A DNA stretch of 64,000 bases from Arthrobacter pascens (GTDB taxonomy: Bacteria; Actinomycetota; Actinomycetes; Actinomycetales; Micrococcaceae). Below are positions 1-64,000 of this stretch, one piece after another (position 1 is the first letter of the stretch; each line of letters starts with the position of its first letter). The notes under the pieces are model-generated. The model was given only the letters and a program-made list of their open reading frames with translations. It was not told the origin of the DNA and made no database searches. The stretch lies in contig NZ_JAUSWY010000001.1 in the NCBI RefSeq assembly GCF_030815585.1, forward strand, positions 1,736,001 through 1,800,000, read 5' to 3'. Made by a program: the position numbers and the translations under genes.

Positions 1-1323
1 TACCGGAACTTCCTCCGGATCCTGGACGGATCGGCCCGGGTAGCCATCGGCACCAGGTCGGCCGCCTTCGCGCCGGTGCGGGATCTGGGCCTCGTGGCAT
101 GCTGGGACGACGGGAACGATCTCCACATCGAGCAGCGGGCACCGTACGCCCACGTGCGTGAAGTGCTCTTGCTGCGTGCGGAACAGGAAGGCTCAGCCTG
201 CCTGATGGCGGGTCACACGCGAAGCACGGAGCTGCAACGGCTGGTGGAGGCAGGCTGGGCTATGCCGGTTGACGCCGACCGGTCCGTTGTGCGCCGTACC
301 GTGCCCCGCGTGCTCAACACCGCGGACAGCTTTGAACAGGAACGTGACCCGCTTGCCCGGATCGCACGGCTTCCCGGGGCCGCGTGGCGGGCCGCCAAGG
401 AAGGGCTCGAACGCGGCCCGGTCCTGGTGCAGGTGGCCCGCGCCGGCTACGCCCCGTCGCTGGTGTGCGAAACCTGCCGTGAACCTGCGCGGTGCCGCTC
501 CTGCCAGGGACCTCTGGCCATAGCCGGCGCAACCGGCAGCTCCGCGGTTCCCCAATGCCGCTGGTGCTCCACCCCGGCCCCGGACTGGCAGTGCGCGCAC
601 TGCCAGGGAACCAGGCTCCGTAAAGGGGCCACCGGCGCTCTACGGACGGCCGAGGAGCTCGGCAGGGCCTTCCCCGGCAAAACCGTCATCACATCCTCAG
701 GTGACCATGTCAAGGCTGATGTGGGCGGCGCGAAGGCGCTGGTGGTGGCTACGGTGGGTGCCGAACCAGTGGCGGACGGCGGATATGCGGCGGCGTTGCT
801 CCTCGACGGCGACTCCCTGCTTCGGCGTGAAAACCTGCGGGCGGGGGAGGACGCCGTGCGCCGCTGGTTCAATGCTGCGGCCCTCGTGCGCCCCGCGTCC
901 GAGAATGGACTGGTGGTGATCACCGCGGCGGACTCCGGTGCAGTCGGAGCACTGCTGCGGTGGGATCCTGCCGGCTATGCCCAGCGGGAGCTGTCGCTCC
1001 GGGTGGAACTGCAGCTGCCGCCGGCGGTCCGGATCGCCTCGGTGACCGGCCAGCGCACCGCCGTCGTGCATTTCACCGACGGCGTGGAAAAACAGCTGGA
1101 AACGTCCGGTGTGACGCTGCGGACCGCTGGTCCCGCACCGCTGCTGCTGACCGGAGCACCAACACCCCAGCGCGGCGGGGAGGATGTCCGGACCTTGCTG
1201 TTCTTCCCCTACGGGCAGGCGGGCACGGTGACCAGAGCGCTTCGGTCTGCCAGGGCCGCCGCTGCAGCCAAGCGGAGCGAGGAACCGGTGCAGGTCAGGC
1301 TGGACGGAGTGGACGTCCTCTAG
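1..1323 (+). CDS. priA: Primosomal protein PriA, C-terminal part (5' end outside window)
   Basis: The frame is open from base 1 and ends at TAG 1321-1323, giving 440 visible residues. PriA restarts stalled replication forks. Four CxxC pairs lie at about bases 466-603 (starting CETC and CRSC, then CRWC and CAHC), matching the two zinc sites of PriA. The segment RVAIGTRSAAFAPV is the usual PriA stretch just before motif II. Where active PriA helicases carry a DEEH box, this protein reads CWDDGND, so it probably lacks helicase activity. This is known for actinobacterial PriA proteins, which are annotated as lacking detectable helicase motifs. The stop overlaps the convergent glycosyltransferase stop by 4 bases. 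Identity is firm; the N-terminus cannot be seen. Confidence 0.9.
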   Translation, partial: YRNFLRILDGSARVAIGTRSAAFAPVRDLGLVACWDDGNDLHIEQRAPYAHVREVLLLRAEQEGSACLMAGHTRSTELQRLVEAGWAMPVDADRSVVRRTVPRVLNTADSFEQERDPLARIARLPGAAWRAAKEGLERGPVLVQVARAGYAPSLVCETCREPARCRSCQGPLAIAGATGSSAVPQCRWCSTPAPDWQCAHCQGTRLRKGATGALRTAEELGRAFPGKTVITSSGDHVKADVGGAKALVVATVGAEPVADGGYAAALLLDGDSLLRRENLRAGEDAVRRWFNAAALVRPASENGLVVITAADSGAVGALLRWDPAGYAQRELSLRVELQLPPAVRIASVTGQRTAVVHFTDGVEKQLETSGVTLRTAGPAPLLLTGAPTPQRGGEDVRTLLFFPYGQAGTVTRALRSARAAAAAKRSEEPVQVRLDGVDVL

Positions 1324-2411
1324 CGCGACCGCGCCCCACGGGAACGCATGGCCACAACATCGTGGGCCACGTCCACCAGCTGCCGGGCGGACTCATCCCA
1401 ACTAAACTCCTGTGCACGCGCAACGGAGTGGCGGGAAGCCTCCTGCCAGCGTTCGTCGTCGCGCAGATTCTTCACGGCGGCCGCAAACTCCGCGGCCGAG
1501 GCCGGATCCACATACGAAGCGGCCTTGCCGCCCACTTCCCGGAAGATCGGAATGTCGCTCGCTATTACCGGCGTGCCAAGGGCCATCGCCTCGACCAGGG
1601 GAAGGCCGTACCCCTCGGCGCGGGAGAGGCTCACCAGTGCAGTGGCGCGCTTCAGCAGGGTTGCATACGCCTCGTCGGTAATGCCGTTGTGGAAGACTAC
1701 CTTGGCGCCGGGCGGGACCATGATGTCCAGCTCGGCCCTTCGTTGCGGCGTGATCCTGCTCAGCAAGTGAAGGGTGAAGTCCGGCAGCTCGGCCATCCCG
1801 GCCAGCATGGTCTCCACGTTCTTATATGGCATGAACGAGCCCATATAGACGAGCGAATTCTCGGCGCCGGCGCCCGGATCACGCGGTTCCTGGGCGGGCT
1901 GCGGTGCGTTGCTGACGATCCTCACCGGCCGCCGCGTGAGCCGGTACTTGGCCATCAGGGCCTCGGTGGTCCTGCTGATCGTGGCCACGATGTCCGCCCG
2001 GTTGAGGAGGAGCCGCTGCGGCCAGTAGGCCTTGTGGTAGAGGCGCCACAGCACCCGGACCGGTGCCGGCAGGAATCCCGGGGGAGCCGAGTGCTCGTAG
2101 TAGATGAGGTCGTGAAGCGTCAGGACGAGCCCGTACTTACGCCCCCAGCTGCCCATGGTCTGCATGGGACAGACCACCACGTCGGCGCCGAGCCGGTTCA
2201 CCTTGCGGGCGACGAACAGCTCCACGGGCGAGAGCGGACTGTTGATCAGCGTGTAGGGAACATCCGGCAGCAGGGACAATTGGCGGGAATCGCTGATGAG
2301 CATGGACACGTCGGCGATCCTCGCTGTCGCGGCGATGAGGCTAGCCCCGTAACGGCTGATGCCGTCATGGTGGTCGGTCCGGGTGAAGCGTGCATCGATG
2401 ACTATTTTCAC
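1320..2411 (-). CDS. Glycosyltransferase family 4 (GT-B fold)
   Basis: This 363-residue protein has the C-terminal GT4 donor-binding signature. The EX7E pair is E266 and E274 within AEGYGLPLVEAMALG, and a basic donor-loop motif GSFMPYKN sits at 191-198. There is no signal peptide, so it acts in the cytoplasm or at the inner membrane face. It probably transfers a nucleotide-activated sugar, but the acceptor is unknown. The GTG start overlaps the stop of the upstream alpha/beta hydrolase (GTGA), so the two are translationally coupled. It is the last gene of a leftward group with a SorC regulator, an aldo/keto reductase and the hydrolase. Family assignment is sure; substrate is not. Confidence 0.85.
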   Translation of the reverse strand: MKIVIDARFTRTDHHDGISRYGASLIAATARIADVSMLISDSRQLSLLPDVPYTLINSPLSPVELFVARKVNRLGADVVVCPMQTMGSWGRKYGLVLTLHDLIYYEHSAPPGFLPAPVRVLWRLYHKAYWPQRLLLNRADIVATISRTTEALMAKYRLTRRPVRIVSNAPQPAQEPRDPGAGAENSLVYMGSFMPYKNVETMLAGMAELPDFTLHLLSRITPQRRAELDIMVPPGAKVVFHNGITDEAYATLLKRATALVSLSRAEGYGLPLVEAMALGTPVIASDIPIFREVGGKAASYVDPASAAEFAAAVKNLRDDERWQEASRHSVARAQEFSWDESARQLVDVAHDVVAMRSRGARSR

Positions 2412-3337
2412 GCGGGGTGGTCCTTAAGGAAGCTGCGGATGAAGCCGGCGGCCTGCCCCGGCGTTTCGTAATGGATCAGGTGTCCGACGCCGGGGATCAC
2501 GTTGAGGGTGCAATCCGGCAACAGCCCGGCCAGGCGATGCTGGTCGGGCAGGATGGCGATCTCGTCTTCTTCACCGGCGATCAGCAGCACCGGCAGTGTC
2601 AGGCTTGCCGCCACCTCGGCAACGTGGGCGCCTACGGACGCCGTGAACGACTCAAGGAGGCTTTCCCGGTTCGCGAACGCACTGAAATAGGCGTGGTGCT
2701 GGCCGTGGATGAAACGGCGCAGTTCCTTGTCGTGAGTTTTGGCCATGGCCTCGCTCATCACCCGGACAATCAGCGGACTGCGGAGCAGCGACAGTCCCAG
2801 CGGACGCGGCAGACGGGCAGCGAGCCGGTAATAGAGGACGGCGAGCCTGGTCATGATCCCCTTGGGCCCCTCCAGCGCGGGTGCGGCAATGGGGTTGATG
2901 AGGATGAGCGTCGTGACCGTGCCGGGATGCGCCGCCACATAGTGCGCGGCAATGATCGATCCGAACGAATGGCCTAGCAGAACGGTGTCCGGGCCGAGGT
3001 CCAGCGCAGCCATGAAGTCAGCGATGAACCTGCCATAGTGTTCCACCGTGTGCTGTCCGGATCTAAAGGCATCCGAACTGCCGAAGCCGGGAAGATCAGG
3101 CATAATGACCCGCATTCCGGGGAGTTGGTCGGCCACCCGGAGCAAGCCGTGGTGATCGCCGCGGAAGCCGTGGATGACCAGGATGGTGCGGGTTTCCGGT
3201 GTCACCCGGACCGGTTCATAGGTCCAGTAGGCGACCGTACCGCCATCCATCTCGATGTCCGAGGCGCTGGTCCGGGCCGCCAGCTCGGGGCTGAAGTAGG
3301 ACGGCGTGGTGGAAGGCTGGCGGTCAGCTGTTTTCAT
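2408..3337 (-). CDS. Alpha/beta hydrolase
   Basis: A 309-residue alpha/beta-hydrolase. The oxyanion segment VIHGFRG is at 54-60, the nucleophile elbow GHSFGS gives Ser124, an acidic segment GEEDE lies near 265 and the C-terminal GVGHLIH supplies the catalytic His. I chose ATG 3337 (MKTADRQ), not the longer open frame, because AGGACCCAGG lies just upstream and the extra N-terminal residues look non-coding and would overlap the aldo/keto reductase gene. It starts 10 bases after that gene and overlaps the glycosyltransferase start, so it is in one operon. It is probably an esterase or C-C hydrolase; the substrate is unknown. Confidence 0.82.
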   Translation of the reverse strand: MKTADRQPSTTPSYFSPELAARTSASDIEMDGGTVAYWTYEPVRVTPETRTILVIHGFRGDHHGLLRVADQLPGMRVIMPDLPGFGSSDAFRSGQHTVEHYGRFIADFMAALDLGPDTVLLGHSFGSIIAAHYVAAHPGTVTTLILINPIAAPALEGPKGIMTRLAVLYYRLAARLPRPLGLSLLRSPLIVRVMSEAMAKTHDKELRRFIHGQHHAYFSAFANRESLLESFTASVGAHVAEVAASLTLPVLLIAGEEDEIAILPDQHRLAGLLPDCTLNVIPGVGHLIHYETPGQAAGFIRSFLKDHPA

Positions 3338-3347
3338 TGCCTGGGTC

Positions 3348-4217
3348 CTAGTTGACGTTGTCGGGGTGGGAGCCGGTGCGCTGTCCGCGGTCCAGCTCAG
3401 CCAGCGCGGCCATATCGTGGTCGGAGAGCTCAAAGCCGAACACATCCAGGTTTTCCTTGATCCGGTCCTCGGAACTTGCTTTCGGGATTGCGATGTTGCC
3501 GAGCTGGATGTGCCACCGGAGAATGACCTGTGCCGGCGTTCTCCCGTGCTCTGCCGCGCAGGCCAGAACGACAGGATCCGCCACCACCTTGCCCCGTCCC
3601 AGCGGACTCCATGCCTCGGTGCGTATGCCCAGCCCGTGGTGCTTGTCCCTGAGCTCTTCCTGCTGGAGCCAGGGGTGCAGTTCGATCTGGTTCACGGCCG
3701 GCACCACTTCAGCCGTCTGGAGCAGCCGGTCAAGGTGTGTTGGCTGGAAGTTGCACACTCCGATGGCCCGCACTTTCCCTTCGCGGTAGAGCGTTTCCAG
3801 GGCACGGTACGTTTCGGTGAACAGTCCGCGCCGTGCGCAGGGCCAATGGATCAGGTACATGTCGATATAGTCCAGGCCGAGGTTGACCATGGACGTATCG
3901 AAGGCGCGGAGCGTTGCGTCATACCCTTGGTCATCGTTCCAGACCTTTGTGGTGACGAAAACGTCCTCACGGGACAGGCCGGGCGAGGATTCCCCCGAGC
4001 CGCCGGTTCCGCCGTCGGAACCTGATAACGAGCTGATGCCGCGCGCCACGCCGGTTTCGTTCCTGTACATCGCCGCTGTGTCGAAGTGGCGGTAGCCGGC
4101 ACCCAGCGCCATGGCAACCAGGGCGGATGCTTCCGCCGTCGGGACCTTGTACAGCCCGAATCCCAACTGGTCGATCAGCACGCCGTTGTTCAGGCTGAGC
4201 CGGGGTGAGGTTTTCAT
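3348..4217 (-). CDS. Aldo/keto reductase
   Basis: A NADPH-dependent aldo/keto reductase of about 289 residues. The catalytic tetrad is visible as D46 and Y51 in FDTAAMYRNE, K91 in VTTKVWN and H124 in LIHWP. The segment VNQIELHPW is typical of the 2,5-diketogluconate reductase-like (DkgA) group. A Ser/Gly-rich insert (about residues 62-80) lies between the Tyr and the Lys. ATG 4217 is preferred over GTG 4235, though the ribosome site is weak for both. It lies 35 bases after the SorC regulator and 10 before the hydrolase, in one leftward run. The substrate is not determined, but a sugar or carbonyl compound sensed by the regulator is a fair guess. Confidence 0.88.
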   Translation of the reverse strand: MKTSPRLSLNNGVLIDQLGFGLYKVPTAEASALVAMALGAGYRHFDTAAMYRNETGVARGISSLSGSDGGTGGSGESSPGLSREDVFVTTKVWNDDQGYDATLRAFDTSMVNLGLDYIDMYLIHWPCARRGLFTETYRALETLYREGKVRAIGVCNFQPTHLDRLLQTAEVVPAVNQIELHPWLQQEELRDKHHGLGIRTEAWSPLGRGKVVADPVVLACAAEHGRTPAQVILRWHIQLGNIAIPKASSEDRIKENLDVFGFELSDHDMAALAELDRGQRTGSHPDNVN

Positions 4218-4252
4218 AGCAATGACTCTACCCACTCACTACACAGACTCCG

Positions 4253-5215
4253 TCAGATGGCGCCGTCGAAGCTCACCAGGCGGCGCGCGGTTGCCTCATC
4301 GAGAATCAGGTCTGTCGCCAGGCCCGCGGTGAGTGCGCCGCGCAGGCCGTTGATCTTGGACGCGCCGGATACCACGCAGATCCGGCGCCGCACCTCCCGC
4401 AGCTGTGAAAGGGCGGGTCCCGTCGACCGCTCGTTCAGGACAATGCCGTCCGATGATCCGTCGCTCCGGAAGAAAACCGTCGCAACGTCTCCCACCACGT
4501 CGGAGTTGGCCAGGATGTTCAGGTCGCTTTCATCGAGGTAGCCGCCGGCATAGACGTGGCTGGGGTAGTCGGCATCCACCGATCCCACGCCGAAGATTGC
4601 GATGCTCATTCTTGACTGGAGTTCCAGGATCCGCTGCACGCTGCGCTCATTCCACATCGCCGTCTTGGTGGCGGCGTGGTCAAAGAAGGCGGGAACGGGG
4701 AACTGCTCGACGCGGGCACCATAGGCACTGCCAAACCGGCGCATGATGTCACTCGCGTAGGTGATGCCGGTGGTGTGCATGTTTCCGGCACCGTTGAGCT
4801 GGACAATCACGGTGTCGTGGGTGATTTTCCGGGTCAGGTGCCGGCTGACTGCACTGAGCGTTGATCCCCAGGCCACGCCGATGATCGCGTTGGAGTCCAC
4901 CAGCGGGCCGATGGTGCGTGCCGCCTGCATGGCCACGCGGTCCAGGGTTTCCGCGTCGTTCAAGGTCTCCAGGACCGGGACGACGTGCACGTCCACGTTG
5001 TACTCAGCCCGGATCATCCCTTCCAGCTCGGGGCCGGTATCCAGCGGATTGCGGATCTGGATCTGCACAAGCCCCGAATCACGCGCCGAGGATAGAAGCC
5101 TGGAAATCGTGGAACGGGACGTGCGGAGCTCCCGCGCGATGGCGTCCATGGTGAGGTCCTGGAGGTAGTACATCTGTGCAGCGCGAAGGGCATCGGAGTG
5201 CCGGGAGAGTGTCAT
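4253..5215 (-). CDS. SorC/DeoR-type sugar-binding transcriptional regulator
   Basis: A 320-residue regulator. A helix-turn-helix at about 18-48 (DLTMDAIARELRTSRSTISR) is followed by a phosphosugar-binding SorC domain with the conserved GVAWGSTLSAV segment near 115. The start is ATG 5215 with AGGAT upstream; the longer frame would run through the promoter region. The gene is divergent from glpD, and a perfect TGCAC-N4-GTGCA palindrome lies 14 bases from its start, so it probably regulates itself and perhaps glpDFK. It also heads the leftward run of reductase, hydrolase and glycosyltransferase. SorC proteins usually bind phosphorylated sugars. Glycerol 3-phosphate or dihydroxyacetone phosphate as effector is only an inference. 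Confidence 0.85.
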   Translation of the reverse strand: MTLSRHSDALRAAQMYYLQDLTMDAIARELRTSRSTISRLLSSARDSGLVQIQIRNPLDTGPELEGMIRAEYNVDVHVVPVLETLNDAETLDRVAMQAARTIGPLVDSNAIIGVAWGSTLSAVSRHLTRKITHDTVIVQLNGAGNMHTTGITYASDIMRRFGSAYGARVEQFPVPAFFDHAATKTAMWNERSVQRILELQSRMSIAIFGVGSVDADYPSHVYAGGYLDESDLNILANSDVVGDVATVFFRSDGSSDGIVLNERSTGPALSQLREVRRRICVVSGASKINGLRGALTAGLATDLILDEATARRLVSFDGAI

Positions 5216-5228
5216 CGGGGATCCATCC

Positions 5229-5242
5229 TGCACGTTTGTGCA
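5229..5242. promoter_or_regulatory. Palindromic operator candidate between SorC regulator and glpD
   Basis: A perfect inverted repeat TGCAC-GTTT-GTGCA lies 14 bases upstream of the regulator ATG and just upstream of the -35 of the glpD promoter candidate. Its position suits binding by the adjacent SorC-type protein with effects in both directions. No other copy was searched for systematically. Confidence 0.5.
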
Positions 5243-5248
5243 TAGTGC

Positions 5249-5278
5249 TTGACTCCATTTTCCATTAGTCCAAAGAAT
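5249..5278 (+). promoter_or_regulatory. Putative sigma-70-like promoter of glpDFK
   Basis: TTGACT at 5249-5254 is followed after 18 bases by AAGAAT at 5273-5278. Transcription would begin near 5285, downstream of the earliest in-frame TTG of glpD at 5281. That supports the later TTG start at 5341. Confidence 0.45.
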
Positions 5279-5340
5279 AGTTGGAGAACAGCGGCGCACT
5301 GGTGAGGTGGCCGCACAGGACCAAACCCAAGGGAGTTGTT

Positions 5341-7158
5341 TTGGGACTCAAGGATTCATTCGGCCACACTGCGGTCACAGCCGCAAACACATCCGCCCAG
5401 CGCGCGTCGGTACATGGCCTGAAGCAGCGCCCGTACGCCAAGGTGCTGGTCATCGGCGGCGGCATCAACGGTGTTGGCACGTTCCGCGACCTTGCCCTGC
5501 AAGGTGTCGACGTGGCGCTCGTGGAGCGCGGCGACTACTGCCAGGGCGCAAGCGGCGCATCGTCCCATATGATCCACGGCGGCATCCGCTACCTCGAGAA
5601 TGGGGAGTTCCGCCTGGTGCAGGAATCGGTGCGGGAGCGCAACCGCCTGCTGCACATCGCACCGCACTACGTGAAGCCGCTCCAGACCACCATCCCCATC
5701 TTCAGCACCTTCTCCGGTGTGCTCTCCGCGCCCCTGCGGTTCCTGACCCACAAGCAGCAGGGGAAGCCCAAGGAGCGCGGCGCATTCCTCATCAAGCTTG
5801 GCCTGAGCCTGTACGATTCGTTCTCCCGCGACGGCGGCAGCGTGCCCCGCCACCAGTTCCGCGGCCGCAAGCGTGCCCTCGCCGAACTGCCGCGGCTCCA
5901 CCCGGGCATCAAGTACGCGGCCACCTACTTCGACGCCTCGGTGCACAACCCGGAGCGGCTCACCCTGGACGTGCTGCAGGACGGCGAAAAGGCGGGCGCC
6001 GGAAACGGTACAGCGCGTGCAAGCAATTACATCTCGCTGCAGTCGATGAAGGGCAGCTCACCCTCCGGAACGGGCAGCCCTTCCCGAACAGGCAACACGG
6101 TCCAGCTCCGCGACGAGCTGACCGGCGAGCTCTTCGATTTCACTGCCGATGTCATTGTCAACACCACCGGCGCCTGGGTGGACCTCACCAACGGGGCCTT
6201 GGGCGCTGCCTCCTCGTTCATGGGAGGCACGAAGGGCTCCCACATCGTTTTGGATCACCCCGGGCTCCTTGAAGCGTGCAACGGCCGGGAGATCTTCTTC
6301 GAACATACGGACGGCCGGATCGTCTTGATCTATCCCATGGGGGACCGGGTCCTGGTCGGGACCACGGATGTTGACGCCGACATGTCCCAGGACGCCGTCT
6401 GCACGGACGGGGAAATCGCGTACTTCTTCGACCTGATCGGCCACGTCTTCCCAGGCATTACCGTGCAGCGCGAACAGATCGTCTACACCTTCTCGGGCGT
6501 GCGCCCGCTGCCCAAACACGATGCTACGCAGCCCGGATTTGTCTCCCGCGACTACCGCATTGAGCGGCACACGCTGCAGGGGGACGCACCCGGCGCAGCC
6601 GCCGCCGTCGTACTCAGCCTGGTAGGCGGCAAATGGACCACGTTCCGGGCCCTCGCGGAGCACCTGAGCAACGACGTCCTCGCTGAACTGGGCATGGAAC
6701 GGAAAGTGTCGACGGCGAAGCTCGCCATCGGCGGCGGCGCCGGCTTCCCTGAAGACGAAGCCGGTATCCAGAAATGGATCAAGGCGCACATGTCCGCCAG
6801 CCGGGATGCTGACCGGACCGCCGTGCTCCTGACCCGCTACGGTACCCGGGCGGAAGACGTCATCCGCCATCTCGACGGCGGCCCGGACAGGCTCCTGCAC
6901 TCAACCCACGAACTCAGCGTCCGCGAACTGGAATTCATGGCTGAACATGAGCAGATCGGGCACCTGGCCGATGTCCTCATCCGGCGGACGTCCCTCGCCT
7001 TCCGGGGGCTGGTCACCGGAGAGCTGCTCAACGAGGTGGCCGAGGTGCTGTCCGTCCCGCTGGGCTGGGACGCTGCCGCAAAAACTGCGGAGATCCGCCT
7101 GGCACAGGATGTGCTGGACCGTTTCCACCGCGTAAAGATCCACAGCCTGGTCGCGTAA
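5341..7158 (+). CDS. glpD: FAD-dependent glycerol-3-phosphate dehydrogenase
   Basis: This 605-residue membrane-associated flavoenzyme oxidises glycerol 3-phosphate to dihydroxyacetone phosphate and feeds electrons to quinone. The FAD-binding motif VIGGGINGVGT is at 37-47, followed by VERGDYCQGASGASS and HGGIRYLE. A second signature, TKGSHIVLDHPG, lies in the middle. The C-terminal third carries the GlpD cap domain. TTG 5341 is chosen because GGGAG ends 5 bases upstream; the alternative TTG 5281 sits at or before the predicted transcript start. A Gly/Ser-rich insert near 225-250 (SSPSGTGSPSRTG) makes it longer than usual. It is the first gene of glpDFK. Confidence 0.93.
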   Translation: MGLKDSFGHTAVTAANTSAQRASVHGLKQRPYAKVLVIGGGINGVGTFRDLALQGVDVALVERGDYCQGASGASSHMIHGGIRYLENGEFRLVQESVRERNRLLHIAPHYVKPLQTTIPIFSTFSGVLSAPLRFLTHKQQGKPKERGAFLIKLGLSLYDSFSRDGGSVPRHQFRGRKRALAELPRLHPGIKYAATYFDASVHNPERLTLDVLQDGEKAGAGNGTARASNYISLQSMKGSSPSGTGSPSRTGNTVQLRDELTGELFDFTADVIVNTTGAWVDLTNGALGAASSFMGGTKGSHIVLDHPGLLEACNGREIFFEHTDGRIVLIYPMGDRVLVGTTDVDADMSQDAVCTDGEIAYFFDLIGHVFPGITVQREQIVYTFSGVRPLPKHDATQPGFVSRDYRIERHTLQGDAPGAAAAVVLSLVGGKWTTFRALAEHLSNDVLAELGMERKVSTAKLAIGGGAGFPEDEAGIQKWIKAHMSASRDADRTAVLLTRYGTRAEDVIRHLDGGPDRLLHSTHELSVRELEFMAEHEQIGHLADVLIRRTSLAFRGLVTGELLNEVAEVLSVPLGWDAAAKTAEIRLAQDVLDRFHRVKIHSLVA

Positions 7159-7163
7159 GCGGA

Positions 7164-7225
7164 CCCGGCTGCCAGCCGGGGCGTCAACTCGCTCCGGCTC
7201 AACGGTCCTTCAACCCGCGAAGGAC
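7164..7225 (+). other. Two small hairpins in the glpD-glpF gap
   Basis: Arms CCCGGCT 7164-7170 and AGCCGGG 7174-7180 form one stem. GTCCTTC 7205-7211 and GAAGGAC 7219-7225 form another. Neither has a T-tract, so they are more likely RNA-processing or stabilising elements inside the operon than terminators. Confidence 0.35.
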
Positions 7226-7252
7226 TGACAACAGAAAATAGAGGAGTCAAAG

Positions 7253-8002
7253 ATGTCTCTTGGAATTGTTTTCCTTTCCGAAGTCTTCGGAACGGCGATG
7301 CTCACCCTGCTGGGTTGCGGTGTCGTGGCCAACGTTGCCCTGAAGGGGACAAAAGGCAACAGCGGCGGGTTCCTGATGGTCACGTGGGGGTGGGGCATCG
7401 CCGTCTTCGCGGGTGTATTTGTTGCCGCCAAGTCCGGTGCCCACCTGAATCCGGCCGTCACGCTGGGCCTGCTGGTCAACGGTAAGGCCGAGTACGCGCC
7501 GGACGTCCCGATTGATGTTGCCTCCACCCTGACCTACTTCGGCGGCGAACTGCTGGGCGCCTTCCTGGGTGCGGTGGTCTGCTGGGCAGCCTACAAGCAG
7601 CACTTCGACGTCGAGCCCCTGGAGGCAAGCAAGCTGGCCGTCTTCTCCACCGGGCCGGCCATCCGCTCCACTCCGTGGAACCTGGCCACCGAGGTCATCG
7701 GCACGTTTGTCCTGGTGTTCGTCATCCTCACCTTCGGCGGAACGCCCTCCGGGCTCGGGCCGCTGGCTGTTGCCCTGCTGGTGGTAGGCATCGGCGTGTC
7801 CCTCGGTGGTCCCACCGGCTACGCCATCAATCCGGCCCGTGACCTCGGCCCCCGCATCGCACATGCCCTGCTTCCCATCAGGGGGAAGGGTTCAAGCGAC
7901 TGGGGGTACTCCTGGATTCCCGTGGTGGGCCCGCTGGTTGGCGGTGCCCTGGGAGGTATCGTCGCTAAATACGCCCCGATCATCATCTCAGCCGCAGCCT
8001 GA
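7253..8002 (+). CDS. glpF: Glycerol facilitator (MIP/aquaglyceroporin)
   Basis: A 249-residue integral membrane channel with six hydrophobic segments and both NPA boxes, HLNPAV at 65-69 and AINPARDLGPR at 191-201. The Asp right after the second NPAR is the mark of glycerol-conducting members rather than water-specific aquaporins. AGAGGAG lies just upstream of ATG 7253. It sits between glpD and glpK with gaps of 94 and 60 bases, so it should let glycerol in for phosphorylation by GlpK. Length is normal for the family. Confidence 0.94.
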   Translation: MSLGIVFLSEVFGTAMLTLLGCGVVANVALKGTKGNSGGFLMVTWGWGIAVFAGVFVAAKSGAHLNPAVTLGLLVNGKAEYAPDVPIDVASTLTYFGGELLGAFLGAVVCWAAYKQHFDVEPLEASKLAVFSTGPAIRSTPWNLATEVIGTFVLVFVILTFGGTPSGLGPLAVALLVVGIGVSLGGPTGYAINPARDLGPRIAHALLPIRGKGSSDWGYSWIPVVGPLVGGALGGIVAKYAPIIISAAA

Positions 8003-8062
8003 CACTTCAGCAAACAGCACCCCCGCCTAAAGACCTACAGACATACAGACAAGGACGTCATC

Positions 8063-9577
8063 ATGAACCAGTACGTAATCGCCATCGACCAGGGCACCAC
8101 CAGCACCCGCGCGATCGTTTTCGACCACACGGGCAACATAGTGTCCTCGGGGCAGATGGAGCACGAGCAGATCTTCCCGCAGGCCGGCTGGGTGGAACAC
8201 AACCCGGCGGAAATCTGGAACAACACGCGCGAAGTCATCGGCTCTGCACTGTCTAAAGCCAACCTGACCCGGCACGATATTGCCGCCGTCGGAATCACCA
8301 ACCAGCGCGAGACTGCCGTGGTCTGGGACAAGACCACCGGCGAAGCCGTCTACAACGCCATCGTCTGGCAGGACACCCGGACGCAGGACATCGTGAATGA
8401 GCTGGCCCAGGACGGCGGCCCGGAGCGGTTCAAACAAAAGGTGGGCCTCCCACTGGCCACCTACTTCTCCGGTACCAAGATCAAATGGATCCTGGACAAC
8501 GTCGAGGGCGCCCGGGCCAGGGCAGAAGCCGGCGACCTCGTCTTCGGCAATACCGACTCGTGGGTTCTTTGGAACCTGACCGGCGGCGTTGACGGCGGCG
8601 TGCATGTCACGGACGTCACCAACGCCTCGCGCACCCTGTTTATGGACCTGGACACCCTGCAGTGGGACGAGGAGATCCTGGGCATCTTCGGTGTCCCTGT
8701 CAGCATGATGCCGGCGATCAAGTCATCCTCGGAGGTTTACGGCACTGTCCACACCTCGCAGCTGCTGCGCGAGGTCCCGGTGGCGGGCATCCTCGGCGAC
8801 CAGCAGGCGGCCACCTTCGGACAGGCGGCATTCCAGACCGGTGAGGCGAAAAACACGTACGGCACCGGCTGCTTCCTGATCTTCAACACCGGGGAGGAGA
8901 TCGTCCACTCCAAGAACGGCCTGCTGACCACCGTTGGGTACAAGCTGGGGGATGCGGCACCGCATTACGCGCTGGAAGGCTCCATCGCCGTCACCGGCTC
9001 GCTGATCCAGTGGCTCCGGGACAACCTGGGCATGATCAGCAGCGCACCTGAGGTGGAAACCCTGGCGGCCTCCGTCAAGGACAACGGAGGTGTGTATATC
9101 GTTCCGGCGTTCTCGGGGCTCTTCGCCCCTTACTGGCGTTCGGACGCCCGCGGCGCCATTGTGGGCCTGACCCGGTTCGTCAACAAAAACCACATCGCCC
9201 GGGCAGCACTGGAGGCCACTGCGTTCCAGACCCGCGAGGTACTTGATGCGGTCAACGCGGACTCCGGTGTTCCGCTCACTGAGTTGAAGGTCGACGGCGG
9301 CATGGTCGCCAACGATGCGCTCATGCAGTTCCAGGCTGACATCCTTGGCGTTCCGGTGATCCGGCCCAAAGTCGTGGAAACCACCGCCTTGGGCGCTGCC
9401 TACGCCGCCGGCCTTGCCGTCGGATTCTGGAAGGACCTCGGTGAGCTCTCGGCCAACTGGTCCGAGGACAAGCGCTGGGAACCACAGCTGGACCAGGCCG
9501 AGGCTGACCGCCAGCTGCGTCTGTGGAGGAAGGCAGTCACCAAGTCCATGGACTGGGTGGACGAGGACGTGAAGTAG
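8063..9577 (+). CDS. glpK: Glycerol kinase
   Basis: A 504-residue FGGY-family kinase that phosphorylates glycerol with ATP to glycerol 3-phosphate, trapping it in the cell. The N-terminal phosphate-binding segment [16 protein letters not shown] (7-22) and the typical [14 protein letters not shown] and [17 protein letters not shown] segments are all present. Length matches bacterial GlpK. AAGGA lies ahead of ATG 8063. It is the last gene of glpDFK and is followed by a perfect 18-base-stem terminator. Confidence 0.96.
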
Positions 9578-9588
9578 CCCCTCCCGCC

Positions 9589-9634
9589 AATAGAGCTCCG
9601 GCCGGGGAAAGACCCGGCCGGAGCTCTATTTTGT
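9589..9634 (+). terminator. Intrinsic terminator after glpK
   Basis: An 18-base perfect stem (9589-9606 with 9613-9630) with a 6-base loop is followed by TTGT. Reading left it also starts with A-rich bases, so it may serve the leftward RND operon as well. Confidence 0.88.
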
Positions 9635-9663
9635 CCGCTGCCTGGAACGGACAGCTTTTGCGG

Positions 9664-12600
9664 TTAGCCGACCGTGACTGGCTCTGGCTGCCGGCGCCGG
9701 TGTCCACCACCCGAGCGCCGTTTGGCGAACCGCAGGTACAGCGAGGGGACGATGAACAGGTTGACCAATGTTGACGTCACCAGGCCACCGAGGATCACCA
9801 CCGCCATGGGGTGTTCGATCTCATGGCCCGGGAGGTTGCCCATCATCACCAGCGGCACCAGGGCCAGGGCAGTCGCGAGTGTGGTCATGAGGATCGGCGA
9901 CAATCGCTCGGCAGCCCCGCGCAGCACTAATGGAGGTCCGAACGGCATGCCCTCGAACTGCTCCAGGTGCTGGCAGTGGTTGATGAGCAGGATGCCGTTT
10001 CGGGCCGCGATCCCCATCAGCGTCAGGAAGCCGACCAGCGAACCGAGGGACAGGATTCCCCCGCTCAGGTGCGCGGCAATCACGCCGCCCACTAGGGCCA
10101 TTGGCAGCGTCAGGATGGCGAGGGTCGCCAGCCGCCAGCTCTTGAAAGCAGCCTGGAGCAGGAGGAATACGACGATAACCGCGCCGATCGAGTAGAGCAG
10201 CAGCCGTTGTGAGGCGGCCTGGCGTTCTGCGTATTCGCCGAGGACAGCCGCCGAATAGCCAACCGGGAACTCAACCGACTCCATTTCGGACTTCAACTGT
10301 TCTACAACCTTGGCCAGATCGCCTTCCTTGACATTGGCACTGACATCGATGCGCCTGGATCCCTCCGAACGCTCAATCACATTGGGTGTGGCTTTGACCG
10401 ATATCGTTGCCACATCAGCCATCCGGATCTTCGTCCCGCTGGGCGTGTCGAGTGGGAGGTTCTCGATGCTCGTGACACTGGTCCGGGTCTCCGGCGGGCT
10501 CCACACCTGGACGTCGTAGGCCTTGCCATCCCGGTAGATGTCGCCGACCTCTTCGCCGGCAACCAGGGTTGCCGCAGCGCGCCGCACATCGCCCGGTTTG
10601 AGCCCGTAGCGGGTGGCGGCCTCCAGGTTCACTTCCACGTTGATCTGCGGAATGTTGGCCTGGAGAGCGACCTTGGCACCGATCGCTCCGTCAATGCCGC
10701 CCAGGATTTCCTTGATCTTGTCAGCCTCCTTGCGCAGCGTCGCAAGGTCGTCGCCGTACACGCGGACGACGACAGCGTAGCCAGTGCCCGTCAGAACCTC
10801 GCGGATGCGTTCCTTGAGGTAGGTCTGGACGTCCCGTACGATTCCGGGGTAGCCGTCAACCACCTCCTGGACTGCCGCGAGGGTGGCGTCGTAGTCGACC
10901 GAAGGGTCAACGCTGATCCAGTTCTCACCGAAGTAGACGCCCACCACCTCATCGGCGTTGAATGCCTGGCCTGTGTGGGCCCCGCAATTGTTCACACCCG
11001 GGATCGTCATCAGTTCCCTGCAGGCCAGCTCGCTGACGCGGACTTCCTCGGAGTTGGACGTACCAGGCTGTGTGAGCCAGTGCATCAGGAAATCACGCTC
11101 CTTGAAGGACGGGAGCAATGATTGGCCCAACAGTGGCGCAGCCACGATGCCTACCGCGCCCAAAGCACCCAGCGCGACGTACCCTGGAACGGGTCGGCGG
11201 ACGATGGGCCGCAGGGCCTTGGCGTACCAGCGCTTGAGGACCCTGACCACGGGCGGATCCTTGTCCTCCAGTTTGGCGTTCCGGAGGAAGATGTACGCCA
11301 GGGCCGGCGTGACAGTGAGCGCCACGAGCATGGACGCCATCACCGCGAGGGTGTACGAGGTGGCCAGCGGCCGGAAGAAGGCCCCGGTCAACCCGTCCAG
11401 GAAGAAAATCGGCACGGTGGCAGCGACGATGATCAAGGTGGCGTACACAATCGGTCCGCGGACCTCAAGCGAGGCATTGACCACCACCCTGGCCGTGCTT
11501 TCAGTCCCGCCGCTGGCACGGTGGTGTCGGAGTCGTCTGACGATGTTTTCGACGTCGATGATGGCATCATCCACCACCACCCCGACAGCAATCACCAACC
11601 CCGCAAGCACCATCGTGTTAATCGTGCCCCCGGTCCAATACAACACGAGGGCCGCAGCCATCAGCGACAACGGGATGGCCGTCACGCTGACCAGGGCAGT
11701 TCGCCATTGGAAGAGGAAGACACTCAACACGAGGATGACCAAGAGGCAGCCAAGCAGTAGCGAAACGCCCAGGTTGCCGAGGGATTCCTCAATGAAGGTC
11801 GCCGGGCGGAAGATGGCGGTGTCAATAGCGATCCCGGTGAGCCCTGGTTCGAGTTGCTTCAGCGCCTCTTCCACCCCACGCGTCACTTCCAGGGTGTTGC
11901 CCCACGGGAGTTTTTCCACGATCAGCATGAGCCCCGGACCGCCGTTAATGACTGCGTCACCGATCAGTTGCTGGTGATCCTCCACCACGTTTGCAACGTC
12001 ACTGAGCCGGAGGGGCGGCTGTCCCTCGCGATCGTCCAGGGACACTTGTGCGAGATCAGCCGGCGAGGTGATGGGCTGTACATGCTGGATGCCTATTGTC
12101 TGGTTGGGCGTGTCGAGGGAACCGCCGGTGCCGATCATGGCGCCTTGGGAATACTGGAGCAGGCCCGCGTCCAGCGCGTCAGCGGTGGTGTTCATCACCG
12201 TTTCCAAGGTGACATTGTGGGCCGCCAATCTGGCGGGATCGGCCTGCACCTGCAGCATCTGGAGCCGTTCGCCCCAGATTGCCACATTGGCCACACCAGG
12301 CACCCGTAGGAGGTGCGCCCTGATGTTCCAGTAGGAGATCATGGACATTTCGATCAGGGACCGGGTGTCGGAGGACAGACCGATCTTCATGACCCGGCTG
12401 GTGGAGGACAAAGGCTGCAGCATGAGCGGTGGCGCCGCCCACGTGGGCAGGGTTGGAATGACCGCTGCCATCCGCTCGGACACGAGTTGCCGTGCGGTGA
12501 GCAGATCCATGTCGTTCTTGAACTCCAGCACAATGGAGGACAGCTGGGGTACCGACTTGGACCGCATGTGGTCGAGGCCGTCGATGCCGTTGAAGGCCTC

Positions 12601-12807
12601 TTCCAGTGGAACCGATACCAGTTCTTCGACCTCAGCGGCCGTGAGTCCCAGGCAGGCTGTCTGCACTTCGACTTTCGGCGGCGCGAACTCGGGGAACACG
12701 TCCACCGAGGCGCTGCTGAGTTGACCGCCGCCCACGATCATCAGCGCCGCCGCCATCGCAATGATGATTGATCTGAACCTTAGACTGGCTGATACGAGCC
12801 GGCGCAT
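9664..12807 (-). CDS. RND efflux permease, heavy-metal (CusA/CzcA-like) type, second of the operon
   Basis: A 1047-residue inner membrane pump. It has an N-terminal membrane helix, a large external domain (about 40-340), a helix bundle, a second external domain and a final helix bundle. The HME-type signatures [15 protein letters not shown] and [14 protein letters not shown] are visible. The proton-relay helix reads [13 protein letters not shown] with D413 and D414, as expected for a working RND proton path. It starts one base after the stop of the mini-adaptor gene. RND pumps normally need an adaptor and an outer-membrane channel; in a Gram-positive there is no outer membrane, so export is probably to the cell exterior side of the membrane. 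The substrate is unknown. Confidence 0.88.
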
Positions 12808-12808
12808 G

Positions 12809-13261
12809 TCATTTGCCCGTATTGAACTCGGCGCCGAACAGTTCAGCTCCGCCGACCGTTACAACTTGAGTCCCTACGGCGGGACCCACGCTGGCCGTGA
12901 CCACGCCGGCTTCCACCTTAAGGACGGTGAGTGGCTGGCGCTCGTAAACCCGCGGTTCAGGATTCGTGTACACCCAGGTCTTGCCGTCGGCTTGGTAGAG
13001 CAGCGCAGCATAGGGGATCGAGAGGCCTGCTCCGGGCCCCTGCGTGACAGGTTCAGTGCGGAGCTCCAGCCGGTCAATGGCTTTCTGGCTCAGGCTGATG
13101 CGTGCTATGCCGGTGGTGGCGTTCTTTTCTACTTTGGCCGGCGCTTCGCCAGGCATCTCTGCCACGGCTGAACGTTGAGCGCAGGCTGGCAGGGAAAACA
13201 GCAGGGCTGCACAGATAGCGGCTGCCACTGGCAGGCGTCGCAGGGACTTTTGGCTGGTCAT
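12809..13261 (-). CDS. Small lipoprotein resembling the C-terminal part of an RND periplasmic adaptor
   Basis: A 150-residue lipoprotein. A signal peptide at 1-24 ends in lipobox LPAC with Cys27. The rest, especially SIPYAALLYQADGKTWVY and VVTVGGAELFGAE, resembles the beta-barrel and membrane-proximal end of CusB/CzcB adaptors, normally 350-450 residues. The lipoyl and coiled-coil hairpin parts, which reach an outer-membrane channel, are absent. ATG 13261 shares one base with the TAA of the upstream permease (TAATG), so the genes are translationally coupled; the longer frame runs inside the permease gene and is a shadow. It probably works as an exterior cap or substrate handler for the flanking pumps. 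Confidence 0.75.
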   Translation of the reverse strand: MTSQKSLRRLPVAAAICAALLFSLPACAQRSAVAEMPGEAPAKVEKNATTGIARISLSQKAIDRLELRTEPVTQGPGAGLSIPYAALLYQADGKTWVYTNPEPRVYERQPLTVLKVEAGVVTASVGPAVGTQVVTVGGAELFGAEFNTGK

Positions 13262-16200
13262 TATACTTCCACCTTTTCCGGCATAACAGGAGTGACGGGT
13301 ACTTCCGGTTCGTAGACTTCCGACCACTCTTCCGGGGCGGTACGGGGGCCGAACCAGAGTGTCAGGAGCGGGAGCACAAAGAGCCCCACGAGCGTTGTGG
13401 TTATCAGGCCGCCGGCAATGACCAGCAGCATCGGCGCCATCAGCGCCTGGCCTGCCGTGCCACCGAGCAAGGCGGGCGGTATCAGCACAAGCACGGTGAC
13501 GAGGGCGGACTTCAGGATTGGCGACGTCCGGTCCCGGGCCGCCATCATGACGGCCTCGGCGCGGGACATCTCCTCGGACTCCCGCCAGAGTTCGTCCACC
13601 CGCGCCGACAGCAGTGTCGCGTTGCGTGAAGCGATGGCCAGGACGGCCGCGAACGCTGTCAGCGACAACCAGGAAAGCGATGCCGCTCCGATCCATCCGA
13701 CGATCGCTGCTCCGGCCAGCGCCGCCGGCAGCGTCAGGAAGATGGCCAAGGCCAGCTTCCAGCTCCTCACCGCCGTCTGGAGCAGAAGCAGTATGCCCAG
13801 GAGGGCAGCCGCTCCAAGCCAGAGCACCAGGGTGTCTGCGGCCTGAATCTGGCCGTATCTTGCCGGGATCTCTGCGTGGTATTCGAGCGGGAACTGGATC
13901 TTCTTGATAGCCGCTTCAATATCCCGCTGGACGTCTGCCAGCGGGCGTCCGCTGACGTCGGCCACTACGTCGATCCGCCGCGACGTTTCATTGTGCTGGA
14001 TGACAGCTTCGCTGGGAACCATCCGGACAGCGGCGACGTCGCCCAGCCGCACCTGGATGCCACTGGGAGTATCGAGGAGCAGCTCACGGATGCTGGTCAG
14101 GTCATCCCTGACGCCAAGCGCACCGCGCACTACGACTTCGAACACCTTCTGCTCTTCAAAGAGGTTGCCAACGATGATTCCCTGCATGAGTGCCGCCGCG
14201 GCGCGCCTTGCATCGCCGGGCTTGATGCCGGCCTTGTGGGCGGCTTCGAGATTGACCTCGACCTCTACAGTCGGAGTCATGTCCGCGGTGTTGACGACCG
14301 GATTCTTGACGCCGTCAATGCCCTGAAGGGCCTTGCGGACCTCTTCGGCCTTTTCGCGCAGGATCGGCATCTCCGTTCCGTAAACCCGGACCGCGAAGCC
14401 CGGTTCCAGGCTGCTGCGCATGTCGCCGATCTTCTGCTGCGAGTAGTTCAGAACGTTGTGGGCGATGCCGGGGTAGCCCTGCACCACGTCCCGGACTGCC
14501 TGCTCCGTCTCGCCGAAGTTGGCGTCCGGTGCGATCGACACCCACAGCTCAGCCGAGCTGTTGCCGACCACCTGGTCCGCGGAAATGGCGCGGCCAATAT
14601 GGCCGCCGACTCCGGATACGCCCGGGAGAGCCCGCAGTTCATCGGAGGCCCTGGCGGCGATCCGCCGGACCTCGTCAGTGGATGTACCGGCCATGGTGTC
14701 CCACTGAACCAGCAGGGTGCGGTCGGGTATGGTGGGGACGACAGTCCGGTTGCCGACCAGCTGGGAGCCAGCGGCGAGGCCAAGGATCCCAACGACCGCG
14801 ACGGCCACGATGGCCAGTGCTCTCCGGGAACGGGCGCCGCCCAATGCCCGGTCGTAGTAAGCCGTTGCACGCCCGACGGCGGGAGGTTCCCTGCCGGGGG
14901 CCGTCTTATGCGGAAGCAGGAAATGCGCCAGTATCGGCGTGAGAGACAGGCCTACGATCAGTGCGGCGGCCAAGGTCAGCACCAGCGACCAGAACAGCGG
15001 TGAGAAGAACGATCCGCCGATTCCGGTCAGGAAGAGCGTGGGAACGAGAACGACCACCATGATGAGTGAAGCATGGAAGAGCGGTGTGCGGACTGCGCGG
15101 GCAGCGGTCATGATGCGCGACCTCACGTCACCAGACTCTGCGGTCTCGGGGACCATGGTCCGTCGTCGCTGGGCCTGTACGTCCTCCACGATGTCGCCCA
15201 CGATCACGGCGACGCCGAGCAGGATGCCCATCAGGACGGTGATGTTCAGGGTCGCGTTTTGGGCGAACAGCACTGTCGCCGCCGTCATGACCGTGGTTGC
15301 GATGGCCAGGAGTGCGATGACGGCGACCCGCCAGGAACGGAAGAGCAGCCAGAACAGTGCAACGGCGATCAGCAGGCTGATCAGGAGTGCCAGGCCGATG
15401 CTGTTGACTGAATCCTGAACGGCGGTGGCGGGGCGGAAAACGGAGGTGTCGATCTGGATGCCGGTGAGGCCGGGCTCCATGTCCTTGAGGGCGGCCTCAA
15501 CGTCACGGGTGACGTCCAGGGTGCTCGCGCCCGGGAACTTCTCCACGACCAGCATCAGGCCGGCACCCTGTCCCACAACGGCGTCGCCGATCAGCGGCTG
15601 GTGGTCTTCCTTGACCTGGGCAATATCGCCCAGGACCACCGCCGGGTCCGAGTCCTCCACGCTGACTTTGGCAAGGTCGGCCGGGGTACGGATGGGAAGG
15701 ACATGCTGGATGCCGAGGCGCTGGCTGGGAGACTCCACGAAACCGCCAGTGCCCGGAGTCGACGCTTCGAGGAAGCTCAACGGCGAGACCCAGACGGCGT
15801 TACCGGTGCTCTTGATGATCTGCTCCAGGGTGAGGCCCTTCTCCCGCAGCTGCGAGGGGTTGACCTCAACCTGAAGCTGTTGCTCGCGCTGGCCCCAGAT
15901 GGACACGTTCGCCACCCCTGGGATGCCGATCAGCCGGGGCTTGATCTTCCACCGCGCCAGGACCGACATGTCGATGCCGGAGAGCTGCTGGGAGTTCATC
16001 TTTACCATCAGCACCCGGCTGGTGGAGGACACAGGTTGCATGATGAGCGGCGGCGTCGAGACGTTAGGCAGTGCATGCGCCTGTGTCATCCGTTCCGCGA
16101 CCAACTGGCGGGCACGCAGGAGATCCGTGCCAGGCTCGAAGACGAGTTCAATTGACGACATCCCCGGGACGGATTTCGAGCGGATCTCGTCCAGCCAGGC

Positions 16201-16431
16201 CACCCCGTTGAGGAGATCGGCTTCCATCGGGGAGGTGATGAGCTGTTCAACTTCAACAGCAGAGAGGCCGAGGGCCTCAGTCTGGATCTCGACCTGTGCG
16301 GGCGCGAACTCGGGCATGGTGTCCACAGCGATATGTGGAACATTCACAACGCCAAAGGTGATGATGGCCGCGGCAAGTGCGAGAACCAGAATTCGGAACT
16401 GCATACTAAAACGGGCGATCCAGCCAAACAT
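13261..16431 (-). CDS. RND efflux permease, heavy-metal type, first of the operon (degenerate proton-relay motif)
   Basis: A 1056-residue RND permease, clearly homologous to the 9664-12807 protein (DTMPEFAPAQVEIQTEALG, LIMQPVSSTSRVLMVK) but well diverged. The proton-relay helix aligned by eye reads VIVGDIVEDVQA. The first Asp of the usual DD pair is Gly412, while D413 and D417 remain. The characteristic VEN after the helix is also lost. ATG 16431 has AGGG about 8 bases upstream. It is first in a three-gene leftward operon with the mini-adaptor and the second permease. It may form mixed complexes with the second pump or work with altered coupling; this is inference. Confidence 0.86.
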   Translation of the reverse strand: MFGWIARFSMQFRILVLALAAAIITFGVVNVPHIAVDTMPEFAPAQVEIQTEALGLSAVEVEQLITSPMEADLLNGVAWLDEIRSKSVPGMSSIELVFEPGTDLLRARQLVAERMTQAHALPNVSTPPLIMQPVSSTSRVLMVKMNSQQLSGIDMSVLARWKIKPRLIGIPGVANVSIWGQREQQLQVEVNPSQLREKGLTLEQIIKSTGNAVWVSPLSFLEASTPGTGGFVESPSQRLGIQHVLPIRTPADLAKVSVEDSDPAVVLGDIAQVKEDHQPLIGDAVVGQGAGLMLVVEKFPGASTLDVTRDVEAALKDMEPGLTGIQIDTSVFRPATAVQDSVNSIGLALLISLLIAVALFWLLFRSWRVAVIALLAIATTVMTAATVLFAQNATLNITVLMGILLGVAVIVGDIVEDVQAQRRRTMVPETAESGDVRSRIMTAARAVRTPLFHASLIMVVVLVPTLFLTGIGGSFFSPLFWSLVLTLAAALIVGLSLTPILAHFLLPHKTAPGREPPAVGRATAYYDRALGGARSRRALAIVAVAVVGILGLAAGSQLVGNRTVVPTIPDRTLLVQWDTMAGTSTDEVRRIAARASDELRALPGVSGVGGHIGRAISADQVVGNSSAELWVSIAPDANFGETEQAVRDVVQGYPGIAHNVLNYSQQKIGDMRSSLEPGFAVRVYGTEMPILREKAEEVRKALQGIDGVKNPVVNTADMTPTVEVEVNLEAAHKAGIKPGDARRAAAALMQGIIVGNLFEEQKVFEVVVRGALGVRDDLTSIRELLLDTPSGIQVRLGDVAAVRMVPSEAVIQHNETSRRIDVVADVSGRPLADVQRDIEAAIKKIQFPLEYHAEIPARYGQIQAADTLVLWLGAAALLGILLLLQTAVRSWKLALAIFLTLPAALAGAAIVGWIGAASLSWLSLTAFAAVLAIASRNATLLSARVDELWRESEEMSRAEAVMMAARDRTSPILKSALVTVLVLIPPALLGGTAGQALMAPMLLVIAGGLITTTLVGLFVLPLLTLWFGPRTAPEEWSEVYEPEVPVTPVMPEKVEV

Positions 16432-16451
16432 GACTAGAGCCCTGCCGATTC

Positions 16452-16481
16452 ATTACAGGGGGTGCAAGAATGTGATTTCAA
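16452..16481 (-). promoter_or_regulatory. Putative promoter of the RND operon
   Basis: On the minus strand TTGAAA (16481-16476) and TGTAAT (16457-16452) are separated by 18 bases and lie about 20 bases ahead of the permease ATG. The fit to a primary-sigma promoter is good for this GC-rich sequence. Confidence 0.45.
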
Positions 16482-16930
16482 TTTCTCGCAACGGTTACCG
16501 CAGGATACACACCACAGATTCATTTCAGGCTCCTACACCTGAGACCGTTGGTGAGCCCCCCACAGGCTTAGACAATACAATGGACCGATTCTGCCGGTTT
16601 GGCAATAGGTCAACGAAGCCCATTTGTGTTGGCCGTGAAATGCGGGCGTTTCGGATGCGAAATCGCTTGGAGCACGTACTTAAAGTGGGGGCTGGCTCGC
16701 ATTAAATTTATGGCCCAGGCAACTAAATAGTGCTCTCCAGTTCAACGGTGCCTGCACTGCCATCAACCCCCATCAACCCTAACCAGTTGCCCTGTCCGGA
16801 GGAGCTGCGTGGCGTTGCGGATGCCACCAGTGCCAGCGCGGATGGGACGTTGCCTTACGGGGCTGCAGTGCAGTCGCGGGTGCATTGCGCGGCATAGGGC
16901 ATGTGAACCCCTCCGGCCCCGCTGGTGCGC
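16482..16930. other. Gene-free divergent region between RND operon and leuS leader
   Basis: About 450 bases with no convincing coding frame. The part near 16490-16740 is visibly AT-richer than the flanking genes and may hold regulator sites for the efflux operon. I see no strong palindrome beyond the short CAGG-N8-CCTG around 16530. Confidence 0.4.
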
Positions 16931-16936
16931 TAAAGT
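16931..16936 (+). promoter_or_regulatory. -10 element for the leuS leader transcript
   Basis: TAAAGT ends 6 bases before the leader ATG, the spacing seen for leaderless actinobacterial transcripts. No clear -35 is visible. Confidence 0.45.
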
Positions 16937-16942
16937 AGTTCC

Positions 16943-16969
16943 ATGCGTGCGATCCTTCTGCTTAGCTAG
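16943..16969 (+). CDS. leuS leader peptide MRAILLLS
   Basis: A nine-codon gene, ATG to TAG, encoding MRAILLLS with codons ATC CTT CTG CTT in a row. It is followed after about 40 bases by a terminator hairpin and then leuS. Ile/Leu-rich peptides ahead of a terminator are the classic layout of ribosome-mediated attenuation: a ribosome stalled at Leu codons would prevent the terminator and raise LeuRS. The same MRA...LLLS pattern occurs ahead of leuA at 47254. The peptide itself probably has no role. Confidence 0.72.
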
Positions 16970-17007
16970 CCGCCCGGTATCCGGATAAAAACGGATTGCC
17001 GCGCGGC

Positions 17008-17034
17008 AGCCCCTCCATGGCGAGGGGCTTTTGT
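17008..17034 (+). terminator. Attenuator terminator hairpin upstream of leuS
   Basis: AGCCCCTC (17008-17015) pairs with GAGGGGCT (17022-17029) around a 6-base loop, then TTTTG. It lies between the leader peptide gene and leuS. An upstream competitor stem, ATCCG 16979-16983 with CGGAT 16992-16996, could take part in switching. Confidence 0.72.
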
Positions 17035-17121
17035 GTGTCCGGGCCTGTTTCCGGGCCGGCAGCAGGAGGATCAGACCGTTATGGCAGCACCGATGCCGTA
17101 ACAGAACAGAAGAGGGCAGCA

Positions 17122-19647
17122 GTGGGCGTTCAGCCGGAGACAGAGACCGGAACAGCAGCAGTGGCGGCGGAAGGACCCGAGGAGGGTGCCTACAGCTTTG
17201 CCACGATGGAGGCCAAGTGGCCGCGGGTGTGGGAGGACCTCAAGGTCTTCACCCCGGTTGACGACGGGTCCCGCGAGCGCCGCTACGTGCTGGACATGTT
17301 CCCGTACCCGTCAGGTGACCTCCACATGGGCCACGCCGAGGCCTTTGCCATGGGCGACGTTGTGGCGCGGTACCTGCGCCAGCAGGGCTATGACGTGCTG
17401 CACCCGATCGGCTGGGACTCCTTCGGCCTGCCGGCCGAGAATGCCGCGATCAAACGCAATGCGCACCCCAGCGAGTGGACCTACGCCAACATCGAAACGC
17501 AGGCCGCATCCTTCAAACGGTACGCCATTTCCGCGGACTGGTCCCGCCGGCTGCACACGTCCGATCCCGGCTACTACCGCTGGACCCAGTGGCTGTTCAA
17601 GCGCTTCTACGAGCGTGGCCTGGCCTACCGCAAGGACTCACCGGTCAACTGGTGCCCCAAGGACCAGACCGTGCTGGCCAATGAACAGGTGGTAAACGGC
17701 GCCTGTGAACGCTGCGGAACGCCGGTGACCAAGAAGTCCTTGAACCAGTGGTACTTCAAGATCACCGAGTACGCGGACAGACTGCTGGACGACATGGATG
17801 AACTCCGCGGCCATTGGCCCGAACGCGTCCTGGCGATGCAGAAAAACTGGATCGGGCGGTCCGAAGGTGCCCACGTCAACTTTGCGATCGAGGCCGACGG
17901 CGGGAAGCCCGCCAAGGACGTTACCGTCTTCACCACGCGTCCGGACACCCTGTACGGCGCCACGTTCTTCGTGGTGGCCGCCGACGCGCCGCTCGCCGTC
18001 GAACTCGTGACCGAAGAGCACTCCGCCGCCCTGGACGAATACCGGGAGCAGGTCAAGGCGCTTTCGGAGATCGAACGCCAGTCAACCGAGCGCGAAAAGA
18101 CCGGCGTCTTCACCGGCCGGTACGCCACCAACCCACTCAACGGAGAGAGGCTGCCGGTCTGGGCCGCCGACTACGTGCTGGCCGACTACGGCACCGGCGC
18201 GATCATGGCTGTCCCCGCCCATGACCAGCGCGACCTCGACTTCGCCCAGAAATTCGACCTGCCCGTCAGGGCCGTGCTGGATACCGGCGAGGAGGATCCT
18301 GCCGTTTCCGGCACGGCAACGGCAGGCGAAGGCACCCTCATCAACTCCGGCGCCCTTGATGGCCTGCCGAAGGCCGAGGCCATCCCGGCCGCCATCGAAA
18401 TCCTTGAACAACACGGCACGGGCGAGAAATTCGTCAACTTCCGCCTGCGTGACTGGCTCCTGAGCCGGCAGCGGTTCTGGGGCACCCCGATCCCCATCGT
18501 CCACTGTCCGGCCTGTGGCGAGGTTCCCGTTCCGGACGACCAGCTGCCCGTGACGCTGCCGGCGGACCTGCGGGGCGAAGACCTGTCCCCGAAGGGCACG
18601 TCGCCGCTGGCGGCCGCCGAAGCCTGGGTCAACGTGGACTGCCCGAACTGCCACGGTCCCGCCAAGCGTGACACGGATACCATGGACACCTTCGTTGACT
18701 CGTCCTGGTACTTCCTGCGCTTTGTGTCCCCGGACTACACGGAAGGACCGTTTGATCCGGACAAGATCAACGACTGGATGCCGGTTGGGCAGTACGTGGG
18801 TGGCGTGGAACATGCCATCCTGCACCTGCTGTACGCGCGGTTCTTCACCAAGGTCATCCATGACCTTGGCATGATCGACGCCGATGAGCCGTTCAGCGCA
18901 CTCCTCAACCAGGGCCAGGTGCTCAACGGAGGCAAGGCCATGAGCAAGTCGCTGGGCAACGGCGTCAACCTCGGCGAGCAGCTGGACAAGTACGGTGTGG
19001 ATGCCGTCCGCCTGACCATGATCTTCGCCTCCCCTCCGGAGGACGACGTGGACTGGGCCGATGTCTCGCCGTCGGGATCGGCGAAGTTCCTGGCCCGCGC
19101 CTGGCGGCTGGCACAGGACGTGGCCAGTGAACCCGGCGTGGACGTCACTGCCGGCCATCGCGCCTTGCGGTCCGTGACGCACCGGACCATCGCCGACGCC
19201 GCGGATCTGCTGGACCATAACAAGTTCAACGTTGTGGTGGCCAGGCTGATGGAGCTGGTCAATGCGACACGCAAGGCGATTGACTCCGGTGCAGGCGCAA
19301 AGGATCCGGCCGTACGGGAAGCAGCAGAGGCGGTCGCCGTTATCCTCAGTCTGTTCGCGCCGTACACCGCTGAGGACATGTGGAACGTCCTGGGCCACCC
19401 GGCCTCCGTAGCCAACGCGGGCTGGCCTGTGCACGACGAATCGCTGCTGGTCCAGGACACGGTCACCGCCGTCGTCCAGGTGCAGGGCAAAGTCAGGGAC
19501 CGCCTGGAGGTCTCGCCGGACATCAGCGAGGACCGGCTCCGCGAGCTTGCACTGGCCTCGGAGAACGTCCAGCGGGCGCTTGACGGCCGCGGCATCCGCA
19601 CGGTGATCGTACGCGCGCCTAAACTGGTGAACATCGTCCCGGCGTAG
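17122..19647 (+). CDS. leuS: Leucyl-tRNA synthetase
   Basis: An 841-residue class I synthetase that charges tRNA-Leu. The HIGH-type motif is HMGH at 68-71 ([15 protein letters not shown]), and the KMSKS loop is KAMSKS at 605-610. The inserted editing domain covers about 240-440 ([18 protein letters not shown]). GTG 17122 is preferred: it follows AGAGGGCAGCA, and the longer frame back to 16996 runs through the attenuator hairpin. It is preceded by a leucine leader and terminator, so expression should respond to leucyl-tRNA charging. Length is normal. Confidence 0.93.
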
Positions 19648-19702
19648 CCGGTTCCGGCCGCCGGGTCCGTCCGGCGGCCGGCCATGACTCCAGGAGGCAC
19701 AC

Positions 19703-20704
19703 TTGCCCGACCGTGATGCCGCCGCTTGGCTCTGGCTCCGGGAGCGCCTGGCTGCCCTCCGTCCCGCGCCAAGGCATGGAACCGCCGGTCCTTCAGCCAT
19801 CGTCCGCACGGCCGTGGTCACTGACTCCGCGGCCGCGCTGCCGGCTGACTGGATCACCGCGCTTTCCGGCGACGGCCGGCTGACAGTCATCCCCATGCCC
19901 GTGATGGTGGGGGAGGAAATCTATGGTGAGGGTGAGGACGATATCACCGAAACCATCTCGCTCGCATTGGCAACCGGCAGGTCAGTGAAGACCTCGCGCC
20001 CGTCGCCCGGCCAGTTTGAGCAGGCTTTCCTGGCCGCCGAACGGCGGGGGTACGAAGCTGTTGTCTCCATTCACATTTCGGGCGGATTGTCAGGAACCGC
20101 TGATGCGGCCAGGCTGGCGGCCGGCAGAGTGGCCATCCCGGTGGAGGTGCTCGATTCCGGCACGGTGGGCATGGCCCAAGGAATGGGGGTGCAGGCCGCC
20201 GTCGTTGCGGCCGCGGACGGGCAGGATGCAGCCGCCGTCCGCGCCGTTGCCGAGGAACACCTGTCACGGACCAGGGTGTACTTCTATGTTCCCAGCCTCG
20301 AGCAGCTGCGCCGCGGCGGAAGGATCGGGGCTGCGGCCTCCCTCCTGGGAACCATGTTCGCTATCAAGCCCATTCTGGCCGTCGACGGCGGCAAGATCAT
20401 TCCGCTGGAAAAGGTGCGTTCGGCGGCAAAAGCTGTGGCCCGGCTGGAGGAGATAGCGGCCGCCGATGCCGCGTCGCGGCCCGACGGGCAAGTACGGCTT
20501 GCGGTCCATCACTTCGGCAATTCTGCAGAAGCGGAACAGCTGGCGGCCAGGCTCGCCGCTGAGCTGCCCAATTGCCCGCCGGCCCAGATCAGTTCCTTGC
20601 CCGCTGTCCTCGCCGCGCACGCAGGGCTGGGTGTGCTTGCCGTGATCGTCGGGGAGAGCGGGCCTCCGGCCGTGGCGGCGGAACTGCCCGGGCTTTCCAC
20701 ATAG
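19703..20704 (+). CDS. DegV family fatty-acid-binding protein
   Basis: A 333-residue DegV protein. The fold starts near residue 36 with TAVVTDSAAALP, followed by SRPSPGQF, SIHISGGLSGTADAA and the central LRRGGRIGAAASLLG. DegV/FakB proteins bind a fatty acid, in Firmicutes for phosphorylation by FakA; the partner kinase is not in this window. The start is TTG 19703 with a perfect AGGAGG 5 bases upstream. The N-terminal 35 residues (Trp and Arg rich) precede the DegV core. It lies between leuS and comEA. Confidence 0.86.
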   Translation: MPDRDAAAWLWLRERLAALRPAPRHGTAGPSAIVRTAVVTDSAAALPADWITALSGDGRLTVIPMPVMVGEEIYGEGEDDITETISLALATGRSVKTSRPSPGQFEQAFLAAERRGYEAVVSIHISGGLSGTADAARLAAGRVAIPVEVLDSGTVGMAQGMGVQAAVVAAADGQDAAAVRAVAEEHLSRTRVYFYVPSLEQLRRGGRIGAAASLLGTMFAIKPILAVDGGKIIPLEKVRSAAKAVARLEEIAAADAASRPDGQVRLAVHHFGNSAEAEQLAARLAAELPNCPPAQISSLPAVLAAHAGLGVLAVIVGESGPPAVAAELPGLST

Positions 20705-20752
20705 CCTCCGCCGGGCCTGTTGCCGGTGGACACGCCTCCCTAGCGTGGGGAT

Positions 20753-21697
20753 ATGTCACGCCGGGATGCTGGAGCAGCAGCCAGTCATGTGGCGCGCCAT
20801 GCCAGGGACCGGCTGCGGTCCACGTTGGGAGACGGTTCCCGCGGACTGCTCCTGACGGACGGCAGCCCGGAGGGATTCCAGTACGACGACGGCTCAGGCC
20901 ACATGGGGGAGAGCGCAGGCCGCGCCAAACCGGAAGCCGAAATCCGGGACTCCATCCGCCCCCCGCCCCCGGGCACACACCGGATGGGGCAAGCCCTCAG
21001 ATGGCGTCTTGGCCTGCGGGTTGCCGTTCTTCTCGGCATCATCGCGGTCCTGGCCGGCGCCTGGTTCTGGTGGCAGGTGTCCGAGGGCCGGCCTGAGGTT
21101 CTTCCGCTCGATGCCATCTCGCCGGGGAGTGTTCCGGCCGTCCCGGATGGGATACCAGGGGAGGGGCCAGCGACGGAGCCGCCAGCGGGTTCGGGGCAAT
21201 TGGAATCAGGAAAAGGAAACCCGGCAGCTGCCATTGTAGTTGTCCACGTCGCAGGTGCCGTGGCCAGGCCGGGGGTTGTTCAGCTGCCTTCCGGGAGCCG
21301 GGTTCATGAGGCGATTGCCGCCGCGGGCGGGGGCACGATTTCGGCGGACCTCAACCGTCTCAACCTTGCAGCGGCGGTGACGGATGGAGAGAAGATCTAT
21401 GTCCCCGGGCCAGGCGAGCCCCTGCCAGCTGATTCCTCCGGTGCATCATTGGGCCCGGCAGGAACCGGCGACGCTGCCGGGGATACCGCTGTGCAAGGAG
21501 CGGGAGGGAAGACCAACCTCAACACGGCCGGAGTCCAAGAACTTGATGCCCTGCCCAAGGTGGGGCCGGTGCTCGCCCAGCGCATCGTGGACTGGCGGAA
21601 GGAGCATGGACCCTTCAAGACTGTTGAGGAGCTCGATGCGGTGGACGGCGTCGGGCCCAAAATGCTGGAAGCGCTGCTTCCCCTGGTGAGCGTCTAA
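20753..21697 (+). CDS. comEA: ComEA-like DNA-binding protein (SLBB and helix-hairpin-helix)
   Basis: A 314-residue single-pass membrane protein. There is a charged N-terminal region, a membrane helix near 88-107 (LRVAVLLGIIAVLAGAWFWW), a Pro/Gly linker, an SLBB domain (about 160-225, VHVAGAVARPGVVQLPSGSRV) and a C-terminal ComEA helix-hairpin-helix pair (252-314, NLNTAGVQELDALPKVGP). It would bind incoming double-stranded DNA outside the membrane and pass it to ComEC, encoded next. The long N-terminal cytoplasmic part (about 85 residues) is unusual compared with Bacillus ComEA. Confidence 0.88.
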   Translation: MSRRDAGAAASHVARHARDRLRSTLGDGSRGLLLTDGSPEGFQYDDGSGHMGESAGRAKPEAEIRDSIRPPPPGTHRMGQALRWRLGLRVAVLLGIIAVLAGAWFWWQVSEGRPEVLPLDAISPGSVPAVPDGIPGEGPATEPPAGSGQLESGKGNPAAAIVVVHVAGAVARPGVVQLPSGSRVHEAIAAAGGGTISADLNRLNLAAAVTDGEKIYVPGPGEPLPADSSGASLGPAGTGDAAGDTAVQGAGGKTNLNTAGVQELDALPKVGPVLAQRIVDWRKEHGPFKTVEELDAVDGVGPKMLEALLPLVSV

Positions 21698-21740
21698 ATG
21701 CTGTACCCGATGGGGCCTGAAGCCGAGAAGATTGAAGCCG

Positions 21741-23654
21741 ATGAGTAGCCGCAGCCCGTGGAGCCGCTACGTCGAGTCGGCAGTCCGGGTTCAGGCTTTG
21801 CCCGACGCCGCCGGACCTGACGGACTTCTGGGCGCCGCCGGACCTGACGGACGTGGAACTCGCGCCGCTGGACCCGACGGACATCAGGCCGTCGGGCCGG
21901 TCAATGCCCGCCTGACCCGCCCGACCTCCCACGTCGCGGCACAGGTCCGCGGACATTTGGGCAAGCGGCTGCGCGGCCAGGCCCGCGATGCAGCCGGGAC
22001 TGACGTGCCGCGGCGCCGCACGGACCTCCGGCTGGCGTTTCCTGCATTGCTGGTCTGGTGCGCGGCCATCTCGGGCGTCTGGCTGACACCGGAGGCGCTG
22101 GCGGCCGTGTGCGGTGGCCTGCTGTCCATAGCCGGGCTCCTGCTCCACAGGGCCGGCCGGGCCAAGGCCCGGTCAGGGCCACAGCGGGCCGTCCCGCGCA
22201 GCTTCCTGATCACCTCCGCCGTCGCCCTGCTGCTGGCGGCAGCGGCCGCTGGGCATTCTGCCGTCACTTCGTCCCAGCGGTACGATGGCCCCCTCGCCGA
22301 GGCTGTCAAGTCCGGCAAATCCGTCGTCGCAGTTCTGGAGGTGGCCGGCTCGCCCCACGCCCTGGCTCCCGCGGGTCAGGCGGGAACTTCGGGGCGGTGG
22401 TCGGTGGCGGTCACCACTGTGGAGATCACGGCAGGCGGCCAGGTGGTACGTGCCCGCGCGCAGCTGGTGGTCATGGGCGGCGGTGATTGGGGGAAGCTGA
22501 CACCCGGCCAAGTGGTCCGGACCACGGGAAAGCTCAAGGCCGCGGAATCAGGCCAGCCGGAGGCCGGACTTCTGGCTGCAACATCTGCCCCCATGGCCCT
22601 TTCTGCCGCCCAAGGCTGGCAACAGGCGGCCAGGGAGCTGCGTAGCCGCTATGTCTCTGCCGCCGCGTTCCTGGCCGCCGACCCCCGAGGGCTCCTTCCC
22701 GGCATGGTCACCGGAGACACCAGCGCACTGGACGAAGGGCTCAATACAGCCATGAAAGCTGTGGGCATGACCCATCTGACGGCGGTCAGCGGGGCCAACT
22801 GCAGTCTTGTACTGGGCGCCCTGCTGCTGGTGGCCCGTAGCCTTCGGTTGCCCAGGCTGCCCGCGGCGGTGCTGGCACTGGCTGGCCTGGGGCTGTTTGT
22901 GGTGCTGGTGGGTCCGGATGCCAGTGTCCTGCGCGCTGCGTTGATGGGCTCTATCGCCCTCGCTTCTTTAGCCGGCGGCCGCTCCGGCCGCGGCCTTAGC
23001 TTCCTATGCCTTGCTGTCATCGGCCTTCTCGTGTTTGACCCGGGCCTGGGCACGAGCTACGGATTCCTGCTCTCGGTGCTGGCAACCCTCGGAATCATTG
23101 TTCTCGGGCAACGGATGGTCCGCTGGACACCCACAGTGGTTCCGCGCTGGGTGGCGGCAGCTTTTGCCGTGCCGTTGTCCGCGCAGATGCTCTGCGGTCC
23201 GGTCATTGTGCTGCTGCAACCCCAATTTTCCACGTATTCATTGCTGGCGAACGTTGTGGCCTCGCCGCTGGTAGCGCCCGTGACGCTGCTGGGCACGGCT
23301 GCGGTTCCGCTGGTGATCCTGGCGCCGTGGGCAGCCACCGCGCTGATTGCAGTGGCGGGCACCTTCAGTGCCGGCGTGGCGTGGACCGCCAGGTTCACTG
23401 CTGCCCTGCCCGGAGCCTCACTTGCATGGCCCGAGGGAGCCTTTGGGCTTTTGACGATGGTGTTGCTGTCCGCGCTTACCTTGGGCCTTGTGTGGATGGC
23501 CGTCCGCCCCCGGCAGATTGTGCAGTGCGTTGTGGCCCTGCATGGCCGCACGGAGCATTTGCTTGAGCTGGTGGAACGCCGTGTCCGTCGCAGCCGCCAC
23601 TATGCCGTTGTAAATCGGCTTAAGGGGAACGGACGTCCAGGGCGTAGGGGGTGA
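21741..23654 (+). CDS. comEC: ComEC/Rec2 competence channel protein
   Basis: A 637-residue multi-pass membrane protein. The competence domain has the HLTAVSGANCSLVLGALLL signature (about 343-361) and many hydrophobic helices to about 600. No metallo-beta-lactamase domain follows, as in several actinobacterial ComECs. ATG 21741 has GAGAAG 10 bases upstream; TTG 21732 is an alternative. ComEC is the channel for single-stranded DNA uptake. The N-terminus contains three AAGPDG repeats. From base 23317 the 3' end is duplicated, in diverged form, at 27747, suggesting this 3' end was brought in with the neighbouring island. Confidence 0.88.
   Translation: MSSRSPWSRYVESAVRVQALPDAAGPDGLLGAAGPDGRGTRAAGPDGHQAVGPVNARLTRPTSHVAAQVRGHLGKRLRGQARDAAGTDVPRRRTDLRLAFPALLVWCAAISGVWLTPEALAAVCGGLLSIAGLLLHRAGRAKARSGPQRAVPRSFLITSAVALLLAAAAAGHSAVTSSQRYDGPLAEAVKSGKSVVAVLEVAGSPHALAPAGQAGTSGRWSVAVTTVEITAGGQVVRARAQLVVMGGGDWGKLTPGQVVRTTGKLKAAESGQPEAGLLAATSAPMALSAAQGWQQAARELRSRYVSAAAFLAADPRGLLPGMVTGDTSALDEGLNTAMKAVGMTHLTAVSGANCSLVLGALLLVARSLRLPRLPAAVLALAGLGLFVVLVGPDASVLRAALMGSIALASLAGGRSGRGLSFLCLAVIGLLVFDPGLGTSYGFLLSVLATLGIIVLGQRMVRWTPTVVPRWVAAAFAVPLSAQMLCGPVIVLLQPQFSTYSLLANVVASPLVAPVTLLGTAAVPLVILAPWAATALIAVAGTFSAGVAWTARFTAALPGASLAWPEGAFGLLTMVLLSALTLGLVWMAVRPRQIVQCVVALHGRTEHLLELVERRVRRSRHYAVVNRLKGNGRPGRRG
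21807..21882 (+). repeat. Three-copy short repeat in the comEC N-terminus
   Basis: Two identical 19-base copies at 21807-21825 and 21834-21852, and a third with two changes at 21864-21882. Each encodes AAGPDG in frame. Spacing is 27 and 30 bases, so copy number changes would keep frame. Confidence 0.8.
23317..23350 (+). repeat. Left copy of 34-base junction repeat inside comEC
   Basis: These 34 bases are identical to 27747-27780. Upstream of this point the two loci have nothing in common; downstream they are homologous but diverged. That is what an integration or recombination junction in comEC would leave. Confidence 0.75.
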
Positions 23655-23655
23655 A

Positions 23656-23775
23656 ATGGTGGATGTCAGGGCGGCAACCGATCTAATTGCGCGCACCGCG
23701 GCCCAGCAGAACGCGGAGAAGATCCTCCAGCGGGTGGAGGCAGAGGAGAGGCAGGCTCGGCGCGCTGCGATTTAG
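23656..23775 (+). CDS. Tiny hypothetical protein directly after comEC
   Basis: A 39-residue frame starting one base after the comEC stop. It is Ala-, Arg- and Glu-rich with a helix-forming C-terminal half (KILQRVEAEERQARR). GTAGGGGGTG lies upstream as a ribosome site candidate. I do not recognise it. It is the first frame of the island and may be a fragment. Confidence 0.3.
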   Translation: MVDVRAATDLIARTAAQQNAEKILQRVEAEERQARRAAI

Positions 23776-24044
23776 GGCAGACACCTGTATTGTTCATCCG
23801 CCCGGCGTCCGCCGAGCCGTTCACCTACCGGTCGGCGCGGGCGCTGTTCGCCAGCACCGGACGGGAGGTGAAGGTGAACCTGGCGGTGCATGTATGCCGC
23901 GCTAAAAAAGGACTGTGCTGGGACGGACATCTGTACAAGGTTCCTGTTCCACTCGACAACCCGGTGTGGTACGAATGGGACGAGCGCAAGGAACCGCCTT
24001 GCAACTTAGGGTTGGTCCGAATATTTGGAAAGGTAAGGACTAAA

Positions 24045-24200
24045 GTGCTTTCACTCGGAGTTGTTCTACTAATCCTTGGTTATATTTTCAACATTGGAAT
24101 CCTGATAACTATTGGGTGGATTCTGGCTGTTATCGGCCTCGTGCTTTTCGTGCTCGGTGCAATCGGACGCCCTCTTGCCGGAAGACGGTACTGGTACTAA
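24045..24200 (+). CDS. Small two-helix membrane protein, DUF6131-like
   Basis: A 51-residue protein from GTG 24045, with AAGGA 5 bases upstream. Two hydrophobic helices (LSLGVVLLILGYIF and WILAVIGLVLFVLGAIG) are followed by a basic, aromatic tail GRPLAGRRYWY. This matches the small DUF6131-type actinobacterial proteins by general appearance. The frame is open further upstream (to 23790), but the upstream part is hydrophilic, Cys-containing and unrelated to this family, so it is more likely a fragment of something else. Its function is unknown. Confidence 0.5.
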   Translation: MLSLGVVLLILGYIFNIGILITIGWILAVIGLVLFVLGAIGRPLAGRRYWY

Positions 24201-24417
24201 TCGCGCGCTCCGCGCCGCTGCAGGGACCGCGCCAGTCCTCCCCGGTATGCATATTGCCTGGAATGCGCGACGTGGCGATCTCGCCGCAGTCTGGGCGCGT
24301 AGATAAGCCACGCACCACCGACCGGTTGTGGGTCCATTAGTACGGGATCCACGGTGCAGGTGTGGTGGAGTTCGAGGACGACTCAAGCGACTTCAGAACA
24401 CCGGGACAACCCCCGAC

Positions 24418-24651
24418 AAGAGGATCGCGCAGGTCGATCGACTCAAGACTGAGAACGCCAAGCTCAGGGACCGTCTGACACAGGCGGAACAGGCCATCGC
24501 AGAACTCGGCGACTTCCGTGGTCAGGCCCTGGCCCGTCTGGCCGCGCAGCACTGGGAGATCATCCGGCTCCGCGCCACCGCCGACACATCGAGCCGCGTC
24601 GCCCGTCTCCCGGCACGCCGCGCGCAGGCCCCATCGATCGGACCATGCTGA
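24418..24651 (+). pseudogene. Coiled-coil fragment like accessory proteins of tyrosine-recombinase elements
   Basis: The open part reads KRIAQVDRLKTENAKLRD and then a heptad-patterned run to LAAQHWEIIRLRA. Small proteins with this kind of coiled coil (TnpC/DUF6262-like) commonly follow paired tyrosine recombinases in actinobacterial mobile elements. The N-terminal helix-turn-helix part expected for that family is not recognisable and no recombinase gene is present, so this is likely a remnant. The assignment rests on pattern recognition only. Confidence 0.35.
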
Positions 24652-24884
24652 GCTGCCCAGCCGACCCGGCAGCATCTGCGCGACAGCGACTCCGCGCCAC
24701 ACGCGGGTAGTCACAACGCGTCCGCAATGCGATCTCTCTCATGGCGTCAGTGGTCGAATGCAACACGCTGGACGATCCACGTCGCAAACACATCGCCTTA
24801 ACGAACCCGGATCAATGACCACGCAAACCCGACCGCACATCGTCCGGAGGTCTTAGCAGCCCCAAGCTGGTTGTAGGGAGCAGG
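24652..24884. other. Degenerate stretch in the island
   Basis: No full gene. A short open segment near 24718-24818 reads VRNAISLMASVVECN then TLDDPRRKHIALTNPDQ before a stop, but has no start after its preceding stop. It is probably the tail of a broken gene. Confidence 0.35.
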
Positions 24885-25286
24885 TCACGGCTCGAATGGC
24901 AGCAACAGGACCGTGTAGATTCCGAGGATGACGACGCCGGCCGTGACCGCCGCCGTCGAGGTGAGGTCCGGGGGCATGCTTTCCTGGTAGATACCCCTCA
25001 CGGCGCGCCGGACGCCGGGCTTGCGCGTGACGTTGATGGCTAGGGCGGTGACCCCTGCAGCTGCCACGAGAGTTCCGACGAACCAGCCGTGATGGGGCGT
25101 CCAGCGCAGGAAGATCGCGGCAGCGACAACCATCGCCATGGTGGTGGGTCCCCTGGCGAGGTCGGTGCGTCGGCCAGGTCGGGGAGGCGGCGGTGCGATG
25201 ATCCATTCCAGGTCGGCCAGATTCAGCGCGACATTGCGGAGCCAGCGACTCCATCGCAGTGCCGGAGATCGCCAACACATGAGCAT
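24885..25286 (-). CDS. Hypothetical small membrane protein
   Basis: A frame of up to 133 residues. Three hydrophobic segments are visible: TMAMVVAAAIFLRW, WFVGTLVAAAGVTALAIN and AAVTAGVVILGIYTVLLL. The end is acidic (LPFEP). The start is uncertain; GTG or ATG codons near 25140-25145 just before the first helix would give a protein of about 85 residues. I do not recognise the family. It lies alone in the island on the minus strand. Confidence 0.4.
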   Translation of the reverse strand: MLMCWRSPALRWSRWLRNVALNLADLEWIIAPPPPRPGRRTDLARGPTTMAMVVAAAIFLRWTPHHGWFVGTLVAAAGVTALAINVTRKPGVRRAVRGIYQESMPPDLTSTAAVTAGVVILGIYTVLLLPFEP

Positions 25287-25884
25287 GTGGTGGCGAGGGC
25301 GTTATTGGCGTGCTGGTACGGATCTGAAGCTCGCTTTTCGCTCGTTTACGAGCACAGCACCGGACCGATACACACTCCTCCGGGAGTCGGGAAGACCTTG
25401 CTGGCCCAAAGGTCCCAGTACAGCCCTGCGTAGGCACAGCCTGACAAGGGGCACTCTTGACGCCCTTCGAGACGATGAACACTGGGGGAGAGCGGAGCCA
25501 AGTCTCTCCTGTCCAAGGCCCTCAAGACCGGACACGCGGCGACTCAGGAGGCAGTGGAATTCTGCCTAGGCAGCTCTTGATGGCCTGCTTAGCGTGCACC
25601 CATCTCTTGTTCCAACTTTCACTGGCAAGAAAATCTGACATTCTATATAGTTCAAAATGGCCAACTTCGCGCATTTCCGCAGCTCAAAGCCATTTCTACT
25701 ACCCATCTCCGGCTAATAGTTTGTGACCACCAATATTCATTCTTGAGGTATTGGATGCGCCGATGAGGTTCCAATCGGCCGCGAACCTCTGCTGACCGGC
25801 ATTGAGCCGCGGCCCTTGAGAGTCGCACCTTGGGAGAGGAGGCCACCGTCGGCGCATAATGCGTGTACTTGGCGTCCTTAGCCG
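25287..25884. other. Non-coding, partly AT-rich stretch in the island
   Basis: About 600 bases with no convincing gene on either strand. Bases 25620-25760 are strikingly AT-rich for this genome (for example TTCTATATAGTTC), which points to foreign or decayed DNA. Confidence 0.5.
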
Positions 25885-26739
25885 TCACGGGCATCCTGTC
25901 GCCCCGCCGCGGCCAGCCACGTCGACGAGGGCACCGATGAGTTCGGGACCCAGCGCCAGTGCTGCATCGTTGTGGTTCGCCGCCGCTACCTCCACCTCGA
26001 TGACGTAGTTTCCGGCGTCCCGGGCCGCCTGAGCCACCTCCCGGCTCTGCTGTGCGGGCACGATGGTGTCCGCGCTCCCGTAGACCACGGCGGTCGGGAT
26101 GTCCGCTCGCACTACGTTTTCGCGTACCGGGTAGTGATCGCGAAGCATCCAGCCCACCGGCACGCCGTAGGCTGCGCGGCCGAGGTCGGCGAGCGAGGTA
26201 AAAGGTGAGCGCAGCAGCATCGCGGCTGGAGGGTGCTCGGTGGTGAGCTCCGTGACCACCCCGGCGCCGATGCTCTCCCCGAAATAGACGAGCGAGCCCG
26301 CCGGTACTCCTGCCGCACCTGTCAGGAACTCGCGAGCGGCGCGGACATCGCGCGCGAGACCGTCCTCGGACGGGTACCCGGGATTCGCCGCGTAACCGCG
26401 ATAGTCGAAGAGCAGCACGCCGAAGCCGAGCTCGCTGATCGCTCGCCCCAGCCCTGCCCGATTAGCCCGGTTGCCGGCGTTGCCCGGTGCGACGAGCACG
26501 GTCGCGCGGCAGCCGCCTGCGGCTGGCAGGTACCAGGCACCGAGCTCGAGGTCGTCACTCGTCGTGAGCGTGACTTCCTGGGCTCCGGGCAACAGCTCGG
26601 CGGCAGGGCGTGGCTGGCCGCGGTCGGGAAAATAGATGAGCGAGCGTTGGAAGAACCACGGCATGCCAATCAGGAGCCCGACGACGACGAACACGGTCGC
26701 GAGCAGCATGATCCTTCGCGCCGTCAACTTTTTCGCCAC
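25885..26739 (-). CDS. Membrane-anchored alpha/beta hydrolase (BEM46/YfhR-like)
   Basis: A 284-residue protein starting at GTG 26739 (VAKKLTARR), with AGGAC close upstream. One N-terminal membrane helix (about 10-28) is followed by FFQRSLIYFPDRG, typical of BEM46-like serine hydrolases anchored outside the membrane. The nucleophile elbow is GESIGAG, the acid lies in YGSADTIVP and the His in ANHND. Substrate unknown. The frame is open much further upstream, but those residues look non-coding. It lies inside the island, and nothing near it suggests a pathway. Confidence 0.7.
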   Translation of the reverse strand: MAKKLTARRIMLLATVFVVVGLLIGMPWFFQRSLIYFPDRGQPRPAAELLPGAQEVTLTTSDDLELGAWYLPAAGGCRATVLVAPGNAGNRANRAGLGRAISELGFGVLLFDYRGYAANPGYPSEDGLARDVRAAREFLTGAAGVPAGSLVYFGESIGAGVVTELTTEHPPAAMLLRSPFTSLADLGRAAYGVPVGWMLRDHYPVRENVVRADIPTAVVYGSADTIVPAQQSREVAQAARDAGNYVIEVEVAAANHNDAALALGPELIGALVDVAGRGGATGCP

Positions 26740-26906
26740 CGTCCTATGATCGCAGAGCGGTTCGCGCCGCACACGGCACGTGACCCACGACCTGATCACC
26801 GACCGCTGACGCAGGCCGCCGAGCACTGTATGGGGCACGCCGCAACGGGGCGGACGTGACAGCGAAGTTCCGGTCGGCTTGCGAGGCACGAGCCGGTATA
26901 AAGGAT

Positions 26907-26920
26907 CTAAGGGGTATTCA
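26907..26920 (+). repeat. 14-base direct repeat, copy 1
   Basis: CTAAGGGGTATTCA, exactly repeated at 27648-27661. The sequence AGGGGTATTCATCT (26910-26923) also recurs inverted, 13 of 14 bases, at 27737-27750 on the island edge. Confidence 0.7.
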
Positions 26921-26984
26921 TCTGACGGACTAGACTCAGGGCGTGGATGCGGATCGGCCTCGGGCGGGTGCCTCAAGACGGCAG

Positions 26985-27614
26985 TTACGGAGCAGTCGAT
27001 GGCTGGTTTAGGTGTTTCCTGAAGTGGTCTTCGATCCGCTGCCATGCTTCCGGGGAAGCCTCCGGGTCCGGCTTGATGCCCATGATCCGGTTCAGCGGAC
27101 GCAGCAGTTTCGGTGCCAGGTCGGCGTCGTTCATGAAGGCGTGGCTGGAGACGGGAAACTCCTTGACGTCATTCTCGATTCCAAGCCCGTTGAGGGCGGA
27201 CTTCAGCTTGGCGGCCGCGCCCGGCAGCGTGTGGTCCCGGCCGCCGTAGTTGGCCACCACTGGACATGATCCGCGCAAAGACTCCTCTAGGCGCCTGGGG
27301 AGTTGCCCGTAGTTCACGGACGCAGCATCGAAACCGTCCTTGGCCACAAGCAGGGCAAAGCCGCCGCCCATGCAGAAGCCGATCACACCCGTCTTTCCGG
27401 TGCTGCGCTCCGAAGTGCTGAGCCAGGTCCGTGCGGTGGCCAGATCGGTGAAGGCCTTGCCGGTGCCCGAGATCATTGACCGCATGGTGCTCACAAGGCA
27501 GCGGCGGGCGCCGCCGTCGCTGTAGAGGTCCACGGCCAGCGTCAGGTAACCGGCTGCGGACAGCCTGTCCGCATGGCGGCGCATCCTGTTGCCGGATACC
27601 GGACAGTCTGCCAT
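26985..27614 (-). pseudogene. Dienelactone hydrolase family protein, N-terminally truncated
   Basis: About 209 residues with the DLH catalytic Cys in GFCMGGG, the Asp in YGGRDHTLP and the His in SSHAFMND, so the catalytic core is complete. The N-terminal strands normally preceding RHADRLSAAGYLTLAVDLY are missing. The in-frame coding sense continues upstream (ending GATDARLLMADCPVSGNR) until a TAG that lies inside the CTAAGGGG repeat, so the gene seems cut exactly at the repeat. ATG 27614 might still start a shortened protein. Family members hydrolyse cyclic esters; this copy is probably not functional. Confidence 0.6.
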
Positions 27615-27647
27615 CAGCAGCCGTGCATCGGTTGCTCCGTAAGTGCC

Positions 27648-27661
27648 CTAAGGGGTATTCA
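27648..27661 (+). repeat. 14-base direct repeat, copy 2
   Basis: CTAAGGGGTATTCA, identical to 26907-26920. Together they bracket the truncated dienelactone hydrolase gene. Confidence 0.7.
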
Positions 27662-27736
27662 CTGCTGTGGGTTCATTCCCGCCAGGACCGACCAGCCCTG
27701 GGCCGTCCCAGGCTTGGCGGGTGACCGCGTGGCTTT

Positions 27737-27750
27737 AGATGAATACTCCT
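27737..27750 (-). repeat. Inverted copy of the repeat at the island edge
   Basis: On the minus strand AGGAGTATTCATCT, 13 of 14 bases the same as 26910-26923. Its outer end overlaps the first bases of the 27747 comEC junction, so it may be an element terminus. Confidence 0.6.
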
Positions 27751-27780
27751 GGCGCCGTGGGCAGCCACCGCGCTGATTGC
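27747..27780 (+). repeat. Right copy of 34-base junction repeat
   Basis: Identical to 23317-23350 within comEC. It is the start of the displaced comEC remnant. Confidence 0.75.
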
Positions 27781-28085
27781 GGTTGCCGGCACCTTCAGTG
27801 CCGGCGTGGCGTGGACCGCCAGTTTATGGCGGCCTTTCCGGGCGCCTCGCTGCCGTGGCCCGAGGGAGTCTTCGGACTCCTGACCATGGCGATGCTGTCC
27901 TCGCTGAGCGAGGCCGTCACCTGGCTGGTTGTCCGGCCCCGCCAGGTCCTCCAGCTAGTCATGGCATTGCACTCCCGGACGGAGGCCGTCCTTGAGCTGG
28001 CGGAACAGCATGTGCGCCGGCAGCGGGCCAGGCACGGGCCTGACCGCCGCTGGCGCGGCTTGGAGCCACAGGCCCTCCATGGCAG
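27747..28085 (+). pseudogene. Displaced comEC 3' remnant
   Basis: It encodes the last quarter of ComEC a second time. The first part (APWAATALIAVAGTFSAG) is in one frame. After a one-base loss near 27821 (AGTTTATG against AGGTTCACT in the intact gene) the rest follows in another frame, as AAFPGASLPWPEGVFGLLT and later VRPRQVLQLVMALHSRTE. It is clearly homologous to 23317-23620 but diverged, not a fresh copy. Its place directly before holA is where a comEC end is expected, so it is probably the original native 3' end. No start or upstream part exists. Confidence 0.75.
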
Positions 28086-28124
28086 GCTTAGAACCTGCAC
28101 CAAAATTTCCAGGAGGAATCCCGA

Positions 28125-29141
28125 ATGGCCGCTGCGCCGTCCCCGCGAACCCGGACATCTGCGTCCAACACCGCCACCTGGCGGGACGTTGCCCCGGCCG
28201 GAGTAGTGCTGGTCGGCGGGCCTGAGGAGTACCTCGGGATCAGGGCCATGGACCACATCAGATCGCAGGTGCGTGCCGCTTCCCCTGATGTTGAGGTCAC
28301 ACGGCTTAATGCCGGCAGCTACGAGGCCGGGACACTCGCAATGAACGTCAGCCCCTCGCTGTTCGGCGAGAGCAAGCTGATCGAGGTCGAAGGTGTTGAA
28401 ACCATGACCGACGCCTTCCTGGCTGATGCCCTTGCCTACCTGGCCCGCCCGGAGCCCGATGCCGTCCTGGTGCTCCGCCACGCAGGGGGAGTGCGCGGCA
28501 AGAAGCTGCTCGATGCAGTCAAAACGGGCGGGTGGCCCGTTGTGGACTGCCAGCCCCTGAAAAAGGATGCGGACAAGGCTGCGTTCGTGGCCACCGAGTT
28601 CCGGGCCGCCGGACGGCGGATTGATTCCGACGCCGTGCGGACTCTGGTCAACGCCGTCGGCGCCAACCTTTCGGAACTGGCGGCAGCCTGCAGCCAGTTG
28701 ATCGCGGATGCCAGCGGAGCCGTGACGTCAGACCTGGTGGACCGCTATTACGGCGGCCGGATTGAAGCCACGGCGTTTAAGGTTGCCGATGCGGCGATGG
28801 CGGGAAACGGACCGGCCGCTCTCTCCACCCTTCGCCATGCCCTCGCCACTGGAGCCGATCCGGTTCCGCTGGTGGCTGCGTTGGCCGCCAAGCTCCGGAC
28901 TGTGGCGAAAGTGGCCGGCGCACAGGGATCCTCCGCGCAGATCGCCAAGGAGCTGGGAATGCAGGCCTGGCTGGTGGAACAGGCCCAACGTGACGTCCGC
29001 CGCTGGACCCCGGAGGGACTGATCCGCTCCATCCAGGCCACGGCTGAGGCTGACGCCCAGGTCAAGGGCCTCTCCCGGGATCCGGTCTACGCCGTGGAGC
29101 ACGCGGTAACGGTCATTGCGACGTCGGTGCTGCGGCACTGA
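28125..29141 (+). CDS. holA: DNA polymerase III delta subunit
   Basis: A 338-residue clamp-loader delta subunit, which opens the sliding clamp. The segments VVLVGGPEEYLGIRAM, SLFGESKLIEVEG and the C-terminal helical collar with KELGMQAWLVEQAQRD fit HolA. AGGAGG stands 9 bases before ATG 28125. It follows the comEC remnant, the usual actinobacterial order comEA-comEC-holA-rpsT. Length is normal. Confidence 0.9.
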   Translation: MAAAPSPRTRTSASNTATWRDVAPAGVVLVGGPEEYLGIRAMDHIRSQVRAASPDVEVTRLNAGSYEAGTLAMNVSPSLFGESKLIEVEGVETMTDAFLADALAYLARPEPDAVLVLRHAGGVRGKKLLDAVKTGGWPVVDCQPLKKDADKAAFVATEFRAAGRRIDSDAVRTLVNAVGANLSELAAACSQLIADASGAVTSDLVDRYYGGRIEATAFKVADAAMAGNGPAALSTLRHALATGADPVPLVAALAAKLRTVAKVAGAQGSSAQIAKELGMQAWLVEQAQRDVRRWTPEGLIRSIQATAEADAQVKGLSRDPVYAVEHAVTVIATSVLRH

Positions 29142-29227
29142 CCCGTCGGGGAGGCCTGGCTATCTTCCAGGGAAGGTGGGTCATCCAAGGTGGGCCGGCA
29201 AAGTCAGGTTGGCAGCCTTAAACGTGT

Positions 29228-29256
29228 GTGGCCGGCGCCCAGAGGGCGCCGGCCAC
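29228..29256 (-). terminator. Terminator hairpin after rpsT
   Basis: A 13-base stem (29228-29240 with 29244-29256) and a 3-base loop. The T-tract on the minus strand is weak (ACACGTTTAAGG). It lies 29 bases past the rpsT stop. Confidence 0.6.
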
Positions 29257-29284
29257 AAACATCAGTTCAGATGAACTGGAAACC

Positions 29285-29545
29285 TTACAGTGCGTTGACC
29301 TTCTTGGAGATCGCCGACTTGCGGTTCGCTGCGTTGTTCTTGTGCAGAACACCCTTGCTGACAGCCTTGTCCAGCTTGCGGCTGGCTGCAACCAGGGCAA
29401 CAGCAGCTGCATCCTTGTCAGTGGACTCAACGGCGGTGTTGACAGCGCGGATGGCCGTCTTCAGCTCGGACTTGACTGCGTTGTTGCGCAGGCGAGCCTT
29501 CTCGTTGGTGAGGATGCGCTTCTTCTGGGACTTGATATTAGCCAC
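29285..29545 (-). CDS. rpsT: 30S ribosomal protein S20
   Basis: An 86-residue, Lys/Ala-rich basic protein starting [21 protein letters not shown] from GTG 29545. It matches S20 over its full length, including the C-terminal [18 protein letters not shown]20 binds the 5' domain of 16S rRNA early in assembly. It is convergent with holA and has its own terminator. Confidence 0.96.
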
Positions 29546-29714
29546 GTGTGAACTCTCTTTTTAATGCGGAAATGGTCTAGAGGGCTTTCAGATTGGCCAT
29601 TGACTGAGCGGCGTGGGGATACCTATGGCGGCCAACCATCAGTGGCCGTCGACCTGCACGGACACACAGCTATAAAGAATAGCAGATTGGCCCGGAGGCT
29701 GGCCATTTGGCGGC

Positions 29715-30254
29715 CTAGCTCCAGCCGTGTCGGCGGCGGAGTTCTGCGGCGACCAGATCAAAGCGTGCCCGTTCCAGAACGGCTCCCTCGCGCCGGATGC
29801 CTTCCGGGCTGATCTGGAGGATCCTTCGAAGATTTGCTTCACTCGGCCTGGACTGGCGGTCCCAGCTTCCAGTGCCGACATCCACGTAGTCGCCGGCACT
29901 GTTGCCGTCCTGGTCGTGGTCCCTGCTGGTAAGCATCAACCCGAGCAGGTGGGGACCGTTGTGTCCGATCAGCAGGACCGGACGGTCCTTTCCCCTGCTG
30001 TAGTCCTCTTCGTAGGGCACCCAGGTCCACACCACTTCACCGGGGTCAGGGTCACCGTCGGGTTCCGGGGCATAGTGGACTGCCGAGATTCCGTGGAAGT
30101 CGCCGGGATACCCGGCGGACACTCCGGTCCGAGCGCGCACGGGAGTTGGAGTTGCGGTGCTCCCAGGCGATCCGGTGCCGCCGGAGCGGAACCTTTCCAG
30201 GACCCGAAGGGACGTCCGGACTGCGTTGCCCAGTGAGCGGAGGTTTATTGCCAT
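29715..30254 (-). CDS. PemK/MazF-like toxin-family protein
   Basis: A 179-residue protein. A non-conserved, basic N-terminal part (1-70) is followed by a PemK-like core with GEVVWTWVPYEEDYSRGKDRPVLLIG as signature. MazF/PemK toxins are ribosome-independent mRNA endonucleases. No antitoxin gene is next to it: upstream is the divergent lepA region, downstream rpsT. Such orphan PemK-like proteins with a long N-terminal extension occur in actinobacteria, and toxicity is unproven. The start is ATG 30254. Confidence 0.72.
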   Translation of the reverse strand: MAINLRSLGNAVRTSLRVLERFRSGGTGSPGSTATPTPVRARTGVSAGYPGDFHGISAVHYAPEPDGDPDPGEVVWTWVPYEEDYSRGKDRPVLLIGHNGPHLLGLMLTSRDHDQDGNSAGDYVDVGTGSWDRQSRPSEANLRRILQISPEGIRREGAVLERARFDLVAAELRRRHGWS

Positions 30255-30312
30255 GGGGAAACCATATCCCCGGTCAGTCCTGGCGTTGGCCCCGCTTTAA
30301 GGAACCGGAGCC

Positions 30313-30372
30313 CCATTGCAGGACCAGTGCTCCTGCAATGGCGCACTGAGTTGTCCGCAGAATGCAGTGCGC
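30313..30372 (+). promoter_or_regulatory. Nested alternative hairpins between pemK-like gene and lepA
   Basis: CCATTGCAGGA 30313-30323 pairs perfectly with TCCTGCAATGG 30331-30341. CAGTGC in its loop (30325-30330) could pair with GCACTG 30342-30347 instead. GCGCACTG 30341-30348 pairs with CAGTGCGC 30365-30372. The competing stems could act as an RNA switch for lepA or as protein sites for the divergent genes. Confidence 0.4.
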
Positions 30373-30480
30373 GGCCCCGGGACGTGGGACACTGGAGGTT
30401 CCACATGTGCGGCCCGTCCGCAGGGCGCCTTCGTTGCGTCCTGGCGGAGGTCGTGTGAAAGCCAACAGTAAGGACCCTGC

Positions 30481-32334
30481 GTGTCTCCCATGGCCCGCAC
30501 CGCCCCGGTGCCCGCCGCGACAGATCCGGCCATCATTCGGAATTTCTGCATCATCGCGCACATCGACCACGGTAAGTCCACCCTGGCCGACCGCATGCTG
30601 CAGTTCACCGGAGTCGTTCAGTCCCGCGACATGAAGGCCCAGTATCTGGACCGTATGGATATTGAGCGCGAACGCGGCATCACCATCAAGTCCCAGGCCG
30701 TTCGGATGCCGTGGGAGCTTGACGGGACCAGTTACGCCCTGAACATGATCGACACGCCCGGCCACGTCGACTTCACCTACGAGGTTTCCCGCTCGCTCGC
30801 GGCCTGCGAAGGCGCAGTGCTGCTCGTGGACGCAGCCCAGGGCATCGAGGCGCAGACCCTTGCCAACCTCTACCTGGCGATGGAGAACAACCTCACCATC
30901 ATTCCGGTGTTGAACAAGATCGACCTCCCCGCTGCCCAGCCCGAAAAGTACGCGGCGGAACTGGCCAACCTGATCGGCGGCGATCCCGAGGACGTACTCC
31001 GCGTCTCGGGTAAGACCGGTGCCGGCGTCGAGGTCCTGCTGGACAAGATCGTCCGCGAACTGCCGGCCCCGGTGGGCGACCCCAACGCACCGGCCCGCGC
31101 CATGATCTTCGACTCCGTCTATGACACCTACCGAGGCGTTGTCACGTACGTGCGCGTGGTCGATGGCATGCTGCACCCCCGCGAACGCATCCAGATGATG
31201 TCCACTCGTGCCACGCACGAACTCCTCGAGATCGGTGTCAGTTCCCCGGAACCCACGCCCTCCAAAGGCCTCGGCGTCGGCGAGGTCGGCTACCTCATCA
31301 CCGGTGTGAAGGACGTCCGCCTGTCCAAGGTGGGCGATACCGTCACCAATCTTGCCAAGCCGGCCGCTGATTCCCTTCCCGGCTATGCCGATGCCAAGCC
31401 CATGGTTTTCTCCGGCCTGTACCCGCTGGACGGCACCGACTACCCGGTGCTCCGCGATGCGCTGGAGAAGCTGATGCTCAACGACGCCGCGCTGGTGTAC
31501 GAGCCCGAAACGTCCGCAGCGCTGGGATTCGGCTTCCGGGTGGGATTCCTAGGCCTGCTGCACCTGGAAATCACCCGCGAGCGGCTCGAACGCGAATACA
31601 ACCTGGACCTGATCTCCACCGCCCCCAACGTGGAATACGAGGTGACGCTGGAGGACAAGAAGGTGGTCCACGTCACGAACCCCAGCGAATACCCCACAGG
31701 CAAGATCGCTGAAGTCCGCGAGCCGATGGTTTCCGCCACTATCCTGGCGCCGAACGAGTTTGTCGGCGCCATCATGGAGCTGTGCCAGAGCCGGCGCGGA
31801 GTCATGGGCGGCATGGACTACCTGTCCGAGGACAGGGTGGAAATCAGGTACCGCCTGCCGCTGGCCGAAATCGTCTTCGATTTCTTCGACATCCTCAAGT
31901 CCAAGACCCGCGGCTACGGCTCGCTGGACTGGAAAGCCGACGGCGAACAGGTGGCCGACCTGGTGAAAGTGGACATCATGCTCCAAGGCGAACAGGTTGA
32001 TGCCTTCAGCGCCATCACGCACCGTGACAAGGCCTACGCCTACGGTGTGATGATGACTGGCAAGCTCCGTGAACTCATCCCCAGGCAGCAGTTCGAGGTG
32101 CCTATCCAGGCTGCCATCGGCTCCAGGATCATCGCCCGGGAAAGCATCCGGGCTATCCGCAAAGACGTTCTTGCCAAGTGCTACGGCGGTGACATTTCCC
32201 GAAAGCGCAAACTTCTGGAGAAGCAGAAGGAAGGCAAGAAGCGCATGAAGATGGTGGGCCGCGTCGAGGTCCCGCAGGAGGCCTTCATCGCCGCGCTGAC
32301 CACCGACGAGTCCAAGGACAAGGCCAAGAAGTAG
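30481..32334 (+). CDS. lepA: Elongation factor 4 (LepA)
   Basis: A 617-residue translational GTPase that acts on stalled or mistranslocated ribosomes. The GTPase motifs are IAHIDHGKS (25-33), RGITIKS, DTPGH and NKID. The LepA-specific C-terminal part [16 protein letters not shown] is present. GTG 30481 has AAGGA about 6 bases upstream; ATG 30490 is an alternative. hemW follows after 36 bases, so they probably share a transcript. Length is normal for LepA. Confidence 0.95.
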
Positions 32335-32370
32335 TGATGACCGTGGCCGGAACCACCGGAGGCCGCACCC

Positions 32371-33600
32371 GTGCCTAGCGTTCTTCCCCTCGGCGACCCC
32401 GCGCCGTCGGACGGTCTGTTGCCCCCGCAGGCAACGCAGGGCGCTGCGGACCGGGCCTTCGGGCTGTACGTGCACATTCCGTTCTGCGCCGTCCGGTGCG
32501 GATACTGCGACTTCAACACCTACACGGCCACAGAGCTGGGAGGCGGCGCGTCGCAGGACGCCTACGCCACCACCGCCGTGTCCGAAGTGGACTTCGCGGC
32601 AGCAGTCCTGCGGGACTCAGGGATTCCGGGGCGGCCGCTGAGTACTGTGTTCTTCGGCGGCGGCACGCCCACGCTGCTTCCGGCAGAGGACCTCGCCCGC
32701 ATCCTCGGGGCTGCCATCAGCGAGTGGGGGATCGAGCCAGGAGCCGAGGTCACCACCGAGGCCAACCCCGACTCCGTCACGCCCGAGTCCCTTGCCGTCC
32801 TGAAGGAGGCCGGCTTTACCCGGGTTTCCTTTGGCATGCAGTCGGCTGTTCCGCATGTCCTGAAGGTTTTGGACCGCACACATACTCCCAGCCGTGTACC
32901 CCAGGTGGTGCAGTGGGCGCGGGACGCCGGCTTGGCCGTGAGCCTGGACCTGATCTACGGGACGCCGGGGGAATCACTGGACGACTGGCGGTACTCCCTC
33001 GAGACTGCCCTGTCCTACCAACCGGACCACATCAGCGCCTACGCGCTGATCGTGGAGGACGGCACCAAGCTCGCCGCGCAGATCCGCCGGGGTGAAGTCC
33101 CGGGAATCGACGACGACGACCATGCCGACAAGTACGAACTCGCCGACCAGCTCATCTCCGGCGCTGGCCTGGACTGGTATGAAGTCAGCAACTGGGCCCG
33201 GACACCGGAGCAGGCGTGCCGGCACAACCTGGCGTACTGGCGCGGTGACGATTGGTGGGGGATAGGACCGGGCGCCCACTCGCATGTGGGCGGCGTGCGC
33301 TGGTGGAACGTCAAGCACCCCACGGCTTACGCCGGGCGGCTCACGCAGGGCCTGTCCCCGGCGGCGGGACGGGAGACGCTGGACGCCGCAACGCGTGACG
33401 TGGAACGGGTCATGTTGGAGGCAAGGCTTGTTTCGGGCCTGGACATCGCATCGCTCGGTGATCAGGGCCGGCACGCCGTGGCCGAGCTCATCGCGGACGG
33501 CTTGGTGGAGGCGCCCGCTGCCTTCCGCGGCCGCCTGGTGCTGACCCTTAAGGGCCGCCTGCTGGCCGACGCCGTGGTCCGCAGGATCCTGCCGGACTAA
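32371..33600 (+). CDS. hemW: Radical SAM heme chaperone HemW (coproporphyrinogen dehydrogenase-like)
   Basis: A 409-residue radical SAM protein. The Fe-S motif CAVRCGYC gives Cys39, Cys43 and Cys46, and the GGGTPTLL segment binds SAM. HemW has the CxxxCxYC cluster but delivers heme rather than oxidising coproporphyrinogen. Start is GTG 32371 with GGAGG 8 bases upstream. It lies after lepA, the common actinobacterial arrangement, and before the convergent DUF4870 gene. Older annotation would call it HemN. Confidence 0.9.
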   Translation: MPSVLPLGDPAPSDGLLPPQATQGAADRAFGLYVHIPFCAVRCGYCDFNTYTATELGGGASQDAYATTAVSEVDFAAAVLRDSGIPGRPLSTVFFGGGTPTLLPAEDLARILGAAISEWGIEPGAEVTTEANPDSVTPESLAVLKEAGFTRVSFGMQSAVPHVLKVLDRTHTPSRVPQVVQWARDAGLAVSLDLIYGTPGESLDDWRYSLETALSYQPDHISAYALIVEDGTKLAAQIRRGEVPGIDDDDHADKYELADQLISGAGLDWYEVSNWARTPEQACRHNLAYWRGDDWWGIGPGAHSHVGGVRWWNVKHPTAYAGRLTQGLSPAAGRETLDAATRDVERVMLEARLVSGLDIASLGDQGRHAVAELIADGLVEAPAAFRGRLVLTLKGRLLADAVVRRILPD

Positions 33601-33632
33601 CCTCCACGGGCCCTGTCAAGGCGTGCTTCTGG

Positions 33633-34052
33633 CTACTTGATCCAGCGGAGGTTGAACTGGTACCGGTGCGGCTGGCCCCGGTTCACGTGGATGCCCGCCG
33701 CCACGGAGTAGCAGGTCAGGGCGATCCAGATCAGGGTCGCGATGACGGCAAAGATGTTCCCCACCACCGGGATGAAAACCAGGATATTCGCCAATACGGC
33801 AGCGATGGTGGGCGGCAGGCTGAAATTCAGCGCTTCCTTGGATTCCTGCGCAGTGAACGGCCCGCGGTCCCGGAAGATGAGGAAGATCAGCAGAGACGGG
33901 ACGCATCCCAAGATCCCGCCGAAGTGGGCCAAAGTGGCCCACTGGCGGTCTTCGCTCGCCGTGAGCGGCAGTGCATTGGCCGGAACGCCATGGTACTCGG
34001 AACGGCCTTGGCCGCCCTGGTTGTCCCTGTGTTCGCGTGCGTCTTCTGCCAC
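33633..34052 (-). CDS. DUF4870 membrane protein
   Basis: A 139-residue protein. About 35 polar residues are followed by a DUF4870 core beginning SEDRQWATLAHFGG, with hydrophobic segments LGCVPSLLIFLIF, PPTIAAVLANILVFIPVV and VIATLIWIALTCYSVAA. AAGGAAT lies 7 bases before ATG 34052. The function of the family is unknown. It is convergent with hemW. Confidence 0.82.
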   Translation of the reverse strand: MAEDAREHRDNQGGQGRSEYHGVPANALPLTASEDRQWATLAHFGGILGCVPSLLIFLIFRDRGPFTAQESKEALNFSLPPTIAAVLANILVFIPVVGNIFAVIATLIWIALTCYSVAAGIHVNRGQPHRYQFNLRWIK

Positions 34053-34210
34053 GGTTAATTCCTTCGTAGTGCAATGTTGCTGTGATGTGGAACTGCTGGC
34101 CTATTGAACTGCGGTCTGAAGTAAGAACAGCCTCCGCAGTACCAAGAATACTGGCTCGGCGGCGGAATGCCGCCTTGACAGTCTCGGAGCCGGATCTGCG
34201 CGCCCGGCAG

Positions 34211-35065
34211 CTACGGCACGGTCAGGAAGTCGATGACCTCCTCCACCCTGCCGAGCAGCGACGGTTCCAGGTCCGCATAGCTGCGGACTGCGCCCAGTAG
34301 CTTCTGCCAACCCAGGCCAATATCCTCCTTCGTGGAGTGCGGCCAGCCGAACGCGGCCAGTATTCCAGTCTTCCAGTCCTGCCCGCGGGGAACCACGGGC
34401 CATTGCCCGATGCCGAGTGTGGCCGGCCGGATAGCCTGCCACACGTCCACATAGGGGTGGCCAACGATGAGGACGTTGCCGGCAGCTCCTGGCGAAGCCA
34501 TCACGGAGTCGGCTATGCGGGACTCTTTGGAGTCCGGCACCAGGTGGTCCACCAGGACACCCAGCCGCCGTCCGGGTCCGGGTCCGAATTCGGCGACCGC
34601 GGCCGCGAGATCATCGATTCCATGCAAAGGCTCGACGACGATGCCTTCCACCCTGAGGTCGTCTCCCCAGACTTTTTCCACCAGCTCGGCGTCGTGCTTG
34701 CCCTCTACCCAGATCCGGCTCGCCTTGGCCACCTGGGCCCGCTGGCCGGCCACCCGGACGGAACCGGAAGCTGTCCGTCCGCCTGCTGCGGCGGGCCCAC
34801 CGGCCGGCCGAGATGCGGGCGGCATCAGCCGGATGGGCTCACCCTCCAGGAGGAAGCCGAAGCCCAGCCGGAAAGACCGTGACTTGCCGCGCCGGTCCTC
34901 CAAGGCCACAACATGCATGCCGCCGGACTTTTCAACCCGCGTTACAGCCCCCACCCAGCCGGACTGGACGTCCTCCAGGACCATTCCACGCTCCACCGGA
35001 ACTTCAGGCAGCTGGTTCCTTGCGGGGGCGGAGATCTCCTGCGGGCCCCAGTTCTGGTACTGCAT
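34211..35065 (-). CDS. DUF3097 protein
   Basis: A 284-residue soluble protein that fits actinobacterial DUF3097. It begins MQYQNWGPQE, and a central stretch SRIWVEGKHDAELVEKVWG resembles a Toprim-type segment. The C-terminal part IGLGWQKLLGAVRSYADLEP is conserved in the family. Function unknown; a nucleic-acid role is only suggested by the Toprim-like look. It is divergent from hrcA, and about 190 bases with the CIRCE site lie between them. Confidence 0.8.
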   Translation of the reverse strand: MQYQNWGPQEISAPARNQLPEVPVERGMVLEDVQSGWVGAVTRVEKSGGMHVVALEDRRGKSRSFRLGFGFLLEGEPIRLMPPASRPAGGPAAAGGRTASGSVRVAGQRAQVAKASRIWVEGKHDAELVEKVWGDDLRVEGIVVEPLHGIDDLAAAVAEFGPGPGRRLGVLVDHLVPDSKESRIADSVMASPGAAGNVLIVGHPYVDVWQAIRPATLGIGQWPVVPRGQDWKTGILAAFGWPHSTKEDIGLGWQKLLGAVRSYADLEPSLLGRVEEVIDFLTVP

Positions 35066-35154
35066 GGATTCACTCCGCCTTGCGCTAGATAGTGGCCCGG
35101 AATTTCGCCCGGAGCGGTACCAATGCTAACAACGCCGTGAGACATATTAGACTG

Positions 35155-35181
35155 TTAGCACTTAGGCATGTCGAGTGCTAA
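35155..35181. promoter_or_regulatory. CIRCE operator upstream of hrcA
   Basis: TTAGCACTT-N9-GAGTGCTAA, one mismatch from the consensus inverted repeat. It is the binding site of HrcA, encoded 75 bases downstream. TATTAG at 35146-35151 just before it may be the -10. Confidence 0.93.
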
Positions 35182-35256
35182 CCCAAGAGTTGGCCCATCC
35201 AAGGGGAATCCCGGGCATGTAGGTGTAGAGGTTGTGACCGTAGACGGAGGTGGAGT

Positions 35257-36270
35257 GTGAGCGAGCCGCGCAAGCTGGAAGTACTGCGTGCCATCGTGGA
35301 GGACTACGTGCACTCCCGCGAGCCCGTCGGTTCAAAGGCGCTGGTTGAACGCCACCACTTGGGTGTGTCCAGTGCCACCATCCGCAACGACATGGCGGCG
35401 CTGGAGGATGAGGGACTTATCACTGCCCCGCATACCAGTGCAGGACGGATCCCCACAGACAAGGGCTACCGGCTGTTTGTGGATCAGATCTCCGCCGTCA
35501 AGCCTCTCTCGCCGGCAGAACGCCGGGCCATCCAGTCGCTCCTGGAGGGCTCGGATGACCTTGACGATGTCCTGGACCGCACGGTCAGGCTGTTGTCCCA
35601 GCTCACCAACCAGGTTGCGGTGGTGCAGTACCCGCACCTGAGCCGCGCCACTATCCGGCACATTGAATTCGTGCTCCTGGCACCCCGGCAGGTCCTTGTG
35701 GTGCTTATTGCGAACACCGGCAAGGTGGAACAGCGCGTGATCGACATCGGCCAGGACATAGGCGACGATGCCCTCTCGGGTCTGCGTGCAAGGTTCCTCG
35801 GCTCGCTTTCCGGGACACCGCTGAGCCTGCTGACGCAGTCGCTCCCTGCAGTGGTGTCCACCGTCAGTTCGGGCCAACGGCAGGCAGCGCAGGCCCTGGC
35901 TCACGGGCTGGAAACCCTGGCGCACAACAGCCGTGAGGAACGGATGGTCATGGCAGGCACGGCAAACCTCGCCAGGTCCAATGTGGATTTCCCCCTCAGC
36001 ATCGGGCCGGTACTCGAAGCCCTTGAGGAACAGGTGGTGATGTTGCGCCTGCTCAGCGACATGGCGCAGGATCCTCGCGGAGTGACCGTCAGCATTGGCC
36101 GGGAAAACCCCTACGACGGCCTTGCCGAAGCCTCCGTTGTCGCAACCGGCTATGGGCCGGACAGCACCGCCAAGATCGGAATTCTCGGTCCCACGCGGAT
36201 GGACTATCCCACCACAATGGCCGCCGTCCGGGCAGTAGCCCGCTACCTTTCAAGGATTCTGGGTCCGTGA
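35257..36270 (+). CDS. hrcA: Heat-inducible transcription repressor HrcA
   Basis: A 337-residue repressor. The winged helix at the N-terminus ([20 protein letters not shown]) is followed by [12 protein letters not shown] and HTSAGRIPT, all typical of HrcA. It binds CIRCE, and its folding depends on GroE in other bacteria. The CIRCE site directly upstream indicates self-regulation. GTG 35257 is preceded by GGAGGTGGAG. dnaJ starts 82 bases downstream and rsmE after that, so the three probably form one heat-shock unit. Confidence 0.95.
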
Positions 36271-36352
36271 CATCGCGCACACTGGATCCAGGCACGAAGA
36301 GCAGTCCAAGTTTTCCAACTGCAGGCAGTACAAAAAGGAAGAGATACTAACT

Positions 36353-37480
36353 TTGAGCAGCCACTACGACGTCCTCGGAGTCTCGCCGGAAGCCACCGGA
36401 GAAGAGATCAAGAAGGCCTACCGCAAGCTGGCCCGCACCCTTCACCCGGACGTCAACCCCGGTGATGATGCGTCGGACCGCTTCAAGGCCGTGACCCACG
36501 CCTACGAGGTGCTCTCCGACCCGCAGAAACGCCGGGTCTATGACACCACCGGCAACGAGAACGGTACGGACAACGGCTTTGGCGGCGGCGGGTACTCGGG
36601 CCAGGGCTTTGCGTTCCAGGACATTTTCGACACCTTCTTCGGTGCCGGTGGTTCGTCCGGGCCGGCCTCCCGCGTCCGGCGCGGACAGGACGCGCTCATC
36701 AGCGTCCGGATCGAGCTGCGTGACGCCGTGTTCGGCGTCAACAAGAAACTCGAAGTGGACACCGCCGTCACCTGTCCCACGTGCAACGGTTCATGCTGCC
36801 GGGAGGGAAGCCACCCGGAGCGCTGCGACATCTGCGGCGGAAGCGGCCAGGTCCAGCGCGCCGTCCGCTCCATCCTGGGCCAGGTCATGACGGCGGCCCC
36901 GTGCGGTAGCTGCGAAGGATTCGGAACCATCATCAAGGATCCCTGCAACGAGTGCAGCGGACAGGGCCGTATCCGCAGCAGGCGTTCCTTGACCATCAAG
37001 GTCCCTGCCGGGGTAGCCACCGGAACGCGCATCCAGTTGTCCGGGCAGGGTGAAGCGGGTCCCGCCGGCGGTCCTGCCGGTGACCTCTACGTTGAGATCC
37101 GGGTCAACAACGACGCCACCTACGTCCGCGATGGCGACGACCTGCACGCCACCCTGAACATTCCGATGACGGCGGCGGCCTTGGGTACTGAGCTCACACT
37201 TGAGACCTTTGACGGAATGCAGGAGATCGACGTCAGGTCGGGAACGCAGTCCGGCGAGATCATCACTCTCCGCGGCCTGGGCGTGACCCATCTGCGGGGC
37301 TACGGCCGCGGCGACCTGAAAGTGCATCTCCAGGTTGAGACCCCCTCGAAGCTGGATTCGGCACAGGAAGACCTGCTGCGGCAGCTCGCGAAGCTGCGCG
37401 GTGAGCAGTTCACCGAGGGGAAGCTGGCAGCCAGCGGCGGCGTCTTCGCCAAACTCCGGGACCGGTTCGGTAACCTGTAG
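36353..37480 (+). CDS. dnaJ: Chaperone DnaJ (second-type, HrcA-linked)
   Basis: A 375-residue co-chaperone. The J domain has HPD at 31-33, followed by a Gly-rich region (74-104) and four zinc repeats: C141/C144, C158/C161, C184/C187, C198/C201. The first repeat is CPTCNGSC where CxxCxGxG is expected, so the last Gly is replaced by Cys. The TTG start 36353 follows AAGGAAGAG. It stimulates DnaK ATPase. No dnaK or grpE is nearby, consistent with the actinobacterial DnaJ2 that travels with hrcA. Confidence 0.94.
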   Translation: MSSHYDVLGVSPEATGEEIKKAYRKLARTLHPDVNPGDDASDRFKAVTHAYEVLSDPQKRRVYDTTGNENGTDNGFGGGGYSGQGFAFQDIFDTFFGAGGSSGPASRVRRGQDALISVRIELRDAVFGVNKKLEVDTAVTCPTCNGSCCREGSHPERCDICGGSGQVQRAVRSILGQVMTAAPCGSCEGFGTIIKDPCNECSGQGRIRSRRSLTIKVPAGVATGTRIQLSGQGEAGPAGGPAGDLYVEIRVNNDATYVRDGDDLHATLNIPMTAAALGTELTLETFDGMQEIDVRSGTQSGEIITLRGLGVTHLRGYGRGDLKVHLQVETPSKLDSAQEDLLRQLAKLRGEQFTEGKLAASGGVFAKLRDRFGNL

Positions 37481-37482
37481 CG

Positions 37483-38265
37483 GTGAGCAATCCGGTTTTC
37501 TTCAGTGCCGTCGGGTCCCTTGACCAGGTGGTCCCCGGCGGGCGGTTTGTGCTTCAAGGACCGGAGGCCCGCCACGCAGTAACGGTCAAGCGCCTTACTG
37601 CCGGTGAATCCGTTGACATCGCCGACGGTGCGGGAAAACGGCTTACCGGAACTGTTGTCTCGGCCTCACCGTCCGAACTGACGGTGGAGTGCTCCGCGCT
37701 GGCCGTGGAAGGGCGGCCAGACATCCGGCTGGTCCTGGTCCAGGCGCTGGCCAAGGGCGACCGCGATGAACTTGCGGCCGAAACGGCCACGGAACTGGGT
37801 ATCGACGCCGTCATACCGTGGCAGTCCGAACGGTCCATTGTGCGCTGGAAGGGTGAGCGCGCGGCCAAAGCCCATGCCAAATGGCAGTCGGTGGTGACAG
37901 CGGCAGCCAAACAGGCCCGCCGCGCGTGGATACCGGAGGTGCGGGCCGCCGTCGACACCCCAGGCCTGGTTGCCGCCGTGGATGCAGCTGACTTGGCCGT
38001 GATTCTTCACGAGGACGCGGTGCGGCCGCTGCGGTCCGTCCTGGAGTCCTGGCACGATTCCCGTGCCGGAACCGGCCCCCGCGAAGTCCTGCTCATTGTT
38101 GGGCCGGAGGGCGGCATCAGCCCCCGCGAAGTCACCAGGCTCTGTGGCGCCGGCGCCGTGACGGCGATCCTGGGCCACCACGTCCTGCGGTCCTCCACCG
38201 CGGGCCCGGCAGCCGTGGTGCTGGCAAGCGATGTGCTGGGCCGCTGGGCCGTGCCCGCCCGCTGA
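37483..38265 (+). CDS. rsmE: 16S rRNA m3U1498 methyltransferase RsmE
   Basis: A 260-residue SPOUT methyltransferase. There is an N-terminal PUA-like part (VLQGPEARHAVTVKRL) and a C-terminal knot with IVGPEGGISPREV near 205 and LGHHVLRSSTAGPAAV. It methylates U1498 of 16S rRNA at N3 using SAM. GTG 37483 starts 2 bases after the dnaJ stop, so the genes are cotranscribed and possibly heat-inducible via HrcA. It is convergent with the GerMN lipoprotein gene. Confidence 0.92.
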   Translation: MSNPVFFSAVGSLDQVVPGGRFVLQGPEARHAVTVKRLTAGESVDIADGAGKRLTGTVVSASPSELTVECSALAVEGRPDIRLVLVQALAKGDRDELAAETATELGIDAVIPWQSERSIVRWKGERAAKAHAKWQSVVTAAAKQARRAWIPEVRAAVDTPGLVAAVDAADLAVILHEDAVRPLRSVLESWHDSRAGTGPREVLLIVGPEGGISPREVTRLCGAGAVTAILGHHVLRSSTAGPAAVVLASDVLGRWAVPAR

Positions 38266-38270
38266 GGGAG

Positions 38271-39230
38271 CTAGCGGACGCTGAAGCTGCGTGTGTCGAC
38301 GTACAGGTCCTGTTGGTTACCTGACGTGTCCACTTGGGAAACTCGGAGCTCGTAGTTGCCGGGAGTGAGCGTAAGGGCCAGGGTAAACACCCCGGACTGC
38401 GCAGCCTCGGCTGCGGCCGTCGTTTCGCCGGTGAGGAAGGGTGTCTTGTCCCCGTTGTCTTCAGCCCGCAGGATCTGCCAGCGGAGCTTGCCGCCCGGTA
38501 GGGTGCTGCGGCCGGTGATCTTGACGCTGCCGTCAGCCACCTCCACACCTTCCTGCGGATCAATGATCCAGACGGGCGCCACCATACCGGCGGTACGGGA
38601 CATCAGCGTCCCAAGCCGCACATGGTTGAACGCGAGGTAGTCCGTATGTCCATCCACCAGCACCATTACCTGGATCTGCTGGCCGGAATCGATGAGGCCG
38701 GAACTCGCACCGGCGGCTGTGGCCGTATACACGAGCTGCTGAATGGCGCGGCCAGCCATGTCGGCGTCGAGATTGCTGTTGAAGGCGTCCTCTGAGACGT
38801 CGACAGTGATGACGTTCTTGCCTGAGATGGAGGTGGCCAACTTTTTCGGGTTCTGCCAGGGAGTGAAGAAATCCGGGTCAAGCGGCTTATCGGACATCAT
38901 GGCGCGGAGCGCACGGGTTACCGGGTTTTCCTGCTCCGGCACGTCCCTGAATTCCCGGTACAGGAAAACGTTGCTGTTGCTGCGGCCGATCCAGTAGACA
39001 GGGGCCTTGTTGGACGACTGCGTGGTTTCCAGCGGTGCGCTTGTGGACGGGATGCCGGGGGAGTTGCTCGCGGTCACATTGCCGGGACCCGACGCCACTG
39101 TCGGTTCGGGGCCGGCGTCGGCGATGCAGCCCGTGAGTACCAGGGCAACAGCAAGGAGGCCAAGGAGGCACAGGGAACGGATCCGTCCCAATGCACGTCC
39201 CGTGGCAAGGGGCGTCGCTCTTCCCGGCAC
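38271..39230 (-). CDS. GerMN-domain lipoprotein
   Basis: A 319-residue lipoprotein. A basic start and hydrophobic helix end in lipobox LTGC (Cys35). After a Ser/Thr/Pro linker comes a GerMN domain (about 85-205, VFLYREFRDV) and then an immunoglobulin-like Gmad2 domain (about 225-319). GTG 39230 is chosen because the longer frame has no plausible signal; AGGAAGG lies about 14 bases upstream, which is far. In non-sporulating actinobacteria such proteins sit on the outer membrane face; a cell-envelope role is likely but unproven. Confidence 0.75.
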   Translation of the reverse strand: MPGRATPLATGRALGRIRSLCLLGLLAVALVLTGCIADAGPEPTVASGPGNVTASNSPGIPSTSAPLETTQSSNKAPVYWIGRSNSNVFLYREFRDVPEQENPVTRALRAMMSDKPLDPDFFTPWQNPKKLATSISGKNVITVDVSEDAFNSNLDADMAGRAIQQLVYTATAAGASSGLIDSGQQIQVMVLVDGHTDYLAFNHVRLGTLMSRTAGMVAPVWIIDPQEGVEVADGSVKITGRSTLPGGKLRWQILRAEDNGDKTPFLTGETTAAAEAAQSGVFTLALTLTPGNYELRVSQVDTSGNQQDLYVDTRSFSVR

Positions 39231-39487
39231 TGTGATGGCCGTGTCCTTCCTGGTTGTGGTGGGCCGGTCCCCGGACGGCCTGGATTTCCAGCATTGCACA
39301 CGGCATGTTCCCGGCGGGGCCCAATTCCGCCCACCGGCGCAACTGCAACGGGAACGATATGAGGCCGATATGAAGTTGATACCTAAAGACGGGAACCATG
39401 TCTCAACCGAGGCCTCTCCACCCTGCGCCGAGACCTTCCGGCTGAGCCGCTGGAGAGTCCTTGCTGGCGTAAGATGATAGGAATCCG

Positions 39488-40684
39488 GTGACCACCGGCC
39501 TGCTCGGCAACCGCCGTGCAGGTCCCGTGTCATCCGCGGTGTCAACCGCACATTTATTCGAACTGGAGGGGACCCCAGGCCTGCGGGCCAGCACCATGAC
39601 TGAATCAGCGAACGGAAAGCGCAGGCTAAACACCGGAGAGCGCGCCGCAGGAGAATTTCCCCATACCCTTCCCGGTATCCGGACGGAGGTGGTTCTCTTT
39701 GACAACTCCGATCAGATGGTCCAAACGCTCGGCAGCCATGATGAGGCTTTGCGCTTTGTTGAGGAACAGTTCCCGGCCGTAAACTTCCACGTCCGCGGAA
39801 ACGAACTGTCCATCAGCGGACCTGCCAGCGATGTTCCCCGGATCATGCGGCTGCTGCACGAGGTGCGCGGCCTCGTGGCCCGCGGTACCGTGATCAGCCC
39901 CGCCGTATTGCAGCAACTTGTAGCCCTGCTGCGCAGCCAGTCGCTCCAGAACCCTGTGGACGTGCTGACCCATGACATCCTGTCCAGCCGCGGCAAGACC
40001 ATCCGGCCCAAGACTCTGAACCAGAAAAACTACGTTGATGCGATCGATGCGAATACGGTGATTTTCGGGATCGGCCCCGCCGGAACAGGCAAAACCTACC
40101 TCGCCATGGCCAAAGCCGTCCAGGCCCTGCAGCAGAAGGAAGTCAGCCGGATTATCCTGACCCGGCCAGCCGTCGAAGCGGGCGAGAGACTGGGCTTCCT
40201 GCCGGGTACGCTGAGCGACAAAATCGACCCCTACCTGCGCCCCCTCTACGATGCACTGCACGACATGATGGACCCCGAATCCATTCCGCGCCTGATGGCC
40301 GCCGGAACCATTGAAGTGGCGCCCCTTGCCTATATGCGCGGGCGGACCCTCAACGATGCCTTCATCATTCTCGACGAGGCGCAGAACACCACACCCGAGC
40401 AGATGAAGATGTTCCTGACCCGGCTCGGTTTCGGCTCCAAGATGGTGGTCACCGGAGACGTCACGCAGGTGGACCTTCCCTTTGGCACGAGGTCCGGGCT
40501 GCGGATTGTGGAGGAAATCCTGCAGGGGATCGAGGACGTGAACTTCACCGTCCTGGATTCCACGGACGTGGTCCGTCACCGCTTGGTGGGCGACATCGTC
40601 CGGGCCTACAGCCTCTGGGACGATGTCCAGCGGAACCGGGTCAAGCACTCTGTGGCAAGGGAAAAGCGGGGAGAGCACGCGTGA
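39488..40684 (+). CDS. phoH: PhoH-like ATPase (YbeZ type)
   Basis: A 398-residue cytoplasmic ATPase. The N-terminal part (65-130) resembles a small RNA-binding fold, then Walker A GPAGTGKT at 196-203 and Walker B FIILDEAQN at 292-300. GTG 39488 has AGGA 5 bases upstream; ATG 39596 (MTESANGK) is an alternative lacking a good ribosome site. It overlaps ybeY by GTGA. The phoH-ybeY pair acts in rRNA maturation in other bacteria. It leads the operon phoH-ybeY-CBS protein-era. Confidence 0.9.
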   Translation: MTTGLLGNRRAGPVSSAVSTAHLFELEGTPGLRASTMTESANGKRRLNTGERAAGEFPHTLPGIRTEVVLFDNSDQMVQTLGSHDEALRFVEEQFPAVNFHVRGNELSISGPASDVPRIMRLLHEVRGLVARGTVISPAVLQQLVALLRSQSLQNPVDVLTHDILSSRGKTIRPKTLNQKNYVDAIDANTVIFGIGPAGTGKTYLAMAKAVQALQQKEVSRIILTRPAVEAGERLGFLPGTLSDKIDPYLRPLYDALHDMMDPESIPRLMAAGTIEVAPLAYMRGRTLNDAFIILDEAQNTTPEQMKMFLTRLGFGSKMVVTGDVTQVDLPFGTRSGLRIVEEILQGIEDVNFTVLDSTDVVRHRLVGDIVRAYSLWDDVQRNRVKHSVAREKRGEHA

Positions 40685-41154
40685 GCATCGAGGTAAACAA
40701 CGAATCCGGCATCCAGCTGGACGAAGCGGGGCTCGTAGCGCTCTCCAGGTACATCTTTGAGCAGCTCTACATTCACCCGCAGGCGGAACTGTCCATTCTC
40801 CTGGTGGACGAACCTGCCATGGAGAAGCTCCACATCGAGCTTATGGACGAGCCCGGCTCCACCGACGTGCTGTCCGTACCGATGGACGAACTGACCCCGG
40901 GCACTCCGGACCGGCCAACGCCGCAGGGGACGCTCGGCGACATCGCCGTGTGTCCACAAGTCGCCCAGGTCCAGGCCAAGAACGCGGGTCATTCGTTGCA
41001 GGACGAGATGCTGCTCCTGACCACCCATGGCATCCTCCACCTCCTGGGTTACGACCATGCTGAACCCGAGGAAAAGGAAGAGATGTTCGGCCTGCAGCGC
41101 GAACTCCTGTCCGGATTCACCGGCAAAGAAGCACCCGCCGAGACCACGAAGTGA
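40681..41154 (+). CDS. ybeY: Endoribonuclease YbeY
   Basis: A 157-residue metalloprotein with the zinc motif HGILHLLGYDH (H116, H120, H126). It matures the 3' end of 16S rRNA and helps ribosome quality control. It overlaps phoH (GTGA) and the following CBS gene (GTGA), so all are translationally coupled. Length is normal. Confidence 0.94.
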   Translation: MSIEVNNESGIQLDEAGLVALSRYIFEQLYIHPQAELSILLVDEPAMEKLHIELMDEPGSTDVLSVPMDELTPGTPDRPTPQGTLGDIAVCPQVAQVQAKNAGHSLQDEMLLLTTHGILHLLGYDHAEPEEKEEMFGLQRELLSGFTGKEAPAETTK

Positions 41155-42482
41155 CTCCTCTGCTCCTCGTCTGCATGGCCTTGGCCTTCCTCAGTATTGC
41201 CGCGCTCCTGACGGCGGCGGAGGCCGCTTTTAATTTCCTTCCCCGGCACGACGCTGAAGATGCGCTCCTCAACAGCCGCGGAAGTGCGATGAAACGCATC
41301 CTTGCGCAGCCGGTGGCCCACATCCGGGCGTTGAGGTTCTGGCGGATCTGGTTCGAGATGGCCTCTGCCGTGGCAGTTGCTGTTTTGCTCCACAGCCTGC
41401 TGGATAACGTGTGGCTTGCCGGGCTGGCAGCCACAGGCATCATGGCGCTGCTCGGATTCGTGATTGTGGGAGTCTCGCCGCGGCAGCTCGGCAGGCTCCA
41501 CTCCGCGGCGGTGGTCCGGTTTTCCGCACCCCTGATCCGGTTCCTGACCTGGATTCTGGGACCCATCCCCGCCTGGCTTGTGGCGCTGGGGAGCGCCGCC
41601 GCCCCTGGCGCTCCCGGCGGCGACGAGGCCTTCTTCAGTGAGCAGGAATTCCGCGAACTCGTGGACAGGGCGAGTGAGTCCGACATGATCGAAGACACCG
41701 AGGCTGAAATGATCCAGTCCGTCTTTGACTTTGGCGATACGCTGGTGCGTGCCGTTATGGTTCCGCGGACGGACATCCTCAGCATCGACGCCGGATCCAG
41801 CCTCAGGCGGGCCATGTCCCTTTTCCTGCGGTCCGGCTACTCACGGATCCCGGTGATCGGGGACAGCGCCGACCAGATCCTGGGCATCGTCTATCTGAAG
41901 GATGTTGCCTCAACGCTCCACGAACTGGGTCCCGACGAGGAGCCGCCGCTCGTCGAAGCACTCGCCCGCGAAGTGCGGTATGTTCCGGAATCCAAGCCGG
42001 TCAGTGACCTGCTGCGCGAGCTTCAGAAGGAATCAACCCATGTGGCAATCGTCATCGACGAATACGGCGGCACCGCCGGCCTTGTCACGCTGGAGGATCT
42101 CATCGAAGAGATCGTCGGCGAAATTGTGGATGAATATGACACCGAAAGTGCCGAGGCCGTGGCACTCGGGGATGGTTCGTTCCGCGTAAGCGCCCGGATG
42201 AGCATCGACGATCTAGGGGAACTCTTCGACATTGAACTCGACGACGACGAGGTGGACACCGTCGGCGGGCTGCTGGCCAAGGCCCTTGGCCGGGTTCCGA
42301 TCGTAGGGAGCAGCGTGAAGGTGGATGGCGTATCGCTGCGCGCCGAACGGCTCGAAGGCCGCCGGAACCGCGTCAGCCACATCATTGCGGCGGCAGTACC
42401 AAAAGTAGACACTGACCTTGAAAACCTCCTCGACGAGGCGGAAACAACCCACCAGGGAGTTCCACGTGAGCAAGAAAAATAG
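41151..42482 (+). CDS. CNNM/CorC-like membrane protein with CBS domains
   Basis: A 443-residue protein. A DUF21/CNNM membrane part with about four helices occupies 1-155. A CBS pair follows at about 190-325 (VMVPRTDILSID and VIDEYGGTAGLVTLEDLIEEI), then a CorC_HlyC domain at 345-425. The family is linked to magnesium or cobalt export and sits in the ybeY-era operon in many bacteria. It is often annotated as hemolysin, which is misleading. The last 17 bases overlap era. Confidence 0.9.
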   Translation: MTPLLLVCMALAFLSIAALLTAAEAAFNFLPRHDAEDALLNSRGSAMKRILAQPVAHIRALRFWRIWFEMASAVAVAVLLHSLLDNVWLAGLAATGIMALLGFVIVGVSPRQLGRLHSAAVVRFSAPLIRFLTWILGPIPAWLVALGSAAAPGAPGGDEAFFSEQEFRELVDRASESDMIEDTEAEMIQSVFDFGDTLVRAVMVPRTDILSIDAGSSLRRAMSLFLRSGYSRIPVIGDSADQILGIVYLKDVASTLHELGPDEEPPLVEALAREVRYVPESKPVSDLLRELQKESTHVAIVIDEYGGTAGLVTLEDLIEEIVGEIVDEYDTESAEAVALGDGSFRVSARMSIDDLGELFDIELDDDEVDTVGGLLAKALGRVPIVGSSVKVDGVSLRAERLEGRRNRVSHIIAAAVPKVDTDLENLLDEAETTHQGVPREQEK

Positions 42483-43440
42483 GCCCCGAATCAACCAGGA
42501 TTCTGCGAACGAAGACTTCGGCGGCTTCCGCGCCGGCTTCTCAGTCCTGGTAGGGCGCCCCAATGCAGGCAAGTCCACCCTCACCAATGCCCTGGTGGGC
42601 AAGAAGGTGGCCATCACTTCCGCCAAGCCGCAGACCACCCGCCACACGATCCGAGGAATTGTCCACCGCGATGATGCGCAGCTGATTCTGGTCGACACCC
42701 CGGGCCTGCACCGCCCGCGCACGCTGTTGGGCAAACGCCTCAACGACCTGGTGGCTGACACCTTGGCCGAAGTGGACGCGATCGGTTTCTGCTTGCCGGC
42801 CAACGAAAAAATCGGCCCGGGCGACAAGTACATTGCCGCCCAGCTTGCCGCCGTGGGAAGCAAGCCCATCATCGCGATCGTCACCAAGGCGGACCTCGTG
42901 GACCGCCAGGCATTAACTGAACAGCTCCTCGCAGTCGCGGCGCTTGGCCGTGAAGTACTGGGGGAGGACGGCTGGAAGGACATCGTTCCGGTCTCCGCCA
43001 CCGACGGCTTCCAGGTGGGCACGGTGGCCGATGTGCTCATCAGCCACATGCCGCCGTCGCCGCCGCTGTACCCCGACGGAGAACTGACCGACGAACCCGA
43101 GGCCGTGATGGTGGCCGAACTCATCCGGGAAGCTGCGCTGGAAGGCGTCCGCGACGAACTGCCACACTCCCTGGCGGTGGTTGTCGACGAGATCGTGGCC
43201 CGTGAAGGCCGCGCCGAAGACAACCAGCTCCTTGACGTGAGGGTCAATCTTTACGTGGAGCGACCCTCCCAGAAGGCCATCATCATCGGCAAGGGGGGTG
43301 CCCGGCTGCGCGAAGTAGGCACCAACGCCCGGAAGGGAATCGAGGCCCTCCTCGGCACACGTATCTATCTTGACCTCCATGTCAAGGTGGCCAAGGACTG
43401 GCAGCGGGATCCGAAACAGCTGGTTAAACTCGGCTTCTGA
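42466..43440 (+). CDS. era: GTPase Era
   Basis: A 324-residue GTPase required for 30S assembly. The G1 motif GRPNAGKS is at 30-37, G3 is DTPGLHRP, G4 is TKAD, and a C-terminal KH domain has IIIGKGGARLREVG. GTG 42466 follows AGGGAG; the longer frame lies wholly inside the CBS gene and is rejected. It is the last gene of the phoH operon. Confidence 0.94.
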   Translation: MSKKNRPRINQDSANEDFGGFRAGFSVLVGRPNAGKSTLTNALVGKKVAITSAKPQTTRHTIRGIVHRDDAQLILVDTPGLHRPRTLLGKRLNDLVADTLAEVDAIGFCLPANEKIGPGDKYIAAQLAAVGSKPIIAIVTKADLVDRQALTEQLLAVAALGREVLGEDGWKDIVPVSATDGFQVGTVADVLISHMPPSPPLYPDGELTDEPEAVMVAELIREAALEGVRDELPHSLAVVVDEIVAREGRAEDNQLLDVRVNLYVERPSQKAIIIGKGGARLREVGTNARKGIEALLGTRIYLDLHVKVAKDWQRDPKQLVKLGF

Positions 43441-43536
43441 CGCCCCGAAACGTTGCCTCCGGCCGTTCGTCCGGCGTTTTCCCAGCCTGGACAACTAAAA
43501 TAGGCCGGATTCAGATTTTAGAGGAAGGTACACCCT

Positions 43537-45123
43537 GTGGTGCGAGGTCGCGACAAACGCGAATACGGAGCTGACCCGTCAGCCGGATCCGGGCCAGTTT
43601 CCCGTCACGCAGACGATCCCGCCGTCGGCTCCGCCCGCCATCTTGGAGTGCAGCGCCGGATGCCGGTGTGGCTCAAGGTGACCACCGCCGTGGCTTCCAT
43701 CGTGGTTCTCGGAGGCCTTGCCTTTGGCGGGTTCTGGTTCTTCCGGCTGCAGTCGCAGATCTCCAAGGCGCCGCTCACTGCCGGCAACGGCTCCGCGAAT
43801 GCCGTGAACGACTCCAGTGACAGGATGCAGATCCTTATCCTCGGCTCGGATACCCGTGATGGCAAGAACGCCGAATACGGCACAACGGAGGACTCCAGCG
43901 GCTACGGACAATCAGATGTGATGATGCTGATGGACATTTCGGCGGACAACAAGCGGGTCAACGTCATCAGCTTCCCGCGGGACCTCCTGGTGGACATCCC
44001 CGAGTGCAAGGATCCAAAGACGAACCAGGTCTACCCTGCCCGCAGCGGAGTCATGATCAACGAGGCCATGGCCCAGGCGGGCATCGGCTGCGCCGTTGAC
44101 ACCGTCAACAAGCTCACCGGACTCGAAGTGGACCACTTCATGATGGCGGACTTCAACGCCGTCAAGGAGCTCTCCAATACCGTGGGCGGTGTGCAGGTCT
44201 GCATCAGTGACGCCGTCTACGATCCTGACTCCCGCCTACGGCTGCCCAAAGGTACGTCCTCCGTCGAAGGGGAAATGGCGCTGGCCTTCCTGCGGGCCCG
44301 ACATGCCTTCGCTGACGGCGGCGATCTGGGCCGCATTAAGGCCCAGCAGGGGTTCCTCTCGTCACTCACCCGCAAAATCAAGGACGACGGCACTTTGTCC
44401 GATCCCGGCAAGATGCTGCGGATCGCCGATGTCGTCACCCAGAACCTCACAGTGGACGAGGGCCTGGCATCAGTACCGTCACTCCTCACCATCGGGAACC
44501 GGCTGAAGAATATCGATATCAGCAAAGTGGCGTTTGTGGCTGTCCCCACAACCGCTGCAGTCACCGATCCCAACCGCCTGCAGGTCGCTGAACCGGCAGG
44601 GTCGCAGCTGTTCTCTGCCCTCCGCAAGGATGTGGACCTCACTGATCCCACGGCGCCAACCACCAGCCCGAGTCCGTCACCGACGGACGGTGCACCTGCC
44701 TCGCCTGCACCAACCCCGACCGAAACGACCCCGGCCCTGCCGCCCTACGACAAGGCCTTGCAGCCCGTGTCTGTGGCCAACGGAACCGGTGTGCCGGGAC
44801 GTTCCCAGGAGATCGCCAAGTTACTGCTGACGGATGGCTTTGCCCAGCCCGGGCTGCTGGAGGCCCAGGCGCTGGCGCAGTCCGTTGTCTACTACGGACC
44901 GCAATACGCCGATGTGGCAGCCGATGTGGCGGCATTGCTGGGAATCCCAGCGGAGCAGGTACTGCCGGCGCCGGCCCTCGTCGGGGTGCAGGTCTACCTG
45001 GGTGAGGACTTTTCCAAAGGCACTAAATACGGTGCGGTTGCCCTGCCGGCGGACATCGTGAACCAGACAGCGGGAGACACCGTCTGCCAGCAGGCCAATC
45101 CGGAGCTGATCGTCGCGGGCTAG
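43537..45123 (+). CDS. LytR-CpsA-Psr family ligase with LytR_C domain
   Basis: A 528-residue type II membrane protein. A cytoplasmic N-terminus, one helix (about 46-70) and an LCP domain (about 95-270) with ILILGSDTRDG, SDVMMLMDI and VISFPRDLLVDIP. After a Pro/Thr/Ser linker (about 365-400) comes a LytR_C domain (405-500). LCP enzymes attach polymers such as teichoic acid or arabinogalactan to peptidoglycan from lipid carriers. GTG 43537 has AGGAAGG about 10 bases upstream. A terminator follows. Confidence 0.9.
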   Translation: MVRGRDKREYGADPSAGSGPVSRHADDPAVGSARHLGVQRRMPVWLKVTTAVASIVVLGGLAFGGFWFFRLQSQISKAPLTAGNGSANAVNDSSDRMQILILGSDTRDGKNAEYGTTEDSSGYGQSDVMMLMDISADNKRVNVISFPRDLLVDIPECKDPKTNQVYPARSGVMINEAMAQAGIGCAVDTVNKLTGLEVDHFMMADFNAVKELSNTVGGVQVCISDAVYDPDSRLRLPKGTSSVEGEMALAFLRARHAFADGGDLGRIKAQQGFLSSLTRKIKDDGTLSDPGKMLRIADVVTQNLTVDEGLASVPSLLTIGNRLKNIDISKVAFVAVPTTAAVTDPNRLQVAEPAGSQLFSALRKDVDLTDPTAPTTSPSPSPTDGAPASPAPTPTETTPALPPYDKALQPVSVANGTGVPGRSQEIAKLLLTDGFAQPGLLEAQALAQSVVYYGPQYADVAADVAALLGIPAEQVLPAPALVGVQVYLGEDFSKGTKYGAVALPADIVNQTAGDTVCQQANPELIVAG

Positions 45124-45132
45124 CCCGGGGCG

Positions 45133-45176
45133 GCACATAGGCGGGGCCGGCCATGTGGTCAGCCCCGCCTATGTGC
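45133..45176. terminator. Bidirectional terminator between LCP and M13 peptidase genes
   Basis: A 15-base stem, 45133-45147 with 45162-45176, between two convergent genes. T-tracts are short on both strands. Confidence 0.72.
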
Positions 45177-45183
45177 TTCGGCG

Positions 45184-47136
45184 CTACCAGATACTGACGC
45201 GTTCCTCGTGCGGCATCCACATGCCGTCCTCTTCCGTCACGCCAAAGGCCTCATGGAAGGCGTCCAGGTTTTTGGCGATGGCATTGGTCCGGAATTCGTT
45301 GGGGGAGTGCGGATCGGTGGCCAGCCTGCGGACGGCTTCCTCGGCCCTGATCACCTGGCGCCAGCCGGCGGCCCAGGAGGCAAAGAAGCGCTGCTGGCCC
45401 GTCAGCCCGTCCAGCACTTCCGGCTCTTTGCCGTCCAGGCTGATGAGGTAGGCCTTGTAGGCGATGGTCAGGCCACCCAGGTCGCCGATGTTTTCCCCGA
45501 GTGTCAGCTTGCCGTTGACGTTATGCCCGGGCGCCGCATACGGGGACAGGGCGTCGTACTGCGCAACCAGCTTGGCGGTCAGTTCCTCAAAGGCCTTGCG
45601 GTCCTCCTCGCTCCACCAGTTCCGGAGGGCGCCACCGCCGTCGAACTGCGAACCCTGGTCGTCAAACCCGTGGCCGATCTCGTGGCCGATGACGGCACCT
45701 ATCCCGCCGTAGTTGACGGCGTCGTCGGCGTCCGCCGTAAAGAACGGCGGCTGCAGGATGGCGGCCGGGAAAACGATCTCGTTCAGCATCGGGTGGTAGT
45801 AGGCGTTCACCGTCTGCGGCGTCATCAGCCATTTGTTGAGGTCAACCGGTTTGCCCACCTCATCCAAATGCCGGTCGACGTCGGCGTTGTGTGCCCGCTC
45901 GACATTCCCCAGCAAATCCGTGGGGTCAATCTCCACCGCGGAGTAGTCAATCCACTTGTCCGGGTAGCCGATCTTGGCGCGGAAGGCGCCCAGCTTCCGG
46001 AGCGCCTCGGCCTTCGTCTCCTCACCCATCCACTCAAGGCCCATGATGCTCTGGCGGTACGCCTCAATCAGGTTGGCCACAAGCGACTGCATGCGCGCCT
46101 TATGGGTTTCGGGGAAATGCCGGGAGACATAGATCTGTCCTACCGCTTCTCCCAGTGCCGCTTCAACGACGCCGACCCCTCGCTTCCAGCGATCCTTGTT
46201 CCGGGGGGTGCCGCTGATGGTGGTGCCGTAGAAGGCAAAGTTGGCGTCCACAAAGGCGGAGGAAAGGTAGGGTGCGGCCGCGCCGATGACCCGCATGGCC
46301 AGCCATTCCTGCCAGGTGGCCAATGGTTCCGACTTCAGCAGCCCGGCAGCACCGCTGAAGAAATCCGGGGTGCTGACCACGATTTCCTGCCGTTTGTCGG
46401 CATCGATGCCGGCCGCTTCGAACCACGTGCCGAGCAGCGGGAACAGGGACAACGCCTCTTCAGCGGTCCTGAGGTTGTAGGTCTTTTGCGGGTCCCGCAG
46501 CGTGACGTTGTCCCAGTGGTGGGAGGCCAGCTTTGTCTCCAAGCCGACAACCCTGCTGGCCGCCGCCTCTGCGTCCTGCAGGCCGGCGAGGTTGAACATG
46601 CTGCGCACGTGGTTGCCGTAGGCAGCGACCATCGGAGCGAATTTTTCTTCGCGGTAGTAGGACTCGTCGGGCAGGCCCAGGCCTCCCTGACCGGTGTAGA
46701 GCAGGATGCGGTCCGGGTTTCCCGCATCCGGTGCAGGGTAGATGTAGAAGAGCCCAGACACGTCCGCCCTGAAGAGCCGCCCTGCCAAGGCGATCAGCTC
46801 GGGAATGGTGGTTGTGGCAAAGACATCTGCCAGCCGCTGCCGGATAGGCTCCATGCCCTTGGCCTCGACGGTGGCCTCGTCCATGAAACTGTTGTAGAGT
46901 TCACCGATTTTCCGTTCGATTCCGCTGGCCCCTTCGGCCTTGGCCGCTGCCTCCTCGATAATGTCCCGGACCGCGATCTCGGCGCCGTCGCGCAGGGCCG
47001 TGAAAGTTCCCTCCAGCGGACGGTCATCGGGTATTTCGGTGGCTTTGAGCCACGCCCCGTTCACATGCTGGTACAGGTCATCCTGCGGGCGGACGCTCTG
47101 GTCTATGTTGGACAGGTCAATCCCCGAGATGGGCAC
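45184..47136 (-). CDS. pepO: M13 family zinc metallopeptidase (PepO-like)
   Basis: A 650-residue oligopeptidase of the neprilysin family. The zinc motif is HEIGH at 485-489, the third ligand E548 lies in GENIGDLGG, and the substrate motif NAYYHPMLNEIVFP is at 444-457. No signal peptide or membrane helix is present, so it acts in the cytoplasm. The C-terminal CxxW of secreted members is VSIW. GTG 47136 follows AAGGAG by 6 bases. Length is normal. The gene is divergent from leuA. Confidence 0.92.
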   Translation of the reverse strand: MPISGIDLSNIDQSVRPQDDLYQHVNGAWLKATEIPDDRPLEGTFTALRDGAEIAVRDIIEEAAAKAEGASGIERKIGELYNSFMDEATVEAKGMEPIRQRLADVFATTTIPELIALAGRLFRADVSGLFYIYPAPDAGNPDRILLYTGQGGLGLPDESYYREEKFAPMVAAYGNHVRSMFNLAGLQDAEAAASRVVGLETKLASHHWDNVTLRDPQKTYNLRTAEEALSLFPLLGTWFEAAGIDADKRQEIVVSTPDFFSGAAGLLKSEPLATWQEWLAMRVIGAAAPYLSSAFVDANFAFYGTTISGTPRNKDRWKRGVGVVEAALGEAVGQIYVSRHFPETHKARMQSLVANLIEAYRQSIMGLEWMGEETKAEALRKLGAFRAKIGYPDKWIDYSAVEIDPTDLLGNVERAHNADVDRHLDEVGKPVDLNKWLMTPQTVNAYYHPMLNEIVFPAAILQPPFFTADADDAVNYGGIGAVIGHEIGHGFDDQGSQFDGGGALRNWWSEEDRKAFEELTAKLVAQYDALSPYAAPGHNVNGKLTLGENIGDLGGLTIAYKAYLISLDGKEPEVLDGLTGQQRFFASWAAGWRQVIRAEEAVRRLATDPHSPNEFRTNAIAKNLDAFHEAFGVTEEDGMWMPHEERVSIW

Positions 47137-47253
47137 GGAAGCTCCTTCGTGTGACGTGCCGCGGCCGGCGCGGGCACCGGCGCGGCGTCTGCATGGTGGA
47201 CGTTACGGGAGATGTTGCTCCTTCATCTTACGCACGCGTGTTACTCTCAAATG

Positions 47254-47310
47254 GTGCGCGCAGAACACCTTCTTCTTAGCTGCCGCGGCGAGGCCTCAGA
47301 CGCGATCTAG
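47254..47310 (+). CDS. leuA leader peptide
   Basis: Starting at GTG 47254 it encodes MRAEHLLLSCRGEASDAI; an ATG one codon earlier would also be in frame. Three successive CTT codons occupy 47269-47277. The first residues MRA and the LLLS block are the same as in the leuS leader at 16943. TTACTC lies 7 bases before the GTG as a possible -10 for a leaderless transcript. It precedes leuA by 80 bases, so it is probably a leucine-sensing attenuation peptide. Confidence 0.7.
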   Translation: MRAEHLLLSCRGEASDAI

Positions 47311-47332
47311 CGCAAGGCCACCCTCGCTGCGG
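47283..47332 (+). promoter_or_regulatory. Stem-loop downstream of leucine codons in the leuA leader
   Basis: CCGCGGCGAGG (47283-47293) pairs with CCTCGCTGCGG (47322-47332), 11 pairs including one G-U. It starts 6 bases after the CTT run, so a ribosome stalled there would open it. The following GGAGTTTGTGTT is only weakly T-rich, so terminator or ribosome-access control are both possible. Confidence 0.45.
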
Positions 47333-47366
47333 AGTTTGTGTTGCCCGGCCACCCTTTCAGATTTGA

Positions 47367-49130
<1,764 letters not shown>

Positions 49131-49147
49131 GCCGGCGAAGCGCCGTT

Positions 49148-49180
49148 CGGTTGCGCGCCGGGATTCCCGGCGCGCAACCG
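49148..49180 (+). terminator. Hairpin after leuA
   Basis: A perfect 15-base stem with a 3-base loop ATT. It has no T-tract, so it may be a T-less actinobacterial terminator or a stabilising structure. Confidence 0.6.
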
Positions 49181-49229
49181 TACGCACGTGGATGATCCGC
49201 TTTCCCGGAAGACAGTGCGAAGATTAACC

Positions 49230-49982
49230 GTGGTCCAACAATCATTTGCCGCCCGCGCGTACCGCGATGACGCCGTCGTGCTGCGGACCCACAAACTGGG
49301 TGAGGCAGACCGCATCATCACCTTGCTGACCAAGCACCACGGGCAAGTCCGGGCTGTGGCCAAGGGTGTCCGGCGGACCAGCAGCCGGTTCGGTGCCAGG
49401 CTGGAGCCGTTTATGGTCGCTGACCTCCAGCTGGTGTCCGGACGCAGTCTGGACATCGTTACACAGGCTGTCGCCAAAGGTGCGTACGGCGGAAATATTG
49501 CCGCCGACTACGGACGGTATACGGTGGCTGCTGCCATGACAGAGACCGCCGAAAAACTTACTGACGTTGACGGTGAAGCCGGCACGGCGCAGTACAACCT
49601 GCTGGTCGGTGCCTTGGCTTCCCTGAGCCGGGACGAACACACCCCTGGCCTGATCCTTGATTCGTATCTTCTGCGTGCCCTGGCAACCGGCGGCTGGGCG
49701 CCGAGCTTCACGGTGTGCGCCCGCTGCGGTACGCCTGGTCCGCATACTGCCTTCTCGGCGCCGCTGGGGGGCATGGTCTGCGGTGACTGCCGGCCGCCTG
49801 GCTCTCCTGCTCCGGCTGCGGGAACCGTGGTTCTGCTTGGTGCGCTGCTGACGGGGGACTGGCCGACGGCGGACGCTTCCTCCCCGGTTCACCGGCGGGA
49901 AGCTGCCGGACTGGTTGCCGCCTACCTGCAGTGGCACCTTGAACGTGTCCTGAAATCCTTCAAACATGTGGAGCGTAGCTGA
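49230..49982 (+). CDS. recO: DNA repair protein RecO
   Basis: A 250-residue protein. The N-terminal OB fold has [19 protein letters not shown] and [16 protein letters not shown]. The C-terminal part has a zinc finger of two CxxC pairs (CARC and CGDC). RecO loads RecA with RecR on SSB-coated DNA. GTG 49230 is preferred over GTG 49188, which lies too close to the leuA hairpin and has no ribosome site. uppS follows after 2 bases. Confidence 0.9.
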
Positions 49983-49984
49983 CA

Positions 49985-50824
49985 GTGGTCCTGGGAAAAA
50001 AGAACAACCCTGCACGGAAGCGGACCAACCCGGTGATTGCGCCCTATCCCCACCCTTCCGGTGCCGTGGCCCCGACGATTCCCGCCGAATTCGTTCCGCG
50101 GCACGTCGCCATCGTGATGGACGGCAACGGCCGCTGGGCGAACCAGCGCGGGCTGCCGAGGATAGAGGGCCACAAGGCCGGTGAACCTGCGCTCCTGGAT
50201 GTGATGGCCGGTGCCATCGAGCTGGGCATCGAGTACGTCAGCGTCTATGCGTTCTCGACGGAGAACTGGCGACGCTCGCCGGAGGAGGTGCGCTTCCTGA
50301 TGGGTTTTAACAAGGATGTGTTACGTCGGCAGCGGAACCAGCTGGATGAGTGGGGCGTGCGGGTGCGGTGGTCCGGCCGCAGGCCCAGGCTCTGGGGATC
50401 TGTCATCCGGGAACTTGAAGAGGCCCAGGACTACACTGCCGGCAACAGCACCTGCACGTTAACCATGTGTGTTAATTACGGCGGCCGCGCCGAGATTACG
50501 GACGCGGTGTCCGCCATCGCCGCGGAGGTGGCTGCGGGAAGGCTGAAAGCCGGAGCCATCACCGAGAAGACCATCCAGAAGTACCTTGACGAACCGGACT
50601 TGCCCGATGTGGACCTGTTCCTGCGGAGCTCCGGGGAGCAGCGGCTGTCCAACTTCCTGCTCTGGCAGTCCGCATACGCAGAGTTTGTCTTTATGGACAC
50701 ACTCTGGCCGGACGTGGACCGCCGGACCCTGTGGGACGCCGTGGAAATCTATGCCCAGCGGGACCGGCGTTACGGCGGAGCGGTGGATGCGGCCCCGTTT
50801 TCCTCGGGACCCGGGTCCGCATAA
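49985..50824 (+). CDS. uppS: Isoprenyl transferase (undecaprenyl diphosphate synthase type)
   Basis: A 279-residue cis-prenyltransferase. The diphosphate-binding VMDGNGRWA is at 44-52 with Asp46, followed by [11 protein letters not shown] and the C-terminal [20 protein letters not shown]. It makes the long-chain lipid carrier for cell-wall synthesis. The start is GTG 49985, 2 bases after recO. Its last 55 bases overlap a convergent hydrolase gene. Chain length specificity cannot be read from the sequence. Confidence 0.93.
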
Positions 50825-51840
50825 CCGCGCAGCCAGCGCGCCAACCGGGCATAGGCATCGGTCCGTATCTTGGGTGGCGACAGGAAAACATCGTGTAATG
50901 CGCCGTCGATCCGTTCCACCGTGACCGTGCGCCCAAGAGTCAGAGCCCGGAGGGCGATGATGTTGACGTCAAGGACGGCGTCCGTCCGGCGCATTTCCTC
51001 GGTCCAAAACGGGCCGTTGGCGCTGCCACCCGATAACAGGACCAGAATGGGGATCTCGATGCCCAGGCCCCGCGCCACCTTGGCGTGACCGGTAAGGACG
51101 GCGTTCAGCCAGCCGGCCCGCAGCGGGAAGGCCATTGGCGGCCTGAACCGGTCGTCAAGTGTCCATTCGCCGTCGGCGGAGCTGCTGATGGTCCGCCAGT
51201 AGAAGCCCCGCTCGGGTAGGCGGAGGACCGCCTCAGGGCGGAAGCGGGCCACCGGACCCACCATGGTTGAGGCCGCACGCCGCACCAGCGAACTGCCATG
51301 GATTTCGAGCCAGGGGCTGTTCAATACCAGCTGCGCCGCGGCTCCGGGGTGGTTGCTCACCCAGAGGGCGGCCACCAGGCCACCGGTGGAGTGACCCATC
51401 AGCGTGAGCATGGGCGGCCGGTCCGGCGCTACCTCGGTACGCTCCGTTCCGGGGTCACCGTCCTTTGCGTGGCGGACATCGGCTCCGATGATGCCAATGG
51501 CTTTGCTGATCTCCGCGTCGTAGTCAGCCAGGTCCGCCACAAAGCCGCCGGGCGTGTCTGGGCGGAGGCTCCGGCCGTGGTTATGCATGTCGAGTGCGTA
51601 GAACTCGTACCCACTGCGGCTCCAGAACTGGGCGAGGTCGACGTTGAAGAAATAGTCGCTCCATCCGTGAAGGAACAGCACGGTCCGGCGGCGGCCGGTA
51701 ACGGGGATGGGCTCCTGCCCCACCGGCCGGAACCGCACGAGGGTCGCTGTACGCTCCAGGCCGTCGTTGCCTGCTGCCCGGAACGTGCACGCTTCGAAGC
51801 CGTCACCGAGGATGTCGGGCTGCCAGTTCATGCTGGTCAT
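50770..51840 (-). CDS. Alpha/beta hydrolase (monoacylglycerol lipase-like)
   Basis: A 356-residue protein. [12 protein letters not shown] is the oxyanion segment, the nucleophile Ser151 is in [12 protein letters not shown] and the His is in [11 protein letters not shown] near the end. It looks like a serine lysophospholipase or monoacylglycerol lipase. ATG 51840 or 51831 could start it. Its 3' end overlaps uppS by 55 bases on the opposite strand, so the two transcripts must overlap. Confidence 0.82.
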
Positions 51841-51986
51841 GGCTTCATGCTAGCCCGCCCTCCCTACTCCTGAGCCGGATCGGCCTGGCACTTGACGCCT
51901 TGACCCCTCCGGCCGCCGGCCATACCCGAAAGGGCTCGTTGCGTCCCGGGTTTGGTCTGTACCGCCCAAGACGGAAAACTAGAGGC

Positions 51987-53057
51987 ATGCGCGTATATCC
52001 CACATTCTTCAGGCTGGCCTTTTCATGGATGGACGCCGAACGCGCCCACAAAATCGGGTTCAAGGGGATCAGGCTCGCACATACCTCCGGCGCGGGACGG
52101 CTCCTGCAGAAGTTCACGGCCCCGGCACAGTCACTGCAGACGACCGCCTTCGGGCTGACATTCCCGTCCCCTTTCGGACTCGCGGCAGGTTTCGACAAGG
52201 AAGGCCACGGAATCGAGGCACTCACCGAGCTTGGCTTCGGACACGTGGAAGTAGGAACCATCACCGGCCAGGCCCAGCCGGGCAACGAGAAACCGCGCCT
52301 CTTCAGGCTCATCCAGGACCGCGCAGTGATCAACCGGATGGGCTTCAACAACGACGGCGCGGCCGCTGTTGAGTCACGGCTCAAGGCATCCCGTGCCGCC
52401 CTGCAGCGCAAGCACCCCCACGTGCGTCCCGTGATCGGAGTGAACATCGGGAAGAGCAAGGTGGTCGAACTCGACGATGCCGTGGGCGACTACCTGATCA
52501 GCGCACGGAGCCTGGCTCCGGCCGCGGATTACCTCGTGGTCAATGTGAGCTCGCCCAATACGCCCGGGCTACGGCTCCTCCAGGACGTTGAGACGCTTCG
52601 TCCGCTGCTGACCGCGGTAGGGGAGGAGGCAGACAGGTCGGCAGGCCGGCATGTTCCATTGCTGGTCAAGATTGCCCCGGACCTGAGCGACGAAGATATC
52701 GACGACGTCGCCCGGCTGGCGCTGGACCTGAAACTGGATGGCATTATTGCCACCAACACCACCATCTCGCGGACCGGGCTTACCTCTCCCGCAGAAAAGA
52801 TAGAAAAGTGCGGGGCCGGAGGTTTGTCCGGGGCGCCGCTCAAGCAGCGTTCCCTGGAAGTCCTCCGCCGGCTCAAGGATGCCACCGGGGACGCGATCAC
52901 CTTGGTGGCCGTCGGCGGCGTCGAGACCGCCCAGGACGTCCAGGACCGGCTGGACGCTGGAGCAACCCTGGTCCAGGGGTACACGGCTTTTCTCTACGAG
53001 GGTCCTTTTTGGGCTGCACGGATCAACCGGGAGCTGGCCAAAAACCGCCGGATCTGA
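51987..53057 (+). CDS. pyrD: Dihydroorotate dehydrogenase (quinone), class 2
   Basis: A 356-residue FMN enzyme of pyrimidine synthesis, oxidising dihydroorotate to orotate with quinone as acceptor. The N-terminal membrane-associating helix part FFRLAFSWMDAERAHK marks class 2. NVSSPNTPGLR has the catalytic Ser, and VAVGGVETAQDV binds FMN phosphate. ATG 51987 is chosen because the family starts MRVYPTFFRL; the upstream part of the longer frame is not conserved-looking. A strong terminator follows. Confidence 0.93.
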   Translation: MRVYPTFFRLAFSWMDAERAHKIGFKGIRLAHTSGAGRLLQKFTAPAQSLQTTAFGLTFPSPFGLAAGFDKEGHGIEALTELGFGHVEVGTITGQAQPGNEKPRLFRLIQDRAVINRMGFNNDGAAAVESRLKASRAALQRKHPHVRPVIGVNIGKSKVVELDDAVGDYLISARSLAPAADYLVVNVSSPNTPGLRLLQDVETLRPLLTAVGEEADRSAGRHVPLLVKIAPDLSDEDIDDVARLALDLKLDGIIATNTTISRTGLTSPAEKIEKCGAGGLSGAPLKQRSLEVLRRLKDATGDAITLVAVGGVETAQDVQDRLDAGATLVQGYTAFLYEGPFWAARINRELAKNRRI

Positions 53058-53068
53058 CTGGGCACAGG

Positions 53069-53110
53069 AACAGCAAAACCCCGGCAATCGGACGCCGGGG
53101 TTTTGCTGTT
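53069..53110. terminator. Bidirectional terminator after pyrD
   Basis: A 17-base perfect stem, 53069-53085 with 53094-53110, with an 8-base loop. An A-rich side and TTTT serve both strands; it lies between two convergent genes. Confidence 0.9.
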
Positions 53111-53153
53111 GCTGAATCACAGGACGCGGATGGGGGAGCACCCGCCGAAATGG

Positions 53154-53756
53154 TCAGGCCGGGTAGTCCCCGCGCTTGACCAGTGGCTTGGGCAGCCGGA
53201 GTTTGCGGAACTGCAGCGCGCGCATGGAGCCATACCAGACAGTGCCGCGTTCCACCTCGCCGAACTTCTCCGTCAGCCTCTTGCGGAGCTTGCGGGAAAG
53301 AATGAAGACGTCGACGAACACGGCCAGGAACATCACCCAGAAACCGCCCAGTACATAGATCATCTGTTCGCTCGAGGCGGGCACCAGCAAGGAAATGATG
53401 ACAAAGAGCAGGGCGCCGAACATGAGGTATTCGCCAAGGCTGAGGCGGGCATCCACGTAATCACGGGCAAATCGCTTCTGTGGTCCCTTGTCACGGAGCG
53501 GCAGGAACTTCTCGTCGCCGGTATCCAAGGCCTGGCGCATTTTTAGCCGCTGGTCCTGGACGGCCTGGCGTTCGGCGGCCTTGGAAGCCTTTCGGTCCTC
53601 CGGCACCAGCGGCCGCTTGCGCGCCGCTTCCTGGGCTCTGCGCTTGGGCGTAGGCACACCCTTGCCCGCTGCGGCATCCTGCCGGGCGGCCGCTTCAGCG
53701 GCCTGCTGGTCTATTGATTCTTGCGCCGATGGCGCTTCCTTTTTACGTCCGAACAC
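53154..53756 (-). CDS. DUF3043 membrane protein
   Basis: A 200-residue protein from GTG 53756 (MFGRKKEAPSAQ). A charged N-terminal half, rich in Arg, Lys, Ala and Glu, is followed by RDYVDARLSLGEYLMFGALL and two membrane helices near 125-170, then a basic tail. This is the actinobacterial DUF3043 pattern; function unknown. TATTCT 6 bases before the GTG suggests a leaderless mRNA. The longer frame to 54257 overlaps the M20 gene and is a shadow. Confidence 0.82.
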   Translation of the reverse strand: MFGRKKEAPSAQESIDQQAAEAAARQDAAAGKGVPTPKRRAQEAARKRPLVPEDRKASKAAERQAVQDQRLKMRQALDTGDEKFLPLRDKGPQKRFARDYVDARLSLGEYLMFGALLFVIISLLVPASSEQMIYVLGGFWVMFLAVFVDVFILSRKLRKRLTEKFGEVERGTVWYGSMRALQFRKLRLPKPLVKRGDYPA

Positions 53757-53922
53757 CTGAACAGAATACCTTGCGGCAGGACGGCCCCTGCCCGCTGGCC
53801 GCCCCTGTGGCGCCCGTGCCCTGTTCCCGTACGCCATCGTTGAAATTCCGACGCCGGCCCGGCCAGTCGGGTCTGTTGCATGTGGGTGCCGGTAGTGTTG
53901 CGGCGCAGGTATTGTTTTCGCC

Positions 53923-55368
53923 ATGACGTCAACTCCATCTGCAACCCCGCACGACTCCAGCAGCCGTAACGCCAGCAGTTCCGAGGGCGTCATCGATGGG
54001 CAGGGACTGCGGAGTGCCGTCGACCGGTCCTTCGGTGCCACGCTGGTGCAGCTCGAGGAGCTTGTTGCCATTCCCGGCATCGCCTGGCCGAGTTTCGATC
54101 CAGCGCCACTGGAGCGAAGTGCGCAGGCGGTGGCGGACCTGCTGCGTGCTGCCGGCCTCGACGATGTACAGGTTTTGCGGTCCGACAAGAACGACGGCTC
54201 CCCGGGCGGCCCGGCCGTTGTGGCCCGACGGAAGGCCGCTGAAGGTAAGCCGACCATCCTTCTCTATGCCCACCATGATGTTCAGCCGCCCGGCGATCCT
54301 GCCCTGTGGCAGACGGAGCCGTTTGCCGCCGTCGAAAAGGACGGCAGGCTCTACGGCCGCGGTGCCGCAGACGACAAGGCGGGAATCATGGCACACGTGG
54401 CGGCCTACGCTGCGGTCACGGAGGTCCTGGGCGAGGAACTGGGCCTCGGCGTGACCTTCTTCTTCGAGGGAGAGGAGGAAGCCGGATCGCCCACCTTCCG
54501 ATCCTTCCTGGAAGTCCACCGCGAGCTGCTCCGGGCAGACGTGATCGCAGTTGCCGACTCCAGTAACTGGAAGGTCGGCATTCCGGCCCTGACCACCAGC
54601 CTGCGCGGCCTGGTGGATGGAACCATCGAGGTGCAGGTCTTGGAGCACGCCGTCCACTCGGGCATGTTCGGCGGTCCTGTGTTGGACGCCCCGACGCTTT
54701 TGTCGCGGCTGATCGCCACCCTCCACGATGCCGAAGGCAACGTGGCCATCCAAGGCCTCGTGTCCAGTGACAACGTCACGGTGGACCTCACCGAAGCCGA
54801 ATATCGGGCCGATGCGTCAGTGCTCGACGGCGTCCGGCTGGCTGGATCGGGCACCATTGCGTCACGCCTCTGGACCAAACCTGCCCTGTCCATCATCGGT
54901 TTTGACGCGCCGGGCGTGGACGTGGCATCGAACACGCTGCTGCCACGGGCGCGGGCAAAATTCAGCCTCCGCCTGGCCCCGGGGCAGGTGCCCGCCGAGG
55001 CAATGGAGGCTGTGCGGCAGCACGTTGAGGCCAACGCACCGTTTGGTGCGAAGGTGGTGTTCATCCCAGGGGAAAGCGGAAGCTCCTTCCTCACGGACAC
55101 GTCGTCCAAGGCTGCTTCGCTGGCAATGTGGGCACTCGGGGAGGCCTGGGGGGTGCCCGCAGTGGAAATGGGGATTGGCGGATCAATTCCGTTCATTGCC
55201 GACCTCATGGAGGTCTATCCGGATGTGCAGATTCTTGTGACCGGTGTTGAGGATCCGGATTCCCGGGCGCACAGTGCCAACGAGTCGCTGCACATCGGAG
55301 ACTTCAGGAACGCCGTGGTAGCGGAAGCCCTGCTGCTCGCCAGGCTGAACGCTGACGGCCTCGCATGA
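53923..55368 (+). CDS. M20 family dipeptidase
   Basis: A 481-residue zinc peptidase. Metal ligands are visible in YAHHDVQPPGD, RGAADDKAG, EGEEEAGSP, VADSSNW and RAHSANESLH. A dimerisation domain lies between about 230 and 360. It cleaves dipeptides or related N-acyl compounds in the cytoplasm. TATTGT about 7 bases before ATG 53923 suggests a leaderless transcript. Substrate unknown within the family. Confidence 0.9.
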   Translation: MTSTPSATPHDSSSRNASSSEGVIDGQGLRSAVDRSFGATLVQLEELVAIPGIAWPSFDPAPLERSAQAVADLLRAAGLDDVQVLRSDKNDGSPGGPAVVARRKAAEGKPTILLYAHHDVQPPGDPALWQTEPFAAVEKDGRLYGRGAADDKAGIMAHVAAYAAVTEVLGEELGLGVTFFFEGEEEAGSPTFRSFLEVHRELLRADVIAVADSSNWKVGIPALTTSLRGLVDGTIEVQVLEHAVHSGMFGGPVLDAPTLLSRLIATLHDAEGNVAIQGLVSSDNVTVDLTEAEYRADASVLDGVRLAGSGTIASRLWTKPALSIIGFDAPGVDVASNTLLPRARAKFSLRLAPGQVPAEAMEAVRQHVEANAPFGAKVVFIPGESGSSFLTDTSSKAASLAMWALGEAWGVPAVEMGIGGSIPFIADLMEVYPDVQILVTGVEDPDSRAHSANESLHIGDFRNAVVAEALLLARLNADGLA

Positions 55369-55423
55369 TTTTCCGGTCCTCCGGGAACAACCGTCGTGAG
55401 CCCATGGTTACGTCAGGAGTTAG

Positions 55424-55455
55424 AGCTACACGTCTGACCGACGTAGCATGTAGCT
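55424..55455. promoter_or_regulatory. Inverted repeat upstream of the Fe-S carrier gene
   Basis: AGCTACA (55424-55430) and TGTAGCT (55449-55455) surround an inner ACGTC...GACGT pair. TATAGC follows as a possible -10. It lies about 75 bases before the Fe-S gene and could be a regulator site. Confidence 0.4.
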
Positions 55456-55530
55456 ATAGCCCATACCGTTCCGTAGGGGCAGGCACCGCTCTCGCGGCGC
55501 CGCCAGGACCGTCCTAAGAAGGTAGGCCAA

Positions 55531-55920
55531 ATGAGCACCGCAACAAATGAGAACAGCACCGAAACCACCAGCGCTGCCGGGGAAGAACTGGCCGCCCACG
55601 AGGTCAACCTGACAGACGTGGCCGCAGGCAAGGTACGCAGCCTCCTCGAGCAGGAAGGCCGGACCGACCTTCGCCTCCGGGTCGCCGTGCAGCCCGGCGG
55701 CTGCTCCGGCCTCATTTACCAGCTCTACTTTGACGAGCGGCTCCTTGAGGGTGACGCTGTCCGTGATTATGACGGCGTTGAAGTTGTAGTGGACAAGATG
55801 AGCGTGCCCTACCTCAGTGGCGCCAGCATCGACTTCGAGGACACCATCTCGAAGCAAGGCTTCACCATCGACAACCCGAACGCCGGCGGTTCCTGCGCTT
55901 GTGGAGATTCGTTCCACTGA
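55531..55920 (+). CDS. erpA: A-type iron-sulfur cluster carrier (ErpA-like)
   Basis: A 129-residue protein with the three conserved Cys of A-type carriers, C58 in PGGCSG and C122 and C124 in SCACGDSF. It accepts and hands Fe-S clusters to target enzymes. The first 25 residues are a polar extension. AAGAAGG lies ahead of ATG 55531. It is near ctaC and the respiratory genes, a common actinobacterial place for it. Confidence 0.92.
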   Translation: MSTATNENSTETTSAAGEELAAHEVNLTDVAAGKVRSLLEQEGRTDLRLRVAVQPGGCSGLIYQLYFDERLLEGDAVRDYDGVEVVVDKMSVPYLSGASIDFEDTISKQGFTIDNPNAGGSCACGDSFH

Positions 55921-56105
55921 TCCGGTCTTTTCGCCCGGTGCCGGCGCCTGGCGTCCGTCCGTCAAAACGGCACGGAACCACGACGCCGACATGTGGGCGA
56001 AATGCCCGGGGGAGCGGTAAGCTCTACACCGAGTAGTAAAACTTTTAGTGTGCCCGGGAAGCTAACGGCTGCCCGTGCAACAGCAACAAGTAGGAAGGGC
56101 CGTCT

Positions 56106-56978
56106 GTGAGTTCGCTGAACCGAACCGGCAGCCGACGCAAAACGATCACATCGATCTCAGGCTTGGCAGTTGCCGGCGCGTTGGTTTTGACTGGATGTTC
56201 GCCAGAGGTAGAGAAGGGGTGGCTGCCCACAGAGCGTGGCACCACCAACCACACCGACCGCATCATGGACCTCTGGGTCAACTCATGGATTGCCGCACTG
56301 GTTGTGGGCATCATTACTTGGGGGTTGATCGTCTGGTGCCTGGTAGCCTACCGCCGCCGCAAGGGCACCAAGGGGTTTCCGCGGCAAACCAGCTTCAATC
56401 TCCCACTTGAGGTCTTCTACCTGACCATCCCGTTGTTCATGGTCCTGGTGTTCTTCTACTTCACCGACCGCGACCAGCAGGCGATCGATGACCGCTCGCA
56501 GCCGGCCGACGTCGTGGTCGACGTCCGCGGCAAGCAGTGGGCGTGGGACTTCAACTACAAGTCCGGCGACGTCATCTCCGAAGACGTCCACGAAGCCGGC
56601 GTGCAGGCCCACCTGACCGGTGACGCCGTGGACAAGGAGAAGCTCCCCACGCTGTACCTGCCCGTTGGCAAGTCTGTTGACCTGGAGCTGAACTCCCGCG
56701 ATGTGATCCACTCCTTCTGGGTCCCGGCCTTCCTCCAGAAGCGCGACATGATACCGGGCAAGACCAACTACATCAGGTTCACCCCCACCAAAGAGGGCAC
56801 CTACGACGGCAAGTGTGCCGAACTCTGCGGCGAGTACCACTCCGAAATGCTGTTCCGCGTCAAGGTGGTGTCGGAAACTGAATTCCAGACCCACATGGAC
56901 GAGCTGCGCGCAGCAGGCAACACGGGTCTCCTCGGCGAAGAGTACGACCGCAACCCGAACCTGAACGAAATAAAGTAA
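56106..56978 (+). CDS. ctaC: Cytochrome c oxidase subunit II
   Basis: A 290-residue lipoprotein. The signal helix ends in LTGC (Cys31), and two membrane helices lie near 58-80 and 101-120. The external CuA domain has ligands H202, C237, E239, C241, H245 and M248 ([12 protein letters not shown]). It takes electrons from cytochrome c and passes them to subunit I. GTG 56106 starts it. ctaD follows after 10 bases. Confidence 0.95.
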
Positions 56979-56988
56979 GGGGAGCGAC

Positions 56989-58710
56989 GTGGCTACTTAC
57001 ACTCAATCCGCCGGGACCCTTGAGGCTCCCGTAGTTCCTAGGTCCAAGGGGCGCATCGTCGTCAACTGGATCACCTCCACTGACCACAAGACCATCGGGT
57101 ACATGTACCTGATTGCGTCGTTTGTGTTCTTCTGCCTCGGTGGCGTGATGGCCCTGCTGATCCGTGCAGAGCTGTTCGAGCCGGGCATGCAGATCCTGCA
57201 GACCAAGGAGCAGTACAACCAGCTCTTCACGATGCACGGCACCGTGATGCTGCTGATGTTCGCCACGCCGCTTTTCGCCGGCTTTACGAACGTGATCATG
57301 CCCCTGCAGATCGGCGCCCCCGACGTCGCCTTTCCGCGGCTGAATGCGCTGGCATTCTGGTTCTTCCTCTTCGGCTCCACCATCGCCGTTTCCGGTTTCA
57401 TCACCCCCCAAGGTGCTGCTTCCTTCGGTTGGTTCGCCTACGCCCCGCTGAACAACACCACCTTCAGCCCGGGCGTCGGCGGGGACCTCTGGGTCTTCGG
57501 CCTGGCGCTGTCGGGTTTCGGAACGATTCTTGGTGCCGTCAACTTCATCACCACGATCGTCTGCATGCGTGCTCCCGGCATGACGATGTGGCGGATGCCC
57601 ATCTTTACGTGGAACGCCCTTGTCACGTCCATCCTGGTCCTGATGGCCTTCCCGCCGCTGGCTGCAGCGCTGTTGGCGCTTGGTGCGGACCGCCGCTTCG
57701 GTGCCCACATCTTCGACCCTGAGAACGGCGGCGCCGTCCTCTGGCAGCACCTGTTCTGGTTCTTCGGCCATCCCGAGGTGTACATCATTGCGCTGCCGTT
57801 CTTCGGCATCGTGTCTGAAATCTTCCCGGTGTTCAGCCGAAAGCCGATCTTCGGCTACAAGGGCCTGGTCTACGCAACCATCGCCATCGCGGCCCTCTCC
57901 GTCACAGTGTGGGCCCACCATATGTATGTGACCGGTTCGGTGCTGCTGCCGTTCTTCGCCTTCATGACCATGCTGATCGCAGTTCCGACCGGCGTGAAGT
58001 TCTTCAACTGGATCGGCACCATGTGGCGGGGCTCCTTGACCTTCGAGACGCCCATGCTCTGGAGCATCGGCTTCCTGATCACCTTCCTGTTTGGTGGTCT
58101 GACGGGCATCATCCTGGCATCGCCTCCGCTGGACTTCCACGTCTCGGACTCCTACTTCGTCGTGGCGCACTTCCACTACGTGGTGTTCGGAACCGTGGTG
58201 TTCGCGATGTTCGCCGGCTTCTACTTCTGGTGGCCGAAATTCACCGGCAAGATGCTCAATGAGCGTCTCGGCAAGATCCACTTCTGGATGCTGTTCCTTG
58301 GTTTCCACGGAACGTTCCTCATCCAGCACTGGCTGGGCGTGGAAGGCATGCCCCGCCGCTACGCGGATTACATGCCCCAGGACAACTTCACCTGGATGAA
58401 CCAGTTCTCCACCATCGCCTCATTCGTTCTGGGCGCTTCCCTGATCCCGTTCTTCTGGAACGTCTACATCACTGCGCGCAGTGCCGAAAAGGTCCAGGTG
58501 GATGACCCGTGGGGCTTCGGTGCCTCGCTCGAGTGGGCCACATCCTGCCCGCCGCCGCGCCACAACTTCACCTCGCTGCCCCGGATCCGTTCCGAGCGGC
58601 CCGCCTTGGACCTCCACCACCCGGAGTTGTCCCAGGTCCACACAGTCGAGTCACCTGCTCCGGTAGCAGCAACGCTCGGTAACGCCGACCAGAAGGACAC
58701 TGCCCAGTGA
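56989..58710 (+). CDS. ctaD: Cytochrome c oxidase subunit I
   Basis: A 573-residue heme-copper oxidase core with about 12 helices. Heme a ligands are H83 and H396, the heme a3 ligand is H394 (HFHYV), and CuB ligands are H261, H310 and H311 with the Tyr265 crosslink in GHPEVY. It reduces oxygen to water and pumps protons. GTG 56989 follows AAGGGGAG. It overlaps ctaF by 4 bases. Confidence 0.97.
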
Positions 58711-59108
58711 AGATCGAATCATGGATTTTTGGAGCCGGAGTATTCTTCTTCGTACCGGTCGCCCTGGTTTACGGTTTCCTGACCCACTGGAATGAGTGGG
58801 TCGGTGCGCTGGGGATCCTCCTGGTGGGCGGGCTCGCCGGCATGATCGGTGGCTACCTCGGCTTCACCGGCAAGCGCGTGGGTATGCGCCCGGAGGACCG
58901 GAACGACGCAGAGATCCACGAAGGAGCCGGCGAGCAGGGCCACTTCAGCCCCTGGAGCTGGTGGCCGCTGGTCTTGGGCCTTTCCTGCGCCGCGGGCTTC
59001 CTCGGTATGGCCGTCGGGTTCTGGATTGTCTACATCGCCGCCGGCATGGCCCTTGTGGCCCTCGTAGGCTGGGTTTACGAGTACAGCCGCGGAGACCACG
59101 CCCACTAG
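58707..59108 (+). CDS. ctaF: Cytochrome c oxidase subunit IV (actinobacterial)
   Basis: A 133-residue membrane protein with four hydrophobic segments. The start [15 protein letters not shown] and the [10 protein letters not shown] end are typical of actinobacterial CtaF. It stabilises the aa3 oxidase and the bc1-aa3 supercomplex. It is coupled to ctaD by GTGA overlap and followed by a terminator. Confidence 0.92.
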
Positions 59109-59141
59109 CCCCAGAGCATCACTCCCGGCAAACAGCAAACG

Positions 59142-59182
59142 ACGACGGCGGGCCCCACCTTTCTGGTGGGGACCGCCGTCGT
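59142..59182 (+). terminator. Terminator after ctaF
   Basis: An 18-base stem with one mismatch (59142-59159 and 59165-59182) and a TTTCT loop. It lies between convergent ctaF and the HPr gene and may serve both. Confidence 0.75.
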
Positions 59183-59248
59183 TCCTGGCCGGAAGCCGTT
59201 CCTGGGGACGGGCTCCATGCCGGGGACGGGGGAGCCGCCTGGGAGGGC

Positions 59249-59542
59249 CTAGCGGGCTCCCTGCGACTCCAGCAGTTCGGCCAGCATGCGAAGGGCCTGC
59301 TGCGCGGTCCGCAGGCCGGAGGGGGTGTCTGCTGCGGAATCCGTAATGGAGAGTTCCACTTCGCAGCCATAGTCAAAGTCCGCGGTCATGACCTCAAGCA
59401 GCGAACGGGCATCCACTCCCTCCATTCCCGACTTCCTGATGGTGACGGGCAGGCCCGTGCCCGTCACAGCCTTGACGAACACGGCTGCCGGGCGGGCGTG
59501 CAGGCCGATCGAGGCCAACACCACGGCCTTCTGAACTGGCAA
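59249..59542 (-). CDS. ptsH: HPr phosphocarrier protein
   Basis: A 97-residue HPr. The phospho-accepting His15 is in SIGLHARPAA, and the regulatory-site Ser is S47 in DARSLLEVM. I chose TTG 59542 because AGGAG lies about 5 bases upstream and this puts the His at position 15. HPr takes phosphate from enzyme I and passes it to PTS sugar transporters. No other PTS gene is in the window. It is convergent with ctaF. Confidence 0.85.
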   Translation of the reverse strand: MPVQKAVVLASIGLHARPAAVFVKAVTGTGLPVTIRKSGMEGVDARSLLEVMTADFDYGCEVELSITDSAADTPSGLRTAQQALRMLAELLESQGAR

Positions 59543-59695
59543 CGGGACTCCTAGATCCACAACGGCCCCCTCCGTCAATTCCGAAATTTCCTGTCCAAAT
59601 ATATCCGGTGTCCGCACTGGTCACCCAACCGCCGAGGCACAGCGGCAGGTTGGATCGCTGCGGGAGCCTGCCGTGGCGACGTGGGCGGCCGTGGT

Positions 59696-60208
59696 TCAGC
59701 TTTGCGTGGAAGCCCAGTCGGCGACGCGACGCGTGCTCTCCTCTTCGGAAAGGTCTTCCACGCGGGTCATGACGGACCAGCGCACACCGTAGGGGTCTCT
59801 GATGCTCGCGTAGCGGTCTCCTGATACGAAGGTGGACAGTGGCTCCCTGATGGTGGCTCCCCGCTGCTCGGCGCGCGCAACAAGACCGTCAGCATCGGCA
59901 CAGTAGAGTCCCAGTGAGTAGCAATCATCGTCACCCGTGGGTGCGGGGACAAGGTGATAGTCCGGGTTGGGCTCACCAATTTGGAGCCGCCCCTGACCGA
60001 AGTCAAGTTCGGCGTGGACAACGACTCCACCGATCTCTGTGACGTTCACGGTACGCGCGCCGAAAACGTCCTGGTAGAAGGCGATCGCCTCTTTGGCCGA
60101 GTCGATCGCAAGGAACGGCGTCAGGCTCGTGAAGCAATGCGGTGTACCGAAGCTCGTGTGCCTGCCGTCGGCGGCTGTGGTCAGTTGGGGGCTTGTAGAA
60201 TCACTCAT
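59696..60208 (-). CDS. VOC family protein (glyoxalase/bleomycin resistance fold)
   Basis: A 170-residue protein. From about residue 25 it shows the VOC repeat with TPFLAIDSAKEAIAFYQDVF, GVVVHAELDFGQGRLQIGE and DPYGVRWSVMTRVED. It resembles PhnB-like VOC proteins. The start is ATG 60208 (MSDSTSPQ). It is divergent from the AraC regulator gene 78 bases away, which may control it. Function unknown. Confidence 0.82.
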   Translation of the reverse strand: MSDSTSPQLTTAADGRHTSFGTPHCFTSLTPFLAIDSAKEAIAFYQDVFGARTVNVTEIGGVVVHAELDFGQGRLQIGEPNPDYHLVPAPTGDDDCYSLGLYCADADGLVARAEQRGATIREPLSTFVSGDRYASIRDPYGVRWSVMTRVEDLSEEESTRRVADWASTQS

Positions 60209-60286
60209 AGGTACGACGATAGGCGCAGCTGCACAATGAGGGCTTGAAGAATTGCGACAGCCTGGATATGGAGGGTCGTCCATCCC

Positions 60287-61105
60287 ATGGCGAGTTCGTT
60301 CAAGGGGATCCTTTATCCGGCCCAGCTTCCCTCGTTTCACCGCCTTCCGGCGCCCGAGGCCGTCACGAACATGGTGCACTGGTTTTGGATTCCGGAATGG
60401 GACATTGAGCCGGGGCACACGTCCCGCCAGCACCTGATCGCATTCCCGACATCCAACCTGGTCGTTCAGAAGGATGTTGTGGAGTTCGCAGGCCCAACAA
60501 CCCGTCGATCGCATCGGGACCTCACCGGCCGGGGCTGGGCCGTCGGGGCGCTCCTGCGTCCAGCACTGGTTCCGCGTTTTACGGATGATCCCGGAAGCCT
60601 GCGAGATGCCCAGATCCGACTGCCGCTGGCAGATCTGCAAGCCCTGGTGTCGGACGCGATGAGCGGGACCAATCCAGAGGGACGTCGGCAAAAGGCGGTC
60701 GAGGCCTTCACTGGTTGGCTCGTATCGCAGAATTCAGAGGTGTCAGAGGAGGGCAATCTTGCCAATGAGATGATGGACGCCATCGGAGCATCCCCCGACG
60801 TGACCCGAATCGAAGACGTTGCGGCGCGTCTGTTTGTTTCGCCGAGGACCCTACAACGGGTAGCGAAGAGGTATATCGGTCTTAGCCCCTCAACGCTAAT
60901 CCGCAGACGGCGCCTGCAAGAGGCCGCCGATCGATTACGGACCGACCCGGCGGCAGACCTCGCTGCGGTCGCTGCAGAATTCGGCTACGCCGATCATGCG
61001 CATCTGACAAACGACTTCCAAAAGTTCCTGGGTTTTACGCCCAGCAACTATCGGCACACTGTCCAGGGGCAGCAATTCGGCCATCCCAGTGACGGCCTCA
61101 GGTGA
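60287..61105 (+). CDS. AraC family transcriptional regulator
   Basis: A 272-residue regulator. The N-terminal part (1-150) resembles the sensing domain of AraC proteins that begin YPAQLPSFHRLPAPE. The C-terminal AraC domain has two helix-turn-helix parts, DVAARLFVSPRTLQRVAKRY and AAVAAEFGYADHAHLTNDF, and ends FTPSNYR. GGAGGG lies 11 bases before ATG 60287. It is divergent from the VOC gene, a common regulator-target layout. Confidence 0.88.
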   Translation: MASSFKGILYPAQLPSFHRLPAPEAVTNMVHWFWIPEWDIEPGHTSRQHLIAFPTSNLVVQKDVVEFAGPTTRRSHRDLTGRGWAVGALLRPALVPRFTDDPGSLRDAQIRLPLADLQALVSDAMSGTNPEGRRQKAVEAFTGWLVSQNSEVSEEGNLANEMMDAIGASPDVTRIEDVAARLFVSPRTLQRVAKRYIGLSPSTLIRRRRLQEAADRLRTDPAADLAAVAAEFGYADHAHLTNDFQKFLGFTPSNYRHTVQGQQFGHPSDGLR

Positions 61106-61183
61106 CGGGGAAAGTGCTGGTCTAGACCTCCATGTGCTTGCCTTAAGATTGGAGGGTGAACACACAAGCAGGGGCAACCGGCC

Positions 61184-61975
61184 ATGGCTGCTAACGCGGC
61201 CGGCGTCGCGGGCGAGATAGACCGCAATAACGGGACGGCCATTTACATCCAGCTTCGCGAGATCCTTCGCGCTTACATTGCTGATTCCTGTCCGCCAGGA
61301 TCGGCGCTGCCGTCCGAACGCGACCTCGCAGAGCGCTTTGGCCTCGCACGGATGACAGTGCGCCAGGCAATCGACGCCCTGGTGGGCGAAGAGGTCATCG
61401 AGCGCGTTGTCGGTCTTGGCACCTTTGTCCGTAAGCCCAAACTCGATTTGCAGGTCAAGCTCACCTCCTACAGTGAGGAAATGCAGCGCCGCGGCATGGT
61501 TCCGGCAGCAAGGGTCCTTAGCTTCGAGCAGATCAGTGCCAGTGCATTCCTGGCGCGCGAACTCCAATTGGACGAGGGGACGCCGCTAGTCCGCTTCCGC
61601 CGTCTTCTCCTCGCGGACGGTGAGCCGATGAGCGTAGACGAGAACTTCATCCCGGCGCACCGGGTGCCGGGCCTGTTGGATGGCGAACCTCCCACTTCCC
61701 TGTACAACGTCCTCAGCGAGCAATTCGGGCTCGTGATGGAGTGGGGGGAGGACATGATCGAAGCGACAGCGGCCTCGCCCTCGACGGCCCGGCTCCTTAA
61801 CGTTGATGTGGGCTCACCGCTGCTGAAGATCCAGCGCCATGCATTCGTCGCCCGGGCCATGGTGGATTATTCCGTCTCGTACTACCGGGCAGACCGCTAC
61901 AAGCTGTGGGTTCCGCTCCAGCGTCCGGGCGCACGGCCTGCGCGCAATCATTCGTCCGGCTACCGGACGCATTAG
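61184..61975 (+). CDS. GntR/HutC family transcriptional regulator with UTRA domain
   Basis: A 263-residue regulator. The winged helix is at 15-85 (YIQLREILRAYIADSCPPG, LPSERDLAERFGLARMTV). The UTRA effector domain is at about 100-245, ending VDYSVSYYRADRYKLWVPL. It looks like the DasR/NagR group, which senses amino-sugar phosphates, but no target genes lie next to it. ATG 61184 has AGGGG 9 bases upstream. A terminator follows. Confidence 0.88.
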   Translation: MAANAAGVAGEIDRNNGTAIYIQLREILRAYIADSCPPGSALPSERDLAERFGLARMTVRQAIDALVGEEVIERVVGLGTFVRKPKLDLQVKLTSYSEEMQRRGMVPAARVLSFEQISASAFLARELQLDEGTPLVRFRRLLLADGEPMSVDENFIPAHRVPGLLDGEPPTSLYNVLSEQFGLVMEWGEDMIEATAASPSTARLLNVDVGSPLLKIQRHAFVARAMVDYSVSYYRADRYKLWVPLQRPGARPARNHSSGYRTH

Positions 61976-62011
61976 TCTTCCCGTAGCAGCGAGTCTTCCG
62001 GCAGCGCCGAG

Positions 62012-62056
62012 ACAACAGGAAAGGCCCGGTCCGTCTGGACCGGGCCTTCCTGTTGT
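62012..62056. terminator. Bidirectional terminator between GntR gene and qcrB
   Basis: A 20-base stem with one bulged A (62012-62032 and 62037-62056) and loop GTCT. It lies between convergent genes. Confidence 0.85.
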
Positions 62057-62072
62057 GCTCAGATACCGTGTC

Positions 62073-63755
62073 TTAGTGGCTGAGGCTCTTGCTTTCCTCA
62101 GCCGCTTCCACGGCCGGGTGGGCGTGGTGGCCGTGTGCGGCCTCCAGCTCGGCCGGTGTGGCGGGAGCTACGCGGTCTTCGAAGAACCACCGGGAGAGCC
62201 AGGCGCGCTGCTTCTCCTTGCGGGTGACAATGCCGTGATCGTTGGGCACAGCCGGAAGGGGAGCAGGCGATTCGAAGCCCACCAGCTTGTAGCGCTTGTA
62301 TTCGTCCAGCGGCGCGTGCACCTCGATGAACTCACCATGAGGCAGACGAACGATGCGGCCGGTTTCGCGGCCGTGAAGCGCAATCTCGCGGTCCTTGCGC
62401 TGAAGAGCCAGGGCCACGCGCTTGGTCACGGAGAAGGCGATGATCGGTCCAATGAAGAACAGCGCCCGGAGCCAGTACGTCACATCGTTCAGCGAAACGT
62501 GGAAGTGCGTGGCGATCAGGTCGGAGCCTGCCGCCGCCCACATCACGCAGTACCAGGTGAAGCCGGCCATGCCGATAGCTGTTCGCGTGGGGGCGTTCCG
62601 CGGGCGGTCCAGAACGTGGTGCTCGCGGTTGTCCTTGGTGATCCACTTCTCGATCCATGGGTACATGAACATCACCGTGAAGAGGATGCCAGCAGGAACC
62701 AGGGCAGGAAGGAGGACATTCAGGGTCAGCGTGTATCCGAAGATGACGTACTCGAAGTGGAAGTCTCCGATGACGCCCGGCATCAGGCGCAGCGCACCGT
62801 CAACGAAGCCGATGTACCAGTCGGGTTGGGTACCCGCGGACACAGGCGAAGGATCGTACGGTCCGTAGTTCCAGATCGGGTTGATCGTGAAGAAGCCGGC
62901 CATCAGGGCAAGTACGCCGAAGACGATGAAGAAGAAGCCGCCTGCCTTTGCGGCGTAGACGGGTCCCAGCGGGTATCCCACGACGTTTCCGTCATTGCGG
63001 CCGGGGCCAGGGTACTGCGTGTGCTTGTGGATTACCACCATAAAGAGGTGCAGCACGATCATCAGGAGGATGAGCGCCGGGACCAGCAGGATGTGGAGCA
63101 TGTAGAGACGGCCGATAATCGCCGCGCCCGGGAACTCGCCGCCGAAGAGGAAGAAGGAAATGTACGTTCCGATAACGGGAATGGACTTGATCACGCCGTC
63201 GATGATGCGGAGGCCGTTGCCGGACAGCAAGTCATCAGGGAGCGAGTAACCCGTGAAACCCGCCGCCATGGCGAGGATCAGCAGCACGCTGCCAACAACC
63301 CAGTTCATTTCACGCGGTTTGCGGAAGGCGCCCGTGAAGAACACGCGGAGCATGTGCACGCCGATGGATGCTACGAACAGCAGTGCTGCCCAGTGGTGGA
63401 CCTGGCGCATAAACAGCCCGCCGCGGACGTCAAAAGTGATGTCGAGGGATGAGCTGTAGGCCACCGACATTTCAACATTCTTCAGCGGCACGTAAGAGCC
63501 GTCGTAGTGCGTTTCGGCCATGGACGGATCAAAGAAGAATGTCAGAAAGGTTCCTGACAGCAGGAGGATGACGAATGAGTACAGCGCCACCTCACCGAAC
63601 ATAAACGACCAGTGGTCGGGGAAGACTTTTCGTCCGAACTCACGCAGGATCCCGGAACCGCCGACGCGCTCGTCAACAAAATCGGTGATGCGTCCAGCTT
63701 TAGTCTTGGCGACGAAGGCGGGGGCTTCAGCTCTTGATGCTGCGCTCATGCTCAT
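62073..63755 (-). CDS. qcrB: Cytochrome bc1 complex cytochrome b subunit
   Basis: A 560-residue protein with about eight helices in the cytochrome b part. Heme-binding His pairs lie in [13 protein letters not shown] and [16 protein letters not shown], and [17 protein letters not shown] marks the Qo region. A long hydrophilic C-terminal extension is typical of actinobacterial QcrB. It oxidises menaquinol and reduces cytochrome c. ATG 63755 has GGGAG just upstream; GTG 63758 and ATG 63749 are alternatives. It overlaps the qcrA stop, so they are cotranscribed. Confidence 0.95.
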
Positions 63756-64000
63756 CACGCTCCCAGTAACTCGGTCCTACAGGTTCTTTGAAGTCGCTGG
63801 TTGCGACCAGGTAGCCCTCGTCATCCACCGCAATGGGAAGCTGGGGGAGGGGCCGGCTGGCAGGGCCAAAGATCACTTTGCACTCTTTAGTGAGGTCAAA
63901 GGTGGACTGGTGGCACGGGCACAGCAGATGGTGCGTCTGCTGCTCGTAGAGAGCGACAGGGCAACCGACATGGGTGCAGATCTTGGAGTAGGCAACGATT
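63727..64000 (-). CDS. qcrA: Rieske iron-sulfur subunit of cytochrome bc1 complex, C-terminal part (5' end outside window)
   Basis: The last 90 residues are visible on the minus strand, ending at TGA 63729-63727. Both Rieske cluster boxes are present, CTHVGC and CPCHQS, giving the Cys and His ligands of the 2Fe-2S cluster, and [20 protein letters not shown] follows. It overlaps the start of qcrB by about 29 bases. Upstream qcrC and ctaE are expected beyond the window edge. Confidence 0.93.

Follow-up and report, generated by a model that had tools for sequence, protein, structure and literature searches.

Apparent repeated entry of mobile elements at one codon of comEC in soil Arthrobacter-type bacteria

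Introduction

In a 64,000-nucleotide stretch of Arthrobacter pascens DNA (the window), an intact comEC gene, which encodes the DNA-uptake channel, is followed about 4 kb downstream by a second comEC 3′ end beside holA. How did one gene acquire two endings with an island of other DNA between them? Some known elements, such as prophages in icd, insert within a gene and supply the 3′ end that it loses; with them, too, another copy of that 3′ end lies beyond the element. The original prediction read the window in this way: an element had integrated at a 34-base repeat (codon 528) within comEC, its own comEC 3′ end restoring the reading frame and the native end remaining beside holA. Comparison with congeneric genomes points to a different history.

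The two comEC 3′ ends of the window

The comEC–holA interval contains the following features.

21732..23654, plus strand: comEC, left copy, an intact open frame of 640 aa (PF03772, DUF4131)
23317..23392, plus strand: near-identical tract, copy 1, with 73/76 bases alike (repeat comparison)
23394..23654, plus strand: left comEC tail, without the usual holA-overlapping end; nearest to that of genome G016
27747..27822, plus strand: near-identical tract, copy 2 (repeat comparison)
27747..28206, plus strand: stranded 3′ end of comEC, codon 528-529 onward, one base short near 27821 and overlapping the holA start
28125..29141, plus strand: open frame that we take to be holA, the query throughout

A domain search matched the PF03772 Competence domain nearly end to end in the left comEC, whose 640 codons are open. 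The right copy lacks a 5′ part and has one frameshift, a base missing just past the repeats near 27821; no stop follows, and the copy is well preserved as protein. Exact direct repeats pair 23317-23350 with 27747-27780 (34 bases) and 23358-23392 with 27788-27822 (35 bases). Separated by three mismatches, these are the sole plus-strand repeats of at least 25 bases within the window. Left of the 34-base repeat the two loci do not align; beyond the tract, the copies share 69.0% DNA identity over 171 bases and 62% identity in protein. The original prediction had described the 34-base identity, the unrelated DNA to its left, the diverged homology to its right (about 60% in protein by eye), and the truncated, one-base-short right copy, all of which we recovered. 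Its right copy was a real comEC end but closed slightly early, at 28085, the frame reaching 28206 into holA. When 23317-23654 was searched against the whole genome, only the two comEC copies of the window matched. At 31% divergence, a stretch of 75 bases would have at most three mismatches with a probability of about 5e-9; because such near-identity is improbable by chance, the tract has a history different from that of the sequence that follows.

Which end is native was approached by comparing tails. A holA-overlapping tail of the right-copy type occurs in 18/21 relatives; of the exceptions, G016 and G139 have islands and G224 has none. The loci closest by holA DNA among those compared, G169 and G099, have an empty interval. 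To these, the left tail is 67.8% and 60.8% identical, respectively, and the right tail 68.4% and 67.8%. The outcome that would have refuted the original prediction, island-free relatives ending like 23351-23654, was thus absent, but the right tail is not singled out either. The left tail is most similar to that of G016 (84.2%), which itself bears an island and is not the closest by holA DNA, and its three nearest tails all come from comEC copies with an island immediately behind them (p = 0.012 for a comparison picked post hoc).

G172 offers a clearer comparison. Its copies are nearly identical up to codon ~556 and diverge thereafter, a switch point nearly as in the window. In its right tail and holA it agrees with its own clade, and in its left tail and a holA fragment with the window's clade; by these affinities, the holA-side end of G172 is native and the other tail foreign. 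G140 has the opposite polarity, its left copy seeming to follow without a break from its own 5′ half, and its right piece closer to relatives, and identity comparisons in G223 and G136 gave no answer. The predicted native end beside holA agrees with the prevailing tail type and with G172, but tail identities for the window itself favor neither end.

A recurrent insertion site in comEC

Our survey sample comprised 206 congeneric genomes, with holA matched in 202. Among the 202 carrying both genes, comEC was split or separated from holA in 48, a count that includes G157 as split without a junction read and, as insertions only that may differ in kind, G034, G067, G071, G110, G112, G146, G165, G171, and G222, whose gaps held neither a second comEC end nor a site at the thresholds used, along with G060, G198, and G213, each counted by the presence of a gap. 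Five of 31 comEC–holA gaps were shorter than 1 kb. The interval thus behaves as the integration hotspot that had been predicted.

Left junctions read in 13 split comEC genes fall at Gly354 in 11 cases and at codons 346-348 in two, the former representing the same crossover point in independent hosts. Both junctions were read in 10 split genomes; G126 and G225 displayed the right junction only, with an arm score. The left comEC of the window retains the site.

22782..22804, plus strand: intact attB-like site, codons 351-358, at the same point as 11/13 left junctions of split comEC
22791-22792, plus strand: central GG of the Gly354 codon (computed position)

Sites resembling attP lie within the inserts of G107, G154, and G199, which are large, and within those of G167, G207, and the window, and attL, attR, and attP of matching sequence were found among the relatives; the arm sequences of G189, G008, and G220 are of another type. 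Integrase genes (PF07508) occur in or behind the break in 9/13 split genomes checked, six between the comEC halves and three downstream on the same draft contig. Resolvase and Recombinase domains were present in 3/3 integrase proteins tested, and the integrases measure 454-526 aa. Judging from these junctions and genes, the relatives' elements are evidently large-serine-integrase elements with a fixed attachment site in comEC, their enzymes being presumed active. One exact spot in comEC is, it appears, repeatedly entered by mobile elements in soil Arthrobacter-type bacteria. A strict attachment-site pattern matched 2/395 genomes in the family, both of this genus and none from 31 other genera, a scarcity that says little since the pattern overlooked known sites.

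On this evidence the 34-base repeat was rejected as an integration core, since none of the junctions read in the 13 split genomes falls within it. Nor do the elements carry a comEC 3′ end: 13/13 left junctions run into element DNA and leave comEC broken, whereas icd-type prophages supply the replacement end. Integration at the repeat would explain why the left tail most resembles tails of other island genomes and why the right copy begins exactly at the repeat. Against it, a Gly354-type attP-like site sits mid-island, away from the repeat, and the DNA behind the left tail differs between the window and G016. We consider this model very improbable.

A whole comEC with a second 3′ end beside holA was found in nine other genomes, seven of which keep an integrase-type right junction and five of which have holA pieces behind the first comEC. 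PF07508 was present in the island of 0/9, versus 9/13 of the split genomes (p = 0.0017). G121 has a split comEC with an additional stranded 3′ end adjacent to it. G182 has a second comEC 3′ copy of 746 bases that is 100% identical and lacks an attachment site, and plain duplication of this end seems to occur in the genus. An old tandem duplication, with unrelated DNA inserted afterwards, could be proposed for the window on this precedent, but the island carries element ends and an attP-like site, and a right copy with one frameshift and no subsequent stop is ill-suited to an old dead copy. We give this explanation almost no credence.

Content of the window island

The island was annotated as follows.

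23805..25625, plus strand: right end of a comEC-targeting element, by homology to G172:C17
25598..25660, plus strand: complete attP-like site, central GG at 25624-25625
25626..25860, plus strand: left end of a second element, by homology to G121 and G012
25861..26826, minus strand: 966-bp block, most of an alpha/beta hydrolase gene (PF12146/PF00561)
26985..27614, minus strand: dienelactone hydrolase family gene (PF01738)

G172:C17 matches the window at 92-93% over 23805-25279 and 81% over 25370-25625, and the match stops at a right junction, past which comEC resumes from Gly354. The left arm of the attP-like site scored 31.3, compared with 7.3-39.2 for 13 known arms (leave-one-out) and 18.0 for the best of 20 shuffled windows; the window arm was absent from the training set. 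Its right arm, by reading, matches internal-site arms in G107 and G199. The adjoining 25626..25860 is 74-76% identical to the DNA that immediately follows the split comEC of G121 and G012 and, together with the attP-like site, 88% identical to G121:C18. The 966-bp block is found at 94-97% identity in seven genomes, at other places there. An RNA family was considered for the conserved non-coding stretch at ~25598-25862; three matches with E<1 occurred in 20000-31000, none in the stretch and all below the gathering score.

A tandem array is suggested because the attP-like site has an element right end leftward and an element left end rightward. A profile search found no PF07508 match in the window's genome; with the integrase absent, the window could only be a relic of a large-serine-integrase element. 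The island holds no comEC junction fused to Gly354, and its apparent tie to that site is one of homology. Overall, it looks like the decayed remains of a tandem element array without an integrase, beside a comEC that is whole again.

Proposed history of the locus

The locus is probably best explained by serine-integrase insertion at Gly354, formation of a tandem array, and later repair of comEC with an imported 3′ end. As the junctions and integrase genes of relatives show, comEC is the attachment gene of elements with large serine integrases, which would cross over at the GG of the Gly354 codon, and an ancestor of the window would have carried such elements in tandem at this site. Recombination may then have made comEC whole by bringing in a 3′ end of other origin, removing the left junction and integrase gene; the seven genomes retaining a right junction display a similar end state. 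The native 3′ end would have stayed beside holA and lost a single base as well as codons 354-527. The 76-base tract would be a remnant of a more extensive region once alike in both copies, not an attachment core, and that likeness may stem from a same-species donor or from gene conversion between copies. G172 displays this arrangement more completely. A Campbell-type insertion of a foreign circle was rejected, as it predicts differing codons 354-556, yet these are nearly identical in G172, although gene conversion could mask the difference. Against the favored history stand the window's lack of an integrase gene and of a junction at Gly354, the missing codons 354-527 of the right copy, the opposite polarities of G140 and G172, and tail identities that favor neither end of the window.

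A split-comEC cell could hardly gain DNA by transformation, and rebuilding therefore needs another route. This difficulty does not arise if the recipient comEC was never broken and DNA from a split-comEC donor, extending from the right part of the element across its right junction and the 3′ half of comEC to holA, joined behind it, by homology on the right and illegitimately on the left. In that case the left copy would be the recipient's own, and the copy beside holA would have come from the donor. A single event and a working uptake channel suffice for such one-sided import, which also accounts for the missing left junction and integrase (0/9), the holA fragments that follow the first comEC (5/9), and the polarity of G140. 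Since the polarity of G172 is opposite, and the window's left tail departs from G169 and G099 and resembles G016, we regard one-sided import as unlikely.

Extending the favored history of insertion and repair, we tentatively propose that the genus may undergo repeated break-and-rebuild: elements insert at one codon, and a whole comEC is regained, sometimes with the tail of another species, restoring the attachment site, losing the left junction and integrase, and trapping cargo. G121 could represent a second round.

Relation to known elements and significance

Insertion into comEC has precedent in another phylum. The accessible text of PMC4260502 describes Phi1207.3 and Phi10394.4 (Tn1207.3) of Streptococcus pyogenes as serine-recombinase elements integrated at a GA dinucleotide within comEC. 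They resemble the Arthrobacter elements in target gene, kind of recombinase, and use of a dinucleotide target. In contrast, with the dinucleotides alone compared, GG rather than GA lies at Gly354, and the same text makes no mention of tandem arrays or second comEC 3′ ends by holA. Sources available in part likewise report competence genes split by Tn1207.1 in pneumococcal comEC and by other elements in comYC, comFA, and comK, and argue that such splitting shields the element from removal via transformation (PMC8321556, PMC4774983, PMC12637031). Mobile DNA breaks a competence gene in these cases, and a presumed one in Arthrobacter; compared with what those sources describe, the bacteria here belong to a soil genus, insertions strike a single codon across many species, and some genomes combine a whole comEC with a stranded 3′ end. 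The hotspot had been predicted to be previously unnoticed. For comEC itself this does not hold, given the streptococcal insertions (PMC4260502, PMC8321556, as far as accessible), but the literature searched yielded no report of comEC insertion in these bacteria.

The integrases share their domain make-up with actinobacteriophage serine integrases. Their best matches among those listed were mostly to Gordonia phages, at 33-34% and 42-43% identity, and the search returned no phage record matching at 60% or above.

In the parts of the literature available, removal of mobile elements by transformation, as the reason for hitting transformation genes, is argued chiefly from streptococci and other pathogens. 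Here, in a soil genus, about one-quarter of the species genomes have additional DNA inside comEC or immediately after it, and the readable cases mostly involve a single codon. The genus also provides two candidate serine-integrase families whose attachment sites can be read. Since comEC occurs in it broken, whole again, and apparently broken a second time, the conflict between element and host could be counted on a species tree.

comEC–holA as an integration site

Searches with ComEC and HolA proteins against 206 congeneric genomes, counting that of the window (weaker rows were added from further searches), placed the two genes no more than 500 bp apart in 154. A larger gap was present in 31 genomes, ranging from 862 bp to 40.5 kb (five below 1 kb) and including the 4473 bp of the window; comEC was split in 16, and the two contigs of the G170 locus held an unbroken comEC along with a second 3′ end. 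One or both genes were absent from four genomes (G027, G166, G187, and G209), and the arrangement was altered in 48 of the 202 that have both. Neighboring intervals served as controls, using loci from a previously collected set that was neither random nor drawn each from a different genome. At most 300 bp separated comEA from comEC in 62 of 66 loci, the remaining four being ectopic comEC fragments; the gene after holA was no more than 600 bp away in 30 of 35, the others being one distant genus, G016 at 608 bp, and three loci without a match. The comEC–holA interval is almost certainly an integrase-targeted hotspot.

Left junctions were read in 13 of the 16 split genomes, and 11 fell within the Gly354 codon of comEC (motif MTHLTAVSGANC); the other two, in G008 and G220, lay at codons 346–348. 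Most right junctions that were read join an attachment-site arm resembling ACCCACCTCCT...TTAACATTCACTGG to comEC from Gly354 onward, with deviating arms in G189, G008, and G220. The large serine integrase profile PF07508 was searched in 24 genomes, 13 of them split. Among these 13, a match lay between the comEC halves in six (G008, G107, G128, G154, G189, and G220) and behind the broken comEC on the same draft contig in G003, G068, and G108; the profile found none inside the inserts of G012, G121, and G207, and G199, with a match 226 kb downstream on the same contig, was left out of the count. All three integrase proteins examined contain Resolvase and Recombinase domains. Ten integrases form two families, of 508–526 aa (56–99% alike) and 454–469 aa (49–88%), with 30–40% between families. 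Their phage matches were all below 60%, the best among the matches listed being mostly from Gordonia phages.

Codons 346–348 constitute a second insertion point (L051–L053 of G008, L088–L090 of G220), where the inserts are 40 kb and integrases of the 454–469-aa family adjoin the right junction. Several elements carry a weaker second arm-like sequence ~168 bp before the right arm (L056:1287; L067–L069 joined:42093; L081:1776; L087:16055; L096:4528), which may serve as an accessory site for the integrase or an excision factor. Away from the comEC locus there are also short pieces of comEC that end near codon 352 (L157 and L158 in G214, L155 in G059, L156 in G161, L159 in G076, and L154 in G167:C7). 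G214 has fragments of codons 311–354 and 352–459, the latter with a right junction, 109 kb apart and with comEC intact elsewhere. Such displaced fragments appear to mark ectopic element arrays with comEC flanks.

Structure of the island in the window

The window spans 1736001–1800000 of a 4.73-Mb genome in one contig. The two diverged comEC 3′ ends of the original prediction are present as described, sharing 73 of 76 bases with exact runs of 34 and 35. Beyond this tract the right copy is one base short, and identity between the copies falls to 69% (DNA) and 62% (protein). The left comEC is a complete open frame carrying the Competence domain. The features are, in order:

21732–23654 (+): intact comEC (left copy)
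First 150 bases of the island, behind the left comEC: no match
23805–25625: colinear with G172:C17, 92–93% to 25279 and 81% over 25370–25625, with 90 bases between unaligned
25598–25660: attP-like site, score 31.3
25626–25860: matches DNA immediately behind the broken comEC in G121 and G012
25861–26826: 966-bp hydrolase block
Last in the island: dienelactone hydrolase gene
27747–28206: stranded comEC 3′ end (right copy)
28125–29141: holA

The G172:C17 counterpart of 23805–25625 stops at a right junction, beyond which comEC resumes at Gly354. The attP-like site, kept outside the training arms, scored 31.3 against 7.3–39.2 for known arms (leave-one-out) and a maximum of 18.0 in 20 shuffled windows. 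Internal attP-like sites are also present in G107, G154, G167, G199, and G207, as well as G121:C18 and G003:C39; like the one in the window, they can be read as putative joints between tandem elements. PF07508 had no match in the window's whole genome, and the island is probably a relic of such an array.

The 966-bp block comprises most of an alpha/beta hydrolase gene and recurs at 94–97% identity in a further seven of the congeneric genomes (G205, G019, G172, G171, G145, G210, and G185), always outside comEC–holA; its borders agree to within one base in four, and the block is slightly shorter in three. It is perhaps a small mobile gene block. Part of the element right end in the island (25170–25387) has a second copy (91%) elsewhere in the window's genome, at G000:C1:2391971–2392186 (L150), where no attachment-site match was found.

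Whole comEC genes with a second 3′ end

In addition to the window, nine genomes (G136, G140, G143, G150, G167, G170, G172, G182, and G223) combine a first comEC whose Gly354 site is intact with another comEC 3′ end next to holA. The right junction ahead of the second end is kept in seven, weakly in G150 (leave-one-out score 7.3), and none was found in G136 and G182. Behind the first comEC, five carry a partial holA (G136, G143, G150, G172, and G223). The first copy is an open frame in eight and frameshifted in G143, and identity between the two ends spans 72.7 to 100%. PF07508 matched in the island of none of the nine, compared with nine of 13 split genomes (p = 0.0017). In G121, comEC is split, a right junction leads into a 3′ half, and another 3′ remnant lies next to holA, the pieces being spread over three contigs. 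In G182 (L076), 746 comEC bases occur twice, 100% identical and ~16 kb apart with no attachment site, reflecting either a simple duplication of recent date or an assembly artifact.

The comEC tail continues into the start of holA, as in the right copy, in 18 of 21 relatives; this overlap is absent from G016 and G139 (with islands), G224 (without), and the window's left comEC. Among the loci compared, those nearest to the window in holA DNA are G169 (85.9%) and G099 (84.4%), with G016 at 80.6%, an order not reproduced by protein identity. For the left tail the best match is G016 (84.2%; G169, 67.8%; G099, 60.8%), and the right tail gives 75.4%, 68.4%, and 67.8% for G016, G169, and G099. In protein, the three tails nearest the window's left tail are those of G016 and the left copies of G172 and G140, all comEC copies ahead of islands (p = 0.012, post hoc). 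The G172 copies are near-identical up to codon ~556 and diverged beyond, the window's switch falling at ~553. In G172, the holA-side tail and holA match G129, G028, and G036; the tail of the left copy matches G169 and G016, as does the holA fragment. There the end next to holA is the native one, and the tail of the other copy is foreign. G140 has the opposite polarity, and G223 and G136 favor neither; in G136, the first holA fragment is 87% identical to relatives, compared with 97% for the full holA start. On these tail comparisons, a one-sided import, in which the comEC 3′ half and holA of a split-comEC donor joined behind a never-broken gene, seems unlikely, and we consider that the window's comEC was probably broken and then rebuilt by recombination.

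Relation to known systems

The titles and abstract openings listed from the open-licence literature yielded no report of comEC integration in Arthrobacter. In earlier papers, Phi1207.3 and Phi10394.4 sit at a GA in Streptococcus pyogenes comEC (PMC4260502, PMC4288039), and Tn1207.1 splits pneumococcal comEC and stops transformation (PMC8321556, PMC12637031). Arthrobacter phages with serine integrases are described in a paper that uses neither attP nor attB as a term (PMC8758107). Elements have been argued to target competence genes as a way of escaping removal (PMC4774983). New, in our view, are the host group, the Gly354 site, the element arrays, and the genomes in which a stranded end accompanies a whole comEC.
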